Positions 1 to 64,000 of a stretch of DNA of 64,000 nt are shown here, in pieces. Position numbers and translations under genes: made by a program. The notes under the pieces are model-generated. The model saw only the letters and a program-made list of their open reading frames with translations, had not been told where the DNA came from and ran no database searches. The stretch comes from Thiomicrorhabdus sp. zzn3. GTDB lineage: Bacteria; Pseudomonadota; Gammaproteobacteria; Thiomicrospirales; Thiomicrospiraceae. Positions within the stretch are counted from its first letter, which is position 1; each line of letters begins with the position of its first letter. The stretch is taken from NCBI RefSeq assembly GCF_029767755.1, contig NZ_JARUQS010000001.1, positions 372,001 to 436,000 of the forward strand. The letters run 5' to 3'.

Positions 1-2002
1 TTTTTTAATCGTTTCTACGCTCAGCAGCGGCTTTGTTACCACCTATTCATTTTGGTTCGGCAGTAAAGAGCAGATGGAAACATTTAAGCTGAACAAGCTT
101 GAACAGATCAATCAACGACTGGTGGAGCTGCAGGGAACACTTAACGACTTCAATCGGCGCGGAAATGAGCTGGCCATGATCCGCGAGGTATCGAGGCTGA
201 CCACAAATCGCGAGCTGGAACTGTTGGCGATTGTCGATGCGGACAGATGGGTTTACTACGCAACCCGTGCGGAGCTCCGGCAAAACCGCCTTCCGGAAAG
301 CTATACCCGATTTGCGAGTCTCAAGGGACAGCTCCATAACGCCGTGCAGGGCAAAGTTCACTACGAAGAGGATGTCCATAAGGTACATGGCGTTTTCCCT
401 TTGGAAGCACTCAAGGTGGGGGAAAACCGGGGAAGCAAACATTACTATCTTTATGCCATTTTCAGTCTTGAGCGAAGCTGGCAGCATATTCTTTATCATT
501 TTCAGCAGGAAATGATCAAAGCCGGTGTGTTTCATACGCTGTTTTTCTTTTTGGCTTTCAGTCTTCTCTATTGGGTCATTAAAGGTCGGATCAATAAGAT
601 CGTTTTCGGGGCACAGACCTTGGCTTCCGGCGACTATCGTCATCGCATCCGATTGCAAGGCGGTGACGAGTTTCAGCAGATTGGCTTAGCCATCGACAAC
701 ATGGCCGCCGCTTTGGAAAAACAGACTGACCAGCTGATTGAACTGGCTGAAAAAGACGCTTTGACCGGTTTGTATAACCGGTATAAGTTTTTTAAATTGG
801 TTGAAGATCAGATTGATCTCCATCCGGCGCAGCCATTTGCCATTTTTTTCATTGACCTGGATCGCTTTAAGGTGATTAACGACACTTTGGGGCACGATGT
901 GGGGGATAAGTACTTGAAAGTGGTTGGGCAGCGCCTGAAACGGGTGTTGAGTAAGGGGGATATGCTTTCACGTTTCGGCGGCGATGAGTTTTGTATTCTC
1001 TTTCATGATATTTTTCCGGTTACGAAAATGGAGCGGCTGGGCGAACAGATTCTTGAATTGTTAAGAGAGCCGGTTATGATTGGCGAGCAGTCGCTGTTCA
1101 GCGGCGCCAGTATCGGAGTGTCACTCTACCCTCAGGACGGACGTGATATTCACGAGTTAATCAAAACCGCCGATATCGCTATGTACCACACCAAGAACGG
1201 TGAAAAAAACAGTCTTCATTTTTATCATGAATTGTTCGACCCTAACGATCCGGGGCTGCTCGAAATGACGGCTCATATTAAGCAGGAGATTGAGCGTGGG
1301 CATGTGTTTGCGTTTTTTCAGCCTCAGATTGATACCCAGTCGGGAAATACCACCGGCTACGAAGCTTTGGCACGAATGAAAGCGAAAGACGGTGGATGGT
1401 TAAGTCCGGCTCAATTTATTCCGATTGTTGAGGAAAACGGCTGGATGATTCAATTTTCGGAAGTGATGTATCGCAATGCACTCAAAACGTATTGTCAGTG
1501 GGTTCGGCGGCAACAATCAGATGATGTGCCGACGCTGTCGCTTAATTTGTCAGCGATTCAGCTGGACCATCCGCGATTTCTGGAGAAGCTCGATGCGATT
1601 CTGCAACAGTTTCCGGAAATGTCTCGCCATATCGAGTTGGAGATTACCGAAGATATCCTCATCAACAATATTGAGGAAAAAATAGCGGTACTGAAAGCCC
1701 TTCGAATCAGAGGTATTCGCATTGCGCTGGATGATTTCGGAACCGGATATTCATCATTGAGTTATCTGAAAAAAATTCCTTTGGACCGGTTAAAAGTGGA
1801 CCAGTCATTTGTGCGCGATATCAATCAGGATATTAACAGTAATGCGATTGTTGAAACCATTATTGATATGGCTCATAACCTGGGGCTGGAGGTGATCTCC
1901 GAGGGGGTGGAAACCGAGGAGCAGCTCTCCTTTTTACAGGCACACAACTGCTATGCGGTACAGGGCTATCTGACGGGAAAACCCCAAGAACGGCTTCCTT
2001 AA
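1..2002 (+). CDS. Membrane GGDEF-EAL c-di-GMP signalling protein (5' end outside window)
   Basis: Probable sensor and turnover enzyme for cyclic di-GMP. The frame is open from base 2 and encodes hydrophobic residues before the first internal ATG at 74, so the true start lies left of the window. Counting from that ATG there is a periplasmic sensor-like region (1-148), a transmembrane segment (about 149-170), HAMP (170-220), a GGDEF domain with RFGGDEF at 300-306, and an EAL domain with EAL at 430-432 and DDFGTG at 553. A second GGDEF string near residue 196 lies in the HAMP segment and is not catalytic. The RxxD inhibitory site before GGDEF is degenerate (SKGD). Both active-site signatures look intact, so net activity cannot be predicted. 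Confidence 0.9.
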   Translation, partial: FLIVSTLSSGFVTTYSFWFGSKEQMETFKLNKLEQINQRLVELQGTLNDFNRRGNELAMIREVSRLTTNRELELLAIVDADRWVYYATRAELRQNRLPESYTRFASLKGQLHNAVQGKVHYEEDVHKVHGVFPLEALKVGENRGSKHYYLYAIFSLERSWQHILYHFQQEMIKAGVFHTLFFFLAFSLLYWVIKGRINKIVFGAQTLASGDYRHRIRLQGGDEFQQIGLAIDNMAAALEKQTDQLIELAEKDALTGLYNRYKFFKLVEDQIDLHPAQPFAIFFIDLDRFKVINDTLGHDVGDKYLKVVGQRLKRVLSKGDMLSRFGGDEFCILFHDIFPVTKMERLGEQILELLREPVMIGEQSLFSGASIGVSLYPQDGRDIHELIKTADIAMYHTKNGEKNSLHFYHELFDPNDPGLLEMTAHIKQEIERGHVFAFFQPQIDTQSGNTTGYEALARMKAKDGGWLSPAQFIPIVEENGWMIQFSEVMYRNALKTYCQWVRRQQSDDVPTLSLNLSAIQLDHPRFLEKLDAILQQFPEMSRHIELEITEDILINNIEEKIAVLKALRIRGIRIALDDFGTGYSSLSYLKKIPLDRLKVDQSFVRDINQDINSNAIVETIIDMAHNLGLEVISEGVETEEQLSFLQAHNCYAVQGYLTGKPQERLP

Positions 2003-2059
2003 AAGACACCACATAGATGTGTCGAGAAGAGGTGGAGGGGATTCGTGCTTTGTTTGGAT

Positions 2060-2515
2060 TCAGAATCCGATTTTATGCACGGTCGGTTCGATGCCTTGGG
2101 CTTTGTACGCTTTGTAGCGTTCGCGTCCCATTTGCACCAAATAGTCGGTTTGATCCAAGATTTCGATAGTCCGTTGGTAGTGCTGGAACTGCTGCGGAAA
2201 TTTCGGGTGCAGGTTCACCAACACGTCTCGGCACGGTTTGGCGATGGTTTCGCCATAGAGCTGGATCGGTGCCGGAAACTCATTCATCACACTGTGCACG
2301 ATAAAACTCTGCGGGGTGTAATCCCACAGAGTCAGGTCGTAGCGTTGCGCTTCCTGTTCGTTTTCAAAACGCACGTCACAACGCCGATGTTCTTGCTGAA
2401 TTTTATTGAGCAGTTTGCTCAGAAAGCGTGAACGCTTTTCCGGCTCGGTACTGTTGAGCACATAAAACAGCACGTCTTGAGACGATTGGGAAGCAGAGGT
2501 CGAAGCATCCGTCAT
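2060..2515 (-). CDS. holC: DNA polymerase III chi subunit HolC
   Basis: Clamp-loader accessory subunit that links the polymerase III holoenzyme to single-strand binding protein. The 151-residue protein has the family pattern: an N-terminal VLFYVL strand, a cysteine in RRCDVRF, LTLWDYTPQSFIVHS in the middle, and a C-terminal FQHYQRTIEIL helix. It lies 41 bp downstream of pepA on the same strand, the usual pepA-holC order in gammaproteobacteria, so the two are probably cotranscribed. In E. coli valS follows directly; here valS is 52 kb away. The first 13 residues are polar and a slightly later start is possible. Confidence 0.88.
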   Translation of the reverse strand: MTDASTSASQSSQDVLFYVLNSTEPEKRSRFLSKLLNKIQQEHRRCDVRFENEQEAQRYDLTLWDYTPQSFIVHSVMNEFPAPIQLYGETIAKPCRDVLVNLHPKFPQQFQHYQRTIEILDQTDYLVQMGRERYKAYKAQGIEPTVHKIGF

Positions 2516-2556
2516 GATTAAACGTTCCTAGCAAACACACTCAAATTCGGTTTTGA

Positions 2557-4047
2557 TCAGGCCTGGTTCAACAGGAATTCGACCACCGCAGGCACTGGAC
2601 GCCCGGTGGCGCCTTTCTTGTCGCCACTGACCCAGGCTGTGCCGGCGATATCCAAGTGAGCCCAGGAAACGTCTTGGGTAAAACGTGCCAGGAACTGTCC
2701 GGCGGTAATGGTTCCGGCAGAGCGACCGCCGATGTTGGCCATATCCGCAAAGTTGGATTTAAGCTGTTCGTCCCACTCTTCGCCTAAAGGCAGTTGCCAG
2801 AAGCGGTCATAGGTTTCCTGACCCGCCTTAAACAAGGCATCCGCCAACTCCTGGTCGTTGGCCATCAGTCCGGAAACGTGGTGCCCCAAAGCAATGATGC
2901 AGGCACCGGTCAGGGTGGCCATGTCGATGACTTTGCTTGGTTTATAAGTCTGCTGGGCATAGGTCAGGGCGTCACACAGAATCAAGCGGCCTTCGGCATC
3001 GGTGTTGAGGATTTCGATGGTTTGCCCGGATAGAGACGTGACCACATCTCCGGGTTTGATCGCGTTGCCGGACGGCATGTTTTCCGTTGATGGAATCACG
3101 CCGACCACATTGATGTTAGGCTTGAGTTCGCCCAGCGCCTTAAACACCCCAAGTACGGTGGCCGCACCGCCCATGTCGTATTTCATTTCGTCCATGGCTG
3201 CGCCCGGTTTTAAGGAGATCCCGCCGGTATCAAAGGTGACCCCTTTCCCCACCAGGGCAATCGGTGCCTCCTCTCCCGCGCCTTTATAGGAAAGGCAGAT
3301 CATTTTCGGCGGGGTATTGGTGCCTTGGGCGACCGCCATAAAAGAGCCCATGCCCATGCGAATCATTTCGTCGCGGTCCAGAATGTGGGTTTCAAAACCG
3401 TAGGTCTTGCCCAGCTCTTCGGCCGTTTCTGCCAAATAGCTTGGCGTACAGAAGTTGCTCGGCATATTCGCCAAGTCTTGGGTCAGCGCCATGCCCAACG
3501 CGGTGGCCTGGCCTTGAGTCAGAGCGGCCTCATTGTCGGCGTTGTCTTCACAGGCCAAGGCCATGGCATTCAATTTAGGGTCTTTAGGGTGGTGTTCGCC
3601 GCGGCTTTCATGGGCGTAGTCGTAAAAACTCTGCTGGAAAATTTGTGCGTTCTGGCGCACCGACCAGGCCTGTTGAGATTCATGCGCTGTCGGTTGTACC
3701 AGTACCAAGGCGTTCAGGACGTTTTCGGCACCGCTGTTTTCAATGGCGGTGGCCGCGGCACGCACAGCAGTCAAGTAGGTCTTAACACTCAAATCATCGG
3801 CTTTGCCCAAGCCAACCAAGAGCGTGCGTTTAGGATTCTGTCCTGCGCCGGACATCAGCATCAGGGTTTTGCCAGGCTTGCCATCAAAGTCGCCGCTTGT
3901 GTTTAACTCTGCAACTTGTTCCGCCAACGCCGATGCGCCATCGAGCGCGTGGCAGTTTTCCGCCAGTTGGCCGTCGGCAAAAACCGGCAGGATTAGGGTG
4001 TCGAAATCGCGGGTTTGGGTGTGAAAACTAAAAGCAATGCGTTTCAT
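2557..4047 (-). CDS. pepA: Leucyl aminopeptidase PepA (M17 family)
   Basis: Cytosolic metallo-aminopeptidase that removes N-terminal residues from peptides. In E. coli it also binds DNA as a XerCD accessory factor. The 496-residue length is normal. The M17 signature NTDAEGRL is at 348-355, with metal-binding Lys and Asp in VGKGVTFDTGGISLKPG upstream. The last three codons, CAG GCC TGA, are a copy of the iterated octamer CAGGCCTG, which therefore overlaps the stop. A second copy lies inside the gene at 3665. AAGGAAGG lies about 10 nt before the ATG. It is divergent from lptF and precedes holC. Confidence 0.97.
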   Translation of the reverse strand: MKRIAFSFHTQTRDFDTLILPVFADGQLAENCHALDGASALAEQVAELNTSGDFDGKPGKTLMLMSGAGQNPKRTLLVGLGKADDLSVKTYLTAVRAAATAIENSGAENVLNALVLVQPTAHESQQAWSVRQNAQIFQQSFYDYAHESRGEHHPKDPKLNAMALACEDNADNEAALTQGQATALGMALTQDLANMPSNFCTPSYLAETAEELGKTYGFETHILDRDEMIRMGMGSFMAVAQGTNTPPKMICLSYKGAGEEAPIALVGKGVTFDTGGISLKPGAAMDEMKYDMGGAATVLGVFKALGELKPNINVVGVIPSTENMPSGNAIKPGDVVTSLSGQTIEILNTDAEGRLILCDALTYAQQTYKPSKVIDMATLTGACIIALGHHVSGLMANDQELADALFKAGQETYDRFWQLPLGEEWDEQLKSNFADMANIGGRSAGTITAGQFLARFTQDVSWAHLDIAGTAWVSGDKKGATGRPVPAVVEFLLNQA

Positions 4048-4339
4048 GTTGATTGAGCCTTCCTTTATTCATGATGTTGGAGGACAGAAATTATCTGTTT
4101 TCGCAGGCAAAACACGCATCAATGCGTGAATTAAAACTTTGCCGGTGCGGTTTTTGTATAATGCAAAGCAAAGGCCGTTTTCGACGATAAGCTGAGTTCA
4201 AACTCGGCAGGCCTGCTTGGCATTTTGAGTCTTTGAAAGTGATCTCCAGCGGTATCGGTGTGCTACATCGATTGACGCCGCAACCTCGGCTGGGGAAAAT
4301 GCCATTAATCTTATCATTTTACTGTTTCAGGGGACGGTT
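4048..4339. promoter_or_regulatory. Divergent pepA / lptF intergenic region
   Basis: This 292-bp gap between divergent pepA and lptF must hold both promoters. A perfect TATAAT lies at 4157-4162 facing lptF, but I find no good -35 box at 16-18 bp, so it may need an activator. One copy of the iterated octamer is at 4208-4215. No small reading frame with a convincing ribosome site is visible. In E. coli PepA regulates DNA sites including its own locus, which makes this a possible autoregulatory region; that is inference only. Confidence 0.4.
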
Positions 4340-5440
4340 TTGCGAATTCTCGACCGATATTTATTAAAAGAGTTGGTTGCGACCTTTTTGGCCGTCCTTG
4401 CCGTACTGTTGCTGATCACCTTTGGAACCGAAACTACGAAGCTGCTGGCGTTGGCGGTGGAAGGCAAGTTGCCCTCTTCGGTGGTGTTTCAGGTATTGAT
4501 GCTGAAAATTCCGCCTGCGCTGGAAGTGATTCTGCCGTTGGTGGCACTGTTAAGCGTGATGCTGGCGGTGGGGCGACTCTATCAGGATCACGAAATGGTG
4601 GTAATGAACAGTTGCGGCATCTCCCCGCGCTATTTCCAGAAAATCGTGTTTTGGTTTCTGTTGCCGATTGTGCTGCTCACCGCTGCCATCACCCTGTATG
4701 TGACGCCGTTGAGCTATGAAAAAGAGACCGATCTGATTCTTGAGGCGCAGACCAGTGCGCCGTTTGCCGGACTGGTTTCCGGTAAGTTCAATGAACTGCC
4801 GAACGGCAAGGGCGTGCTCTATGCACGGCAAATCGATGCCAACGGTCAGATGCTGGATGTCTGGATTCAGCTACAAGACAAAGAACGTGACTTGGTTCTG
4901 ACGGCACCTTTAGGACGTTTTGAGTGGATTGACGAGCGTCTGGCGTTGGTGTTGTTAAACGGCAAAAGTTATGACGGTTTGCATCAGGTTCAGGAAAATT
5001 TGACCGTGCAGCACTTTGAACGTTTTGAAGGCTATCTGCCGGAAATTGAGGCGGTGACCAAGCACAAAGCCAAGGGCATGTGGGCACCAACCGAGGTGCT
5101 GCTGGCGTCGGACAAGCTGGAAGACCAGGCTTTGCTGCAATGGCGCTTTGTGGTGCCGTTCAGTGTGTTGGTGTTGGGATTGTTGGGCTTAAAACTCAGC
5201 AAAACCGGCCCAAGGGAGGGGCGTTTTGCCAAGCTTTTTATCGCGATCGTGTTGTATGTCGTCTATAACCAGTTGTTGATTACCGCCCGTGACGGGGTCA
5301 GTGATGGTGGCATACCGTTGGTGATCGGAGTCTGGCCGATTCCGCTACTGTTCCTGTGGTATGCCTTGTCCTTGAGCCGTGTCAGAGACACTCTGCGCAA
5401 ATGGATGCCGCAAAAAGCGAAAACGGAGGCGACATCATGA
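4340..5440 (+). CDS. lptF: LPS export ABC permease LptF
   Basis: Inner-membrane subunit of the LptB2FG transporter that extracts lipopolysaccharide and passes it to LptC. The 366 residues show the YjgP/YjgQ layout: N-terminal helices, a periplasmic beta-jellyroll middle (about 130-265) and C-terminal helices. The N-terminus RILDRYLLKELVATF is typical. The start is TTG at 4340, supported by AGGGGA 7 nt upstream. The stop overlaps the lptG start (ATGA), so the pair is translationally coupled. Its partners lptB, lptA and lptC are at 23.7-25.6 kb. Confidence 0.95.
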   Translation: MRILDRYLLKELVATFLAVLAVLLLITFGTETTKLLALAVEGKLPSSVVFQVLMLKIPPALEVILPLVALLSVMLAVGRLYQDHEMVVMNSCGISPRYFQKIVFWFLLPIVLLTAAITLYVTPLSYEKETDLILEAQTSAPFAGLVSGKFNELPNGKGVLYARQIDANGQMLDVWIQLQDKERDLVLTAPLGRFEWIDERLALVLLNGKSYDGLHQVQENLTVQHFERFEGYLPEIEAVTKHKAKGMWAPTEVLLASDKLEDQALLQWRFVVPFSVLVLGLLGLKLSKTGPREGRFAKLFIAIVLYVVYNQLLITARDGVSDGGIPLVIGVWPIPLLFLWYALSLSRVRDTLRKWMPQKAKTEATS

Positions 5441-6567
5441 ATCGCACTGAACGCTATCTGGGGCAAGTGGTACTGACGCATACGCTGTTGGTGCTGTTGG
5501 TGTTATTGGTCATTCTCGGGTTTTCCGAGTTTATGATTCAGCTTGGCAAATTGACCGAACAATATACCTTGGCGAAAGGGGCGTTATACACGGTGCTGAA
5601 ACTGCCGGTGTATGCCTATGAAATTTTTCCGGTGGCTTTGCTGATCGGTGCCTTGATGGGGCTGGGAGCGTTGGCGAACCACTCCGAGCTGACGATTTTG
5701 CGCGTGACCGGCTGGTCGATTGGACGCATTCTCTGGGGGGTGATGAAAACGGCGCTGTTGATGTGGTTGTTGGTGGCGTTAATGGGCGAGTTTGTCGCCC
5801 CGAGCAGTGAAACCTATGCCAAAACCCTGCGCAGTGAAGCCTTGCAAAAGGGCTTTTCCGTAGGCAGTGGCAGCGGATTTTGGATTAAGGATCCCAACCG
5901 TTATATTCATGTCGGCCAGGTAGTATCCAGCAGCGAGCTGCGCAAGGTAACCATCTACACCCAAAGCAACGGTGAAATCGAAACGGTGGTGTTGGCGAAT
6001 AAGGCGGTTTATGAAGCGGGGCAGTGGTTGCTCAAGGGGGTTCGCCAGCAGGAGTTGAGTTTTACCTCTTATTCTCAGCAGGACGTAGCGCATGATGAAG
6101 CCAATGTTCCGCAAGCTGCGTTGGCCGTTCCCGTATTGGACTGGAAGCTGCAAAGGTTGGCGACCGGTCAAGTTGACTTTCCGTTACAGCCGCAAGTGCT
6201 GGAAAGCCTGAATATTGAAACCCGTTATATGAGTTTGGCGGATTTGTACGCCTATATCGATTTCTTAAAAGCCAATGAGCTGGATGCCGAAGAGTATCAG
6301 CTCGCTTTCTGGCGCAAACTGGCGATGCCGCTGGTGGTGATCAGTATGATGGCGTTGGTGTTTCCGCTGATTTTCGGCTCGCAGCGTCAAGTGAGTATGG
6401 GGCAGCGGGTGTTTGTCGGCATTCTTATCGGCATGGGCTTTCATCTGCTCAATCAGATGTTCGGTAATCTCAGTGTGGTTTACCATCTGCCTGCAGTGAT
6501 CGGGGCGTTTGTGCCGGCGATGGTGATGCTGGTGATTTCGGTTTTCTGGCTGCAACGGGTGCGTTAA
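5437..6567 (+). CDS. lptG: LPS export ABC permease LptG
   Basis: Second permease of the LptB2FG lipopolysaccharide extractor. The 376 residues begin MNRTERYLGQ, with N-terminal helices, a periplasmic domain (about 125-270) and C-terminal helices. I chose ATG 5437, which overlaps the lptF stop by 4 nt and has GGAGG 7 nt before it, over an in-frame upstream start at 5356 that would lie wholly inside lptF. The gene ends before a short convergent gap with rlmJ containing an octamer copy at 6614. Confidence 0.95.
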   Translation: MNRTERYLGQVVLTHTLLVLLVLLVILGFSEFMIQLGKLTEQYTLAKGALYTVLKLPVYAYEIFPVALLIGALMGLGALANHSELTILRVTGWSIGRILWGVMKTALLMWLLVALMGEFVAPSSETYAKTLRSEALQKGFSVGSGSGFWIKDPNRYIHVGQVVSSSELRKVTIYTQSNGEIETVVLANKAVYEAGQWLLKGVRQQELSFTSYSQQDVAHDEANVPQAALAVPVLDWKLQRLATGQVDFPLQPQVLESLNIETRYMSLADLYAYIDFLKANELDAEEYQLAFWRKLAMPLVVISMMALVFPLIFGSQRQVSMGQRVFVGILIGMGFHLLNQMFGNLSVVYHLPAVIGAFVPAMVMLVISVFWLQRVR

Positions 6568-6648
6568 TCCTGCTCAAGCCTGTCATTTGCATCGGATTGC
6601 AGATCAATCTGAGCAGGCCTGTTCCGTGTGAGTGAAACTTTTGGCTTC

Positions 6649-7515
6649 TTACTCTTCCACAAGCTGTTGCAGCTGATAAACGCCTTGCTTGCCCGCTAAA
6701 GTTTCCGCCAAATAGGGCAACGCACTTTCCATCTCGTTCCATAGTGTCCATGGCGGGTTCACCATGATCATGCCGCTTGAGGTCATACCGCGACCGCTAT
6801 GATCGGCTTCCAGACCGAGTTCAAATACTTGAATATTGCGGATGCCGCTGGCTTGAACGGCGTTGAGCAGGCTGTCGATCTGACCGCGTTGCACCATCGG
6901 ATACCAGATGGCGTAGGTGCCTGTGGCAAAGCGTTTATGACACTGTTTCAGGGTTTCAACCACGCGCTGGAACTCGTTGTCTTTGCCGGTTTTGACTTCG
7001 TACGGCGGGTCAATCAGTATCAAACCGCGACGCTCTTTGGGCGGCATGGCGGCAATCGCTTTTTGAAAACCGTCCTGGTTAAACATTGTAATGCGGCGGT
7101 CGCCTTTAAAATTGTCTACCAGGGTTTGGTATTCGCGTGGATGCAGTTCACACAGTGTCAAACGGTCGTGTTCACGTAACGTATGCGCCGCAAACCACGG
7201 CGAACCGGGATAGTGGGTTAAGCGCTTTGAATCTTGGCTGCATTCGAGCTGAAAGCGCTTGACCGTCTGTACATAGTTTTCCACGATTTCCGGCAGGCCT
7301 GTTCGGTTCCATAAGGGGCCAATGCCGTTTTCGAATTCACGGTTTTTTTGTGCTTCGCCAGTGGCGAGTTCAAAGCCGCCCGCTCCGGAATGGGTATCGA
7401 AATAAAGAAACGGTTTCGGTTTTTGTGTGAGGTAGTTCAAGCAGTGCAACAGAATGCTGTGTTTGAGTACATCGGCAAAATTGCCGGCATGGAATGAGTG
7501 CAGATAGCTAAGCAT
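6649..7515 (-). CDS. rlmJ: 23S rRNA (adenine2030-N6)-methyltransferase RlmJ
   Basis: SAM-dependent methyltransferase that modifies A2030 of 23S rRNA (E. coli YhiR family). The 288-residue protein starts MLSYLHSFHAGNFADV, a near-invariant family N-terminus. It also has YFDTHSGAGG (SAM binding) and the catalytic motif DPPYE, with NPPW near the end. ATG 7515 was preferred over an upstream in-frame start because GGAGG lies just before it and the family begins here. An octamer copy sits in the coding region at 7294. Convergent with lptG. Confidence 0.94.
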   Translation of the reverse strand: MLSYLHSFHAGNFADVLKHSILLHCLNYLTQKPKPFLYFDTHSGAGGFELATGEAQKNREFENGIGPLWNRTGLPEIVENYVQTVKRFQLECSQDSKRLTHYPGSPWFAAHTLREHDRLTLCELHPREYQTLVDNFKGDRRITMFNQDGFQKAIAAMPPKERRGLILIDPPYEVKTGKDNEFQRVVETLKQCHKRFATGTYAIWYPMVQRGQIDSLLNAVQASGIRNIQVFELGLEADHSGRGMTSSGMIMVNPPWTLWNEMESALPYLAETLAGKQGVYQLQQLVEE

Positions 7516-7896
7516 GGTCACGGCCTCCGGCCGCAAGAAGCAAAAAACGGATTATAGCCTGTTTAGCAAAATATAAGCAAAAATGTGCATTTGCTCTCTT
7601 TTGACTTTGGCAAAAAAGAGGTTCAAAATCAAAAGGGTATCAGAGAAGATAGCCGTATTTATTTGGGCTGAGTAGTATACTTGTTCTAATGCGGTCAAGG
7701 ATCGGGTCGTAAGGTTTGTTGATTTCTGTACCTGATTACAGCGTCCGCTTAATTCGGTTCAAGAGCCGTTTTCTTGAAGGTCGGTAAGTATCGAAGCCCT
7801 TCTCTTTCGATGAAGTCGTCTCTGATTTGACTTTTTAGATTGGAGTTAACCTCCTCTATAAAAAGTTTGGTTGCAAACACAGAAAGGGGGCAAATT
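7516..7896. other. 381-bp gap upstream of the repeat protein gene
   Basis: Divergent spacer between rlmJ and the Spy/CpxP-like gene. Two small inverted repeats stand out: TTCAAGA/TCTTGAA at 7758-7778 with a 7-nt loop, and ATCGAA/TTCGAT at 7790-7811. Together they could form a structured 5' leader or an operator pair. A TATACT hexamer at 7676-7681 is a possible -10 but lacks a clear -35. I see no convincing small gene. The length of the leader suggests regulated expression of the downstream stress-type protein. Confidence 0.35.
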
Positions 7897-8493
7897 ATGA
7901 ATCAGTCAATCAAATCCTTGCTGCTGACATCGATTATTGGGTTTTCCACGTTTTCTTACGCCATGGCGGATGATTTTGAAAGACCTTATCACCATGGCAT
8001 GATGGGGGGAGCGCCACCTATGGGCACTCCCTCTCAGGGCTACGGGCCGTGTTACGGGTATGGACCGGGCTATGGCATGATGTATGGTTATGGTGTGGGA
8101 CCAGGATACGGCATGATGCAGGGCTACGGTATGGGGCCGGGGTACGGCATGATGTACGGCTACGGCATGGGCCCTGGTTATGGGATGATGTATGGTGGTC
8201 CGGGTATGTTGAATTTCAATGATTCCCAGATCAAACAGATGGACCAAATCCGTAATCGCCACTTCAAAAAACAAGAACCCTTAATGCGTGAAATCTGGCA
8301 AGAACGTAACCGACTGCAAAGGCTGCTGAACTCCGAACGACGTGACAGCAAAGCGATAGATCGTGCCTACGATAAAGTCAGGGATCTTGAGCGCAAAGCA
8401 TTTAAGGAGCGTATGCAAATGCAAAATGAAATGGAGGGTATTCTTACCAAAGAGCAAAGAGAAGCATTACGCCGCGGTTACCCGGGAGAGTGA
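7897..8493 (+). CDS. Periplasmic Spy/CpxP/ZraP-like protein with Met/Gly/Tyr repeats
   Basis: Probable exported chaperone or metal-responsive protein of 198 residues. A signal peptide (1-24) ends at AMA before DDFERP. A His/Met stretch (HHGMMGG) follows, then four 12-residue repeats (about 56-103) built on GPGYGMM. The C-terminal part (about 105-198) is helical and charged, ending LTKEQREALR, which resembles the LTxxQ motif of Spy/CpxP/ZraP. ATG 7897 was chosen because AGGGGG lies 7 nt upstream and the signal peptide begins there; an in-frame start at 7840 would add 19 residues. Role in metal or envelope stress is inference. Confidence 0.75.
   Translation: MNQSIKSLLLTSIIGFSTFSYAMADDFERPYHHGMMGGAPPMGTPSQGYGPCYGYGPGYGMMYGYGVGPGYGMMQGYGMGPGYGMMYGYGMGPGYGMMYGGPGMLNFNDSQIKQMDQIRNRHFKKQEPLMREIWQERNRLQRLLNSERRDSKAIDRAYDKVRDLERKAFKERMQMQNEMEGILTKEQREALRRGYPGE
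8062..8199 (+). repeat. Four 36-bp in-frame tandem repeats
   Basis: Four diverged copies of a 36-nt unit encode GPGYGMM-Y/Q-GYG-V/M. Copies start at 8062, 8098, 8134 and 8170; the last ends early in GGPG. Third-position differences between copies mean the protein repeat, not the DNA, is being kept. Confidence 0.85.
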
Positions 8494-8522
8494 TGGGGTA
8501 AAATCAATAAACTTGAATAATA

Positions 8523-8572
8523 AAAAAGCCAGGTCTTAATTCCACAATGGTGGATTAAGTACCTGGCTTTTT
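8523..8572. terminator. Bidirectional terminator between repeat protein gene and tRNA-Asn
   Basis: Long hairpin with arms built on AAGCCAGGT and ACCTGGCTT, an inner TTAAT/ATTAA-like extension, and A and T runs on both flanks. It can stop transcription from the upstream protein gene and from the minus-strand tRNA. Confidence 0.85.
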
Positions 8573-8577
8573 GAATT

Positions 8578-8653
8578 TGGCTCCCGATGCTGGACTCGAA
8601 CCAGCGACATACGGATTAACAGTCCGGTGTTCTACCAACTGAACTAATCGGGA
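8578..8653 (-). tRNA. tRNA-Asn (GTT)
   Basis: A 76-nt cloverleaf read on the minus strand: acceptor TCCCGAT pairing with ATCGGGA, D-loop AGTTGGTAGA, anticodon GTT in loop CTGTTAA, T-arm GGTTCGAGTCC, discriminator G and an encoded CCA. It closely resembles E. coli tRNA-Asn. Confidence 0.97.
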
Positions 8654-8686
8654 TTGGTAACCAAGCTCGTCGCTTGATGAGTGCGT

Positions 8687-8714
8687 ATTATAGGGAAAAT
8701 TTTAGGGTGCGCAA
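8687..8714 (-). promoter_or_regulatory. Sigma-70 promoter of tRNA-Asn
   Basis: On the minus strand, TTGCGC and a perfect TATAAT are separated by 16 bp. The -10 lies about 33 bp upstream of the mature 5' end. Confidence 0.65.
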
Positions 8715-8809
8715 CCCTTTTTTTGAAAAAGTTTTCATTTTTATGACGCTTCTTTTAAACGGTATTGAAAATGCAAACGTTTTCTCTATTTTTGAGCAGG
8801 CCTGGTGTT

Positions 8810-10168
8810 TTAGTGCTCTAGATAAGCATCGCCGTAGTGCTTGCAGATGACTTTGTCTCGTCCGCTTCGTTTGGCGTCGTATAGGGCCATATCGGCTCGG
8901 CCAACCAGTTCTTCGAGGGTGTCTTCGCTATGCACCTGGGTCACCCCGAAACTGGCAGTAATGGTTTGATTCGGCAGCAGCGACAGGGTTTTGATTTTGC
9001 TACGCAGGTTTTCTGCAATCTGGCCGGCTTGTTCTATATTGGCCGAAGGCAGCAGGATGAGGAATTCTTCGCCACCCCAGCGACAAATCACGTCCACTTG
9101 ACGTTGCTGGAGTTTGATCAGCCGGGCGACTCCAACCAGGACTTGATCGCCTTGGTTGTGGCCATAGGTGTCGTTGATGTGTTTGAAATGATCGATGTCG
9201 ATCATGACCAAGGACATGGCGTTGTCACGTGATTTCATAGTGAGAAATTCGGTGGCAAACACTTCGGTGAATTTATGGCGGTTATAGAGCCCGGTTAACG
9301 GATCGGTAGAGGCCAGCGCTTGATAGCGCTTGTTTTTGTTTTCCAGCAGTTCGTTAAGTTCTTGCAGTTCTTCTTGAAATTGACGCATCAGCATAGCCCA
9401 TTTGTTATAGGTCATGGCAATGAGATCGCGCTGCAAGATCATGCCTTCGAGTTTGCCGTCATCGTCGACAACAATCACCCGTTTAAAGGGTTTGGATTTG
9501 ATAAAGACAATCGCATCTTTAACGGTGGTGTTTTTGTGAATGGTTTCTACAGGCTGTGTCATGTAGGCCGACAGCGGTTGCTCCAGGTCTGACTGTTTCT
9601 CGAACAGGTGCAGTACATCTTTAGTGGTGAATATGCCGCTTAGACCACCTTGAGGATTCAGTGCCAACACGCAGTCGGCGTTATGGGTGCCCATTTTATG
9701 AATGATCGAACGCGTGGGCTGGGTGTCGGATTCCCAGAGATCTCGGCGGTTTTTTTGTAAAACGTCGCCTATGGCGTAGTTGTCCATGAGGATTTCAGGG
9801 TCAATGCTGTTGATAAGGTCGGTATGAGTGAGCAAGCCGCAAAAATCGCCTTGTTCATCTTCCACGCCAAAATATTCATGCGCATCTTTAAGCAGGTGGA
9901 TGCTCTCAAGAATATTATCTTGGGCTTTAACCATCGGTAAACGCGTTAACTCAAGCTGGGCTAAAGGGGTGGCGGTATCGAGGTGCTGGTTAAGGTTGAA
10001 ACGTATGACATCTTCTATGAGCAAGATGTGGAAGTAGTGGCCGCCATCGACAACGATGTTGCGGTGTTGAGACTGAATCATCTTCTCAATGGCTTCTTTT
10101 AAAGAGGCCTGTTCAGAAATGGTTACGACATCGCGGGTGCAGATTTCCAAAATGCTTGGGAAGCGCAT
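8810..10168 (-). CDS. CBS-domain diguanylate cyclase
   Basis: Probable soluble c-di-GMP synthase controlled by nucleotide-binding CBS domains. The 452 residues hold two tandem CBS pairs (about 1-255; for example TRDVVTISEQASLKEAI near 12 and a last repeat ending VIVVDDDGKLEGMI), a short coiled coil (about 258-285) and a GGDEF domain (290-445). The active site is GGEEF at 365-369. The inhibitory I-site RQVD is intact five residues upstream, so product inhibition is expected. There is no EAL domain and no membrane segment. The stop codon lies 6 bp from an octamer copy at 8797. Adenine nucleotide sensing is inferred from the CBS family. Confidence 0.9.
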   Translation of the reverse strand: MRFPSILEICTRDVVTISEQASLKEAIEKMIQSQHRNIVVDGGHYFHILLIEDVIRFNLNQHLDTATPLAQLELTRLPMVKAQDNILESIHLLKDAHEYFGVEDEQGDFCGLLTHTDLINSIDPEILMDNYAIGDVLQKNRRDLWESDTQPTRSIIHKMGTHNADCVLALNPQGGLSGIFTTKDVLHLFEKQSDLEQPLSAYMTQPVETIHKNTTVKDAIVFIKSKPFKRVIVVDDDGKLEGMILQRDLIAMTYNKWAMLMRQFQEELQELNELLENKNKRYQALASTDPLTGLYNRHKFTEVFATEFLTMKSRDNAMSLVMIDIDHFKHINDTYGHNQGDQVLVGVARLIKLQQRQVDVICRWGGEEFLILLPSANIEQAGQIAENLRSKIKTLSLLPNQTITASFGVTQVHSEDTLEELVGRADMALYDAKRSGRDKVICKHYGDAYLEH

Positions 10169-10378
10169 AGAACAACGGATCCTGTTTTTAATAAATGCAA
10201 TTTTTTATTATCGCATAAATCGGGAAGTGTCCTCAAAAGGCTCAGGGTAAAAGGTGTTAGGGCGTCGGATGTGTACAGTGAGACGGATAGAAGAGAGCAA
10301 AAGCGAATTTATGCAGCAACAATCTGCGTAATCAAACGGTTGGAGAGTTTAGAAACGTTTTGGAATAGGGATAAAGAA

Positions 10379-10455
10379 TGGTACGTCCGAGTGGATTCGA
10401 ACCACCGACCCCCACCATGTCAAGGTGGTGCTCTAACCAGCTGAGCTACGGACGT
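10379..10455 (-). tRNA. tRNA-Val (GAC)
   Basis: A 77-nt minus-strand cloverleaf: acceptor ACGTCCG with CGGACGT, anticodon GAC in loop TTGACAT, T-loop GGTTCGAATCC, discriminator A and encoded CCA. Only 4 nt separate it from the upstream tRNA-Leu, so they are processed from one transcript. Confidence 0.97.
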
Positions 10456-10459
10456 AAAA

Positions 10460-10546
10460 TGGTACCAGTGGGCGGACTCGAACCGCCACGCTATCGCTAG
10501 CATCGGATTTTGAATCCGACGTGTCTACCAATTTCACCACACTGGC
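10460..10546 (-). tRNA. tRNA-Leu (CAA)
   Basis: An 87-nt class II tRNA on the minus strand. The acceptor GCCAGTG pairs with CACTGGT (first pair G-T). The anticodon CAA is in loop TTCAAAA. A long variable arm is built on TGCTAGCGATAGCG, with discriminator A and encoded CCA. Confidence 0.97.
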
Positions 10547-10559
10547 TAAGTGGATGCGA

Positions 10560-10588
10560 ATTATAGGAGCAATGAAAAGAGCTGTCAA
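10560..10588 (-). promoter_or_regulatory. Consensus sigma-70 promoter of the tRNA-Leu/tRNA-Val unit
   Basis: Perfect TTGACA and perfect TATAAT with exactly 17 bp between them on the minus strand. The -10 ends 13 bp before the tRNA-Leu 5' end. Such a full consensus suits a strongly expressed stable-RNA operon. Confidence 0.9.
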
Positions 10589-10750
10589 GCAGGCTGTGAG
10601 CTTTTCTGTTTAAAAAGGCAAATTAAAGATTGTTGCGGTCGGTGTTAATGAATCCGAATGAGGGTGCAAGGATAGAGTGAAGATCCCTTGAATGTGATTA
10701 AAGCGATTGAATGCATTGACAATTTTAGGGTGTCGATAAAAATTTGTGTT

Positions 10751-10779
10751 TTGACCTCTCTAAAGGTTTTTTTAATAAT
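10751..10779 (+). promoter_or_regulatory. Putative promoter of PAS-GGDEF-EAL gene
   Basis: TTGACC (10751-10756) and AATAAT (10774-10779) at 17-bp spacing. Transcription would start near 10786, leaving a leader of about 70 nt before the GTG start. Confidence 0.5.
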
Positions 10780-10855
10780 TCTCTATCCAAAAAATTAATA
10801 ATAAGTAAAAATTACAACACTAAAGAGGTGTTGGCTGCACTAGGGGTGGTTTTAA

Positions 10856-12787
10856 GTGGCGTTACTAAAAAGTATTCAATTTAAAGATTTGCTGCTGATT
10901 TATACCAAGTCTTTTTTGTTAGGCTTGCTGTTTATTATGCCGTTTGCCTATATTCAGTTTAGTCAGATTCAGTCTGATATGCAGGTCAGCTATTTTATTA
11001 TGCCGGTCTTGGCGGCCCTGCTGGTAGGCGTGCTATTGTCACAGGTCTTGCTGCTTAAATCCAAAATCGCCAGGGAGCGCACGCTATTTAAAGCGGCGGT
11101 CGACTTTACCCTGGAGTTCACCTATATCCGTTCGGTCTCAGGGAAGTACGAGTATGTTTCACCGGCGGTTATGGATATTACTGGCTACAGCCAGGAGGAT
11201 TTTTATAATCAGCCGAACTTTATGGACATGATTATTCACCCTGACGATCTGCATCTTTGGCATGGTCATGTGCACAATGTGAATGGCAATGGGGATCCGG
11301 AAAATATTGAATTCCGCATTGTGACGCGCTCCGGGGAGGTGCGGTGGATTCAGCATCTTTGCGGCCCGGTTCAAGGCGAGCATGGTGAAATTATCGCAGT
11401 GCGTTCAACCAATATCGATGTCACCGAGCGCCGCTTGCAGGAGGATCAGGTTAAGAAGATCGGTTTTTATGATCCGCTGACCAACTTGCCAAACCGCCGC
11501 TACATTGCAGATTATATGGAGAATTTGATTCGTAGAAACCAGATGGCGATTGAAGGGCAAGAATTTGCGGTGATGTTTCTCGATTTGAATCGATTTAAAT
11601 ACGTGAATGATGCCTACGGGCATTCCATTGGTGATGAGTTACTGGTTCAAGTGGCTCAGCGTTTTAATAGCAGTTGTGTGCAATCGCAAAAAGGCATGAT
11701 CAGCCGTTTCGGCGGGGATGAGTTCTTAATTGTCAAGAATGAGGGGGTATCTGAGGCCGAAATTCGAGATTGCGTTTCGATGATGAATCAACTCTTAGAA
11801 GCACCTTTTATGGTGAAAGGGCACAGTCTTAGTGTCGGTGTGAGTGTTGGGGTGGCGGTTTATCCGCGTGACGGTTTGAATGCGGAAACTTTGATTAAAA
11901 ACGCGGATGCGGCGATGTTCCAGGCTAAAAACCAGGGGTTGTCGATGAAATTCTTCTCTCAGGAGATGGAGGAACACGCCTCGAACATGGTGGGGTTGCA
12001 GGCCCGTCTGAAGAGCGCTCTGAACGAAGGGTTGATTCAGCCGTTTTATCAGCCTTTGGTGGACATGAAAACCGGGCATACTATTGGGGTCGAGGTCTTG
12101 GCTCGTTGGGTGACTCAAGACGGTTCTCAGGCCCCTTCTCCGGCCGTGTTTATTCCTGTTTCGGAAGAGACGGGGTTGATCTGGTCTCTCAGTGAAGTGA
12201 TGATTTCCCAAGCGGGTCGGCAAATTTTGAAGTGGCAGGAACAGGGGGTGTCGATGAAATACTCGATCAACGTTTCTGCACGTCAATTTGCGGATGAAAA
12301 CTTCTGTTCACAAGCGATTAATCAGTTTAAACGTCTGGGAATTGATCCGAGATCCGTGCAGATTGAATTAACCGAAACCGTTCTTTTGAATAATATTGAG
12401 CGCAGTATTGAAAAGGTGCAAATGCTGAAATCTGAAGGCTTTTCGATTGCTTTGGACGATTTTGGAACCGGTTTTGCCTCATTGCACTATTTGACCATGT
12501 TTCCGCTCGATACGCTTAAAGTGGATCGTGCTTTTGTGGTTAATATCCTGGAAGATGAACGCCAATACGCCATCGCGCGTTCCATTATCAATCTGGCGCA
12601 CGACCTGAATCTGGTGGTGGTGGCTGAAGGGATTGAAACCGAGGAGCAGCGTAAACTGCTCGCCGAACTGGGGTGTGATATTGGCCAGGGCTATTTGTTC
12701 AGCCGTCCAGTTGAGCCGGAACACATTTCGCTAAGCCATATCGGTGGCGGCGACAGTTATATTCCTCGAGGAGCCTCATTGCAATAG
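10856..12787 (+). CDS. Membrane PAS-GGDEF-EAL c-di-GMP protein
   Basis: Bifunctional-looking c-di-GMP enzyme of 643 residues. Two N-terminal membrane helices (about 15-33 and 44-67) precede a PAS/PAC sensor (about 75-195), a GGDEF domain with GGDEF at 286-290, and an EAL domain in which the signature reads EVL (413-415), a variant found in active phosphodiesterases, with DDFGTG at 534. No RxxD I-site precedes GGDEF. The start is GTG at 10856 with AGGGGTGG about 7 nt upstream. It is the third c-di-GMP protein in 12.8 kb. Which activity dominates cannot be read from sequence. Confidence 0.92.
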   Translation: MALLKSIQFKDLLLIYTKSFLLGLLFIMPFAYIQFSQIQSDMQVSYFIMPVLAALLVGVLLSQVLLLKSKIARERTLFKAAVDFTLEFTYIRSVSGKYEYVSPAVMDITGYSQEDFYNQPNFMDMIIHPDDLHLWHGHVHNVNGNGDPENIEFRIVTRSGEVRWIQHLCGPVQGEHGEIIAVRSTNIDVTERRLQEDQVKKIGFYDPLTNLPNRRYIADYMENLIRRNQMAIEGQEFAVMFLDLNRFKYVNDAYGHSIGDELLVQVAQRFNSSCVQSQKGMISRFGGDEFLIVKNEGVSEAEIRDCVSMMNQLLEAPFMVKGHSLSVGVSVGVAVYPRDGLNAETLIKNADAAMFQAKNQGLSMKFFSQEMEEHASNMVGLQARLKSALNEGLIQPFYQPLVDMKTGHTIGVEVLARWVTQDGSQAPSPAVFIPVSEETGLIWSLSEVMISQAGRQILKWQEQGVSMKYSINVSARQFADENFCSQAINQFKRLGIDPRSVQIELTETVLLNNIERSIEKVQMLKSEGFSIALDDFGTGFASLHYLTMFPLDTLKVDRAFVVNILEDERQYAIARSIINLAHDLNLVVVAEGIETEEQRKLLAELGCDIGQGYLFSRPVEPEHISLSHIGGGDSYIPRGASLQ

Positions 12788-12869
12788 CCGTGGAGTGAGG
12801 TGTTCCTATCGCTAACGGCTTGAAAGATCGAGTAAATTCGGCGAAAATACACGGCTTTATTTAAGGAAG

Positions 12870-12894
12870 CCGAAGAAGGGACCGTTCCCTTCGG
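12870..12894 (+). other. Hairpin just upstream of queA
   Basis: CCGAA and GGGA pair with TCCC and TTCGG around a CCGT loop, with a 3-nt bulge, ending 11 nt before the queA GTG. No other ribosome-binding sequence is seen, and the purine stretch GAAGGGA lies inside the left arm, so folding could limit queA translation. Confidence 0.4.
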
Positions 12895-12905
12895 TATAAC
12901 CTCTC

Positions 12906-13958
12906 GTGAAACGACAAGATTTTTTCTTTGAACTCCCCGACGCATTGATTGCTCAACAGCCAGCCAAAGAGCGCCGTGGCAGCCGCCTGCTGGTGCTTGA
13001 TCCTGCGCAGCCGACCGAACAAAGTGTGACCGATCGGCAGTTCCCCGACCTGCTCAATTATCTGCGCCCAAATGATTTATTGGTGTTCAACAACACCAAG
13101 GTGATTCCGGCCCGCCTGTTCGGGCAAAAAGCCACAGGCGGCAAAATTGAATTGCTGATTGAGCGGGTGATCGATGATCAAACCCTTTTGACCCATATCC
13201 GTTCCAGCAAGTCGCCGAAACAAGGCGCGGTGCTGACGATTGAAAACGCCTTTGATGTGGAAGTCGTCGGGCGTCAAGACGCTCTGTTTATCGTTAAAGT
13301 GTTGGCGGATAAAAATGCCTTGGAGCTGATAGAAACGCATGGTCATATGCCGTTGCCGCCGTACATCGAACGCCAGCAAGATCAAGAAGAAGACAAAGAG
13401 CGTTATCAAACGGTGTATTCGGCTAAGCCTGGAGCAGTAGCGGCTCCCACCGCGGGTTTGCATTTTGATGAAGCGCTGTTACAGGAGATTGCCGATAAAG
13501 GGGTCGATTTAGGCTTCGTGACGTTGCATGTGGGGGCGGGGACCTTCAAGCCGGTGCAGGTCGACGATATTTCCGAACATGTTATGCACTCGGAATATTT
13601 TGAAGTCGATGAACCGCTGGTTCAGCAAATTGAGCAGGCCCGGTCAAAAGGCGGGCGGGTGTTTGCCGTGGGCACGACCAGTGTTCGCTGTTTGGAAAGT
13701 GCGGCCTTGATGAGTGGCGATGGCCCGTTAAAGGCGTGCCGGGGTGAAACCGATATTTTCATTACCCCAGGCTATCAATTTAAACAGGTGGACGGTCTGC
13801 TGACCAATTTTCATCTGCCTGAATCCACACTGATTATGCTGGTCTCCGCTTTGGCAGGCTATGAGCACACTATGAACGCGTATCGACATGCGGTGCAGCA
13901 GCAGTATCGCTTTTTCAGCTATGGTGATGCCATGCTGATTTTGCCGAAATCCAAATAG
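12906..13958 (+). CDS. queA: S-adenosylmethionine:tRNA ribosyltransferase-isomerase QueA
   Basis: Transfers and isomerises the ribosyl group of SAM onto 7-aminomethyl-deazaguanine in tRNA, giving epoxyqueuosine. The 350-residue length and the motifs [12 protein letters not shown] at the N-terminus, [12 protein letters not shown] (about 60-71), and [11 protein letters not shown] and [11 protein letters not shown] further on are diagnostic. The start is GTG; no clear ribosome site precedes it apart from the hairpin noted upstream. It is followed after 67 bp by tgt, the enzyme that acts before it in the same pathway. Confidence 0.97.
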
Positions 13959-14022
13959 ATAAAATACAAGCAGGCCGTACCAACTGAGCAGGCCTGTTCC
14001 AACCCGATGAGCAATGGAATAA

Positions 14023-15138
<1,116 letters not shown>

Positions 15139-15460
15139 GGTCGTTAAAGTTGCATAGCAGGCCTGCTGAGTTTTGGATTTGTAGAAAAAAATCAACAGGC
15201 CCGCTCTTTTAGGTGATTTTTAGCAGATTTTTCATTTTTCCTGTGCCACAATACACAGGTTTTATTACAGCTTATTGATAAGAAGAGACCTTTGTACGAG
15301 CCAATGCCATGGCTGAAAAGGTTAAAATCCACCGATTTTCGTTAAAAAACTGGGCAATAGCCTGCTATTACCTGCGTTTTTGTCTTAAATCGGCGAATTT
15401 TTCCACTTTTTCTACCTACGTCCTGACTCGTGCAAAGGTCTCCAGAATTAGGAGAAAATT
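15139..15460. other. 322-bp gap between tgt and yajC
   Basis: Unusually long for genes that often sit close together. It starts with an octamer copy (15158-15165) within AGCAGGCCTGCT, followed by a near-copy CAGGCCCG near 15196; the two could form a weak hairpin after tgt. Further on are an inverted repeat CCTGTG/CACAGG (15240-15259) and AATAG/CTATT near 15356-15369. Together these suggest a separate promoter and leader for yajC-secDF. No small gene is convincing. Confidence 0.35.
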
Positions 15461-15790
15461 ATGAGCTTTTTCATCAGTGACGCGATGGCAGAAGGAACGG
15501 CAGCAGCACAAGGCGGCGGTTGGGAAGGATTGATTCCGCTGGTTCTACTGTTTTTGGTGTTTTATTTCTTGTTGATTCGTCCTCAACAGAAAAAAGTTAA
15601 AGAGCACAAAGCTTTGGTCGCGGCGATTAAAAAAGGCGATGAAGTGGTCACTTACGGCGGTTTATTGGGTAAAGTCCGCGAGCTGGATGAAAACTTCTGT
15701 GATCTAGAAATTGCTGATGACGTTATTGTGAAGGTTGAACGTCAAAACGTTGCGCGCCTTCTGCCAAAAGGCACCATGAAAGGCGAATAA
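15461..15790 (+). CDS. yajC: Sec translocase subunit YajC
   Basis: Small inner-membrane partner of SecDF. The 109 residues have a short N-terminal segment, one transmembrane helix (about 24-42) ending FLLIRPQQKKVKEH, and a cytoplasmic domain with KKGDEVVTYGGLLG. AGGAG lies 6 nt before the ATG. Followed by secD after 86 bp containing a GC-rich hairpin. Confidence 0.97.
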   Translation: MSFFISDAMAEGTAAAQGGGWEGLIPLVLLFLVFYFLLIRPQQKKVKEHKALVAAIKKGDEVVTYGGLLGKVRELDENFCDLEIADDVIVKVERQNVARLLPKGTMKGE

Positions 15791-15805
15791 GCGATTTAAG
15801 AGTAA

Positions 15806-15830
15806 CGAAAGGGGCGGACAGCCCCTTTTG
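15806..15830 (+). terminator. Attenuator-like hairpin between yajC and secD
   Basis: AAAGGGGC pairs with GCCCCTTT around GGACA, followed by a short T stretch. Since secD lacks another obvious promoter nearby, this is more likely a partial terminator or RNA-stability element setting the yajC to secDF ratio. Confidence 0.55.
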
Positions 15831-15876
15831 TCGTTTCATAACCTTGGTTTTAATCTTTTAAATTCGGAATTTCAAT

Positions 15877-17760
15877 ATGTTCCAAACACAGCAAAAAGTG
15901 ATTGCAAACCGCTATCCGGCATGGAAATACCTGTTGTTGGTGGTGGTTACCGTGATCGGTTTGATTTATGCCATGCCCAATCTATTTGGGGATGATCCGG
16001 CCGTTCAGGTCTCTCCGGCCAAATCCGTGACATTTGATGAGGACACGCGTCAACAGATCGATCAGATTCTGACGCAGGCTAATCTGGCGGTGAAGTCGTC
16101 AGAGTTTGCAGAAGGTCGCTTTTTGATTCGCTTTGATAATACCGAAGATCAGCTTAAAGCCAAATCGTTGCTTAAGGATGCATTGGGGCGCAGTGCGGTG
16201 GTGGCGCTGAACTTGGCTCCGGCTACGCCGGAGTTTTTGCGTGCCATGGGGGCTCAGCCCATGTATCTGGGGCTGGATCTGCGCGGCGGGGTACATTTCC
16301 TGATGGATGTGGATATGGACGCTGCGGTTGAAAAAGCCTATTTGCGTTATGAAGACGAAGTCAAAGGTGCGTTGCGTGAAAACAAGGTGCGTTACTTAAG
16401 TGCGGATTATGAAAACGAGCAGTTATTGGTTAAGTTTCGCGATGTTGACAGCATGCAGGCGGGACAAAAGGTATTGCAAAATCAGTTTGGCGAAGAGCTG
16501 AAAGCGGTGGCGAACCAGGAAACGGCTACGCCATTGGTGGCGCTAAAATTGTCGCCAAGCAGTATCGCCGAAACCAAAAAGTTTGCTCTGCAGCAAAACA
16601 TCACCACCTTGCGTAACCGTATCAATGAATTGGGGGTGGCCGAACCTGTGATTCAACAGCAAGGTGAACGCCGTATCGTCGTTCAGCTTCCTGGGGTGCA
16701 GGATACGGCGCGTGCCAAGGAGATTTTGGGCGCGACGGCGACATTGGAATTCCGCCTGGTGGAAGAACGTGGTGACCCATACCGTGCCGAAGAGACCGGT
16801 TATGCACCGCATGGTGCCAAGTTGTATAAATTCCGTGACGGCACGCCTTTGCTGTTGCAGCGCAGCGTCATTGTCAGCGGTGAAAACGTCATTAATGCCC
16901 AGTCGGGGATTGACCCTGAACAGGGCTCGGCCATGGTAAATGTGACCCTGGATGGTGCCGGTGGGCGCAAGATGTTGGCGACCACCAAGAAGAACGTTGG
17001 TAACCGCATGGCGGTGGTATACATTGAAAACCGTGTGGAAACCATTGAGCAAAATGGCGAGAAACTGAAAAAGCGCATTACCACCAAGGACGTGATCAAT
17101 GCGGCCGTGATTCGCGGCCAGTTCGCCAACCGTTTCCAGATTACCGGTTTGGATTCACCGCAGGAAGCGCAAGACTTGGCGTTGCTGCTGCGTGCCGGTG
17201 CCTTGGCCGCACCAATGGAGATTGTGGAAGAACGTACTGTTGGGCCAAGCTTGGGTCAAGAAAACATCGACCAAGGTTTCATGTCGGTGATTGTCGGTTT
17301 TATTCTGGTGTTGATCGTCATGGTGTGGCGCTATAAAACTTTCGGCATGGTGGCTAACCTGGCGCTGACGTTGAACCTGGTGATTATTGTTGCGGTATTG
17401 TCGATGCTGCAAGCGACTTTGACCTTGCCGGGGATCGCCGGGATCGTATTGACAGTGGGGATGGCGGTGGATGCCAATGTGTTGATCTTCGAGCGAATTC
17501 GCGAAGAGTTGAAAAACAGCTCGATTCAGACGGCCATTTATGCGGGGTATGAAAAGGCATTTGTGACCATTGCCGATGCCAATATCACAACCCTATTGGC
17601 GGCGATTGTTCTGTTCAGTTTTGGAACCGGGCCGATCAAAGGCTTTGCCATTACCTTGTCGATCGGGATTCTGACCTCAATGTTTACCGCCATTTTAGGC
17701 ACGCGCGCCATCATCAATTTGATGTATGGCAATAAGCGTGTTGAAAAGCTGTCGATTTAG
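15877..17760 (+). CDS. secD: Protein translocase subunit SecD
   Basis: Proton-motive-force-driven accessory subunit that helps pull exported proteins through SecYEG. The 627-residue protein has an N-terminal helix (about 18-35), a large periplasmic region with the family motif GLDLRGGVHFLMDVD (about 131-145), and five C-terminal helices (about 465-615) including GMAVDANVLIFERIREE. The length is typical of proteobacterial SecD. The ribosome site is weak. secF follows after 9 bp. Confidence 0.98.
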   Translation: MFQTQQKVIANRYPAWKYLLLVVVTVIGLIYAMPNLFGDDPAVQVSPAKSVTFDEDTRQQIDQILTQANLAVKSSEFAEGRFLIRFDNTEDQLKAKSLLKDALGRSAVVALNLAPATPEFLRAMGAQPMYLGLDLRGGVHFLMDVDMDAAVEKAYLRYEDEVKGALRENKVRYLSADYENEQLLVKFRDVDSMQAGQKVLQNQFGEELKAVANQETATPLVALKLSPSSIAETKKFALQQNITTLRNRINELGVAEPVIQQQGERRIVVQLPGVQDTARAKEILGATATLEFRLVEERGDPYRAEETGYAPHGAKLYKFRDGTPLLLQRSVIVSGENVINAQSGIDPEQGSAMVNVTLDGAGGRKMLATTKKNVGNRMAVVYIENRVETIEQNGEKLKKRITTKDVINAAVIRGQFANRFQITGLDSPQEAQDLALLLRAGALAAPMEIVEERTVGPSLGQENIDQGFMSVIVGFILVLIVMVWRYKTFGMVANLALTLNLVIIVAVLSMLQATLTLPGIAGIVLTVGMAVDANVLIFERIREELKNSSIQTAIYAGYEKAFVTIADANITTLLAAIVLFSFGTGPIKGFAITLSIGILTSMFTAILGTRAIINLMYGNKRVEKLSI

Positions 17761-17769
17761 GAGGTTCAG

Positions 17770-18795
17770 ATGAGCGAAACAACCATGGAAAAGCAGATTA
17801 ATTTTATGGGGCAACGTCATCTGGCGATGGCGTTGTCCCTGTTGATGATTGTCGGTTCCTTTGTCGGTTTATGGATGAAGGGATTGAATTTTGGGATTGA
17901 TTTTACCGGCGGAACCCTGATTGAGGTGGCGTATCCGCAAGCAGTCGATCTTAAGGAAGTGCGTAGCGACTTGGCAAATGCCGGTTATGACGAAGCAGTG
18001 GCGCAGCACTTTGGTTCGGCCACCGACGTTCTGATTCGCATCGCTCCGCGTGAAGGCTTGAACTCGGCGCAGTTGAGTAATCAGGTAATGGACGCGTTAA
18101 AGGCGAGTACGGAGAACGGAATCGAGTTGCGTCGTGTGGAGTTCGTCGGCCCTCAGGTAGGGGATGAGTTGACTGAAGACGGGGCTTTGGCGGTGCTTTA
18201 TGCGCTGATTGGGGTGCTGATTTATGTTGCGTTGCGTTTTGAGTGGCGTTTCTCTGTGGGGTCGGTCGCGGCGTTGATCCACGATGTTATCATTACCTTG
18301 GGGGTATTTGCCTGGACGCAGGTTCAGTTTGATCTGACCGTATTGGCCGCGATTCTGGCGGTCATCGGTTACTCGCTCAACGATACCATTGTCGTATTTG
18401 ACCGGGTGCGTGAAAATTTCCGTACCATGCGTGAAGGTGAACCGGTCGAAGTGACCAATGTCGCCGTCAACCAGATGCTGGCCCGTACCATTATGACCTC
18501 GCTGACGACTTTGTTGGTATTGCTGGCACTGTTCTTCCTGGGAGGCGAAATTATCTACGGATTTGCTCTGGCGTTGATTGTCGGGGTGGTCGTTGGGACT
18601 TACTCCTCCACTTATGTCGCAAGCGCTGTGGCGTTGATGCTAGGTGTGTCAAAAGAAGACTTGATGAAAGCACCTAAGGAAGAAGGTGATAAAGAGGCGG
18701 AAGAGGCTGAATTGCAGCGCATTTTCCTGGAGCAGGAAGCGCGTCGCGAAGCGCGAGAAATCGCGAAGGCACAAAGACAAAACGCCGAAGAGTGA
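17770..18795 (+). CDS. secF: Protein translocase subunit SecF
   Basis: Partner of SecD in the SecDF-YajC complex. The 341 residues show an N-terminal helix, the motif NFGIDFTGGTLIEV, a small periplasmic domain, and five helices including YSLNDTIVVFDRVREN. GGAGG overlaps the secD stop, so translation is coupled. The C-terminal 50 residues are highly charged and probably helical, longer than in E. coli. A strong terminator follows. Confidence 0.98.
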   Translation: MSETTMEKQINFMGQRHLAMALSLLMIVGSFVGLWMKGLNFGIDFTGGTLIEVAYPQAVDLKEVRSDLANAGYDEAVAQHFGSATDVLIRIAPREGLNSAQLSNQVMDALKASTENGIELRRVEFVGPQVGDELTEDGALAVLYALIGVLIYVALRFEWRFSVGSVAALIHDVIITLGVFAWTQVQFDLTVLAAILAVIGYSLNDTIVVFDRVRENFRTMREGEPVEVTNVAVNQMLARTIMTSLTTLLVLLALFFLGGEIIYGFALALIVGVVVGTYSSTYVASAVALMLGVSKEDLMKAPKEEGDKEAEEAELQRIFLEQEARREAREIAKAQRQNAEE

Positions 18796-18837
18796 TTTGA
18801 AATAAAACGGGGTAACATCAAAGGTTGCGTCGTTACG

Positions 18838-18870
18838 TTAAGCCGCTTAACTCTTAAGCGGCTTTTTTAT
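18838..18870 (+). terminator. Terminator after secF
   Basis: Perfect 11-bp stem AAGCCGCTTAA/TTAAGCGGCTT with a CTC loop and a T run. Confidence 0.92.
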
Positions 18871-19051
18871 TTTAATCGCTCTAGGTTACGGTTTGTATTT
18901 TGTCTCTAAAATTAGGTTGTTCGTTGTTTATTAAGGGATTTTAAGCGACAATAACGCCATTTTTGTAGTAACCCCAATATCCAGGTCTGGGATTTCACTG
19001 TCGAACTGTATTGTTAACAGGCCTGGTTGAACCAAAGAAGATAGAAGTTTC

Positions 19052-20632
19052 ATGTCCAATTCAAATCTATTGGAAATCAGCAAGCGACGCACGTTTGCGA
19101 TTATCTCTCACCCGGATGCAGGGAAGACCACCGTTACCGAGAAGCTGTTGTTATACGGCGGCGCAATTCAGATGGCGGGTGCGGTTAAAAGCCGTAAGAC
19201 CGACCGTGGGGCCACCTCAGACTGGATGAAGATGGAGCAGGAGCGCGGGATTTCGGTGGCTTCATCGGTGATGCAGTTCCCCTATAAAGAGGTGATGATG
19301 AACCTGTTGGATACTCCGGGGCACGAGGATTTCTCCGAAGATACTTACCGTGTATTGACCGCGGTGGATTCGGCGTTGATGGTGATCGACGTCGCCAAAG
19401 GGGTTGAGGATCGTACCATCAAGCTGATGGAAGTCTGCCGTCTGCGTACCACGCCGATTTTGACCTTTATCAATAAGCTTGACCGAGAAGGGAAGGAACC
19501 GATCGACCTGCTGGACGAAGTGGAAGATGTGCTCAAAATCGCCTGCGCGCCGATGACTTGGCCGATCGGCATGGGCAAACGCTTTAAGGGTATTTATCAT
19601 CTGTACAATGATACCGTGCGTTTGTTTGCACAAGCCGACGGCCAGCGTGCTTCGGAAGGGGAGTTGATTGAAGGGCTGGATAATCCGCGTTTGGACGAAG
19701 TACTTGGGTCCCAGGCCGAAGAGCTGCGTGAGGAAATTGAACTGGTGCGCGGCGCCAGTCACGAGTTTGATCTGGATGCATTTTTGCAAGGCGAGTTGAC
19801 CCCGGTCTTTTTCGGTTCGGCGGTGAACAACTTTGGTTTGCAGGAATTGCTGGACGGATTTGCCATGTATGCGCCACCGCCGCATGGACGTGAAACGGAA
19901 ACCCGTTTTGTCGAAGCCAATGAGGATAAGCTGACTGGTTTTGTGTTCAAGATTCAGGCGAATATGGATCCGCAACATCGTGACCGTGTCGCCTTTATGC
20001 GCATTGTCTCCGGTAAATACGAAGCGGGGATGAAGCTCAAGCAGGTGCGTATCGGTAAGGATGTGAAAATTTCCAAAGCAATTACCTTTTTGGCCAATAA
20101 GCGCGAGCAGGCGGAAGAAGCCTATGCGGGCGATATCATTGGTTTGCACAACCATGGCACCATCAAGATCGGGGATACCTTTACCCAAGGTGAGGAGTTG
20201 AAGTTTACCGGAATTCCGAACTTTGCGCCGGAGCTGTTCCGTCGCGCCCAGCTGAAAGATCCGATGAAAATGAAAGCGCTGCAGAAAGGGTTGACCCAGC
20301 TTTCGGAAGAGGGGGCAACACAGTTGTTCCGCCCGATTGCCAATAACGACCTGATTCTGGGCGCGGTTGGGATTTTGCAGTTTGAGGTGGTGGCGCAGCG
20401 TCTTAAAGACGAATACAACGTGAGCTGCATTTTTGAGCCGGTTAACGTCAATACGGCGCGTTGGGTCATCGGCGAGAAAGCGGAAATCGATAAGTTCCTG
20501 GATAAGGTGCGGGACAATGTCGCTTATGACGCCGCGGATCAGCTGGTTTATATTGCGCCGACACGCGTCAATCTGTCTCTGATCGAAGAGCGTTGGCCGA
20601 ATTTGCAATTCGTTGCGACCCGCGAACACTGA
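19052..20632 (+). CDS. prfC: Peptide chain release factor 3 (PrfC)
   Basis: Translational GTPase that recycles release factors 1 and 2 after termination. The 526 residues begin with a G domain: P-loop [12 protein letters not shown] (about 20-31), the switch region around [27 protein letters not shown] for G3 and NKLDREG for G4. The RF3-specific domains II and III follow. The length matches E. coli RF3 closely. Only a weak purine stretch precedes the ATG. An octamer copy at 19018 lies 27 bp upstream of the start. Confidence 0.98.
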
Positions 20633-20649
20633 TCGACAGATAACGCTAA

Positions 20650-20690
20650 TAAAAAAGCCCTGCAATACACCTGTGTTGCAGGGCTTTTTT
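20650..20690. terminator. Bidirectional terminator between prfC and the OmpA-like gene
   Basis: AAAAAAGCCCTGCAA pairs with TTGCAGGGCTTTTTT, giving a 15-bp stem with U-tract on either strand between convergent genes. An octamer copy (20714) lies just to the right. Confidence 0.93.
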
Positions 20691-20739
20691 ATGGGTCGCT
20701 GTTACAAACCAAACAGGCCTGTTCGGTTTGTCGTTTGCA

Positions 20740-21396
20740 TTAGATTTCGCTGATCAGGAAGGTAACACGGCGGTTTTGGCGTTTGCCTTCCGTCGTATCG
20801 TTGCTGGCAATCGGGCGGTCTTCACCGTAACCGTAAGTTTTAATGCGGTTACTGGCGATGCCGTTGTTCATCAGATGCAAAGCCACCCCTTTTGCACGGT
20901 TTTCTGAAAGCTGCTGGTTATAAGCTCTGGAACCGTCGGAGTCTGTATGCCCTTCAATATGCACAATGGTGTTAGGGTGGTTGTTCAGGGCATTGATCAC
21001 CGGCGTTAAACGCGACAGTTCATAAGGCTCCAAGTCGGCAGAACCTGAGCGGAAGTTAACATTTTGCACGTTGACCTGGATGTACTCTTGATTGCCGATT
21101 TTGACCGCGTCTACCTGAGTGTTGGGATCACTGGCGGTATCTTTGTAGATTTCGCTGTACACCGCTCGTGCGGTTACCCCGGTAATCGCCCCGATAGCGA
21201 CCTTGCCGACGTTGTTGTCGACACCAAGCGCATTGGCTGCAAGGATGCCGCCGATGACGGCCGCACCGGTTAGGATGTTTTTCTCTTGTTCGCGTTCTTC
21301 AGCTGTTTTATATGGGCTGCTTGAGCAACCGTTAAGCATGAGCGTTGAAAGTGCTAAAGAGGTGACGGCCAAAGTGGCTAGTGCTGATTTTTTCAT
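20740..21396 (-). CDS. OmpA-family outer-membrane lipoprotein
   Basis: Peptidoglycan-associated lipoprotein of 218 residues. A lipoprotein signal ends in LNGC with the lipidated Cys at residue 24. A small hydrophobic glycine-rich segment (about 40-75, [15 protein letters not shown]) follows, then a C-terminal OmpA domain (about 115-215) with [20 protein letters not shown], the usual peptidoglycan-binding signature. I chose ATG 21396, where the signal peptide begins. An in-frame ATG at 21408 is possible. It may resemble the YiaD/PAL group; the substrate and partner are unknown. Confidence 0.85.
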
Positions 21397-21462
21397 AACC
21401 TGCTCCATTAAGTAAGATGCCGACGTTGGCATATTTTGAGGTCGTTAATCAATTTAACTCTA

Positions 21463-21490
21463 TTTATAGACAGTTTGCGAATTAATTCAA
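21463..21490 (-). promoter_or_regulatory. Promoter of OmpA-like lipoprotein gene
   Basis: On the minus strand TTGAAT and TATAAA lie 16 bp apart, about 67 bp upstream of the start codon, in the gap after mgtE. Confidence 0.6.
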
Positions 21491-21563
21491 GTGGTTTGCA
21501 GCAATCTCAAAGATATTTAAAGCCTATCGTCACCATTAAAACGGAACAGGTCTGCTGGTTTTT

Positions 21564-22922
21564 TTACAGTAAGACGATCGTCGCCAAGCCAAGGAACACG
21601 AAGAAGCCCAGGGAGTCGGTGACGGTCGTCAGCATCAAGCCGGAGGCCAGTGCCGGATCAATGCGCATGCGTTGCAGGACGAGCGGGATGGTCGCACCGG
21701 CGAGTGCGGCTGCGACCAGGTTAATCATGAGTGCGGAGGCGAAGATCAGGCTAAGAGCCCAGTCCTGGAACCAGATAAGTACGGCAATCCCGGTAAGCAC
21801 GGCCCAGATCAGGCCATTTAACGCGCCGACGGTGGTTTCTTTAATCAGCAGCGAGCGGCTGTTTTGTGCTCCAAGTTTTCCGGTGGCCAAAGCACGAATG
21901 ACGATGGTCGCGGTTTGCGTGCCCGCAATCCCGCCCATGCTGGCGATGATTGGCATCAAGACGGCTAAGGCAACGATCTTTTCAATCGACGCGTCAAACA
22001 GGCCGATGACGATGGAGGCGAAAATGGCGGTCAATAGATTGATGCCAAGCCAGAAGGTACGACGCTTGGCAGAACGTGTTGCTGGGGCGAAGATGTCCTC
22101 ATCTTCATTCAGACCCGCGCTGGCCATTTGCGCGTGTTCACCTTCTTCACGGATGATGTCGACGACGTCATCGATGGTGATGCGGCCAAGGATTTTATTG
22201 CTGTCGTTGACGACGGCAATCGCGATCAAATCGTGTTTTTCGAACAGTTGAGCGACCTCTTTTTCCGGGGTAAAGGCTTTGATGGTCGGCTGTTGGCTAT
22301 CGACGAGATCGGAAACCAGTGTATCCGGGTCGTGGGTTAACAAGGCATCCAGTTTAAGTGTGCCGACATAATGCTCTTCACGGTCCCGCACGAATAGATC
22401 GACAGTGGAACGTGGCAATTCGCCAAGTTTGCGCAGGTAGCGCAGCACGACATCGAGAGTGATGTCGGCACGGACGGCGATGAAATCGGTACTCATCAAA
22501 CCACCGGCGGTATCTTCCGGATAGGAGAGGGCCATTTCCACCGCTGAGCGCTCTTCCTCATCGAGAGATTCCAACAGGGTCTGTTGACCTTCTTCACTCA
22601 GGGACTGGGCGATGTCGGTAATGTCATCGGTTTCTAAGTTTTCGGTGATTTCGGTCAGTTCATGGGGGGCAAGCTGCTCAAGCAGGCTGGCTCGAACTTC
22701 ATCGTTGGTATGCGCGAGGATTTCCCCTTGAATGTCCGCATTCAACACGTCCCATAGAAAGTGACGCCCTTTAGGCGGCATGGATTCAAGAATTTCGGCG
22801 ATGTCTTCAGCGACAAGGTGGACGCTGAGCTCAATGATTTTATCTTGATTTTCTTCCTGAACGGCAGCCAGAATCTGTTGAGTAATTAGGGTCTTATCTG
22901 TGACAGTGGTGCTTTGTGTCAT
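21564..22922 (-). CDS. mgtE: Magnesium transporter MgtE
   Basis: Mg2+ channel of the inner membrane. The 452 residues hold an N-terminal helical superhelix domain (about 15-130), two CBS domains (about 135-255) containing YPEDTAGGLMST, and five membrane helices (about 285-450), with the PxxxxxGGxxG-type pore motif in MPIIASMGGIAGTQ. AGGAGG lies 4-5 nt before the ATG. The CBS domains close the channel when cellular Mg2+ is high in studied relatives. It stands alone and no Mg2+ riboswitch is recognisable upstream. Confidence 0.95.
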   Translation of the reverse strand: MTQSTTVTDKTLITQQILAAVQEENQDKIIELSVHLVAEDIAEILESMPPKGRHFLWDVLNADIQGEILAHTNDEVRASLLEQLAPHELTEITENLETDDITDIAQSLSEEGQQTLLESLDEEERSAVEMALSYPEDTAGGLMSTDFIAVRADITLDVVLRYLRKLGELPRSTVDLFVRDREEHYVGTLKLDALLTHDPDTLVSDLVDSQQPTIKAFTPEKEVAQLFEKHDLIAIAVVNDSNKILGRITIDDVVDIIREEGEHAQMASAGLNEDEDIFAPATRSAKRRTFWLGINLLTAIFASIVIGLFDASIEKIVALAVLMPIIASMGGIAGTQTATIVIRALATGKLGAQNSRSLLIKETTVGALNGLIWAVLTGIAVLIWFQDWALSLIFASALMINLVAAALAGATIPLVLQRMRIDPALASGLMLTTVTDSLGFFVFLGLATIVLL

Positions 22923-23043
22923 AGTGCCTCCTGTGTGATTTTGGTTGCCGGTTAGGAATAAATTTTTATTATTTTAGCAGGGGAATATGGCAAGTTAATG
23001 AAAAAGAGCATCTATAAACGGTTTTCTTGTCATTTTAAGGCAT

Positions 23044-23068
23044 AAAAAAACGCCCAAAAGGGCGTTTT
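23044..23068. terminator. Terminator after hpf
   Basis: AAAACGCCC and GGGCGTTTT around AAAA, with a long T tract when read on the minus strand. Confidence 0.88.
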
Positions 23069-23098
23069 CAGAAAGGTTAATGATCGCTCACCTCTGAC

Positions 23099-23425
23099 TT
23101 AGGCTTCCGCCATGTTTTTAACACCGCCAGATTTTTGTTTGTGATCACCGATTTTTTCTTTATGTTTGATGATTTGACGATCCAATTTGTCGATCAAACC
23201 GTCAATAGAGGCGTACATGTCATCTGTATCGTGTTGGGCAAATAGATCTGTACCAGAGACGTGAACGGTCGCTTCCGCTTTTTGATTTTGTTTTTCTACA
23301 GTCAGAATGACGTGAACGTTGGTGACATGGTCGAAGTGACGTTCTAATTTGCTCATTTTTTCAGTGACGTAATCACGCAATGCATCGGTGACTTCTACGT
23401 GGTGACCAGTAATATTGATTTGCAT
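23099..23425 (-). CDS. hpf: Ribosome hibernation promoting factor (short Hpf)
   Basis: Small ribosome-binding protein that helps store inactive ribosomes as 100S dimers in slow growth. The 108 residues start MQINITGHHVEVTDALRDYV and include KLERHFDHVTNV and DDMYASIDGLIDKLDRQI. AAGGAG before ATG 23425 decides the start over an upstream in-frame ATG. The length fits the short form. In many gammaproteobacteria rpoN lies between lptB and hpf; here it does not, and 260 bp separate lptB from hpf. Confidence 0.94.
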   Translation of the reverse strand: MQINITGHHVEVTDALRDYVTEKMSKLERHFDHVTNVHVILTVEKQNQKAEATVHVSGTDLFAQHDTDDMYASIDGLIDKLDRQIIKHKEKIGDHKQKSGGVKNMAEA

Positions 23426-23685
23426 TTTATCGCTCCTTTCTTCTTGTGTCATGCGATGATGAAATTCCTTGAAAAAGTCCTCAAGTCACTATTTTCATTG
23501 TATTTGGGCTTTAAGGTCACTTTTTAATTTCACTTTCAGTATAACATTAAGTACTCAAAAATTAGCAGATTAATTCCGGACTTTGCTGTTTGTAAAAACC
23601 GTTTTTGTGGCGTTAAACCGATTGGAGTCAGGAGTGGCTTGGTTGGCAGAATTAGGCAACAACGTTTTCTATGAAGCGAGGTGAA
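23426..23685. other. 260-bp spacer between lptB and hpf
   Basis: Occupies the place where rpoN is often found. AT-rich, no gene remnant recognisable. A TATACT hexamer lies on the minus strand near 23541 but without a good -35, so an hpf promoter is likely but not securely placed. Confidence 0.35.
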
Positions 23686-24408
23686 TTAAGCAAAATCTTC
23701 ACCTAAGTAGACGCGTTTGACTTCGCTGTGGTTGAGAATTTCTTCCGGCGTTCCCGAGGCGAGAATCGTCCCGGCATGGAGAATATAGGCGTGATCACAT
23801 ACGCCTAGGGTTTCGCGAACATTGTGGTCGGTGATTAAAACGCCGATACCTTTGTCTTTCAGGTGAAGAATGATGCTTTGAATGTCTTTTACAGAAATCG
23901 GATCCACGCCGGCAAAGGGTTCGTCCAGCAGAATGAAACGCGGCTCCATGGCCAAGGCACGGGCAATTTCCACGCGCCGACGCTCGCCGCCGGAGAGGGC
24001 TTGCCCGGGTTGTTCCAAAATATGGCCGATTTGCAAATCATCGATCAGGTGTTCAAAAATGGCATTGCGCTGATCCCGATCAAGCTCCGAGCGCATTTCC
24101 AGAATGGCACGGATATTCTCTTCCACGGTGAGTTTGCGAAACACGGAGGCTTCCTGTGGTAGATAGCCGATGCCGCGGCGGGCGCGTTCGTGGATCGGTA
24201 GGCGACTGATCTCCTCATTACCCAGGTAGATTTCACCGCTGTCATTGGTCACCAGCCCGGTCATCATATAGAACGTGGTGGTTTTTCCGGCCCCGTTGGG
24301 TCCAAGCAGGCCAACGACCTGGCCGTTGTACACATCCAGATCGACGGAGGTGACTACAGTGCGTTTTTTATAACTCTTAGCGAGGTTGCGAGCGTAAAAG
24401 TGAGTCAC
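23686..24408 (-). CDS. lptB: LPS export ABC ATPase LptB
   Basis: Cytoplasmic ATPase of LptB2FG. The 240 residues hold Walker [10 protein letters not shown] (about 36-44), the Q-loop [12 protein letters not shown], signature [15 protein letters not shown], Walker [13 protein letters not shown] and switch His in ITDHNVRET, all typical of LptB. The start is GTG, 3 nt after the lptA stop, so translation is probably coupled. Its permease partners lptFG are at 4.3-6.6 kb. Confidence 0.98.
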
Positions 24409-24411
24409 TGT

Positions 24412-24990
24412 CTAATCCTGTTGCTCTCGGTTTTTATCGGGTTGGTTTTCAGGAGTGATGGTCACGGAAATACGCTGCTTTTGTTGCGGTGTACTTTCCG
24501 CTTGCAGCGTCTGTTTTTGCATGTCATAGAATAGCTTTGGCCCTTTAATATTATGCTTTCCGGGCTGTTCCACTACGGCGTTACCGGTTAAAAGAACGGT
24601 TTTGGAGGTGGCGCGGTAATCGATAAAATCGGCTTGTCCGGTTACCCAGCTTTGTTCGACAGGGTCAAAACGTTTGAAACGAGCGGGTTGGCCGGTAACT
24701 TCGATTTTTTGGATGTCTCGTTGCGGGTGATAAAGTGTGACCTGATCGCCGTAGAGGGACATTTTGCCTTGAGTGATTTCCACGTTGCCTTTGTAAACGC
24801 TGATTCCTTTTAAGTCTTGAATGTCCAGCGAGTCTGCGGTGATGTGAATAGGCTGCTGATCGTCAGGCAGAGCTTGCTTCACCGTTTTCGTATTGTTGGC
24901 GTTTTCAGCCGCCGCCGAAGATGGGGCGATTGAAACAAATGCGGGAAGTCCAAGAAAGGTGGCTAGGAAAAGCGTTCGAAGCGGTCTCAT
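24412..24990 (-). CDS. lptA: LPS transport periplasmic protein LptA
   Basis: Beta-jellyroll bridge that carries LPS across the periplasm. The 192 residues have a signal peptide (1-28, ending SSAAA), then an OstA-type domain with PIHITADSLDIQDLKGISVYKG, and a polar tail. Located between lptC (15 bp upstream) and lptB. Confidence 0.95.
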   Translation of the reverse strand: MRPLRTLFLATFLGLPAFVSIAPSSAAAENANNTKTVKQALPDDQQPIHITADSLDIQDLKGISVYKGNVEITQGKMSLYGDQVTLYHPQRDIQKIEVTGQPARFKRFDPVEQSWVTGQADFIDYRATSKTVLLTGNAVVEQPGKHNIKGPKLFYDMQKQTLQAESTPQQKQRISVTITPENQPDKNREQQD

Positions 24991-25005
24991 TCACATTCCA
25001 TTTTA

Positions 25006-25614
25006 TTACTTGGGCGTTGATTTAGAGTGGCCAGTCTCTTCTACTTGGTATAGCCCTTCTACATTGGAGAGCAGTTGAAAATGGCGATTTGCAATGTCCG
25101 CTCTCAGGCCGGTTCCACTGGTCACATTTTTTTGGTGAGTCAGTGTGACCGGTAGATCCGTATAGGCCTGTTGAGTATTGGCATTATAAGTGATCTGTTC
25201 GGTTTTCAAGAGGCTATTTTGGCTTGTTGTTCCAATCTTTGCAATTGGCAATGCGTATTGGCGCAGCTGCACATGGCCCTCAAGTTCAATCAATGAGTCA
25301 TCCAGGGTTTTTCCTGAGCGGCTTTCGATAGTGATGGTTTGCTCAGGTTCGATCAGTGTGATGACCGGTTGCCTTAAGTCGCTGCTTTTTTGCGATTCCT
25401 GATAAAACACGCTGTCTGCTTGGGTAATGATGTGGCGCGGTTCGCTCTTTTTTTCAAATTGCCAGGTCGTGCTGTTGAAAAGTTGCCAGCTGTAATCAGT
25501 CGACTTGAGTGACGAGTCGGTGATTTGAATCGAAGTGGGCGATTGTTTAAATGCAATCCATAAAGCGAGCGCGGATAAAAGTAGAGTGAAAATAATGAAT
25601 CGGGCGTTAAACAT
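25006..25614 (-). CDS. lptC: LPS export protein LptC
   Basis: Membrane-anchored protein that receives LPS from LptB2FG and hands it to LptA. The 202 residues have one N-terminal helix (about 5-23) and a periplasmic beta-rich domain. Sequence conservation in this family is low, so the call rests on length, topology and position before lptA. A 171-bp gap separates it from kdsC. Confidence 0.9.
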   Translation of the reverse strand: MFNARFIIFTLLLSALALWIAFKQSPTSIQITDSSLKSTDYSWQLFNSTTWQFEKKSEPRHIITQADSVFYQESQKSSDLRQPVITLIEPEQTITIESRSGKTLDDSLIELEGHVQLRQYALPIAKIGTTSQNSLLKTEQITYNANTQQAYTDLPVTLTHQKNVTSGTGLRADIANRHFQLLSNVEGLYQVEETGHSKSTPK

Positions 25615-25785
25615 CCGTTTCTCCGGTCATCGCTTGTTAAGTTACTTTACGCAATCATGCACTGGTTGAAAAGGCGGTGCGTTTGGTGGTCAGGCCTCTG
25701 TATTTTAGTACGAGTCGCCTTGGCGGAGAAGTTTTTTACGATAACCGTTGGTGAGGTTTAGAGCTGCCCTGGATGGATTTTTGGT

Positions 25786-26325
25786 TTAGAGCGACTCGCG
25801 CAAGTAGAAATCCATATGCTGTTGCCAACGGCCCTGCGCTTTCATTAGCAGTTCGCACATTTCGCGGACGCATCCGCGTCCTCCTTCAAAGGTGGAGATG
25901 TGATCCACACGAGATTTGACCTCCGGATCACCATCGGCAGGCGTCGCCGATAGGCCCACACGGGTCAGGATGGGGAGGTCAAGGATGTCGTCACCGATAT
26001 AGGCCACTTCATCAAAGCCGATTTGCAAGGAATCCATCAGCTGGAGAAAAGTGGGTAACTTGTCAGGTACCCCCTGATAAACGTGTTTCACCTTGAGGTC
26101 ACGCATACGATTGGCAACTAACTGAGATTTGCGCCCGGTGATAATGCCGATATCGACGCCGGATTTTTGCAGCATCACCATGCCGTGCCCATCGCGGGTA
26201 TAAAAGCTTTTCAGTTCTTGTCCGTCATCGCTGTAATAGAGAAAATTGTTGGTGAGAACGCCATCAACGTCTAATAGCAGTAGTTTGATTTTTTCGGCTT
26301 TCGCCATCAACTTTTCTGAAAACAT
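25786..26325 (-). CDS. kdsC: KDO 8-phosphate phosphatase KdsC
   Basis: HAD-family phosphatase that dephosphorylates 3-deoxy-manno-octulosonate 8-phosphate for LPS inner core. The 179 residues include the HAD nucleophile motif LLLLDVDGVLTNN, GIITGRKS and GDDILDLPIL. Two adjacent ATGs exist; I chose the second (26325), which is 7 nt from GGAGT. Usually kdsD stands between the antiporter gene and kdsC, but it is missing here. Confidence 0.95.
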   Translation of the reverse strand: MFSEKLMAKAEKIKLLLLDVDGVLTNNFLYYSDDGQELKSFYTRDGHGMVMLQKSGVDIGIITGRKSQLVANRMRDLKVKHVYQGVPDKLPTFLQLMDSLQIGFDEVAYIGDDILDLPILTRVGLSATPADGDPEVKSRVDHISTFEGGRGCVREMCELLMKAQGRWQQHMDFYLRESL

Positions 26326-26356
26326 CATAAGACTCCGAGTTGGGCTTGTGTCTGGC

Positions 26357-27349
26357 TTAGGCGGCAATGGATCGCATGTATAGCAATGCGATATAGCTGA
26401 TAAAGGCGATAAACAGAAGCACCCCTTTAAATTTATTGATCATTGAAGGGCCGCCGCGACGCGACAGGGCTAAAACCAGCATGGCAAGCGTAAAGCCAAG
26501 CATGATCGGGAAATCTTCGTTTAGCAGGGCGCTTTCAAGTACGGTCGGTGCCAGCAAAGCGGGAACAGACATGACGGCCAAAATATTGAACAGATTGGAA
26601 CCGACGATATTGCCGATCATTAAATCGGCTTCGTTTTTGAGTGCAGCACTGATGGCGGCGGCTAATTCCGGCAGGCTGGTCCCGATGGCAATAATGGTCA
26701 AGCCAATGACCAGTTCCGAGACTTCAAAATATTGGGCAATCTCGACTGCGCCCCACACCATCATTTTGGCGCTTCCCATCAAAATAAGTAGACCGGTAAT
26801 CAAGAGAATCAACGATTTTTTGAGCGGCATCTCCGACATGGTATCGACGGCTTGCGACGTCTCGCTGGTGAGCGGATCGCGTGGGTCGGCGTCTTTATTG
26901 ACGCGAATCATCCAGATCATAGCAATCACCAGGCCTGCTAATAGAATCAGGCCGTCGATAAACTCCAAGCGTTGGTCGATGACGAGTAGGTATGCGCCAA
27001 TGGAAATGGCCAGCAAGACAGGGATTTCGCGCTTGATCAATGACGATTTAACTGCAATAGGTGCGATGATGGCGGTCACCCCTAGAACGAGGCCGATGTT
27101 GGCGATGTTGGAACCAACAGCGTTTCCGATCGCCAGTTCAGGGCTGTTGTCAAGCGAGGCTTGAATGGCCACCAGTACTTCCGGCATAGAGGTTCCAAAA
27201 CCAAGCACGACAACGCCGATAATCAGTGGTGAGATTGAAAGGTGTTTGGCGGTGCTGACTGAACCGTCAATAAAAACGTCTGAACTCCATACCAAAAGGG
27301 CAAGGCCAATCAGAAGAATAAAGCTGGGAAGAAGCAGGGCAGTTGCCAT
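26357..27349 (-). CDS. Calcium/sodium antiporter-family protein (YrbG type)
   Basis: CaCA-superfamily inner-membrane antiporter of 330 residues with about ten helices in two inverted halves. Each half carries an alpha-repeat: GFGTSMPEVLVAI...GNAVGSNIANIG near 50-85 and AIGTSLPELAAAI...GNIVGSNLFNI near 221-257. A cytoplasmic loop lies between. The gene heads the LPS cluster, as yrbG does in E. coli. The ion carried is not known. An octamer copy is at 26940. Confidence 0.9.
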   Translation of the reverse strand: MATALLLPSFILLIGLALLVWSSDVFIDGSVSTAKHLSISPLIIGVVVLGFGTSMPEVLVAIQASLDNSPELAIGNAVGSNIANIGLVLGVTAIIAPIAVKSSLIKREIPVLLAISIGAYLLVIDQRLEFIDGLILLAGLVIAMIWMIRVNKDADPRDPLTSETSQAVDTMSEMPLKKSLILLITGLLILMGSAKMMVWGAVEIAQYFEVSELVIGLTIIAIGTSLPELAAAISAALKNEADLMIGNIVGSNLFNILAVMSVPALLAPTVLESALLNEDFPIMLGFTLAMLVLALSRRGGPSMINKFKGVLLFIAFISYIALLYMRSIAA

Positions 27350-27494
27350 AATGTCTCAATCTGTCTGTTTTTGTCGCAATTTGCACGGTTTATTTAGCGC
27401 AACATTATAACTAAAGAGTCTTGTTTTAATAAGTTTTTTTTATGTCTAAGTCGGAATGATAAAAGATAGTAAAATAGCCGACATTTTAAATGCT

Positions 27495-27581
27495 ATGGTG
27501 GAGCGTGCGTTTCTTATGTGGCCTGAAGATAAAGTTTTTCATGGTGATTCAAACTGGGCAATGGAGGAGCAAACGGTATGA
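27495..27581 (+). CDS. Possible 28-residue upstream reading frame
   Basis: ATG 27495 opens a frame ending in TGA at 27579-27581, which overlaps the ATG of the next gene (ATGA). A second in-frame ATG is at 27516. No strong ribosome site is seen for either, so this may be a coupling leader peptide or chance. Confidence 0.25.
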   Translation: MVERAFLMWPEDKVFHGDSNWAMEEQTV

Positions 27582-28180
27582 ATAATCTGCAAATTGGTAC
27601 GTTTGGTTGGCAGCATGCGGATTGGCTTGGGACTTTTTATCCTGAAGATCTGCCGCAAGACTGGGAATTGGACTATTACAGTAATGCATTTCGCGTTGTG
27701 TTGTTGCCTCAGGCGCAATGGAGACAATGGGGAGAGGAGGAAATCGAAGATGCTTTGGATGCCGTGGAAGGCGATTTCTCATTCTTTTTGGCGTTGTCGG
27801 AACCCTTAAGTGAGGTGTTGGCTTCTCAGATTGAAGTGGTGAAATCACACATGGGGTCCAAGCTAGGAGGGGTGGTGGTATTTGCCGAAGATTGGCTACC
27901 GGATGAGTGGATTTGCGGTTTGCCGGTAAGTTTGGTGTCAAGCAGTCAGACGTTACCTGGCTGGCGCTGGCAATGGGCGAATCAGGTTTGCTCTGGAGCG
28001 CCTTTCGGTTTTGTGGCGGATCTGCCCAGAGAGGGGAAAGAGCAGGCAAAAATGCTACAGAACTTTATGCAAAGCTTGCCTGAGAATTTGCTGGGTGCCC
28101 CCTTTTTTATCGGAGGGGAATCCATTAATATGGCGCAGGTTACGGACCTTAAAGTCATCGGCGAGATTTCAGGTTATTAA
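27578..28180 (+). CDS. Divergent DUF72-like protein
   Basis: 200-residue protein of unknown function. The N-terminus IGTFGWQHADWLGTFYPEDL matches the opening of DUF72 (YecE-like) TIM-barrel proteins, and a YYSNAFRVV segment follows where that family has its second strand. The usual VExNxTFY motif is replaced, and the protein is some 50-90 residues shorter than typical members, so catalytic features may be lost. GGAGGA lies about 9 nt upstream of the ATG. The gene stands alone between the antiporter and mla operons. Function cannot be assigned. Confidence 0.65.
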   Translation: MNNLQIGTFGWQHADWLGTFYPEDLPQDWELDYYSNAFRVVLLPQAQWRQWGEEEIEDALDAVEGDFSFFLALSEPLSEVLASQIEVVKSHMGSKLGGVVVFAEDWLPDEWICGLPVSLVSSSQTLPGWRWQWANQVCSGAPFGFVADLPREGKEQAKMLQNFMQSLPENLLGAPFFIGGESINMAQVTDLKVIGEISGY

Positions 28181-28335
28181 TTCAAACTAAGGTCTGAAAT
28201 GAAAATGAAGTCGGCAGCTGGTTCGTTAATTCGCAAGTAAGCAGGCCTGGTGTCTTGTTCTAAATACAGTGTTTCTGTAAAACTGTTAAACATCCATTGT
28301 TCTAGGCAATGGCGTTACCATGAGAGAACGGTGTT

Positions 28336-29145
28336 ATGTCGTCTGATAAGTTGATTGAAATTCAGAATCTGAGCTTTTCCAGAGGAAGTCGTAAGATTTT
28401 CGATCAGCTTGACTTGGTGATTCCTAAAGGCAAGGTGACTGCGATTATGGGGCCCAGCGGTACAGGTAAAACCACGCTGCTGAAACTGATTGCCGGCCAA
28501 ATTAAGCCGGATAGCGGGCGTATATTGGTTGAAGGCGAGGATGTCCATAAGTTAAAACGCTCGCGCTTATATGCGCTTCGCAAGAAAATGGGGATGCTGT
28601 TCCAGAGCGGCGCCTTGCTGACAGATTTAAGTGTGTTTGATAATGTCGCCTTCCCTCTTCGAGAGCATACCAAACTTCCCGAATCTTTAATTTATCCCCT
28701 GGTTTTGATGAAGCTGCAGGCGGTTGGTCTCAAGGGCGCAAGAGATTTGATGCCTTCCGAACTTTCCGGGGGCATGTCGCGCCGAGTGGCATTGGCTAGA
28801 GCCATCTCCCTGGACCCGGAAATGATTTTTTACGATGAGCCTTTTGTCGGTCAGGACCCGATTACTATGGGGGTGCTGGTAGAGTTGATTCGCAAACTTA
28901 ATGATAGTTTGGGTATTTCCAGTGTCGTGGTATCTCACGATGTGCATGAGGTGCTTTCCATAGCGGATCATGTTTGCGTGTTGTCGGAAGGGCGTATCAT
29001 CGTGCAGGGCAGTAAAGATGAGGTGCTGAACTCGGGTTCTGAGTACGCTCAACAGTTTTTGCAAGGGTTGCCGGATGGGCCGGTGCCTTTTCATTATTCT
29101 TCTGAAGGTTATCTCGAGGCCTTGCGCCCAAAAGGTAAAAAGTGA
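28336..29145 (+). CDS. mlaF: Phospholipid transport ABC ATPase MlaF
   Basis: Cytoplasmic ATPase of the MlaFEDB complex that moves phospholipids between the inner membrane and the periplasmic carrier MlaC, keeping outer-membrane asymmetry. The 269 residues contain Walker A GPSGTGKTT (about 36-44), signature LSGGMSRRVALARAI, Walker B MIFYDEPFVGQDP and His in VVSHDVHE. It is the first gene of the operon; an octamer copy (28242) lies upstream. Confidence 0.97.
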   Translation: MSSDKLIEIQNLSFSRGSRKIFDQLDLVIPKGKVTAIMGPSGTGKTTLLKLIAGQIKPDSGRILVEGEDVHKLKRSRLYALRKKMGMLFQSGALLTDLSVFDNVAFPLREHTKLPESLIYPLVLMKLQAVGLKGARDLMPSELSGGMSRRVALARAISLDPEMIFYDEPFVGQDPITMGVLVELIRKLNDSLGISSVVVSHDVHEVLSIADHVCVLSEGRIIVQGSKDEVLNSGSEYAQQFLQGLPDGPVPFHYSSEGYLEALRPKGKK

Positions 29146-29930
29146 TGCAGGGTATATTGAATAAGCTGACCTATTTGGGGCGTTTTGCGCTTGATGTGCT
29201 CTCCGGGCTGGGCCGTATGGCGTTTTTCTTCGTGTCGATTCTGCCTGCGATTCCGAATGCGTTTGTGCGCCTGGAACTGTTGGTCAAACAGGTGTATGTG
29301 GCAGGGGTCTTGTCTTTACCGATTATTCTCACCGCTGGGCTGTTTGTGGGCATGGTTTTGAGCCTCCAGGGGTATAATATTCTTGTTGATTTCAACTCCG
29401 AAGAAGCCGTGGGAACCATGACAGCGCTGTCGCTTTTACGTGAGTTGGGGCCCGTGGTGGCGGCTCTGTTGTTTGCCGGACGAGCGGGATCGGCTTTAAC
29501 GGCCGAAATCGGCCTTATGCGCTCGACTGAACAAATATCGGCTCTGGAAATGATGGCCGTCGATCCACTTAAGTTTATTTATGCGCCACGTTTTACCGCC
29601 GCTTTAATTGCGTTGCCGATGCTTTCGTTGTTGTTTATTGCGATGGGGGTTCTGGGCGGTTACCTGGTTGGCGTTGGTTGGTTAGGTGTGGATGAAGGGG
29701 CTTACTGGGCACAGATGCAGGATTCAGTTGATTGGCAGGATGATGTGGTTAACGGCATTATTAAATCCGTCGCCTTTGCCGTATTGATCGCAGTCATTTC
29801 GCTGTTTCAGGGGTTTGATGCGATACCGACTTCGGAGGGTGTGAGTAATGCGACGACCAGAACCGTGGTGCACTCCTCGTTAGGCGTTCTTGGCTTGGAT
29901 TTTATTCTGACAACTTTAATGTTCAGTTAA
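29145..29930 (+). CDS. mlaE: Phospholipid transport permease MlaE
   Basis: Integral-membrane permease of the Mla ABC complex. The 261 residues have five to six helices and the MlaE signature LRELGPVVAALLFAGRAGSALTAEIG, shortened here by reference to LLRELGPVVAALLFAG. ATG 29145 overlaps the mlaF stop (TGATG); a GTG three bases earlier is an alternative start. Translation is coupled to mlaF. Confidence 0.96.
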   Translation: MQGILNKLTYLGRFALDVLSGLGRMAFFFVSILPAIPNAFVRLELLVKQVYVAGVLSLPIILTAGLFVGMVLSLQGYNILVDFNSEEAVGTMTALSLLRELGPVVAALLFAGRAGSALTAEIGLMRSTEQISALEMMAVDPLKFIYAPRFTAALIALPMLSLLFIAMGVLGGYLVGVGWLGVDEGAYWAQMQDSVDWQDDVVNGIIKSVAFAVLIAVISLFQGFDAIPTSEGVSNATTRTVVHSSLGVLGLDFILTTLMFS

Positions 29931-29986
29931 GGTTTCGCAAACCCAAAGCGGGTAAAATGATTTTATAACGGTTAAGGAATGAAGAT

Positions 29987-30451
29987 ATGAAAAGACAACT
30001 TAAAGTCGAAATCTGGGTAGGGGCCTTTGTGTTAATGACCTTGGTTTCACTGGCGGTCATTGCTTTTCAGGTCAGTAACTTTAATAGCTGGAAAGATAAA
30101 CCCAGTTATCAGGTTTCTGCGTTGTTCAACAATATCGGCGGTTTAAAGGTGCGCGCTCCCGTCAAGATCAGCGGCGTAGTGGTGGGACGCGTGGTCGATA
30201 TCAGTGTCGACCCGAAAACTTATCAGGCTAAAGTCGTGATGAGTATTTATAACGAATACAATGACCTGCCGATCGACACGTCGGGTTCGATTTTAACTTC
30301 GGGGTTATTGGGGGATCAATATATTGGTTTGGTCATCGGGGCGGATGAAGAGGTCTTAAAAGACGGGGATCAGTTGGATCTCACCCAGTCGGCCTTGGTG
30401 TTAGAGGATTTGATCGGTCAGTTCCTGGTCAAGTTCAGTGAAGGAGATTGA
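29987..30451 (+). CDS. mlaD: Phospholipid-binding MCE protein MlaD
   Basis: Forms a membrane-anchored hexameric ring that channels lipids. The 154 residues show one N-terminal helix (about 9-27) and an MCE domain (about 37-120) with GLKVRAPVKISGVVVGRV. Length and order fit the family. AAGGA precedes the ATG. Confidence 0.95.
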   Translation: MKRQLKVEIWVGAFVLMTLVSLAVIAFQVSNFNSWKDKPSYQVSALFNNIGGLKVRAPVKISGVVVGRVVDISVDPKTYQAKVVMSIYNEYNDLPIDTSGSILTSGLLGDQYIGLVIGADEEVLKDGDQLDLTQSALVLEDLIGQFLVKFSEGD

Positions 30452-30453
30452 AA

Positions 30454-31092
30454 ATGTTGAGCAAAAAATTGCGCGTGTGGCTGATTGGTTTGAGTTTGAT
30501 ATTGACGGGGGGGGGTGCTAACGCTCAGGAAACGACGATTTCTCAAGATAATCCCGAAGTGATGATTGCTCAGTTATCCGAGACGGTGATGAATGCACTC
30601 AACGAGCAACGCGAAGAGTTGGAAGGGAATCCGCAAAAAATTAAAGCCTTTGCTCAGCATTATGTATTGCCGTATGTGGATACCCCTAAAATGGCGCGTT
30701 ATGTCATGGGAAGATATTGGCGTACGACGACACAGGAACAGCAAAATGCATTTGTTGAAGAGTTTACGACGACGTTGTTGCGCTCTTATTCGCAAAGTCT
30801 GCTGAAACTGAAAATCACTCAAGTCGCAGTAAAACCGCAAGTTGAGGAGAAGCCCGGACGGGTCACGGTGCCTTCTGAAGTCACTCAAGCGGATGGGAAT
30901 AAAACGGATGTGATTTATCGTGCGTATCTGGATAAAAAACAGAACAAGTGGATGGTGTACGATGTGACGGTTGAAGGTGTCAGTATGCTTTTGAGTTACC
31001 GTAAAACCTATGATTCTGAATTTTCCAAAGTCGGTGTCGATCAAGTGATCGCGACGATGAAAGAAAAAAATAAAGAGTTTAATGGGGCTTAA
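30454..31092 (+). CDS. mlaC: Periplasmic phospholipid carrier MlaC
   Basis: Soluble carrier between MlaFEDB and the outer-membrane MlaA complex. The 212 residues have a signal peptide (1-24, ending ANA before QETT) and the Tgt2/MlaC fold with VDTPKMARYVMGRYWR and WMVYDVTVEGVSML. ATG 30454 was chosen because AAGGAG sits 7 nt before it; a TTG two codons earlier is in frame. Confidence 0.94.
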   Translation: MLSKKLRVWLIGLSLILTGGGANAQETTISQDNPEVMIAQLSETVMNALNEQREELEGNPQKIKAFAQHYVLPYVDTPKMARYVMGRYWRTTTQEQQNAFVEEFTTTLLRSYSQSLLKLKITQVAVKPQVEEKPGRVTVPSEVTQADGNKTDVIYRAYLDKKQNKWMVYDVTVEGVSMLLSYRKTYDSEFSKVGVDQVIATMKEKNKEFNGA

Positions 31093-31391
31093 TGGTGGTT
31101 AAAGCGGCAGAGGAAAATCAAAGTCTGCATTGGTTGAGTGAAACCAGTCTGGCGCTTCCCGGTGTGGTGACCGTCAAAACGGTTCCCACGCTGTTACGGC
31201 AGTTCGAAAAACAGCCGGGAAAAGTTGAGATGGTGGACTGTACAGCAGTGCATCAGGCGGACAGTTCGGCTTTAGCATTATTGCTTTCTTGGCAATCCCA
31301 GCTGGACCAACCCCTTAAAATCAAAGGATTGCCCGAGCAGCTGCAAACGCTGCTTCATCTCTATGATCTTGAATCGGTTCTGGTCATCTGA
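31092..31391 (+). CDS. mlaB: STAS-domain protein MlaB
   Basis: Small cytoplasmic STAS protein that binds MlaF and is needed for transporter activity. The 99 residues include VEMVDCTAVHQADSSALALLL, cited here as the DCTAVHQADSSAL core, which is the family's typical helix-loop. The start overlaps the mlaC stop by 1 nt (TAATG). Confidence 0.9.
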   Translation: MVVKAAEENQSLHWLSETSLALPGVVTVKTVPTLLRQFEKQPGKVEMVDCTAVHQADSSALALLLSWQSQLDQPLKIKGLPEQLQTLLHLYDLESVLVI

Positions 31392-31479
31392 GCTGTTCTC
31401 ATCATCTGTTTGGCGCTGTATCAAGCGCCAAAAATAACATTCTAAAATTTCGGATTGAAAACTAAGGTAAATAAGCAGT

Positions 31480-32397
31480 ATGTCATCTGCGGTAAAGTTT
31501 GAACAAGTCACCAAACAGTACGGTGATTTTGAAGCGCTTAAAGGCATTTCGTTTGACGTGGAAGAAGGAGCTTTTTTTGGCCTTCTTGGACCGAACGGTG
31601 CCGGCAAGTCGACGCTGATTAATGCGATGTCGGGATTGTTGGTGCCGTCAAGCGGTCAAATTCGAGTACACGGTTGTGATGTCATTAAGGATTATCGCCA
31701 AACCCGTCGATTGTTGGGGCTGGTGCCTCAGGAGTTGATTTCCGACCCTTTCTTTTCTATCCGTCAGCTGCTTGAGTTGCAGTCGGGGTATTTCGGTTTG
31801 AAAGGCAAACAGCAGAAGGCGTGGATTGATGAACTTCTGCATCGCCTGGCCTTGGTCGATAAAGCGGATGCCATTACCAACCAGCTTTCAGGTGGCATGA
31901 AACGTCGCGTTCTGATTGCCATGGCGTTGGTGCATAAGCCTAAGGTGCTGGTGCTGGATGAGCCAACGGCAGGCGTTGATGTTGATCTAAGGCATACGCT
32001 TTGGGAGTTCACCAAAGAGCTGCACCAGCAGGGACATACGATTATTTTGACCACGCATTATCTGGAAGAGGCGGAAGCGCTGTGTGAAAAGGTCGCGATC
32101 ATGCAAAAAGGCGAAGTCAAAGCGCTGGATACGACGAGTCAGTTGCTGGCGAGCCATCCTTTCCGCTATGTACGCGTTTCTTTTGAAGAGGCTAATCCGG
32201 ATTTGAATGAGGCGTTGGCATCTCGTTTGGTCGAAAGTGACGCTTCCGGCCATTTGTTTAAGGTGGAAAAAGAGCAGACGATGTCCGAGATGTTGGGCAT
32301 GATTCATAGCAGTGGCCTGCAGGTAAAAGATATCCGCAGTCGGGATGCCACGTTGGAAGAGGTCTTTATGCAGTTAACAGGAGCGGCTCAGGCATGA
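31480..32397 (+). CDS. ABC exporter ATPase (YadG-like)
   Basis: ATPase of a DrrA/YadG-type ABC-2 exporter, 305 residues. Walker A GPNGAGKST (about 36-44), signature LSGGMKRRVLIAMAL, Walker B VLVLDEPTAGVDVD, then a C-terminal extension (about 225-305) typical of this class. Its permease overlaps it by 4 nt. The pair interrupts the common mlaB-ibaG-murA order. Substrate unknown; position suggests an envelope role, but that is inference. Confidence 0.9.
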   Translation: MSSAVKFEQVTKQYGDFEALKGISFDVEEGAFFGLLGPNGAGKSTLINAMSGLLVPSSGQIRVHGCDVIKDYRQTRRLLGLVPQELISDPFFSIRQLLELQSGYFGLKGKQQKAWIDELLHRLALVDKADAITNQLSGGMKRRVLIAMALVHKPKVLVLDEPTAGVDVDLRHTLWEFTKELHQQGHTIILTTHYLEEAEALCEKVAIMQKGEVKALDTTSQLLASHPFRYVRVSFEEANPDLNEALASRLVESDASGHLFKVEKEQTMSEMLGMIHSSGLQVKDIRSRDATLEEVFMQLTGAAQA

Positions 32398-33164
32398 TGG
32401 AGTTTAATTTTGCTGGGGCTTGGGCTCTGTTTGTTAAAGAGGTTCGACGCTTTTATTCGGTGGCGGTGCAGACGATTTTTGCGCCGGTGGTTTCAACCCT
32501 GTTGTACCTGTTAGTATTCGGTCAGGTGATCGACACCCAGATTGAGGTATTTAGTGGTCTGAATTACAGCCAGTTTTTAATACCGGGGTTGGTGATGATG
32601 GCGATTTTGCAAAACGCGTTTGCCAATACTTCATCCAGCTTGATCCAATCGAAAATGCACGGCAATTTGACATTTGCCTTATTAAGTCCGATCTCGCCGC
32701 TGGAATTTTACCTGGCGTTCATCGCTGCATCCGTGATTCGCGGTCTGGCAGTGGGAATTGGTATTTTAGTCGTAGGCAGCATCGGCTTTGACCTGGCGTT
32801 TAATGCGCCGGGGTGGGTTTTGCTGTTTGCCGTACTCAGCGCGGCGATGATGGGCGGGCTGGGCATGCTGGCCGGTATTTTGTCGGATAAATATGATCAT
32901 CTGGCCGCGTTTCAGAACTTTATCATTATGCCTTTGACTTTTTTAAGCGGCGTGTTTTATTCGATTCATGCGTTGCCGGAGATTTGGCAAACCGTTTCTC
33001 ACTTTAATCCGTTCTTTTATATGGTAGATGGTTTCCGTTATGGTTTCTTCAAACAGTCTGACGTATCGGCGGGGTTAAGTTTGGTGGTTACCGTCGGGTT
33101 CTTGCTGTTGATAACCGCGATTAATCTGATTTTATTGAATAAAGGCGTTAAAATACGCAAATAA
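32394..33164 (+). CDS. ABC-2 type exporter permease (YadH-like)
   Basis: Six-helix permease of 256 residues with NYSQFLIPGLVMMAILQNAF and FLSGVFYSIHALPEIW, both typical of the ABC-2 family. Starts within the last codons of the ATPase gene (ATGA); a second ATG directly follows. AGGAG lies about 10 nt before. Confidence 0.92.
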   Translation: MMEFNFAGAWALFVKEVRRFYSVAVQTIFAPVVSTLLYLLVFGQVIDTQIEVFSGLNYSQFLIPGLVMMAILQNAFANTSSSLIQSKMHGNLTFALLSPISPLEFYLAFIAASVIRGLAVGIGILVVGSIGFDLAFNAPGWVLLFAVLSAAMMGGLGMLAGILSDKYDHLAAFQNFIIMPLTFLSGVFYSIHALPEIWQTVSHFNPFFYMVDGFRYGFFKQSDVSAGLSLVVTVGFLLLITAINLILLNKGVKIRK

Positions 33165-33189
33165 TTTTTAATAGGTCAAGATGTAACAG

Positions 33190-33408
33190 ATGTCTCCAGA
33201 TAAGATTAAAGAAATGATTCAGGCGGCGATTTCTGACGCGCAAGTGGAAATGTCAGGAGCGGATTGCAATTTTTCGGTCGTGGTCACCAGTTCCGAATTT
33301 GAAGGTAAAAGCCCGCTTCAGCGCCATAGAATGGTGAATGATATCTTTAAAACTCAATTTGAGAGCGGAGAGCTGCACGCTCTGTCGATTAAGACCCTTG
33401 TGAAATAA
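33190..33408 (+). CDS. ibaG: BolA-family protein IbaG
   Basis: Small (72-residue) BolA-like protein. Relatives bind monothiol glutaredoxins and iron-sulfur clusters and affect envelope and acid stress. The core reads SPLQRHRMVNDIF, with a conserved His, and a C-terminal ALSIKTL strand. Position directly before murA is conserved in gammaproteobacteria. Confidence 0.93.
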   Translation: MSPDKIKEMIQAAISDAQVEMSGADCNFSVVVTSSEFEGKSPLQRHRMVNDIFKTQFESGELHALSIKTLVK

Positions 33409-33437
33409 AGTTAGCGCAGATTGAGTTTAAGACGTAA

Positions 33438-34703
<1,266 letters not shown>

Positions 34704-34750
34704 ATTGCGTCTAAAAACGAATTTTAATTTTTAAGTGATTGATGTAGATT

Positions 34751-35392
34751 ATGAAACAGCCTTTAACCATTGCACTTTCAAAAGGGCGCATTTATAAAGA
34801 CACTGTGCCTTTACTGGAAGCCGCCGGGATTGAACCGCTGGAAGATCCTAGTAAAAGTCGTAAATTGATTATCCCGACAAACCACGATAATGTGCGCTTG
34901 TTGATTGTCCGTGCAACCGATGCGCCGACGTATGTGGCCCATGGCGCAGCGGATATCGGTGTGGCCGGTAAAGATGTGTTGATGGAAGCGCCTGCGGACA
35001 ACCTGTATGAGCTTCTGGATTTGCAGATCGCTAAGTGTAAATTGATGGTAGCCGGTCCCGAAGTTGAAAAACCGCACGGCCATCGCCTCAAGATTGCGAC
35101 CAAATATCTTAAATCCGCTCAGGCCTATTATGCCGAGAAAGGTGAGCAGGTCGATTTGATCAAATTGTACGGTTCCATGGAGATCGCGCCGTTGATTGAT
35201 CTGGCGGATCGTATTGTGGATTTGGTGGATACGGGAAATACCTTGCGTGCCAATGGATTGGTTCCGCTGGAGCATATCGCCGATATCAGTTCGCGTTTGA
35301 TCGTGAATCAGCATGCATACAAAACTAAATTTGAACAGATTAATGAAATTGTTAAACAATTCCAAACAGTGATAGAGAAACAAAATGCTTAA
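34751..35392 (+). CDS. hisG: ATP phosphoribosyltransferase, short form (HisG)
   Basis: First enzyme of histidine synthesis. The 213 residues include [13 protein letters not shown] at the N-terminus, [13 protein letters not shown], and the PRPP loop [14 protein letters not shown]. The protein lacks the roughly 80-residue C-terminal regulatory domain of the long form, so it should need HisZ for activity and feedback control; hisZ is not in this window. It overlaps hisD by 8 nt. Confidence 0.97.
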
Positions 35393-36686
35393 TATTCGTC
35401 GTTTATCTGCTAACGCAGCAGGCTTTAGAGAAGAGTTGGATCAATTGTTGGCGTGGGAAACGGTATCGAACCAGTCGGTCAATGATATCGTCAACGAAGT
35501 CTGCGCACGCGTTCGTAACGAAGGTGATGCAGCTCTGTTGGAGTACACCGCCAAATTTGACCGTTTGTCGCTAAATTCCGCTGCGGAATTGGAAATCTCT
35601 CAAGAACGTTTACAACAAGCGTTGCAAGCGATTCCAGCCGATCAGCGCGAGTCACTGGAAATTTCTGCAGAGCGTGTGCGTGCCTACCATGAGCGCCAAA
35701 TTCAAGAGTCTTGGACTTACGAAGAAGCCGACGGCACCATGTTGGGACAGCAGGTTACACCTTTGGATTCGGTGGGCCTCTATGTTCCGGGCGGAAAGGC
35801 GGCTTATCCATCATCCGTCATCATGAACGCGATTCCAGCGAAAGTGGCGGGCGTTGAAAAATTGATTATGGTGGTGCCGACCCCGGACGGTGAGGTGAAC
35901 GAAATGGTGTTGGCGGCTGCCGCGATCTGCGGTGTAGATCGAGTATTCACGCTTGGCGGTGCGCAAGCGGTTGCCGCTTTGGCGTACGGTACGGAAACCG
36001 TGCCGGCCGTGGATAAGATTGTCGGTCCGGGTAACATCTTTGTGGCGACAGCCAAGCGTTTGGTGTTCGGAACCGTCGGTATTGATATGATCGCCGGGCC
36101 GTCGGAAATTTTGGTGTACTGCGACGGTAAAACCGATCCGGATTGGATTGCAGTGGATCTGTTCTCGCAAGCGGAGCACGATGAAGACGCGCAAGCGATT
36201 TTGGTGACGCAAGATGCGGAGTTTGCCGAAAAAGTCTATGAAAGCATGAACAAGCTGTTGCCGACCATGCCGCGTCAGGAAATTATCCGTAAGGCTTTAG
36301 ACGATCGCGGTGCGATTATTGTGGTCGATAATGAAGAGCAGGCGGTGGAGATGATTAACCTCATCGCACCGGAGCACTTGGAGTTGTCCGTGGATGACCC
36401 TAAAGCGTTGTTGCCGAAGATCCGTCACGCGGGCGCCATCTTTATGGGTCGCTATACGGCCGAGGCGCTTGGTGATTACTGCGCCGGGCCTAACCACGTA
36501 TTGCCGACTTCACGTACCGCGCGTTTCTCGTCACCGTTGGGCGTGTATGACTTCCAGAAGCGTTCCAGCCTGATTATGGTTTCTGAAGAGGGCGCTAACA
36601 CGCTTGGTAAGGTGGCCGGTATTCTAGCCGACGGTGAAGGTTTGCAAGCACACGCGGCTTCGGCACGTTACCGTGTAAAAGGGTGA
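35385..36686 (+). CDS. hisD: Histidinol dehydrogenase HisD
   Basis: Zinc enzyme for the last two oxidations of histidine synthesis. The 433 residues show [44 protein letters not shown] and APEHLEL, all family markers with zinc ligands Gln/His and catalytic Glu-His. Followed by a strong terminator. Confidence 0.98.
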
Positions 36687-36714
36687 TTTGAGTAACCTCT
36701 TCAAATAAAGCTAT

Positions 36715-36748
36715 TTAAAAAAACCACCAATTTTGGTGGTTTTTTTTA
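36715..36748 (+). terminator. Terminator after hisD
   Basis: AAACCACCAA and TTGGTGGTTT with a TT centre, followed by eight T. Marks the end of the mla-mur-his gene run. An octamer copy (36774) follows. Confidence 0.9.
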
Positions 36749-36814
36749 GCCCGAAAAAGCGATTTAAACTCAGCAGGCCTGGTTTTGGGTGGTTTTAAAT
36801 GCAAGGAGTCAGTT

Positions 36815-37555
36815 ATGCAACGCGACGAGTTGGTTTCCTATCTGCAGACTTATTTACAGGTTGCGGACTATAAAGATTACGCGCCGAATGGACTTCAGGT
36901 CGAAGGCAAGCAAGAGATTAAAACGATTGTGACCGGCGTCACCGCGTGTCAAGCGCTGATTGACGAAGCGATTCGCCTGAATGCGGATGCAATCCTAGTG
37001 CATCACGGCTATTTCTGGAAAAGTGAGCCGGTTGAAATTGTCGGTTTTAAACAGAAGCGCATCAAATTGCTGTTGACGCACGACATTAATTTAATGGCCT
37101 ATCATTTACCTTTGGATGGCCACGCCGAACTGGGGAATAATGCCATGCTCGGCAAGCTTTGGAAGTTGCAAGATATTACCCCGCAACCCGGCCTGCTCAG
37201 ATTGGGCAAACTCAACAGGCCTGTTCAAATTGATGAGTTTGTTGAAACAGTTGAACGCTCTTTAAACCGGGCTCCGCTGCATTTGCCGGGCGGGCCGGAG
37301 CAAATTCAAACCGTGGCCTGGTGCAGCGGTGGTGCGCAAGGCTATATTGATCAGGCATTAGCTTGGGGAGCCGACCTGTATATCAGTGGGGAAGTTTCCG
37401 AACAGACCACCCATTTGGCCATGGAAGGAGGAATTCACTACCTGGCCGCTGGGCATCACGCTACGGAGCGACTCGGCATTAAGGCTTTGGGTGAGCATTT
37501 GGCGGATAAATTCGGCTTGAGTTGTCATTTTGTAGACATCCCCAATCCCGTCTGA
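36815..37555 (+). CDS. NIF3-family dinuclear metal protein (YbgI-like)
   Basis: NIF3/GTP cyclohydrolase I type 2 homologue, 246 residues. The metal-site motifs are ILVHHGYFW, THDINLMAYHLPLDGH and a C-terminal GHHATE. The biochemical role of the family is unsettled. ATG 36815 is fixed by AAGGAG 6 nt upstream, rejecting an in-frame start at 36785. An octamer copy (37216) encodes part of the variable middle. Confidence 0.92.
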   Translation: MQRDELVSYLQTYLQVADYKDYAPNGLQVEGKQEIKTIVTGVTACQALIDEAIRLNADAILVHHGYFWKSEPVEIVGFKQKRIKLLLTHDINLMAYHLPLDGHAELGNNAMLGKLWKLQDITPQPGLLRLGKLNRPVQIDEFVETVERSLNRAPLHLPGGPEQIQTVAWCSGGAQGYIDQALAWGADLYISGEVSEQTTHLAMEGGIHYLAAGHHATERLGIKALGEHLADKFGLSCHFVDIPNPV

Positions 37556-37707
37556 CAGGGCGAAAGCACTGTTCGTTACGTAATTAATCTATTGAATGAG
37601 ATGTTATAGATAGAATTTATTTCTGGTATCATAAGCAAACTCATTTAAGTTTAGAACCCGCTTAGGTAAAATATAGGGCCTTTGCTTGTGAATAATAGGA
37701 AGACAAT

Positions 37708-38325
37708 ATGTCGACAAAAGAACAAAAAAGCACAGGCGTTGACCTGCAACGTCGCAAAATCCTAACAGGAGCAACGGGCGTTGTCGGCGCCGCTGGAGCG
37801 ACCTTTTTGGCGGTCCCCTTTGTCAGCTCTTGGCAACCAAGTGAAAAAGCGAAAGCAGCCGGTGCGCCGGTGGATGTGGATGTCAGCAAACTGCAACCCG
37901 GTCAGATGTTAACTGTCTCTTGGCGCGGCAAGCCGGTATGGGTGGTTCGCCGTACTCCGGAAATGTTGGAGCGTTTAGAGTCATTAGACAAACAGTTGAG
38001 AGATCCGGCATCGCAAGAATCCATTCAGCCGAGCTATTGCCAGAACCCTTCACGAGCAATTAATAAAGAATATTTGGTAGTGGTTGGTATTTGTACCCAC
38101 TTGGGCTGCGCTCCTCTTTATCGTCCAGCGATCGGTTCGCCGGATGTGGGTGCGGATTGGCAGGGCGGTTTCTTCTGTCCATGCCATGGTTCACGTTTTG
38201 ATTTGGCCGGACGCGTGTTCCAATCGGTGCCTGCACCCACCAACCTGGAAATCCCGCCTCACCACTTTAAAACCGCGAACGTGATTCGTATCGGTGAAGA
38301 TCCACAAAAAGAGGGAGTTGCCTAA
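37708..38325 (+). CDS. petA: Ubiquinol-cytochrome c reductase Rieske iron-sulfur subunit
   Basis: Carries the [2Fe-2S] cluster that takes the first electron from ubiquinol in the bc1 complex. The 205 residues have a twin-Arg-like segment QRRKILTGA and one helix (about 20-37), then cluster ligands C129-T-H131 with C134 and C157-P-C159-H160. AGGAAG precedes the ATG. It overlaps petB by 1 nt. Confidence 0.97.
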   Translation: MSTKEQKSTGVDLQRRKILTGATGVVGAAGATFLAVPFVSSWQPSEKAKAAGAPVDVDVSKLQPGQMLTVSWRGKPVWVVRRTPEMLERLESLDKQLRDPASQESIQPSYCQNPSRAINKEYLVVVGICTHLGCAPLYRPAIGSPDVGADWQGGFFCPCHGSRFDLAGRVFQSVPAPTNLEIPPHHFKTANVIRIGEDPQKEGVA

Positions 38326-39575
38326 TGTCTTATCAAGAGTCTAATCAACAGGCTACCCAGAAAAAACAAAATTCACTGTTGGCTTGGTTGGATCGTCGCT
38401 ATCCGCTGGTCAGCACCTGGAATGAGCATGTTGGCGAATACTATGCGCCGAAAAACTTCAACTTCTGGTATTTCTTTGGTTCATTGGCGTTGCTGGTGTT
38501 GGTGAATCAGTTTATTACCGGTATTTGGTTGACCATGAGTTATAAGCCAAGCGCCGCTGAAGCCTTCAACTCGATTGAATATATTATGCGTGATGTTGAG
38601 TGGGGATGGTTGATCCGCTATATGCACTCTACCGGCGCTTCAGCCTTCTTTATTGTCATCTATCTGCATATGATGCGCGGACTGCTTTATGGGTCGTACA
38701 AAGAACCGCGTGAGCTGGTTTGGCTGCTAGGAATGTTTATCTTCCTGGTATTGATGGCGGAAGCCTTTATGGGGTATCTGTTGCCTTGGGGGCAAATGTC
38801 TTACTGGGGAGCACAGGTGATTATTTCCCTGTTTGGTGCCATCCCTGTGATTGGCCCGGACTTGGCGGTTTGGGTGCGTGGTGACTTCGTTATCTCGGAT
38901 GCCACCTTGAACCGTTTCTTTGCCTTGCACGTGATTGCTCTGCCGTTGGTGCTGATTATTCTGGTGTTCATGCACATTGTGGCGCTGCACCGCGTCGGTT
39001 CGAATAACCCGGATGGCGTAGAGATCAAAAAATACAAAAACGAAGCGGGTCTGCCGATCGATGGCATTCCGTTCCATCCTTACTACTCGGTGAAGGACAC
39101 CATGGGGGCGGTCTTCTTTATGATTCCGTTTGCCTTGGTTGTCTTCTATTGGCCAGAAGGGGGCGGGTATTTCTTGGAACCGCCTAACTTTGAACCGGCC
39201 AACCCCTTGAAGACGCCTGAACATATTGCGCCGGTTTGGTACTTTACGCCTTACTATGCGATTCTGCGTGCAGTACCGGATAAGTTCCTGGGCGTGGTGG
39301 CCATGGGAGCGGCGATTGCCGTGCTGTTTGCGATGCCGTGGCTGGACCGTTGTAAAGTGAAGTCGATCCGTTATCGCGGTCTTTCTTTCAAGTTGCTGTT
39401 AACGATGTTTGTCATCAGTTTTATCGTTTTAGGTTGGTTGGGGACGCAACCCGCGACACCTGAGCTGACGAAAGCGGCGCAGATTTTCACGTTGTTGTAT
39501 TTTGGATTCTTCTTAGTATTGCCGTTTACCTCGGCTAATGAGAAAACCAAGCCAGTACCGGAGAGGGTTCACTAA
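38325..39575 (+). CDS. petB: Cytochrome b subunit of bc1 complex
   Basis: Eight-helix quinol-oxidising cytochrome b, 416 residues, with paired haem His in helices II and IV (RYMHSTGASAFF, YLHMMRG; ALHVIALPL, FMHIVALH) and the Qo-site PEW-type motif, here in APVWYFTPYYAILRAVP, where Trp replaces Glu of the standard PEWY (VWYF). Start and stop both overlap neighbours (TAATG). Confidence 0.97.
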   Translation: MSYQESNQQATQKKQNSLLAWLDRRYPLVSTWNEHVGEYYAPKNFNFWYFFGSLALLVLVNQFITGIWLTMSYKPSAAEAFNSIEYIMRDVEWGWLIRYMHSTGASAFFIVIYLHMMRGLLYGSYKEPRELVWLLGMFIFLVLMAEAFMGYLLPWGQMSYWGAQVIISLFGAIPVIGPDLAVWVRGDFVISDATLNRFFALHVIALPLVLIILVFMHIVALHRVGSNNPDGVEIKKYKNEAGLPIDGIPFHPYYSVKDTMGAVFFMIPFALVVFYWPEGGGYFLEPPNFEPANPLKTPEHIAPVWYFTPYYAILRAVPDKFLGVVAMGAAIAVLFAMPWLDRCKVKSIRYRGLSFKLLLTMFVISFIVLGWLGTQPATPELTKAAQIFTLLYFGFFLVLPFTSANEKTKPVPERVH

Positions 39576-40231
39576 TGAAAAAACTTATCGCTATTGCTAG
39601 TTTTTATTTAATGTTGCCTTTGTCGGTCATGGCGGCCGGCGGTCCGGCGATTGAGCTTGAACCCGCGCAGAACAATTTGCGCGATCAGGACTCTTTACAG
39701 CGTGGAGCCGTGCTGTTTTCCAACTACTGTATGGCCTGTCACTCTTTGAAGTATATGCGTTACAACCGTATTGCCCGTGACATCGGTTGGAGCGATGAAG
39801 AAGTGGTTGCCAAAATGGCTTATGGTCAGAATAAAGTGGTGGATGACGTCACCACGCGTATGCTTCCTGGCGTGGCCTTGGACGTGTTGGGTACCGAGCC
39901 GCCTGATCTTTCTTTAATGGCGCGTCTGAAGGGAACCGATTATATCTACACTTTCCTGCGCGCTTATCATCAGGATGAAAACGGCAACTGGGACAATACC
40001 GTATTGAAAGGCACCTCCATGCCGAATGTCTTGGAAGGGATTCAGCGTCATGCGTCGAGCGAAGATTATGCTCAGGCTGCGCGTGATATCGCTAACTTCC
40101 TAGAGTATGCCGGTGAACCGGGCAAGATGCAGCGTTTAGACCTGGGGTGGAAGGTCATTGCCTTCTTACTTGTCTTGTTGCTTCTGACTTATATTCTGAA
40201 GAAAGAATATTGGCGTGATATCAAGCACTGA
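39575..40231 (+). CDS. petC: Cytochrome c1 subunit of bc1 complex
   Basis: Haem c protein that passes electrons to soluble cytochrome c. The 218 residues have a signal peptide (1-20, ending VMA), haem motif C52-MA-C55-H56, an axial Met candidate in GTSMPNVLEG, and a C-terminal membrane anchor (about 192-210). Last gene of petABC. Confidence 0.97.
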   Translation: MKKLIAIASFYLMLPLSVMAAGGPAIELEPAQNNLRDQDSLQRGAVLFSNYCMACHSLKYMRYNRIARDIGWSDEEVVAKMAYGQNKVVDDVTTRMLPGVALDVLGTEPPDLSLMARLKGTDYIYTFLRAYHQDENGNWDNTVLKGTSMPNVLEGIQRHASSEDYAQAARDIANFLEYAGEPGKMQRLDLGWKVIAFLLVLLLLTYILKKEYWRDIKH

Positions 40232-40251
40232 TGGCTGTTTGATCCTCGCTC

Positions 40252-40282
40252 TTAAAAGCCCGCTTTATGCGGGCTTTTTTGT
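40252..40282 (+). terminator. Terminator after petABC
   Basis: AAAAGCCCGC and GCGGGCTTTT with loop TTTAT and extra T residues. Confidence 0.92.
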
Positions 40283-40348
40283 TTGCCCTTATTGGTAGAG
40301 TACGTTTAAATAACTAGACAATTGGGTCCCCAAAGGTGCGGATAGGTT

Positions 40349-41839
40349 ATGACAGAATCAATGACGACTTGGGTATCGGTCATTTTGCATTGGATGGCCG
40401 TTGGTTTTATTATCTTTGTCGGAATCGTTTCGGCAGGCCTGATCATTTTGTATTTCATCGATCGTTTCCAAACCGAGCACGCCCTGCGGCATAACTTTCC
40501 TCTGATTGGACGCTTTCGCTATCTGCTCGAATATCTTGGACAGTTTTTTCGTCAATATCTCTACAGTTCCGATCAAGAAGAATTTCCGTTTAACCGTGCA
40601 CAACGCAGCTGGGTGTATCGAGCAGCAAAAAACCTGGCAAACACGCAAGGCTTCGGTTCCACACGGAATCTTGATCATAGCGGCAAAATCTTGTTTACCC
40701 ACTGTGCGTTTCCAGTGTTGGAAAAGGAGACCGTATCGACGCCGCCTATGGTGATTGGCGAAGGCTGCAAATATCCTTATAGAGCGCCGTCCTTTTTTAA
40801 TATTTCCGCTATGAGTTATGGGGCGCTTTCCAAGCCCGCTGTGTTGGCCTTAAGCAAGGGGGCTAAACTGGCCGGGTGTTGGCTCAATACCGGTGAAGGC
40901 GGTATCTCTCCCTATCACCTTGAAGGGGGCGCTGATTTGGTGGCGCAAATTGGAACGGCTAAATACGGGTTTTGTGATAAAAGCGGTAATCTGAGCAATG
41001 AAAAGCTCAGAGAGTGGGCCGCTCATGATCAGATCAAGATGTTTGAGATCAAGTTGAGTCAGGGGGCTAAGCCGGGAAAAGGCGGCATTTTACCGGCGAA
41101 AAAAGTCACCGCCGAGATTGCGAGTATCAGAGGGATTGCTGAAGCAAAGGATTCCATTAGTCCAAATCGCCATCCGGAACTTGAAGATAACGAAAAATTG
41201 TTGGAGATGATTCAGTTGGTGCGTGATGTGACCGGAAAACCGGTCGGCATTAAATTTGCCATGGGCTTGCCAAGCTGGTTCGAATCCCTCTGCCAGAGCA
41301 TCGAACATAAAGGGGCTGAGCGTGCGCCGGATTTTATTACTATAGACGGCGCCGAAGGCGGAACGGGTTCCGCTCCTGTTGCCTTGATGGACGATGTGGG
41401 CTTACCTCTCGCCGAAGCCTTGCCTTATGTGATCGATACTTTGACGAAATATCGTTTAAGGCCAAGAGTTAAGGTGATTGCTTCCGGTAAATTGATCAAT
41501 CCGACCAAAGTGGCCTGGGCGTTGGCGATGGGGGCGGACTTTATTAATTCTGCGCGCGGATTCATGTTTTCGTTGGGGTGTATTCAGGCGATGCAGTGCC
41601 ATAAAGACACTTGCCCAACCGGGATCACCACGCACAACCCGCGCTTGCAGAAGGGGCTGGATCCGGAGAAGAAATTCAAACGAATAGCCCAGTATCATCA
41701 AAACCTGGTGCATGAAGTCTCCTCTATGGCGCATTCATGCGGCGTGAGCCAACCACGCGAACTGACGCGAGACCATGTCAGGATTGTGCAACAGACGGGC
41801 CGATCGATACCGTTGTCAGAACTGTATCCATATCAATAA
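40349..41839 (+). CDS. Membrane-anchored FMN-binding glutamate-synthase-family protein
   Basis: 496-residue homologue of the central FMN domain of glutamate synthase. One N-terminal helix (about 9-33), then the barrel: FNISAMSYGALSKPAV, NTGEGGISPYH, IKLSQGAKPGKGG, FITIDGAEGGTGSAP and a Cys cluster CIQAMQCHKDTCPTG suited to a [3Fe-4S] centre. The glutaminase and C-terminal GXGXG domains of true GltB are missing. Proteins of this kind are common but their reaction is not established. An octamer copy is at 40434 in the helix. Confidence 0.85.
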   Translation: MTESMTTWVSVILHWMAVGFIIFVGIVSAGLIILYFIDRFQTEHALRHNFPLIGRFRYLLEYLGQFFRQYLYSSDQEEFPFNRAQRSWVYRAAKNLANTQGFGSTRNLDHSGKILFTHCAFPVLEKETVSTPPMVIGEGCKYPYRAPSFFNISAMSYGALSKPAVLALSKGAKLAGCWLNTGEGGISPYHLEGGADLVAQIGTAKYGFCDKSGNLSNEKLREWAAHDQIKMFEIKLSQGAKPGKGGILPAKKVTAEIASIRGIAEAKDSISPNRHPELEDNEKLLEMIQLVRDVTGKPVGIKFAMGLPSWFESLCQSIEHKGAERAPDFITIDGAEGGTGSAPVALMDDVGLPLAEALPYVIDTLTKYRLRPRVKVIASGKLINPTKVAWALAMGADFINSARGFMFSLGCIQAMQCHKDTCPTGITTHNPRLQKGLDPEKKFKRIAQYHQNLVHEVSSMAHSCGVSQPRELTRDHVRIVQQTGRSIPLSELYPYQ

Positions 41840-41911
41840 CTCAAAATCACCGGATTTGTTTAAAATAGCGTGTTTCTACATGAACGTTTACTCAGTTAAC
41901 ACGGGTTGAGA

Positions 41912-43276
41912 ATGGCAAAAAATAAAAGCGCCTATGTGTGTACCGATTGCGGTGCCGAACACAGTCAGTGGCAAGGGCAATGCATGGCCTGTAAGGCCTG
42001 GAATACCTTAAAAGAAATTAAGCTTAGAAGCGGTAAAGCCAAGTCGCCTTCGGCTGCGGTCGGTTATGCTGGTGCGAGTGAGCAACAGGTCAAGGCGATC
42101 CATGAAGTGAGCCTGACGGAGGTGCCGAGGATGGCTTCCGGAATGTCCGAATTGGATCGCGTACTCGGCGGCGGGATCGTGCCTGGTTCCGTGGTGTTAA
42201 TCGGTGGCGACCCAGGAGTCGGAAAATCTTCCATTTTGTTGCAGACGATGTGTCAGCTCAGTACGCAAATGCCTGCGTTGTATGTTACGGGTGAGGAGTC
42301 GCTACAGCAAGTGGCGATGCGCGCGAAACGTATGCAGTTGCCTGATGAGCATTTGCGTTTGTTGACTGAGACCGATGTCGAATCCATTGTCCAGGCGGCA
42401 CAAAAGGAAGCGCCCAAAGTGATGGTAGTGGATTCGATCCAAACCATGCAGTTGGCAGACATTGGCAGTGCCGCCGGCGGGGTGTCGCAGGTGCGGGAAA
42501 CCGCCGCGTTCTTGACCCGTTTTGCTAAACAGAACGATGTGGCGATTTTTTTGGTGGGCCACGTCACCAAATCCGGTGAGGTAGCCGGTCCGCGCGTGTT
42601 GGAGCATATTGTGGATACGGTGGTGTTTCTGGAAGGCCAGTCCGACAGTCGTTTTCGGACCTTGCGTGCGATTAAAAACCGTTTTGGCGCGGTCAATGAA
42701 TTGGGCGTGTTTGCGATGACGGAGAAGGGTATGAAGCAGGTTAAAAACCCTTCTGCCATTTTCTTGTCGCGCGGAGAAGAAGCGGCACCGGGTTCGGTGG
42801 TTATGGTGGTGTGGGAAGGTTCGAGACCGTTATTGGTCGAAATTCAGGCTTTGGTGGATGAATCGCCCTACGGATCACCGCGTCGGGTCACGGTCGGCCT
42901 GGATCAGAACCGGATCGCCATGCTGTTGGCGGTGATGCATCGTCATGGTGGCATACTGGCGGCGGATCAGGATGTCTATGTCAATGTGGTTGGCGGGGTC
43001 AAGGTCAGTGAAACCAGTGCCGACCTGGCACTGCTGTGCGCCATTCTTTCAAGTATGCGCAACCAGCCTCTGCCGCAAGATTTGATCGTATTCGGCGAGG
43101 TAGGCCTGGCCGGTGAAATCAGACCTGTCCCTAGCGGCCAGGAGCGAATTATCGAGGCGGCTAAACATGGGTTTAAGCGTGCGATCGTCCCGTTTGCCAA
43201 TGTACCTAAAGGTGGCGTGGCCGGAATGGAAATTACAGGCGTAAAAAGTCTGCAACAGGCGCTGGATGCGCTTTAG
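41912..43276 (+). CDS. radA: DNA repair protein RadA (Sms)
   Basis: RecA-like branch-migration ATPase for recombination repair. The 454 residues begin with a four-Cys zinc motif (CTDCG...CMAC, about 8-28), Walker A GGDPGVGKSS (98-107), RadA motif KNRFG, and a Lon-like C-terminal domain. ATG 41912 was preferred over an in-frame TTG two codons before. Confidence 0.98.
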   Translation: MAKNKSAYVCTDCGAEHSQWQGQCMACKAWNTLKEIKLRSGKAKSPSAAVGYAGASEQQVKAIHEVSLTEVPRMASGMSELDRVLGGGIVPGSVVLIGGDPGVGKSSILLQTMCQLSTQMPALYVTGEESLQQVAMRAKRMQLPDEHLRLLTETDVESIVQAAQKEAPKVMVVDSIQTMQLADIGSAAGGVSQVRETAAFLTRFAKQNDVAIFLVGHVTKSGEVAGPRVLEHIVDTVVFLEGQSDSRFRTLRAIKNRFGAVNELGVFAMTEKGMKQVKNPSAIFLSRGEEAAPGSVVMVVWEGSRPLLVEIQALVDESPYGSPRRVTVGLDQNRIAMLLAVMHRHGGILAADQDVYVNVVGGVKVSETSADLALLCAILSSMRNQPLPQDLIVFGEVGLAGEIRPVPSGQERIIEAAKHGFKRAIVPFANVPKGGVAGMEITGVKSLQQALDAL

Positions 43277-43392
43277 GTCAAGTTTTGACTAGGATATTGA
43301 GTGCTTTTATTCCTGAGCAGGTAAATTCAATCGAGCGAATTAACAAGCGTGATAAAATCGCGTAGTTTAAACAATCGAATTGAGGAATGAAT

Positions 43393-44598
43393 ATGAAACC
43401 ATTTGCACGCATTGTATTTCCAGTTTTAGCGATGTCGTCTCCAGCGGCTATGGCATCCGGTTTTGCCCTGATTGAGCAAAGCGCCAGTGGGCAAGGGCTT
43501 TCCTATGCAGGTGCGGCGGCGAATACTGAAGATGCGAGCGTGATGTGGTTTAATGCCGCAGGTTTGACGGACATTGAAGGCAATCAGGCGATTGCCGGTC
43601 TGCATGTGATTTTGCCGGAAAATAAATTTACCAATAATGGTTCGAATATAGGCGGCGTAGTGCCTTTGACCGGAGACGATAATCCGGCAACGACCGGATT
43701 GGTTCCGAACCTGTATTGGAAAGGGGATTATGCCGGTTATGCGATCGGTTTTGGTGTGAATGTGCCCTACGGACAGAAGCTTGAGTATCAGGACGATTGG
43801 GCGGGAAGATACCAGGCACTGAAAACCGATCTGAAGTCGCTGAACTTGAACGCCAATGTTGCACGCAAAATATCGGATTCCACCTCGATCGGTTTGGGAA
43901 TCAACGCTCAGTATGTCGATCTGGATATGTCTTCAGCGGCCCAGGTTGGAGAAGCGCAAATCAAGGCGAATAGTTGGGGCTATGGTTTTAATGTGGGGGT
44001 GTTGAGTCAGTTGACGCCGGCGACCAAACTGGGCGTGGCTTACCGTTCAGAGGTGGTGCAGAATGCCAAGGGGGATTTAGAGACCGTGTTGGGCACGCAA
44101 AAAATTCAGTCGGATGTAACCTTGCCGGCAACAGCGAGCATGAGTTTCGTTCATTCGGTAAGCGATAGAATGCAGATTTTGGCCGATGCGACCTGGACGA
44201 ATTGGAAAGCGTATGATGAATTGGTCATTGAAGATTCAGCCGGCAACACTTTGAGTGAAACCAATCAGAACTTTAAGGACTCTATGCGTTATTCTGTGGG
44301 GATGATTTACGATTACAGTGATCGTTGGCGTTTGCGTACCGGTGTTGCGTTCGATGAAACGCCGGTTCCCGATGCGGAAAGCCGTTCTCCGCGTACGCCT
44401 GACAGCAATAAAACATGGCTGTCGGTCGGTTTTAATTACCAGGTTTCTCCATCCATGAGTCTGGATGCGGGCTATAGCCGTCTATTTGCCGACAAGGCTA
44501 AAATCAATAAATTCGACGCTTCATCGAACAGTTATCTTATTGGAGAGTATGAGACGTCAGTCGATATTATCAGCGCGCAGCTGGTGTGGAATTATTAA
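43393..44598 (+). CDS. FadL/OmpP1/TodX-family outer-membrane channel
   Basis: Predicted 14-stranded barrel for hydrophobic substrates, 401 residues. The signal peptide ends AMA before SGFALIEQSASGQG, the conserved N-terminal hatch start. The N-A-A-G motif follows in VMWFNAAGLT. It ends in an aromatic-rich strand, QLVWNY. The second ATG is chosen because GAGGA directly abuts the first and lies 6 nt from this one. Substrate unknown. Confidence 0.9.
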   Translation: MKPFARIVFPVLAMSSPAAMASGFALIEQSASGQGLSYAGAAANTEDASVMWFNAAGLTDIEGNQAIAGLHVILPENKFTNNGSNIGGVVPLTGDDNPATTGLVPNLYWKGDYAGYAIGFGVNVPYGQKLEYQDDWAGRYQALKTDLKSLNLNANVARKISDSTSIGLGINAQYVDLDMSSAAQVGEAQIKANSWGYGFNVGVLSQLTPATKLGVAYRSEVVQNAKGDLETVLGTQKIQSDVTLPATASMSFVHSVSDRMQILADATWTNWKAYDELVIEDSAGNTLSETNQNFKDSMRYSVGMIYDYSDRWRLRTGVAFDETPVPDAESRSPRTPDSNKTWLSVGFNYQVSPSMSLDAGYSRLFADKAKINKFDASSNSYLIGEYETSVDIISAQLVWNY

Positions 44599-44634
44599 AC
44601 GCGTCAAGACCCTTCATCATAAGTATATAAGTAT

Positions 44635-44676
44635 AAAAAAACCGAACCGAGCAGGCCTGCTCGGTTCGGTTTTTTG
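44635..44676. terminator. Perfect 40-bp palindromic terminator centred on the iterated octamer
   Basis: Bases 44636-44675 read the same on both strands, centred on CAGGCCTG (44652-44659), with A and T runs at the ends. It lies between convergent genes and can terminate both. Confidence 0.93.
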
Positions 44677-44696
44677 CTTTATTGGGTTTATGGTTG

Positions 44697-45509
44697 TTAT
44701 TGGGAGGCGTGTTGAAGATGGTTTTGCCAGGCTGTGAACAAGTCCGGCGTGGTCGCCGCCAGAGCTGATCGCTTGATCACCTGAGTGACGACGACGCATT
44801 CCCCATCCAGGGTGGCGCTTTTACCCCCGGCTTCTTCTAAAATAAGCCAACCGGCGGCGTAATCCCAAATGTTTTGTGCTCCATGCAGGTAAATCTGTCC
44901 GCGCCCGGCGGCAATCCAGCACCAATCCAAAGCCACCGAACCGAAGCTGCGTTGGGAAGAGTAGGGTGGCTGGGTGGCCAAATTAGCCGCTAAGGGCGCC
45001 TGAAGGCGTTTAAAATCAACTATGCCGCTACACTGTTTCAGGGCGTTTTTAGCGGTTGACGCGATGAGCGTTTGATCGTTTAATTCGGCTCCGAGTCCTT
45101 TTCGTGCCGCAAACATTTCATTTCGGCTTGGGTCATAAACCAGTCCTAAAACCAGTTCTCCCTTAATCATCAGGGCGAGCGAGACCGAGTAAAACGGAAT
45201 GCCGCAAGCGAAGTTGCTGGTGCCGTCAACCGGGTCCAAGATCCAGCAGCCTTGTTCGCTTTCCATGGCTGCTTGCTGTTCTTCCAGAGTGGATTCTTCT
45301 CCCAATAAGGCAAATTGCGGCCAATGCTGCTTTAAAAAGGCCTTCGTATGAGCTTGCATTTGAGTGTCGGCTTCCGTCAATAAAGAGCCGTCGTCCTTGG
45401 TTTCGGCAGAGACTTTTTCAAAACGGCTCAATACCTCTTGCTGCGCCAGCTGGATAATGCCTTGCTTGAGTTGTTGCCATGTTTGCTGGTCTATAAAAGG
45501 ATGTGTCAT
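44697..45509 (-). CDS. Inositol monophosphatase-family phosphatase (SuhB/CysQ-like)
   Basis: Mg2+-dependent, Li+-sensitive phosphatase family, 270 residues. Metal motifs: GEEST (about 69-73), DPVDGTSNF (about 94-102) and a C-terminal WDYAAGWLILEEAGG. The exact substrate (inositol phosphate, PAP or similar) is not decided by sequence. Lies 17 bp after the CorB-like gene. Confidence 0.88.
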   Translation of the reverse strand: MTHPFIDQQTWQQLKQGIIQLAQQEVLSRFEKVSAETKDDGSLLTEADTQMQAHTKAFLKQHWPQFALLGEESTLEEQQAAMESEQGCWILDPVDGTSNFACGIPFYSVSLALMIKGELVLGLVYDPSRNEMFAARKGLGAELNDQTLIASTAKNALKQCSGIVDFKRLQAPLAANLATQPPYSSQRSFGSVALDWCWIAAGRGQIYLHGAQNIWDYAAGWLILEEAGGKSATLDGECVVVTQVIKRSALAATTPDLFTAWQNHLQHASQ

Positions 45510-45526
45510 GATGTGTTAGTTTCAGT

Positions 45527-46789
45527 TTATGTGAGTTCAATCAATTTTACTTTTTCAATGGCGTTAGAGGAGGTTTCAAGAACTTCCAGAACATAGCCGT
45601 CGATGCGAATGCAGGTGCCGATGTTGGGCAGAGATTCAAGCTCTTCCTGAAGCAGGCCGTTTAGGGTTTTCGGGCCGTCGGTCGGCAAGTTGAATTGATA
45701 CTGTTTGTTGAGCTCGCGGATAAATTCACCAGCATCGAAGGTCCAAGAACCGTCTTCATTCATCTCCACCGCTTGAGGTTCCTTGGACTTGGCGTCGGTC
45801 GACAGTTTACCGACGATCTCTTCCAATAGGTCTTCCATCGTCAGCAGTCCCTGGATGTCGCCATATTCGTCGACGATCAGCGCCATACGGCGTTTGTTTT
45901 TGTTGAACTTGTCCAACTGGATGTTCAGCGAGGTGGTTTCCGGCACGTAGTATGCAGGCCTGGTGAGTTTCACCAAGTCTTTCAGTGAGACATTGCTGCG
46001 CATCAGTGTCGGCAGGGCTCTGCGTAGATTCAGAATGCCGATCAGGTCGTCATCGATGGTGCCTCGATATAGGGGAATGCGGGTATAAGGCGATTTTTGA
46101 ATCGCCTTTAGGATCGCCTCGATCGGCTGATCGATGTTGACGCCGTAAACTTCCTGCTTCGGGATCATGACGTCTTCCACGGTAACGCTTTCCAACTGTA
46201 AAATGCTGGTGAGCATCGAGCGATAATGAGACGGCAGTTGTCCCGTCGCCTCATCAATTAATGTGTGCAGTTCCTCCTGGCTTAAGGCGTAGGATTCCTC
46301 CTGGTGCAATCTGGCCCCAAACAGCTTTAGGAAACCGTTAGCAAAGAAGTTGACAAACCAGACGATCGGATAGAGCAGCTTGAGCAACGGCTCCAGAAAA
46401 TAGGCGGCCGGGTAGGCGATTTTTTCCGGATACATCGCCGCCAGTGTTTTAGGCGCCACTTCGGCAAAAATCAAAACCACTAGGGTCAAAAGCCCCGCAG
46501 CCAGTGCAATGCCGGCTTCACCAAGCAGTTGCATCGCGATAATGGTGGCGATCGAGGAGGCGAAAATATTAACGAAATTGTTTCCAAGCAGGATTACGCC
46601 GAGCAGACGGTCGGGCGTTCGCAGGAGTTTTTGCGCTTTAATGGCCGCTTTATTTCCGGATTTGGCATGGTGTTTCAAGCGGTATTTGTTGAGCGCCATC
46701 ATGCCGGTTTCTGAGCTTGAAAAAATGGCGGATAAAATAATGAGTAGCAATAAAATGCCAAACAGTATTGGAAGATCTAATGAGTTCAA
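45527..46789 (-). CDS. CNNM/CorB-family membrane protein with CBS and CorC domains
   Basis: 420-residue protein: DUF21 membrane part (1-165, three or four helices, SSSETGMMALNKYRLKHHAK), a CBS pair (about 200-330) with VEDVMIPKQEVYGV, and a CorC_HlyC domain (about 340-420). Related proteins act in Mg2+/Co2+ efflux. The start is TTG, needed to keep the first helix, but no ribosome site is visible. An octamer copy at 45955 is oriented against the gene. A ypjD-corB pair next to ffh is common. Confidence 0.9.
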   Translation of the reverse strand: MNSLDLPILFGILLLLIILSAIFSSSETGMMALNKYRLKHHAKSGNKAAIKAQKLLRTPDRLLGVILLGNNFVNIFASSIATIIAMQLLGEAGIALAAGLLTLVVLIFAEVAPKTLAAMYPEKIAYPAAYFLEPLLKLLYPIVWFVNFFANGFLKLFGARLHQEESYALSQEELHTLIDEATGQLPSHYRSMLTSILQLESVTVEDVMIPKQEVYGVNIDQPIEAILKAIQKSPYTRIPLYRGTIDDDLIGILNLRRALPTLMRSNVSLKDLVKLTRPAYYVPETTSLNIQLDKFNKNKRRMALIVDEYGDIQGLLTMEDLLEEIVGKLSTDAKSKEPQAVEMNEDGSWTFDAGEFIRELNKQYQFNLPTDGPKTLNGLLQEELESLPNIGTCIRIDGYVLEVLETSSNAIEKVKLIELT

Positions 46790-46926
46790 AGGGGTGTAAT
46801 TAGGTTGTGGATTGGAGTGAAATTATAACGGTTAATGGCAGGATTAAAAAGTCTTAAACTACATTTAATCCTGAATTTTTTGGAAGGGTTTAGGGGGTTA
46901 ACTGATTATTTTTACATGGGTTTTAG

Positions 46927-47712
46927 TTATGACTGCATGAAAAAAAAGACCAGTTCAGTGCCGATGTAACTCAAAATCAAAAAGCCGTAGGCCCAGATGC
47001 TGTACTTGGCGGCTTTCTGCCCGCGCCAACCTCGTTGGAAATGCCCCAGAAGAAAGATCGCATAGATCGACCATGCCAGAATGGCAAAGAAGGTTTTGTG
47101 TACCAGATGTTGTGCAAACAGGTTTTCAATAAAGAACACCCCGCTTAGCAGAGCGAAGCTTAGGAAAACAAATCCAATGACAATTAACTGAATGAGGGTT
47201 TTTTCCATAATCTGCAAAGGCGGCAAGGCACGGAGCAGAGTAGAAAGCTGTTTTTTGCGGAAACGTCTTTCCTGAATACTATAAAGTATCGCTTGAGCGG
47301 TGGCTAAGCCCATGATGCTGTATGCAGAGATGGAAATCAGAACATGCGAACCGAGTTCATAAGGCAGTGGATGGGTATCCGTCAGGCCAAATGGCAATAG
47401 AGTGGTCAGGGCTGCCAGCGGGAAGATAAAAATTCCTAAGGTGTCGGTCTCTTTATTGAAGTTGGTGATCAGTAAAATAGAACTGGCTAACCAGGCGATC
47501 AGCGAAAGGCCGTTACCGAAGCCAAACAGAATTTCATTTTCACCAGCCAATGTGGCGTTTAAGGAAATGGCGTGAAGGGCAATGGCGATCACGGCAATGC
47601 CGAGGATGCGATTTCTGAGTGGCTTTTGAGTCTGTATTTTGTGCCACAGCAGGAAGCTGGCATACAGGTAGAGCAAGCTCGCAAAAAGTGCGCTGAAGCC
47701 ACTTGTTATCAT
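46927..47712 (-). CDS. ypjD: Cytochrome-c-assembly-family inner-membrane protein YpjD
   Basis: 261-residue protein with eight predicted helices and the CcsA-like conserved segment HVLISISAYSIMGLATAQAI with a His. ATG 47712 was preferred over an upstream start because the helix-rich family N-terminus begins there. Divergent from ffh, as in many proteobacteria. Role in haem handling is uncertain. Confidence 0.88.
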   Translation of the reverse strand: MITSGFSALFASLLYLYASFLLWHKIQTQKPLRNRILGIAVIAIALHAISLNATLAGENEILFGFGNGLSLIAWLASSILLITNFNKETDTLGIFIFPLAALTTLLPFGLTDTHPLPYELGSHVLISISAYSIMGLATAQAILYSIQERRFRKKQLSTLLRALPPLQIMEKTLIQLIVIGFVFLSFALLSGVFFIENLFAQHLVHKTFFAILAWSIYAIFLLGHFQRGWRGQKAAKYSIWAYGFLILSYIGTELVFFFMQS

Positions 47713-47877
47713 AAATCTTACAACCTTAGTTTTGTGAATGGATTTCTGAATCCGGTTTTTCTGCCAATCCGCTAAAAGATCAAAACAGGATTGCACAGCA
47801 TAGAGTGTTTATCAGGCGCTTAAACAGCCGTTGTTTCTTTCTTTACGGGAAAAGAGATCGCAACTATTAAACCTGAT

Positions 47878-47898
47878 ATTCCGTTATAATAGCGGAAT
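47878..47898 (+). promoter_or_regulatory. Inverted repeat around the putative ffh -10 box
   Basis: ATTCCG and CGGAAT flank a 9-bp centre containing TATAAT (47885-47890), about 75 bp before the ffh start. A protein bound to the repeat would block the promoter. No good -35 is seen. Confidence 0.45.
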
Positions 47899-47965
47899 TA
47901 ATCTTTGAATAGAAGAGCGTTTCTTGCCCGTGGAAATAGCAAGAAAGCGCGCTAGGAGAGTCTTC

Positions 47966-49351
47966 ATGTTTGACAATCTGTCAGAACGTTTAACGAAAAC
48001 GTTTAAAACCCTCAAAGGGCAAGGCCGCCTAACCGAAAGTAATATTAAGGATGCTTTGCGCGATGTGCGTCGAGCGTTGTTGGAAGCAGATGTGGCGCTG
48101 CCTGTGGTCAAGAGTTTCATTGCTAAAGTGCAAGAGCGTGCAGTTGGGCAGGAGGTGTCGACGAGCCTGAATCCGGGGCAGGCCTTTATTAAGATCGTAC
48201 GCGAACAACTGACCGAAGTCATGGGGCAGGAAGCTGCGCCGCTGAATTTCAATGTTGAACCGCCGGCCGTAATTATGGTTGCCGGTTTGCAAGGTGCGGG
48301 TAAAACCACGTCGGTCGCAAAACTGGCCAAATGGCTAAAAGAGCGTGAGAAGAAAAAGGTGATGGTGGTGTCGGCCGACGTCTATCGTCCAGCGGCGATT
48401 AAGCAGTTGGAAACCTTGGCGCAACAGGTTGACGTCATTTTTTATCCCTCTTCCGCAGATCAAGATCCTGTCGAGATCGCGCGTAATGCGCATGCCGAGG
48501 CACGCAAGCAGTTTGTTGATGTCTTGATACTGGATACGGCGGGTCGTTTGCACATTGACGATGAAATGATGCAGGAGATTAAACATCTGCATGAACACGT
48601 CAAGCCGTCTGAAACCCTGTTTGTGGTGGATTCGATGACCGGTCAGGATGCCGCGAATACGGCTAAGGCGTTTAACGACGCCCTGCCTTTGACCGGTGTG
48701 ATTCTGACTAAGACGGACGGGGACGCACGCGGTGGCGCGGCCTTGTCGATTCGTGAAATTACCGGCAAGCCGATCAAGTTTATCGGGGCCGGAGAGAAAA
48801 CCGATGCGTTAGAAACCTTTCACCCTGACCGAATGGCTGGCCGCATTCTCGGCATGGGGGATGTGCTAAGCCTGATTGACGAGGCTGAGGCGAAAATCGA
48901 CCGCAAAAAAGCAGAGAAGTTTGCGAAAAAGATTCAGAAATCGGGCGAATTCGATCTGGAAGACTTTCTGGAGCAGCTGCAGCAGATTCAACGTATGGGC
49001 GGTGTTGGCGGTCTATTGGGTAAATTGCCCGGCATGGGGCAGTTGAAAGGCCAGGTAGATAGTGAGCAGGCGGAAAAAGAGTTTCGTCGTTTGGAAGCGA
49101 TTATTCACTCGATGACTAAGCAGGAACGGGCCTTTCCAGCCGTGATCAAAGGGTCACGCAAGCGCCGAATCGCGATGGGGTCTGGAACTTCAGTTCAGGA
49201 TGTAAACAAACTGCTAAAACAGTTTACGCAGATGCAGAAGATGATGAAAAAAGTCTCCAAAGGCGGTATGAAAAATATGATGCGTGGTTTGGGTGGCAAG
49301 CTGCCTCCCGGTTTAGGAGGTATGGGGGGATTGCCCCCAGGGATGCGCTAA
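47966..49351 (+). CDS. ffh: Signal recognition particle GTPase Ffh
   Basis: Protein part of SRP that targets nascent membrane proteins. The 461 residues show an N domain, G domain with GLQGAGKTT (107-115), DTAGR, TKTDGDARGG, and a Met-rich M domain ending GLGGMGGLPPGMR. ATG 47966 has GGAG 7 nt upstream; an in-frame start at 47924 is rejected. Confidence 0.98.
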   Translation: MFDNLSERLTKTFKTLKGQGRLTESNIKDALRDVRRALLEADVALPVVKSFIAKVQERAVGQEVSTSLNPGQAFIKIVREQLTEVMGQEAAPLNFNVEPPAVIMVAGLQGAGKTTSVAKLAKWLKEREKKKVMVVSADVYRPAAIKQLETLAQQVDVIFYPSSADQDPVEIARNAHAEARKQFVDVLILDTAGRLHIDDEMMQEIKHLHEHVKPSETLFVVDSMTGQDAANTAKAFNDALPLTGVILTKTDGDARGGAALSIREITGKPIKFIGAGEKTDALETFHPDRMAGRILGMGDVLSLIDEAEAKIDRKKAEKFAKKIQKSGEFDLEDFLEQLQQIQRMGGVGGLLGKLPGMGQLKGQVDSEQAEKEFRRLEAIIHSMTKQERAFPAVIKGSRKRRIAMGSGTSVQDVNKLLKQFTQMQKMMKKVSKGGMKNMMRGLGGKLPPGLGGMGGLPPGMR

Positions 49352-49382
49352 CCCGCTGTTTTAATAAGTATTTAGAGTTGCA

Positions 49383-49418
49383 GGCCGCTGATCGCATTAC
49401 GTCGAAAAGCGGTTTTTT
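49383..49418 (+). terminator. Probable terminator after ffh
   Basis: CCGCT and AGCGG enclose an imperfect inner stem, followed by six T. Confidence 0.5.
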
Positions 49419-49447
49419 GTTTGATTGATTATTTGTCAACTAACTGT

Positions 49448-49476
49448 TTGAAAAATCAATTTTTTATCTGTATAAT
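49448..49476 (+). promoter_or_regulatory. Strong promoter of rpsP-rimM-trmD-rplS
   Basis: TTGAAA and perfect TATAAT at exactly 17 bp. A leader of about 85 nt follows with a TTCCC/GGGAA hairpin (49484-49501). Confidence 0.8.
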
Positions 49477-49567
49477 TCCGCTTTTCCCTCAGTAGTGGGA
49501 AGTTGAGCTAGAAGAATTTGTTGGAGAGATTTCTCTTCATCGCCTGATTTAAATTTTGGAGAAAAAA

Positions 49568-49804
49568 ATGGTAGTTATCCGTTTGGCCCGTGGTGGTTCT
49601 AAAAAGCGTCCTTTTTATAAAATCGTAGTAGCTGATCAGCGTAATAGCCCGACTGGCCGTTTTATCGAGCAAGTTGGTTTTTATAACCCGATCGCCAGCG
49701 GAAACGAAGAAAAAATCCGTTTGGATCAGGCGCGTATTGATCACTGGGTGGCGCAAGGCGCGCAACTAAGCCCGCGCGTAAAAAGTGTTATTAAAAGCGC
49801 ATAA
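49568..49804 (+). CDS. rpsP: 30S ribosomal protein S16
   Basis: 78 residues starting [21 protein letters not shown], with [16 protein letters not shown]: unmistakable S16. ATG 49568 rather than an in-frame TTG at 49556. Confidence 0.99.
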
Positions 49805-49840
49805 TCGTTTTTAACTCGACCTTAATTGGAAGCGCCACAC

Positions 49841-50365
49841 ATGTCTGAACCTTCGGTTGATGAAAAAATCATTGTAGGACAGATCAGTGGCGTTTTTGGC
49901 GTTAAGGGTTGGGTGAAAATTTTTTCCCATACTGACCCCCGTGCCAATATCCTGAACTACTCCCCTTGGTGGTTGAACTGTAAAGGGGAGTGGAAGCTGG
50001 TTAAGGTGGTAGATAGCAAGACTCAGCAAGGCGGTAAAGCCTTGGTGGCTCTGCTTGAAGGTGTTGATGATCGTGATCAAGCCCGTGAATACATGGGGTG
50101 CGAGATCGCGATCAACCGTACTCAATTGGTGAATCCTGAAGAGGAGATGTACTGGATTGATTTGATCGGCTGTCAGGTCAAGACAGAAGACGGTACCTTG
50201 TTGGGAGAAGTGACAGGCCTGGTCGAAACCGGTGCACACGATGTGCTTCGTGTAGAGGGTCCGCACAGTGAATTGATCCCTTTCGTGATGGATGAATTCA
50301 TTCTCTCGGTGGATATTAAAAACCGCGTGATTGTGGTTGACTGGGAAGTGGAAGCAGACCAGTGA
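49841..50365 (+). CDS. rimM: Ribosome maturation factor RimM
   Basis: Assists 30S head assembly. The 174 residues have the N-terminal barrel ([15 protein letters not shown]) and C-terminal PRC-like barrel ([16 protein letters not shown]...LIPFV). ATG 49841 fits the family; stop overlaps trmD. An octamer copy (50214) encodes Thr-Gly-Leu. Confidence 0.97.
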
Positions 50366-51054
50366 GATTTGATGTGATTACCTTATTTCCGGAGATGTTC
50401 AGTGCATTGACGGAATCAGGAGTCAGTCGTCGTGCACTGCAATCAGGATTATACGAATTAAAAACTTGGAACCCGCGTCAGTTTACCCACGACAAGCATA
50501 AGACGGTCGACGACCGCCCTTATGGCGGTGGGCCCGGCATGGTGATGATGTACCAGCCGTTAAAAGAGACGCTGGATGCAATTCGTCAGCAATCTTTGGA
50601 AAAGCCGCATGTGGTGTATTTGTCACCGCAAGGGCGGCCGTTGACACAAAACAAGGTGGAGTCTCTTAGTCAGAAAGAGCAGATTGTTTTGTTGTGCGGA
50701 CGTTATGAAGGGGTGGATGAACGTCTTCTAACTTCCGAGGTGGACGAAGAGATCAGTATTGGTGATTTTGTTGTCAGTGGCGGTGAGTTGCCGGCAATGA
50801 TGCTGATGGACGCCGTGATTCGCCTGATTCCCGGCGCACTGGGGCATAACCAATCGGCCGAGCAGGACTCGTTTTCGGATGGTTTGCTGGATTGCCCGCA
50901 TTACACCCGTCCGGAAGTGGTGGACGGCATGGCGGTTCCAAGTGTGTTGCTGGAAGGCAATCATGCAAAAATTGAAGCCTGGCGACAGGCGCAAAAGTTA
51001 GAGCGGACGCGTCAGCGCCGCCCTGACTTGCTCGAAACCGAACAAGACGACTAG
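50362..51054 (+). CDS. trmD: tRNA (guanine37-N1)-methyltransferase TrmD
   Basis: SPOUT-class knotted methyltransferase of 230 residues that makes m1G37. Motifs: [33 protein letters not shown] and [14 protein letters not shown]. The start is GTG overlapping the rimM stop (GTGA). Confidence 0.98.
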
Positions 51055-51204
51055 TTCGTTTGTTTGGTTTCATCACAATTAGGGTTCAACCTCTGGCCAG
51101 TTTTGGGTGTATGTTGGATGGACGAAGTGGAAAATGCAGTTTGGCATTTTCAAGTCTGGAAACCAGTAGAAATGGGTCCAGGCGACAAATTGGAGAGCTT
51201 AAAG
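51055..51204 (+). promoter_or_regulatory. Possible structured leader of rplS
   Basis: 150-nt trmD-rplS spacer, long for this operon. Hairpins: AAAATGC/GCATTTT around AGTTTG (51131-51150) and CTGG/CCAG around AAA just after. It could act in ribosomal-protein autoregulation; no direct proof. Confidence 0.35.
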
Positions 51205-51549
51205 ATGAGCGATATCATCAAGCGTATTGAAGCAGAACAGATGAATAAAGAGATCCCAGCATTCGGTCCGGGTGATACTGTTGTTGTTAAAGTAAAAGTT
51301 ATTGAAGGGAAGAACGAACGTCTTCAGGCTTATGAAGGTGTGGTGATTGCCAAGAAAAACCGTGGCATCAACTCTAACTTCATCGTGCGTAAGATCTCTC
51401 ACGGTGTGGGTGTTGAGCGTACTTTCCAAACTTACAGCCCATTGGTTGACAGCATTGAAGTGAAGCGTCGCGGTGACGTGCGTCGTGCTAAGCTTTACTA
51501 TCTGCGTAACCTATCCGGTAAAGCGGCTCGTATCAAAGAAAAAGTATAA
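51205..51549 (+). CDS. rplS: 50S ribosomal protein L19
   Basis: 114 residues starting [16 protein letters not shown], with [12 protein letters not shown] and [16 protein letters not shown]19. An in-frame start at 51064 would add 47 residues not found in the family and is rejected. Last gene of the operon. Confidence 0.98.
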
Positions 51550-51583
51550 TCTTTACAGTACTTTTTCATCGATGCTCGATGTC

Positions 51584-51615
51584 TCAAACGCCCTGTTTTT
51601 ACAGGGCGTTTTTGT
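51584..51615 (+). terminator. Terminator after rplS
   Basis: AAACGCCCTG pairs with CAGGGCGTTT, loop TTTTTA, then T run. Confidence 0.92.
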
Positions 51616-51677
51616 TTACGGGTTTAAACCTTGATTGTTTAGCCTGCTGAATAAACGGTTTTGCTATACTTCAACGT

Positions 51678-52592
51678 ATGCGAAATGCCAAATATACCCA
51701 ACCCCTTGCTTCGTTGTTTATCTCCTTTCTGGACTATTTGTCGATCTCCGAAGGCTTGAGCCGTAATACCCTTTTGGCTTATCGAAAAGATCTGCAAATC
51801 TACCAGGCCTGGTGGAGTGAGCATCAATCCGGCGATATTGTCCACGCCAATAAAGCACAGCTTGAGGATTTCCTGTTTCATCTTCAGCAGAGTGGTCGTC
51901 AGGCAAAAAGTAATGCCCGTCTGTTATCGACCCTAAAACGTTTTTACCAGTGGGGGGTTAGCCAGAATCATTTCGAGGCCGATCCGACAGGCCTGCTCAA
52001 ATCCCCTAAAATTCCCAAAGCTATCCCCAAAGTCATCAGTGAGCAGCAAGTAGATGCGTTGTTGGATGCACCGGATTTGGGTACGCCTTTAGGTGTGCGA
52101 GACCGAGCGATACTGGAGTTGATGTATGCTTCCGGATTAAGGGTGTCTGAACTGGTTGAGTTGCCCTTTGAACAGATTAATTTATCGGCAGGCCTGGTTC
52201 AGGTGACGGGAAAAGGCAATAAAGAACGGATTGTCCCGATTGGCGAATTGGCCATAGAGTGGGTGGAGCGTTATTTACAGCAGGCCAGACCTCAACTGGC
52301 TAAAAATAAGTGGGTAGAAACCTTGTTTGTGTCTCGTCTTGGACGCCCGATGACTCGGCAGACTTTATGGCACCGGATTAAAAATCTGGCCTGGCAGGCG
52401 GGGATAAAAGGCAGCCTTTCGCCACATGGGCTGCGTCACGCCTTTGCGACCCATCTGATTAATCATGGCGCCGATCTGCGAACAGTGCAGTTGCTGCTCG
52501 GGCACAGCGATCTGTCAACCACACAAATCTATACCCATGTCGCCAAAGAACGTCTTCATCAAATTCATCAGCAACACCACCCCAGAGGGTAG
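51678..52592 (+). CDS. xerD: Site-specific tyrosine recombinase XerD
   Basis: Resolves chromosome dimers at dif with XerC, under FtsK control. The 304 residues have the N-terminal SAM-like DNA-binding domain (about 10-95) and catalytic residues R155 (SGLRVSEL), H/R in HGLRHAF, GH in LLGHSDLSTTQ and nucleophile Y285. dsbC follows, the usual xerD-dsbC order, which favours XerD over XerC. Three octamer copies (51804, 51988, 52189) lie inside the gene, the densest cluster in the window. Confidence 0.95.
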   Translation: MRNAKYTQPLASLFISFLDYLSISEGLSRNTLLAYRKDLQIYQAWWSEHQSGDIVHANKAQLEDFLFHLQQSGRQAKSNARLLSTLKRFYQWGVSQNHFEADPTGLLKSPKIPKAIPKVISEQQVDALLDAPDLGTPLGVRDRAILELMYASGLRVSELVELPFEQINLSAGLVQVTGKGNKERIVPIGELAIEWVERYLQQARPQLAKNKWVETLFVSRLGRPMTRQTLWHRIKNLAWQAGIKGSLSPHGLRHAFATHLINHGADLRTVQLLLGHSDLSTTQIYTHVAKERLHQIHQQHHPRG

Positions 52593-52709
52593 ACCTGCAC
52601 AGAATAAGGCCATGATTACCTCAATAATTCCTTAATTTTATTACGGTTGGGGATCACTGTTGGGTGTGGTATAGTGCCGAGACTTCGTTTTGGATGAAAA
52701 GAGAATAAG

Positions 52710-53426
52710 ATGATTTCGTATATGAAAAAAGGGATTTTATCCCTGTCCTTAGTGACGTTAAGCAGTATGGCCATAGCGGATGACAAGCAGGCCATTCAAG
52801 CTCAGTTGAAGAAAATTATCCCGGATGCGCCAGAAGCGGTCATTGAACAGAGTGTCGTCCCCGGGCTTTATCAGGTGATGGTCGGGCCCATGGTTGTCTA
52901 TATGACCGCAGACGGCAAATACGCTTTTAACGGCAGCCTGATCAATCTGGAAACCCGAGAAAACCTGACCGATATGGCCAAGGCCAATGCGCGTAAAGCG
53001 GCTTTAGCAAAAGTGCCGGTAGAGACGATGATCGAGTATAAAGCCAAAGGGACTGAAAAGCATACAGTGACCGTATTTTCCGACATTGATTGCCCTTATT
53101 GCCATAAATTACATAAAGAGATTCCGGCACTCAATGAGGCAGGAGTAACGGTTCGTTACCTCTCATATCCGCGTGCGGGTATGAGATCTCCCTCTTATTT
53201 CAAGGCGGTTTCTGTGTGGTGTAGCGATGATCCGGCCAAGGCGATGGACGAGGCCATGAGCGGTAAGGCCGTGCCTAAGAAGCAGTGCGATAATCCAGTT
53301 GCTGAGCATATGCAGCAGGCTCAGTTTTTTGGGGTCAATGGGACACCAAATATCATTTTGGATAATGGCCATGTGATTCCCGGCTATGTTCCGGCAAAAG
53401 AGCTGATTCAGATGTTATCGCGTTAA
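52710..53426 (+). CDS. dsbC: Thiol:disulfide interchange protein DsbC
   Basis: Periplasmic disulfide isomerase. The 238 residues have a signal peptide (about 1-23, ending IA before DDKQ), a small dimerisation domain, and a thioredoxin domain with active site C128-PY-C131 and cis-Pro in NGTPNIIL. A second Cys pair (CSDDPAKA..., CDNP) is also present, as in E. coli DsbC. Confidence 0.95.
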   Translation: MISYMKKGILSLSLVTLSSMAIADDKQAIQAQLKKIIPDAPEAVIEQSVVPGLYQVMVGPMVVYMTADGKYAFNGSLINLETRENLTDMAKANARKAALAKVPVETMIEYKAKGTEKHTVTVFSDIDCPYCHKLHKEIPALNEAGVTVRYLSYPRAGMRSPSYFKAVSVWCSDDPAKAMDEAMSGKAVPKKQCDNPVAEHMQQAQFFGVNGTPNIILDNGHVIPGYVPAKELIQMLSR

Positions 53427-53458
53427 AGGAAGGTTGAATAAGCGGGTACAGCGGGTAC

Positions 53459-53488
53459 AAAAAAGCCCTCATAATGAGGGCTTTTTTG
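53459..53488. terminator. Bidirectional terminator between dsbC and SH3 gene
   Basis: AAAAGCCCTCAT and ATGAGGGCTTTT meet almost without loop, T-rich on both strands. Confidence 0.92.
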
Positions 53489-53515
53489 TATCCAAGATAA
53501 ATGGGATAAGGTTGC

Positions 53516-54220
53516 TTAGAACTCACCCCATTTCTGGCGTTTTTTAGGTACTCTGAAAAAGCGGCCTAGCAACAATCCTAAGAGCAAGACTCCGCCGCCA
53601 GTGAGGAACCATTGACGTTTAATCGCATCGTCCGATTGATCAATCTGTTCACGCATAATGGCATTTTCGTCTTCGAGTCGTGAAAGGCGGGCTTTCATTT
53701 CCTGATTTTGCTCGTCCAGTTGTACCGCGTTGCTGGAAACCTCTTTCAGGTGGTTGAACTTTTGGTTAAGCTCAAACTTTTCCTGCTTAACGGTTTTGAG
53801 CTCGCTGCTGATGCCGTCAAAGCGAGTTTGCAGTGTATCTAGCTCTTGTTTGAGTTCATTGTATTTGGTTTCTACCGCACTGGTTTTTTCAATCTGAGCG
53901 GCCAGGCGAACGCGTGCCACCGGTTGGTTTTCCAGCATGATTGCGGGCATCCAGCCATCGGAACCCTTGTATTCGATGCGCGCCCAACCTTCCGGGTTCA
54001 CTTCCAGCAACTGCACTGATTGACCCGAGGTAATCATGCGTTTGATGCGGTGCTTGTAAGAAGGGCCGCTGCGCATAGGGACTTCAATGGAGTCCGTTAT
54101 ATAACGCGTGGTGCTGCCGCTGGTTTCTGCCGCGTAGCTAGCAGAAGAGAAGCCGCTGCTCAGCACAAGTGAGGCTAAGCATACAGGTAGAATAGACTTA
54201 AAGCTGCTGAATTTTTTCAT
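53516..54220 (-). CDS. SH3-domain, coiled-coil membrane-anchored protein (YgiM-like)
   Basis: 234 residues: signal peptide (1-30, ending SYAAE), bacterial SH3 domain (about 36-100, [17 protein letters not shown]), coiled coil (about 105-195) and a C-terminal helix (about 205-222) followed by basic residues. This matches the SH3-and-anchor family. A periplasmic, peptidoglycan-facing role is inferred. Its start overlaps the end of valS by 23 nt, so the two are cotranscribed. Confidence 0.88.
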
Positions 54221-56969
54221 GTTGTTCCCTTAGGTTTCTCAACGCGGTTTCGTAATCGCCGAGTTTCTGACGCTCTTTGGCAACCACGGCTTCAGGGGCT
54301 TTGGCGACGAAACCTTCATTACTGAGTTTGCCGCTTAAACGTTTTATTTCGCCTTCCAGTTTGCCGATCTCTTTATCCAGTCGATTGAGTTCGGCCTCTT
54401 TATCAATCAATCCCGCCATTGGAATCAAAACTTTCATTTCGCCGACCAGGCTGACCGCTGATTCGGGCGCGGCTGACTCGTCATCGAGAACGGTGATGCT
54501 CTCCAGTTTGGCCAGGGTTTGCAGGAACAAGCGATTGTTTTCTAACCAGGCCTGATCTTTTTCATTCAGACTTGCCAGCAACACCGGCAAGGCTTTGCTC
54601 GGTGCAATGTCCATTTCTGAACGAATCTTACGCACGCCGATGATAAACTGTTTCACCCATTCCAGTTCGGCCATGGCTTCACGGTCAATACGGCTCTCAT
54701 CTGTTTGTGGGTAAGCCTGCAACATAATGGTTTCGCCATCTTTGCCTGCCAGCGGTGCCACGGCCTGCCACGCTTCTTCGGTAATGAACGGAATGATCGG
54801 GTGCAGTAGACGCAGTAACGCTTCCAGTACGCGTACCAGGGTTTGACGGGTTCCGCGTTTGGCTGCATCCGAGCTGGTGTCGCTATTTAAAATTGGTTTA
54901 GACAGTTCCAGATACCAGTCGCAATATTCGTTCCAAGTGAACTCATAAAGCGCGGTGGACGCCAGGTCAAAACGGTAGCTTTCAAAATGTTTGCTGACTT
55001 CGGCTTCCACTTCCTGCAGGCGGGAGATAATCCAGCGGTCAGCCAGAGACAGTTCAATCGCCTGGCCCTCATCAACACCGGTGTCGTAGCCCTCGGTATT
55101 CATCAACACATAACGCGTCGCATTCCACAGTTTGTTGCAGAAATTGCGGTAACCTTCGGCCCGGTTTAGATCAAAGCGAATGTCGCGTCCAGTCGAGGCG
55201 AGAGAAGCGAACGTAAAGCGCAAGGCATCCGTTCCGTAGGCTGGGATACCGTCGGCAAACTGCTTGCGGGTGGCTTTTTCGATTTTGGCGGCTTTCTCCG
55301 GCTGCATCATGCCGTAGGTGCGTTTGGAGACCAAGCTTTCCAGGTCGATACCGTCAATCAGGTCGATCGGATCCAGAACATTCCCTTTGGATTTGGACAT
55401 TTTTTGGCCTTCACCGTCGCGCACCAAACCGTGAACGTAAACCTGTTTAAAAGGCACTTCTCCGGTAAATTTTAGGGTCATCATGATCATACGCGCGACC
55501 CAGAAGAAGATGATGTCAAACCCGGTGACCAGAACAGAAGATGGGTGGAATTTTTCCAGTTCCGGAGTTTTTTCCGGCCAACCAAGCGTCGAGAAAGTCC
55601 AAAGTGCCGAGCTGAACCAGGTATCCAGTACGTCATCATCCTGGCTTAGAGCAATGTCGGCAGCCAAGTTGTGTTTCTCACGCACTTCCTGTTCGGAACG
55701 CCCAACGTAAACATTGCCTTGGTTGTCGTACCAAGCCGGAATACGATGCCCCCACCAAATTTGACGGGAAATACACCAGTCTTGGATGTTGTTCATCCAT
55801 TCGAAGTAGGTGTTTTCCCAGTTTTTAGGCACAAATTCGATATCCCCGTTTTTAACCGCATCAATCGCCGGTTTAGCGAGTGATTCCACTGCGACATACC
55901 ATTGGTCGGTCAAAAGAGGTTCAATGACGGCATGTGAGCGGTCTCCGCGAGGTACCATTAGTGTATGGGGTTTAATCGCTTCCATCAGGCCTAAAGCTTC
56001 AAGATCGGCTACAATTTGCTTACGAGCTTCATAGCGATCCAATCCCTGGTATTTCTCCGGGGCTTCCTCATTGATCGTTGCATCGACCGTGAAGATATTC
56101 AGCGTCGGCAGATCATGACGTTTGCCCATTTCGTAGTCGTTGAAGTCGTGCGCCGGCGTGATCTTGACGCAGCCGGTTCCGAAGTCCTTGTCGACGTAGT
56201 CGTCGGCGATGATTGGAATGTCACGGCCAACCAGTGGCAGGGTAATGGTTTTGCCAATCAGGTGTTGGTAGCGCTCGTCTTCCGGATGGACGGCTACGGC
56301 CTGGTCGCCAAGCATGGTTTCAGGACGCGTTGTCGCCACCACTAGGTGGCCTGAACCGTCGCTCAGAGGGTAACGCATGTGCCAAAGGTTGCCTTGTTCC
56401 TCTTCTGAAATCACTTCCAAATCCGAGACGGCCGTATGAAGCACCGGATCCCAGTTAACCAGGCGCTTGCCGCGGTAGATCAGGCCTTCATCGTAAAGTT
56501 GAACAAACACCTCTTTGACCGCATTGGATAACCCTTCATCCATGGTGAAGCGTTCACGGGACCAGTCTGGAGAGGCGCCTAGACGACGCAATTGCTTGGT
56601 GATGGTTCCGCCGGACTCGGCTTTCCACTCCCAAATTTTTTCGATAAAGGCGTCACGTCCCAAGTCGTGGCGACTCAAACCTTTCGCGGCTAGTTGGCGT
56701 TCTACCACCATCTGAGTAGCAATACCGGCATGATCCGTTCCAGGTTGCCACAAGGTGTCATTGCCTTTCATGCGGTGGTAACGAATCAAGGTGTCCATGA
56801 TGGTGTCTTGGAAAGCGTGCCCCATATGCAGACTGCCGGTGACATTCGGCGGAGGAATCATAATGGAGTAGGGGGAGGATTGGTCGTATTTAGGCTTGAA
56901 GTAACCTTTGTTTTCCCAGGTTTGATACCACTTTGTTTCAATTGTATTGGGGTCGAAATGCTTATCCAT
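54198..56969 (-). CDS. valS: Valyl-tRNA synthetase
   Basis: Class I synthetase of 923 residues. HIGH-type motif [13 protein letters not shown] (39-51), editing domain with [22 protein letters not shown] at 523-527, anticodon-binding domain, and a C-terminal coiled coil (about 860-923). Separated here from pepA-holC. An octamer copy is at 54547. Confidence 0.99.
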
Positions 56970-57061
56970 GACTCTCTTGATTCTGAAATAGTAATAAGCC
57001 CAAAATTATAGCAAAGAGGCGTTCGGCGTGTTTGCCCGTTGTGCAGAAAAAATAGAAAAAA

Positions 57062-57092
57062 GATAAAAAAATCGGCCATTTCTGGCCGATGG
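57062..57092 (-). terminator. Terminator after flagellin gene
   Basis: ATCGGCCA/TGGCCGAT with TTTC loop and a T run on the minus strand, between the flagellin gene and valS. Confidence 0.85.
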
Positions 57093-57142
57093 AATGCTTC
57101 TAGGAGGAAGAAATTCTGGCTAATTATCCATGGAGTAGAAAA

Positions 57143-57931
57143 TTAGCTTCCCAGAAGTTGTAATAAGGTGCCGCGCGACTGGTTGTTTTGCGCCTGCATG
57201 GCCGCGGAACTCTCATTTAGAATGTTCTGGCGAACCAGTTCAGTCATGGCGCGCGCCATGTCGGCATCGCTGATTTGACTGCGAGCGGCCATGGTGTTGA
57301 GGTTTTGTGAGCTTAGGTTGTCAATGGCTGAGGTGAGCCCATTTTGTTGCGCGCCAAATTGGCTACGCTGTGTCATAAGTTGTTCGCCTGCTAAATTAAG
57401 GCTTTCCATAGCCAATGACGCACTGGCCGGATCGGAGATGGAAAGGCCAGTCAAGCCTAAGCCGTCTGTTGTCATGTTTGGCAGGTTTAAAGTGCTGGAT
57501 GAGTCACCTAAGGCGATGTCAACAGAGGCTGTATCCGCATTCAGGAGGTTGATGCCGTTAAAACTCGTGTTGTTGGCAATGCCATTAATGGTTTCCAGGT
57601 TTTGTTGGAATTCCATGTTGAGCATCTCACGCTGTGAAGCGCTCAACACGCCGTTTTGTGCCTGCACAGCAAGTTCGTTCATGCGTTGAAGGCTTTGGGT
57701 AATGGCTCCGCTGCCTGCATCTGCCGTTTGTAGAAGCGAAATGCCGTCATTGGCGTTGCGTGTCGCCATATCCTGTTCATTAACCTGGGTCGTCATGGTG
57801 GCGACGACGGCTTGCCCCGCTGGGTCATCTGCAGATTGGTTGATGCGAGAACCGGAAGCCATACTGCTTGTTGCCGACAAGCTTGAAGCGTAACTGCTTG
57901 AAGGGATAGGGCCAAAAGATTCGATTGCCAT
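57143..57931 (-). CDS. Short, isolated flagellin
   Basis: 262-residue flagellin-like protein. The N-terminal D0/D1 part has SGSRINQSADDPAGQAV and NDGISLLQTADAGSGAI; the C-terminal part has QISDADMARAMTELVRQNILNES, cited here as DADMARAMTELVRQNIL, and ends QLLGS. The variable middle is very short (about 140-185). The first residues MAIESFGPIPSSSYAS differ from the usual SINTN start. GGAG lies 6 nt before ATG 57931. No other flagellar gene is in the window, and no clear sigma-28 promoter is seen. It could be a minor filament or specialised flagellin. Confidence 0.85.
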   Translation of the reverse strand: MAIESFGPIPSSSYASSLSATSSMASGSRINQSADDPAGQAVVATMTTQVNEQDMATRNANDGISLLQTADAGSGAITQSLQRMNELAVQAQNGVLSASQREMLNMEFQQNLETINGIANNTSFNGINLLNADTASVDIALGDSSSTLNLPNMTTDGLGLTGLSISDPASASLAMESLNLAGEQLMTQRSQFGAQQNGLTSAIDNLSSQNLNTMAARSQISDADMARAMTELVRQNILNESSAAMQAQNNQSRGTLLQLLGS

Positions 57932-58005
57932 GATCCAACTCCACAACTTAAAATAATTTTCCTAATTTCAAATTTTACGCTTTTCAGGCGCTAAAGGAAA
58001 GAAAA

Positions 58006-58431
58006 ATGTCTTGTTGTTCAGGAGGTTATTGTCAGTTTGAGTTTCCCGAAGGTCCTCCTTTGGTGGATAACCCGGTGACGAATTTAAATGCGGTTTACCA
58101 GTTTTTGCCTTATGGAACTTTGTTGCAGGAAGGCGAGGTGATTCGCATTTGGATGGAGTCTGGTAAAACCAAGACGGTTATTTTAGGTGAAAAAATCGCA
58201 TTGAAATTCGGTGCTTCCGGACCCTATTCCGAAGATGGTCGAGTTTTACCGTGGCAGTTGATCGCGCTGGACTCAGGGATGGATTATGACGTCCTGATGC
58301 ATTGGCAGGATCATCCTCTGAACAATCCGTTGGAAACGCCGGTGTTGCTGAAGTTTGATCACCCTATAGAAGTGAAGCCGAGTCTGAAAATGCGCCTGTT
58401 AAGTTGGCTGTATAAAATTCGCAATTTATAA
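58006..58431 (+). CDS. Hypothetical protein with Cys-rich N-terminus
   Basis: 141 residues, no family recognised. It opens MSCCSGGYC, then a soluble beta-rich body with WMESGKTKTVILGEK and LPWQLIALDSGMDYDV, and a basic end. No signal peptide or membrane helix. AAGGA lies 7 nt before the ATG. It is divergent from the flagellin gene across 74 bp. The CC...C cluster could bind metal; this is speculation. Confidence 0.65.
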   Translation: MSCCSGGYCQFEFPEGPPLVDNPVTNLNAVYQFLPYGTLLQEGEVIRIWMESGKTKTVILGEKIALKFGASGPYSEDGRVLPWQLIALDSGMDYDVLMHWQDHPLNNPLETPVLLKFDHPIEVKPSLKMRLLSWLYKIRNL

Positions 58432-58448
58432 AACCGGATATAAGATAT

Positions 58449-58472
58449 AAAAAAGCCCCGGGAACCGGGGCC
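58449..58472 (-). terminator. Terminator after amt
   Basis: GCCCCGG/CCGGGGC with GAA loop, T run on the minus strand. Confidence 0.88.
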
Positions 58473-58514
58473 GTGTATTAAATTACAGGGTGTAATTTAA
58501 GACTAGGGGGGGGG

Positions 58515-59759
58515 TTATTTGTTTGCAAACTCAGGGTAGGCTTCCATTCCGCATTCAGATTGGTCTACACCTTCGTACTCTTGCTCTTCGGTAACACGCA
58601 CGCCCATTACGGCTTTAATGATGCTCCAAGTAATGAAGCTGGCGACGAATACCCAAGCAAAGATCACTGCCGTACCGATTAACTGGGCACCGATTGATGC
58701 ATCAGCATTAGTGAACGTCACTGCGATTAGACCCCAGATACCTACGATACCGTGTACAGAGATCGCACCGACAGGATCGTCAATTTTGAAGTTTTTATCC
58801 ATCATTAGGATAGCGAACACGACGATCATACCGCCAATAAGTCCGATAATCGTTGCCGCTAGAGGCGTTGGAGTTAATGGTTCAGCGGTGATGGAAACCA
58901 GACCAGCCAAAGCACCGTTCAGCGCCATGGTTAGATCCACTTTTTTGAACAAGATCTTAGAGATGATGATCGCACCGATCACACCACCAGCCGCAGCCAT
59001 ATTGGTGTTAACGAAGATCATTGCTACTGCGTTCGCTTCTTCGATGTTAGAGATTTTAAGTTCAGAACCACCGTTAAAACCGAACCAGCCGAGCCATAGG
59101 ATGAAGGTACCTAGAGCAGCTAGAGGTAGGTTGGCACCTGGAATCGCGCGAACTTCACCGTTAGGTCCGTATTTACCTTTACGAGCACCGAGTACCAATA
59201 CACCCGCCAAAGCAGCCGCCGCACCAGTCATATGAACGATACCTGAACCGGCGAAGTCTAGGAAGCCAAGCTCGTCAAGGAAGCCACCACCCCATTTCCA
59301 GAAACCTTCTACAGGGTAGATGAAACCAGTCATCACGATCGCAAAGACGAAGAATGACATCAGTTTCATGCGTTCAGCCACCGCACCGGAAACTACTGAC
59401 ATGGCTGTCGCGACGAAGACCACTTGGAAGAAGAAGTCAGACATCGCTGAGTAGTAGGTGTCACCGTTGCTGGCAAGAACGTCAGCCGTTGCGTTGTCAC
59501 CACCTAGCAAGAAGCTGATGCCAGGAATGTAGCTGTTAATGCTGTCGCCGTACATGATGTTATAACCAACCAGCATATACATAATACAGGCAATTGCGAA
59601 TAGACCGACGTTCTTAGCTAAGATTTCGGTCGTGTTTTTTGTACGGACTAGACCCGCTTCCAGCATGGCAAAACCAGCGGCCATCCACATGACCAGGGCC
59701 CCTGACATTAGGAAGTAAAAGGTGTCTAGGGCGTAACTCAAATGTGTTATTTGTTCCAT
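58515..59759 (-). CDS. amt: Ammonium transporter Amt
   Basis: Inner-membrane ammonium channel of 414 residues with about eleven helices. Signature segments: AGFAMLEAGLVRTKN near the N-terminus, pore His in IVHMTGAAAAL and ISVHGIVGIWG, and Trp-rich FILWLGWFGFNGGS. No cleaved signal peptide. It follows glnK by 22 bp, the usual PII-Amt pair. Confidence 0.97.
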   Translation of the reverse strand: MEQITHLSYALDTFYFLMSGALVMWMAAGFAMLEAGLVRTKNTTEILAKNVGLFAIACIMYMLVGYNIMYGDSINSYIPGISFLLGGDNATADVLASNGDTYYSAMSDFFFQVVFVATAMSVVSGAVAERMKLMSFFVFAIVMTGFIYPVEGFWKWGGGFLDELGFLDFAGSGIVHMTGAAAALAGVLVLGARKGKYGPNGEVRAIPGANLPLAALGTFILWLGWFGFNGGSELKISNIEEANAVAMIFVNTNMAAAGGVIGAIIISKILFKKVDLTMALNGALAGLVSITAEPLTPTPLAATIIGLIGGMIVVFAILMMDKNFKIDDPVGAISVHGIVGIWGLIAVTFTNADASIGAQLIGTAVIFAWVFVASFITWSIIKAVMGVRVTEEQEYEGVDQSECGMEAYPEFANK

Positions 59760-59781
59760 AATTCCTTTCCTTTATTATTGT

Positions 59782-60186
<405 letters not shown>

Positions 60187-60327
60187 TTAAAAATATCTTT
60201 TTAATCAATGTGTTAATTGTGTTTATTGGTCTTTTTATTGGTTTTAATGTAGCAGTTTCAGGTGGGTTTTTTTCATAATGGTGCAATTAAGTTTTTGTTT
60301 GGTGCCGGTGGCTGAAAGGAAGATGGG

Positions 60328-61104
60328 ATGGCGCTCTTAATCAAAGCACTGTTGATTCAAGTTTTTGCTTTTCTATTCGTATTATCCAGTACCTTTATTC
60401 TGCCTGTTTTTATCTCTCCTCCTTATCCGTTATGGGGGTATGTTGCCTTGCAGGCGCTCGCAGCAGTAAGTTTGAGTTGTTTGTTTCGGCTTCCTATGTG
60501 GTGGTGCTGGATTCAGCTGATATTGCCTGTAGGTTTGTATCTTGGTGTTTATCTAGAATCGGTATGGCAGCTAAGCGGTTTGTGGTGGCTTTTAATTTTT
60601 GCGTTGATGTGGCTGGTTTTTTTCAATGTGGGGCGAGAACGGGTACCGCTTTATTTGACGAATGCCGAGACCCGAAAAGCGCTGCAGCATTTGATTGCAC
60701 AGCAGTCCAAAGTGTTGGAAAGAAAGATCAATTTTGTGGATCTTGGTTGCGGCTTAGGCGCAACGGTCTTGGAAGTCAGTCGTTTTGGAGCGGTCAACCG
60801 TTCTGTTGGCGTGGAAACAGCGCCGCTTCCCTATTTACTGGCCAAGCTCCGCAGTTTTATGGCTGGAGGGGAGGTTTACCGACAAGATCTGTGGAAGGTG
60901 CATTTGCGTGATTATGATGTGGTGTATGCGTTTTTGTCGACCGAACCTATGACGTCTCTATGGCGGAAGGTTTTGCGTGAAATGCAGCCGGGTTCCTTGT
61001 TTGTAAGTAACAGTTTTCCGGTGGAAGGCGTTGCGCCTTCCGAGGTTTGGGAGTTAGCAGACCGTAGGCAAACCCGATTGTTTATTTACCGTATTGGCGA
61101 ATGA
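60328..61104 (+). CDS. Membrane-anchored class I SAM methyltransferase-like protein
   Basis: 258 residues: three or four N-terminal helices (about 5-102), then a Rossmann methyltransferase domain with VDLGCGLGATV (137-147) and a SVGVETAPLP acidic loop. The target is unknown. AGGAAG precedes the ATG. Divergent from glnK and 150 bp before glnE; no functional tie is shown. Confidence 0.75.
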   Translation: MALLIKALLIQVFAFLFVLSSTFILPVFISPPYPLWGYVALQALAAVSLSCLFRLPMWWCWIQLILPVGLYLGVYLESVWQLSGLWWLLIFALMWLVFFNVGRERVPLYLTNAETRKALQHLIAQQSKVLERKINFVDLGCGLGATVLEVSRFGAVNRSVGVETAPLPYLLAKLRSFMAGGEVYRQDLWKVHLRDYDVVYAFLSTEPMTSLWRKVLREMQPGSLFVSNSFPVEGVAPSEVWELADRRQTRLFIYRIGE

Positions 61105-61254
61105 TGGATGGATATTGATCATTGTTAAGTGCTCGCACATCGAGAGCTGGCATAATGTTGCTGGGATTTAGTTGGCCGGACTATACAAGTGTTTTAGGCA
61201 TTATAAGTTAAGTATTGCCATTGCGTATACTGATTAAGATTTGAGGAGTTTCAG

Positions 61255-63990
61255 ATGGATTACAACCTACAGGCGATAACGGAGTGGAGTCGATTTGTCG
61301 AGATGGTGGGGCGACGTTATCCTCAGGTCTTGGAGGAGAGTTATTGGCAAACTGCTTTTGCTGACGGTGAGTTATATCGATCAGTTTACAAAGCCGTCAT
61401 TGAGGCGGAAGACGAGGCGAGCTTGAAAAAGCGATTGCGTCAGCAGCGTAATCAGCAGATGGTCCGCATTGCCATTCGCGATTTAGCAGGTCTGTCTGGT
61501 TTGGAAGAATCTATGCGGGATGTTTCGGACTTGGCGGATGCTTTGGTGTCTGCGGCTTTGGATTGGCATTATGTGCGGTTCTGCGAACGCTATGGTACAC
61601 CAATAGGAAGCGAATCCGGATTGCCGCAGAAACTGATTGTGCTGGGAATGGGGAAGTTAGGTGGTCAGGAATTAAATTTTTCTTCCGATATCGATCTTAT
61701 TTTTGTCTATCCGGAAGCCGGCGAAACTCAGGGGGCTGGGCGAGCCATTTCCAACGATCAATTTTTTGTGCGCTTGGGGCAGGCGTTGAATAAATCATTG
61801 GTTGAAGTCACTGAAGACGGGTTTGTCTACCGGGTGGACATGCGTTTACGGCCTTTCGGTGATGCCGGGCCTTTGGCGATCAGTTTTGCCGGGATTGAGC
61901 ATTATTATGAAATTCATGGCCGTGCGTGGGAACGTTACGCCTTGGTGAAAGCGCGTGCGATGGCTGGCGATAAAGAAGAGGCGCAATCTCTGTTCAATAT
62001 TCTGCGTCCATTCGTCTATCGGCGCTATGTTGATTTCAGTGCGATGGAATCGCTGCGAGAGCTTAAGCGCATGATCGCCGTTGAAGTGAATAAAAAGGGC
62101 ATGCAGGACAATATTAAGTTGGGCCCGGGCGGAATTCGTGAGATTGAGTTTATTGTTCAAGCCTTTCAGTTGGTTCATGGGGGGCGGGATCGAACTCTGC
62201 AAGGACGATCGTTGATGCCGACTCTGTCTTTATTGTTGGAGCGTGGGTTTATCGAACAAGATGCCCACGATGGGTTAATGGCGGCGTATCACTTTTTGCG
62301 CCGTGCCGAAAATCGGCTGCAAATGTGGATGGATCAGCAAGTCCATAGCCTCCCTGAGGAGTCACATCATAGAGAAATGTTGGCCCAGTCTATGGGGTTT
62401 GAAAGCTATGAGGCGTTTGACCAGGTGCTGCAAACACACCGCGATTACGTCCAGGCCCAATTTGTTCAATTGTTTGCTGAAGAAGAGCAAACTGAAGAGG
62501 CCTGTCAGTTGGCCAATGTCTGGTTGGGTGATCTGACCTCTGTTGATGATTTGAGTGGACTGGCTCTAGACGATAAGGAAGGCTTTCTCAAGCAACTGCG
62601 AGACTTTAAGGCGACGCGTAGCGTAGGACGATTAAGTCGCGAGGGAGTGGAGCGTTTAAATGCGTTTATGCCATTGCTATTGAATGAGTTTATTCAGCAT
62701 GGCAGTTCACTGGAGACCCTAAACCGCTTGTTAAAAGTGGTTGAAAGCGTGGTGCAGCGAAGCGTGTACTTGGTATTGCTTAAAGAAAACCCTAAGGCTT
62801 TGAAGCATTTGGTGGATCTCTGCGAAGTCAGTCCTTGGCTGGCGGATATGTTGTCACGCTATCCGGCATTGATGGATCAGTTGTTGGATGAGCGAAGTCT
62901 TTATGCCCCTTTGGAACTCGACGCGCTTAATCGAGAAGTGACGCGATTGCTGGATGAAGTCGGTGAAGATGAAGAGCGCTTTATGGAGCAGATTCGGCAG
63001 TGGCGACATGCCCAGGTTTTTAAGGTGGCCGCCGCCGATGTCACTGGGAGCGTGCCTATCATGAAAGTCAGTGATTATCTGACGTGGATTGCTGAGGCGG
63101 TGTTAAACGGCGTGGTGCAGTTCGCGTGGCAGTTTATGTTGAAGCGTAATGGAATTCCCGGTGGTTTGGATGCGGCTAATTTACGCAACCCTTTTTTGGT
63201 ATTGGGTTACGGTAAGCTGGGTGGAATCGAACTGGGTTATGGGTCAGATCTTGACATAGTGATGCTTTACCAGGGCCTAGAATCCGGTGCCTATGCAAAA
63301 AACGAGAGAGGGCGAGAGCTGGAAAATTCGCTTTATTTTGTCAGAATGGGGCAGAAAATCATTTCATTGATGACGACATTGATGCCATCGGGTGTGTTGT
63401 ATGAGGTCGATACCCGTTTGCGTCCAAACGGGGCTTCCGGTTTGATGGTGACCGACCTGGAAAGTTATAAAAGTTATATTGAGAATAAGGCGTGGAATTG
63501 GGAGCATCAAGCCTTGATTCGCGCTCGGGCGGTGGTTGGTGATCAGTCATCACGGCAAGCGTTTGATCAGTTTAGATGCCAGTTCCTGCAACAGGCCAGG
63601 GATGCGGAAAAGGTCAAAGCGGAAGTGGTGGAGATGCGCCAGAAAATGCGTGAGTCGCTCGACAAATCCGATCAAGCGATTTTTGATCTTAAACATGGCG
63701 AAGGGGGAATTGTCGATATTGAATTTATGGTGCAATATCTTGTTTTGGCGTGTTCGGCACACTATCCGCAATTGGCTGTCTACAGCGACAATATTCGTAT
63801 TCTGGAAGCTCTTCAGGAAACCGGCGTGTTGCAGGCGCGTCAGGTTGAGGCATTGACCAGCGCTTACAAGGTATACCGTTCCAAGTATCACCGTGTGGCT
63901 CTTCAGAATCAAAAACCTCTGGTTGAGCAGAGCTGTTATCTTCAAGAGCGGGAGTCGGTCAAAGCGATTTGGCAGCAATTGATGCGGTAG
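61255..63990 (+). CDS. glnE: Bifunctional glutamine synthetase adenylyltransferase/deadenylase GlnE
   Basis: Adds or removes AMP on glutamine synthetase according to PII state. The 911 residues contain two nucleotidyltransferase domains: GMGKLGGQELNFSSDIDLIF (catalytic Asp about 145 and 147) for removal and GYGKLGGIELGYGSDLDIV (Asp about 665 and 667) for transfer. Complete; a little shorter than E. coli GlnE. GAGGAG precedes the ATG. Confidence 0.97.
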   Translation: MDYNLQAITEWSRFVEMVGRRYPQVLEESYWQTAFADGELYRSVYKAVIEAEDEASLKKRLRQQRNQQMVRIAIRDLAGLSGLEESMRDVSDLADALVSAALDWHYVRFCERYGTPIGSESGLPQKLIVLGMGKLGGQELNFSSDIDLIFVYPEAGETQGAGRAISNDQFFVRLGQALNKSLVEVTEDGFVYRVDMRLRPFGDAGPLAISFAGIEHYYEIHGRAWERYALVKARAMAGDKEEAQSLFNILRPFVYRRYVDFSAMESLRELKRMIAVEVNKKGMQDNIKLGPGGIREIEFIVQAFQLVHGGRDRTLQGRSLMPTLSLLLERGFIEQDAHDGLMAAYHFLRRAENRLQMWMDQQVHSLPEESHHREMLAQSMGFESYEAFDQVLQTHRDYVQAQFVQLFAEEEQTEEACQLANVWLGDLTSVDDLSGLALDDKEGFLKQLRDFKATRSVGRLSREGVERLNAFMPLLLNEFIQHGSSLETLNRLLKVVESVVQRSVYLVLLKENPKALKHLVDLCEVSPWLADMLSRYPALMDQLLDERSLYAPLELDALNREVTRLLDEVGEDEERFMEQIRQWRHAQVFKVAAADVTGSVPIMKVSDYLTWIAEAVLNGVVQFAWQFMLKRNGIPGGLDAANLRNPFLVLGYGKLGGIELGYGSDLDIVMLYQGLESGAYAKNERGRELENSLYFVRMGQKIISLMTTLMPSGVLYEVDTRLRPNGASGLMVTDLESYKSYIENKAWNWEHQALIRARAVVGDQSSRQAFDQFRCQFLQQARDAEKVKAEVVEMRQKMRESLDKSDQAIFDLKHGEGGIVDIEFMVQYLVLACSAHYPQLAVYSDNIRILEALQETGVLQARQVEALTSAYKVYRSKYHRVALQNQKPLVEQSCYLQERESVKAIWQQLMR

Positions 63991-64000
63991 AGCATCGAGG

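Follow-up and report, generated by a model that had tools for sequence, protein, structure and literature searches.

A perfect 40-bp palindrome centred on a genome-iterated motif in Thiomicrorhabdus: a predicted bidirectional terminator carrying a putative palindromic DNA uptake signal

Between two convergent genes of Thiomicrorhabdus, a sulfur-oxidising bacterium, lies a perfect 40-bp palindrome, which by its sequence is a textbook case of a bidirectional intrinsic terminator, a prediction in which we have very high confidence. Its apex is formed by one copy of the word CAGGCCTG, which recurs throughout the genome and is practically certain to be an iterated functional element. The explanation that we prefer, and consider moderately probable, is that this word is a putative uptake signal for self-DNA that has been reused in terminators. 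The features discussed here are collected in Table 1.

Table 1. Features of the 64-kb stretch of DNA analysed here (the window), in window coordinates.
Position	Strand	Type	Feature
44636..44675			Palindrome, perfect over 40 bp; predicted intrinsic terminator for both strands, motif at apex
44636..44647			Outer stem, left arm AAAAAACCGAAC; shared with the motif-poor relatives L003 and L004
44664..44675			Outer stem, right arm GTTCGGTTTTTT; shared with L003 and L004; predicted T-tail for fadL transcripts
44648..44663			Inner palindrome, 16 bp, CGAGCAGGCCTGCTCG; counterpart of a plain loop in L003 and L004
44652..44659			Motif core CAGGCCTG at the centre of the palindrome
43387..44598	+	ORF	Upstream gene, taken to encode a FadL/OmpP1-type outer-membrane transport protein (fadL); stop codon before the terminator
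44697..45509	-	ORF	Convergent gene, taken to encode an inositol-monophosphatase-family protein; ends before the terminator
36717..36747			Second predicted terminator, stem CCACC/GGTGG, loop AATTTT in the window
36774..36781			Motif copy closely following the motif-free terminator 36717..36747
20714..20721			Motif copy between convergent genes; G017 keeps it, G025 differs by one base

The palindrome, AAAAAACCGAACCGAGCAGGCCTGCTCGGTTCGGTTTTTT, equals its own reverse complement over 40 of 40 bases with zero spacer. This identity confirms what a preliminary description of the window had proposed, namely a perfect palindrome with two 20-bp arms and the motif at its centre. The longest other perfect zero-spacer palindrome in the window measures 16 bp, and with equal base frequencies the chance expectation of perfect 40-bp palindromes in 64 kb is about 6e-8. 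The RNA of each strand is predicted to form a stem of 18 bp capped by a GGCC loop, followed by a T-rich tail, which on the plus strand is TTTTTT at 44670-44675 and then GCTTT, and on the minus strand comes from AAAAAAA at 44635-44641. Folding energies of -29.1 and -28.6 kcal/mol are predicted for the two hairpins (z -7.5 and -9.2), and none of 200 shuffles of either strand is equally or more stable. A pattern scanner also calls a terminator at 44636-44675 on the plus strand. However, it finds 2 terminator-like matches around the palindrome compared with a shuffle mean of 2.1, and the scan alone therefore proves nothing; the evidence for a terminator is the length of the stem and the stability of the fold. 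Rfam gives no match in 43000-46000 at E <= 1. The terminator that had been proposed here thus stands as a prediction from sequence, on the basis of the position between convergent genes, the hairpin, and the T-tails on both strands.

The closest homologues of the gene neighbouring fadL are from Thiomicrorhabdus, with 81% identity in T. chilensis and 83% in strain ZW0627, as found by a scan of genome contigs. This genus is placed in the Piscirickettsiaceae by NCBI.

The word at the apex is present in 859 copies in the 2.37-Mb genome, compared with 21 copies of the reversed control word. The window contains 23 copies, compared with 0.72 +/- 0.78 (maximum 3) in 100 shuffles. When 159 copies from 426 kb of sampled sequence are aligned, leaving out contexts cut by the ends of stretches, conservation is seen over a dyad of some 24 bp, AAACTGANCAGGCCTGNTCAGTTT, with A/T tracts placed symmetrically on both sides. 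The dyad is seen in both genic and intergenic copies, and is stronger in the 68 that are intergenic. The placement of the copies is far from even. On the basis of gene calls made by a simple codon-usage caller, the density is 4.9 per kb in convergent spacers, 1.36 in co-directional and 0.44 in divergent ones (66 copies; chi-square p 2e-10; two intergenic copies without a called gene on each side are excluded from the count), and about 0.24 per kb within genes.

Numerous copies, palindromic shape and an intergenic bias are also what a small mobile repeat of the REP or MITE type would show if it were inserted at 3' ends. The copies, however, share only the graded consensus of about 24 bp and have no defined ends, and 91 of the 159 lie inside called genes, where two reading frames are used and the third seldom (42, 43 and 6 copies). 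We regard a mobile repeat as extremely unlikely.

The relation of the motif to terminators was surveyed across the genome and its relatives. Among zero-spacer palindromes with a half-arm of at least 10 bp, eight of nine are centred on the motif in 519 kb of the genome from which the window comes (G000). The same holds for two of three in 80 kb of G025 and for the single one in 100 kb of G017, giving 11 of 13 over the three motif-rich genomes. The ninth palindrome of G000 has one full copy of the motif facing another that is one base off. Five motif-poor genomes together have one such palindrome in 320 kb, and it is motif-free; G020 has none in 149 kb. Motif copies also occur in pairs, with 8 pairs found within 80 bp where about 4.7 are expected, and two of these 8 (L068 and L071) continue to pair for 8 bp beyond the motif. 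The suggestion that other terminators carry the motif is borne out by these motif-centred palindromes, and by an inverted pair of motifs at the same locus in T. chilensis (see below).

Most terminators nevertheless lack the word. T-tailed hairpins that hold the motif, counted by strand, amount to 8 of 51 (stem of at least 7 bp, 426 kb) or, by a looser rule, 7 of 93 (519 kb), leaving 43 of 51 and 86 of 93 without it; both rules are crude, and the 34-bp palindrome in L074, for one, escapes them. Contigs L078-L080 contribute to the 426-kb counts of contexts, spacers and terminators, and the 519-kb palindrome survey was made outside them. This scarcity, together with the plain loops of the homologous terminators described below, is what would be expected if the terminator were an ordinary one, the abundant word having fallen in its loop by chance and the two being unlinked. 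The long zero-spacer palindromes argue against this, being nearly all centred on the motif in motif-rich genomes and nearly absent from motif-poor ones, and we consider a chance coincidence to be very unlikely.

Comparison of the same loci in relatives shows predicted terminators both with and without the word. At the locus of the 40-bp palindrome, T. cannonii (L003) and MAG DE12.002 (L004) have the same gene pair, separated by AAAAAAACCGAAC, a plain loop and GTTCGGTTTTTTT, and their 10.8-kb loci contain no motif copies. The window has the same outer stem, and has CGAGCAGGCCTGCTCG where the other two have the loop. In T. chilensis (L001), two inverted copies of the motif form the arms of one hairpin at this locus. 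ZW0627 (L002) and most other relatives have neither the conserved stem nor a hairpin made from a motif pair. A second example is the predicted terminator at 36717-36747, whose stem is common to four genomes (that of the window, G025, G017 and G020). Its loop is AGGCCT in G025 and G017, which together with the flanking stem bases reads CAGGCCTG, and GTCATT in G020.

The wider region syntenic with the window has 29 motif copies per 80 kb in G025, 20 in G017 and 2 in G020. Considering only the sites aligned without gaps (11, 12 and 10 of the 23, respectively), 4 of 11 are kept in G025, 7 of 12 in G017 and 0 of 10 in G020, against a background of about 0.13. The two motif-rich relatives together keep 11 of 23 aligned sites compared with about 12.5% for any 8-mer (p 4e-5); the difference of G020 from background is not significant (p 0.23).

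A second dialect of the motif is found in one genome, G023, which is poor in CAGGCCTG. In this genome as a whole, ACCGGCCGG occurs about 1100 times on each strand. The full palindromic form, ACCGGCCGGT (L092, L126-L129), has A-rich tracts at the same positions as the motif described above, and its core, CCGGCCGG, matches CAGGCCTG except at positions 2 and 7. Its spacer densities fall in the same order, at 5.87, 2.63 and 0.65 per kb (23 of 46 copies intergenic, 100 kb), and it forms the centre of three of the four long zero-spacer palindromes found in 100 kb. It was found in none of the 15 T-tailed hairpins in the same 100 kb.

Iterated palindromes that change between relatives are also known from cyanobacteria. 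According to the available part of PMC4390886, HIP1 is a highly iterated 8-bp palindrome, and alternative HIPs, which are other palindromes, occur in some relatives. The motif could be an element of this type, kept by an orphan DNA methyltransferase together with methyl-directed mismatch repair, as proposed for HIP1, in which case its presence in terminators would be a by-product. It is GC-rich and palindromic, a relative has a different palindrome, as some HIP genomes do in that account (PMC4390886, in part), and its one-base variants, mostly at positions 1 and 2, exceed those of motif-poor genomes. The palindromic shape is thus a point against the uptake reading. A constant methyltransferase partner was looked for in three families, PF00145, PF01555 and PF02086, and was set aside: in 10 of the 23 motif-rich genomes none of these families gives a match over the cut-off, and the sole match over the cut-off in G000 is in a PF01555 frame of 1125 aa, with a similar one of 1123 aa in the motif-poor G026. 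The flanks are graded and extend for about eight bases on each side with A-tracts, compared with about one or two in the part of PMC4390886 that deals with them, and the bias towards convergent spacers is strong. The lack of a constant methyltransferase among these three families, the long flanks and the spacer bias all weaken a HIP-type explanation, which we therefore judge to be rather unlikely.

In 40 genomes of the family, the number of copies of CAGGCCTG is either high or low: 23 genomes have 409-1133 copies and 17 have 0-74, some of the latter being few-fold above the reversed control and others equal to it. The extended word, with both strands summed, is similarly divided in 32 genomes of the genus. 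It is high in 15 (327-1891 copies), intermediate in G004 (63, control 4) and G020 (79, control 6), and between 2 and 28 in the remaining 15. In a RadA tree of 30 members of the genus, G004 and G020 form a pair (support 100/100), within a five-genome clade (97/98) that also contains the window's genome, G025 and G017, with no branching order inside it. Loss and erosion of the motif in G004 and G020 is the likelier reading, because other members of the genus and the family commonly have the motif, but it is not forced, since the tree gives no order within the five-genome clade.

The on/off distribution was compared with that of competence genes. All 23 motif-rich genomes in the family sample have an open frame for ComEC of 799-915 aa, and in the family and genus samples together a frame of 799 aa or more is present in 31 of the 32 motif-rich genomes; the exception is G005, an 82%-complete MAG with a ComEC fragment. 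A one-piece ComEC over the cut-off is also present in 18 of 29 motif-poor genomes (Fisher p 0.0008, relatedness ignored). This tally includes G034 (675 aa) and G062 (771 aa), which pass the cut-off although they fall short of 799 aa, and counts as ComEC-less the frames of 683-708 aa in genus g2, which are under it, and G001, where the gene is in two pieces on two contigs. For genomes at least 95% complete the figures are 27 of 27 motif-rich and 13 of 19 motif-poor (p 0.003), and without genus g2 the motif-poor figure becomes 13 of 16 (p 0.045), relatedness being ignored in both cases. When the comparison is restricted to the genus, the association is not significant (14 of 15 compared with 12 of 17, p 0.18, relatedness again ignored). 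ComEA is non-discriminating and was rejected as a correlate, being present in most motif-poor genomes and in 28 of the 32 genomes of the genus, including G004 and G020.

In G020, comEC is split into two pieces by an insert of about 36.8 kb that resembles a Mu-like prophage; the phage genes in it we take to be Mu-like. In its partner G004 comEC was not found, which may be an assembly gap, since this genome is a MAG in 520 contigs. The prophage of G020 (C1 about 51.3-88.0 kb, L194-L196) carries a D12 methyltransferase and has one motif copy inside it. A separate observation is that G031, which is 99% complete, has a ComEC match that is short and weak at best, and a motif count near background. 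Eleven prepilin N-termini were found in G000, and a scan of ten of the proteins gave essentially prepilin-type N-terminal matches and no receptor candidate.

These distributions also bear on the possibility that the motif is bound by a dimeric chromosome-organising or nucleoid protein, with terminators and convergent spacers being the places where such a site would disturb least. A 24-bp dyad with A-tracts does resemble a site for a dimer, the copies are spaced near-randomly within the sampled stretches, with a mean of about 2.4 kb, and across these stretches there is no overall strand polarity. For a role in chromosome maintenance, however, one would not expect a change of dialect, near-absence in relatives of the same genus, or scarcity in the pair without intact comEC. 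We consider such a binding site unlikely.

A putative uptake signal appears to be the best explanation because it joins the copy number, the dialects, the constraint-led placement, the reuse in terminators, the on/off distribution and the scarcity in the pair without intact comEC. The motif would most likely be read as a recognition signal for self-DNA in natural transformation, presumably by a competence protein. Copies would spread through biased uptake followed by recombination, and would settle where the sequence is least constrained, namely at the 3' ends of genes, in convergent spacers and in terminator loops. The scarcity in G004 and G020 would then be decay after loss. At the locus studied here, RNA polymerase coming from either side would transcribe the 18-bp stem, the GGCC tetraloop and then a U-rich tail, and a single copy of the dyad-symmetric motif of about 24 bp, with half-site AAACTGANCAGG, would lie at the hairpin apex. 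As the core is its own inverted repeat, a single copy can prime the stem.

To our knowledge, the known uptake signals are asymmetric. The uptake signal sequence (USS) has its AT segments on one side, and the terminator hairpins of Neisseria and Haemophilus are built from pairs of asymmetric copies. In the present motif, the core and its flanks are dyad-symmetric, and the asymmetric core of the known DUS and USS is absent. This is where it differs from the published parallels: a palindromic signal, as predicted here, of which a single copy would suffice for a stem.

In other respects the parallels are close. Uptake-signal systems are placed in the Neisseriaceae and Pasteurellaceae, for example in the available part of PMC7811141, and the same two families are named in the available part of a survey from 2026 that covers the terminators of thousands of genomes (PMC13020248). 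In the accessible portion of PMC1852404, neisserial copies number 375 in 268 tail-to-tail regions and 104 in 270 head-to-head regions, USS are likewise located in tail-to-tail regions and terminators, and terminators with an uptake sequence make up 54-57% in three Neisseria and 17-23% in Pasteurellaceae. Like the neisserial DUS, the motif has many genomic copies, is enriched in tail-to-tail spacers and takes part in terminator hairpins (PMC1852404, in part). It also has dialects among related species, as described for DUS, with inverted pairs, in the available part of PMC3630211. It differs from DUS in being palindromic, so that one copy can make a hairpin, in its sequence, in occurring in another family, the Piscirickettsiaceae, in the putative nature of its uptake role, and in the smaller share of terminators that contain it, which is far below the neisserial 54-57% and at or below the 17-23% of Pasteurellaceae quoted from the same part of PMC1852404. 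With the Pasteurellaceae USS (AAGTGCGGT plus AT-rich segments) it shares a GC-rich core, AT-rich flanks and a part in terminators, going by the available text of PMC1852404 and PMC7811141, but its A/T tracts are symmetric on both sides. As an A-tail, GC stem and T-tail between convergent genes, it is also like any ordinary bidirectional intrinsic terminator, which is exactly what the copies in T. cannonii and MAG DE12.002 are; unlike these, it has a genome-iterated word at the position of the loop, which makes it a zero-spacer palindrome.

The preliminary description had suggested that the economy known from Neisseria, in which uptake sequences double as terminators, also applies here. The parallel is close in that the published terminator and tail-to-tail pattern, as given in the available part of PMC1852404, is reproduced; that the motif is an uptake sequence is a further step, which we infer.

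More tentatively, and at odds close to even, the observations may point to an unreported class of palindromic uptake signals, with at least two palindromic dialects and possibly a poly-G one. A receptor matching the symmetry of such a motif would be dimeric or pseudo-symmetric and unlike ComP. In this class a single copy would nucleate a terminator, and the loops would serve as interchangeable positions where the signal comes and goes while the stems are conserved. We found no report of an uptake signal in the Piscirickettsiaceae or in relatives of Thiomicrospira in the open-licence literature searched, and among the matches listed for the bare word CAGGCCTG the titles are unrelated. If the uptake reading is true, it would add a third group with uptake signals, free-living and chemolithoautotrophic, to the Neisseriaceae and Pasteurellaceae. 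With its on and off genomes, its second dialect and a genome whose comEC is broken, this group would make it possible to test by comparison how uptake signals originate and decay, and the homologous loci would show a terminator with and without an uptake signal.

Other iterated words were noted in the relatives. The G023 word ACCGGCCGG is slightly above control in G012, G013, G019, G024, G026 and G031, but not in G010; four of these six genomes sit near G023 in the RadA tree, and the small excess is possibly a relic of its dialect. In G016 (L088, L139-L141), G029 (L096) and G001 (L081), runs of 7-11 G precede an A/T-rich tract, as in GGGGGGGGAAAATTTT. This poly-G element belongs to a motif-poor sister clade and occurs 53 times in about 94 kb, 42 of the 53 being in called genes. 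In 40-80 kb each of the motif-poor G003, G019, G024, G074 and G076, no over-represented word of comparable density was found; L083 (1,133 bases, GC 0.00) yielded no words. The top words of G019 come from one tandem array of 15 units of 11 bp containing CCTCTTATA (L133:9890-10053), and in G024 (L093, L131, L132) CTGTACAGC, GACTATGC and the palindromic GCTGTACAGC are over-represented, dispersed and at low density.

Finally, two features of the motif copies within G000 deserve mention. All 23 copies in the window have T at +2, and of the one-sided copies 8 are T-only and none A-only; in 20 other stretches there are 33 A-only and 22 T-only copies (p 0.0015 for the imbalance in the window). A global polarity of the motif, as in KOPS or Chi-like orientation, was considered and dropped, because both one-sided classes occur outside the window. 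The stretch of G000 at C1 228-268 kb (L148, L149) is motif-poor, with 4 copies in 40 kb, and part of it has few called genes. It includes what we take to be the carboxysome/RuBisCO gene cluster, and is possibly acquired or constrained DNA.
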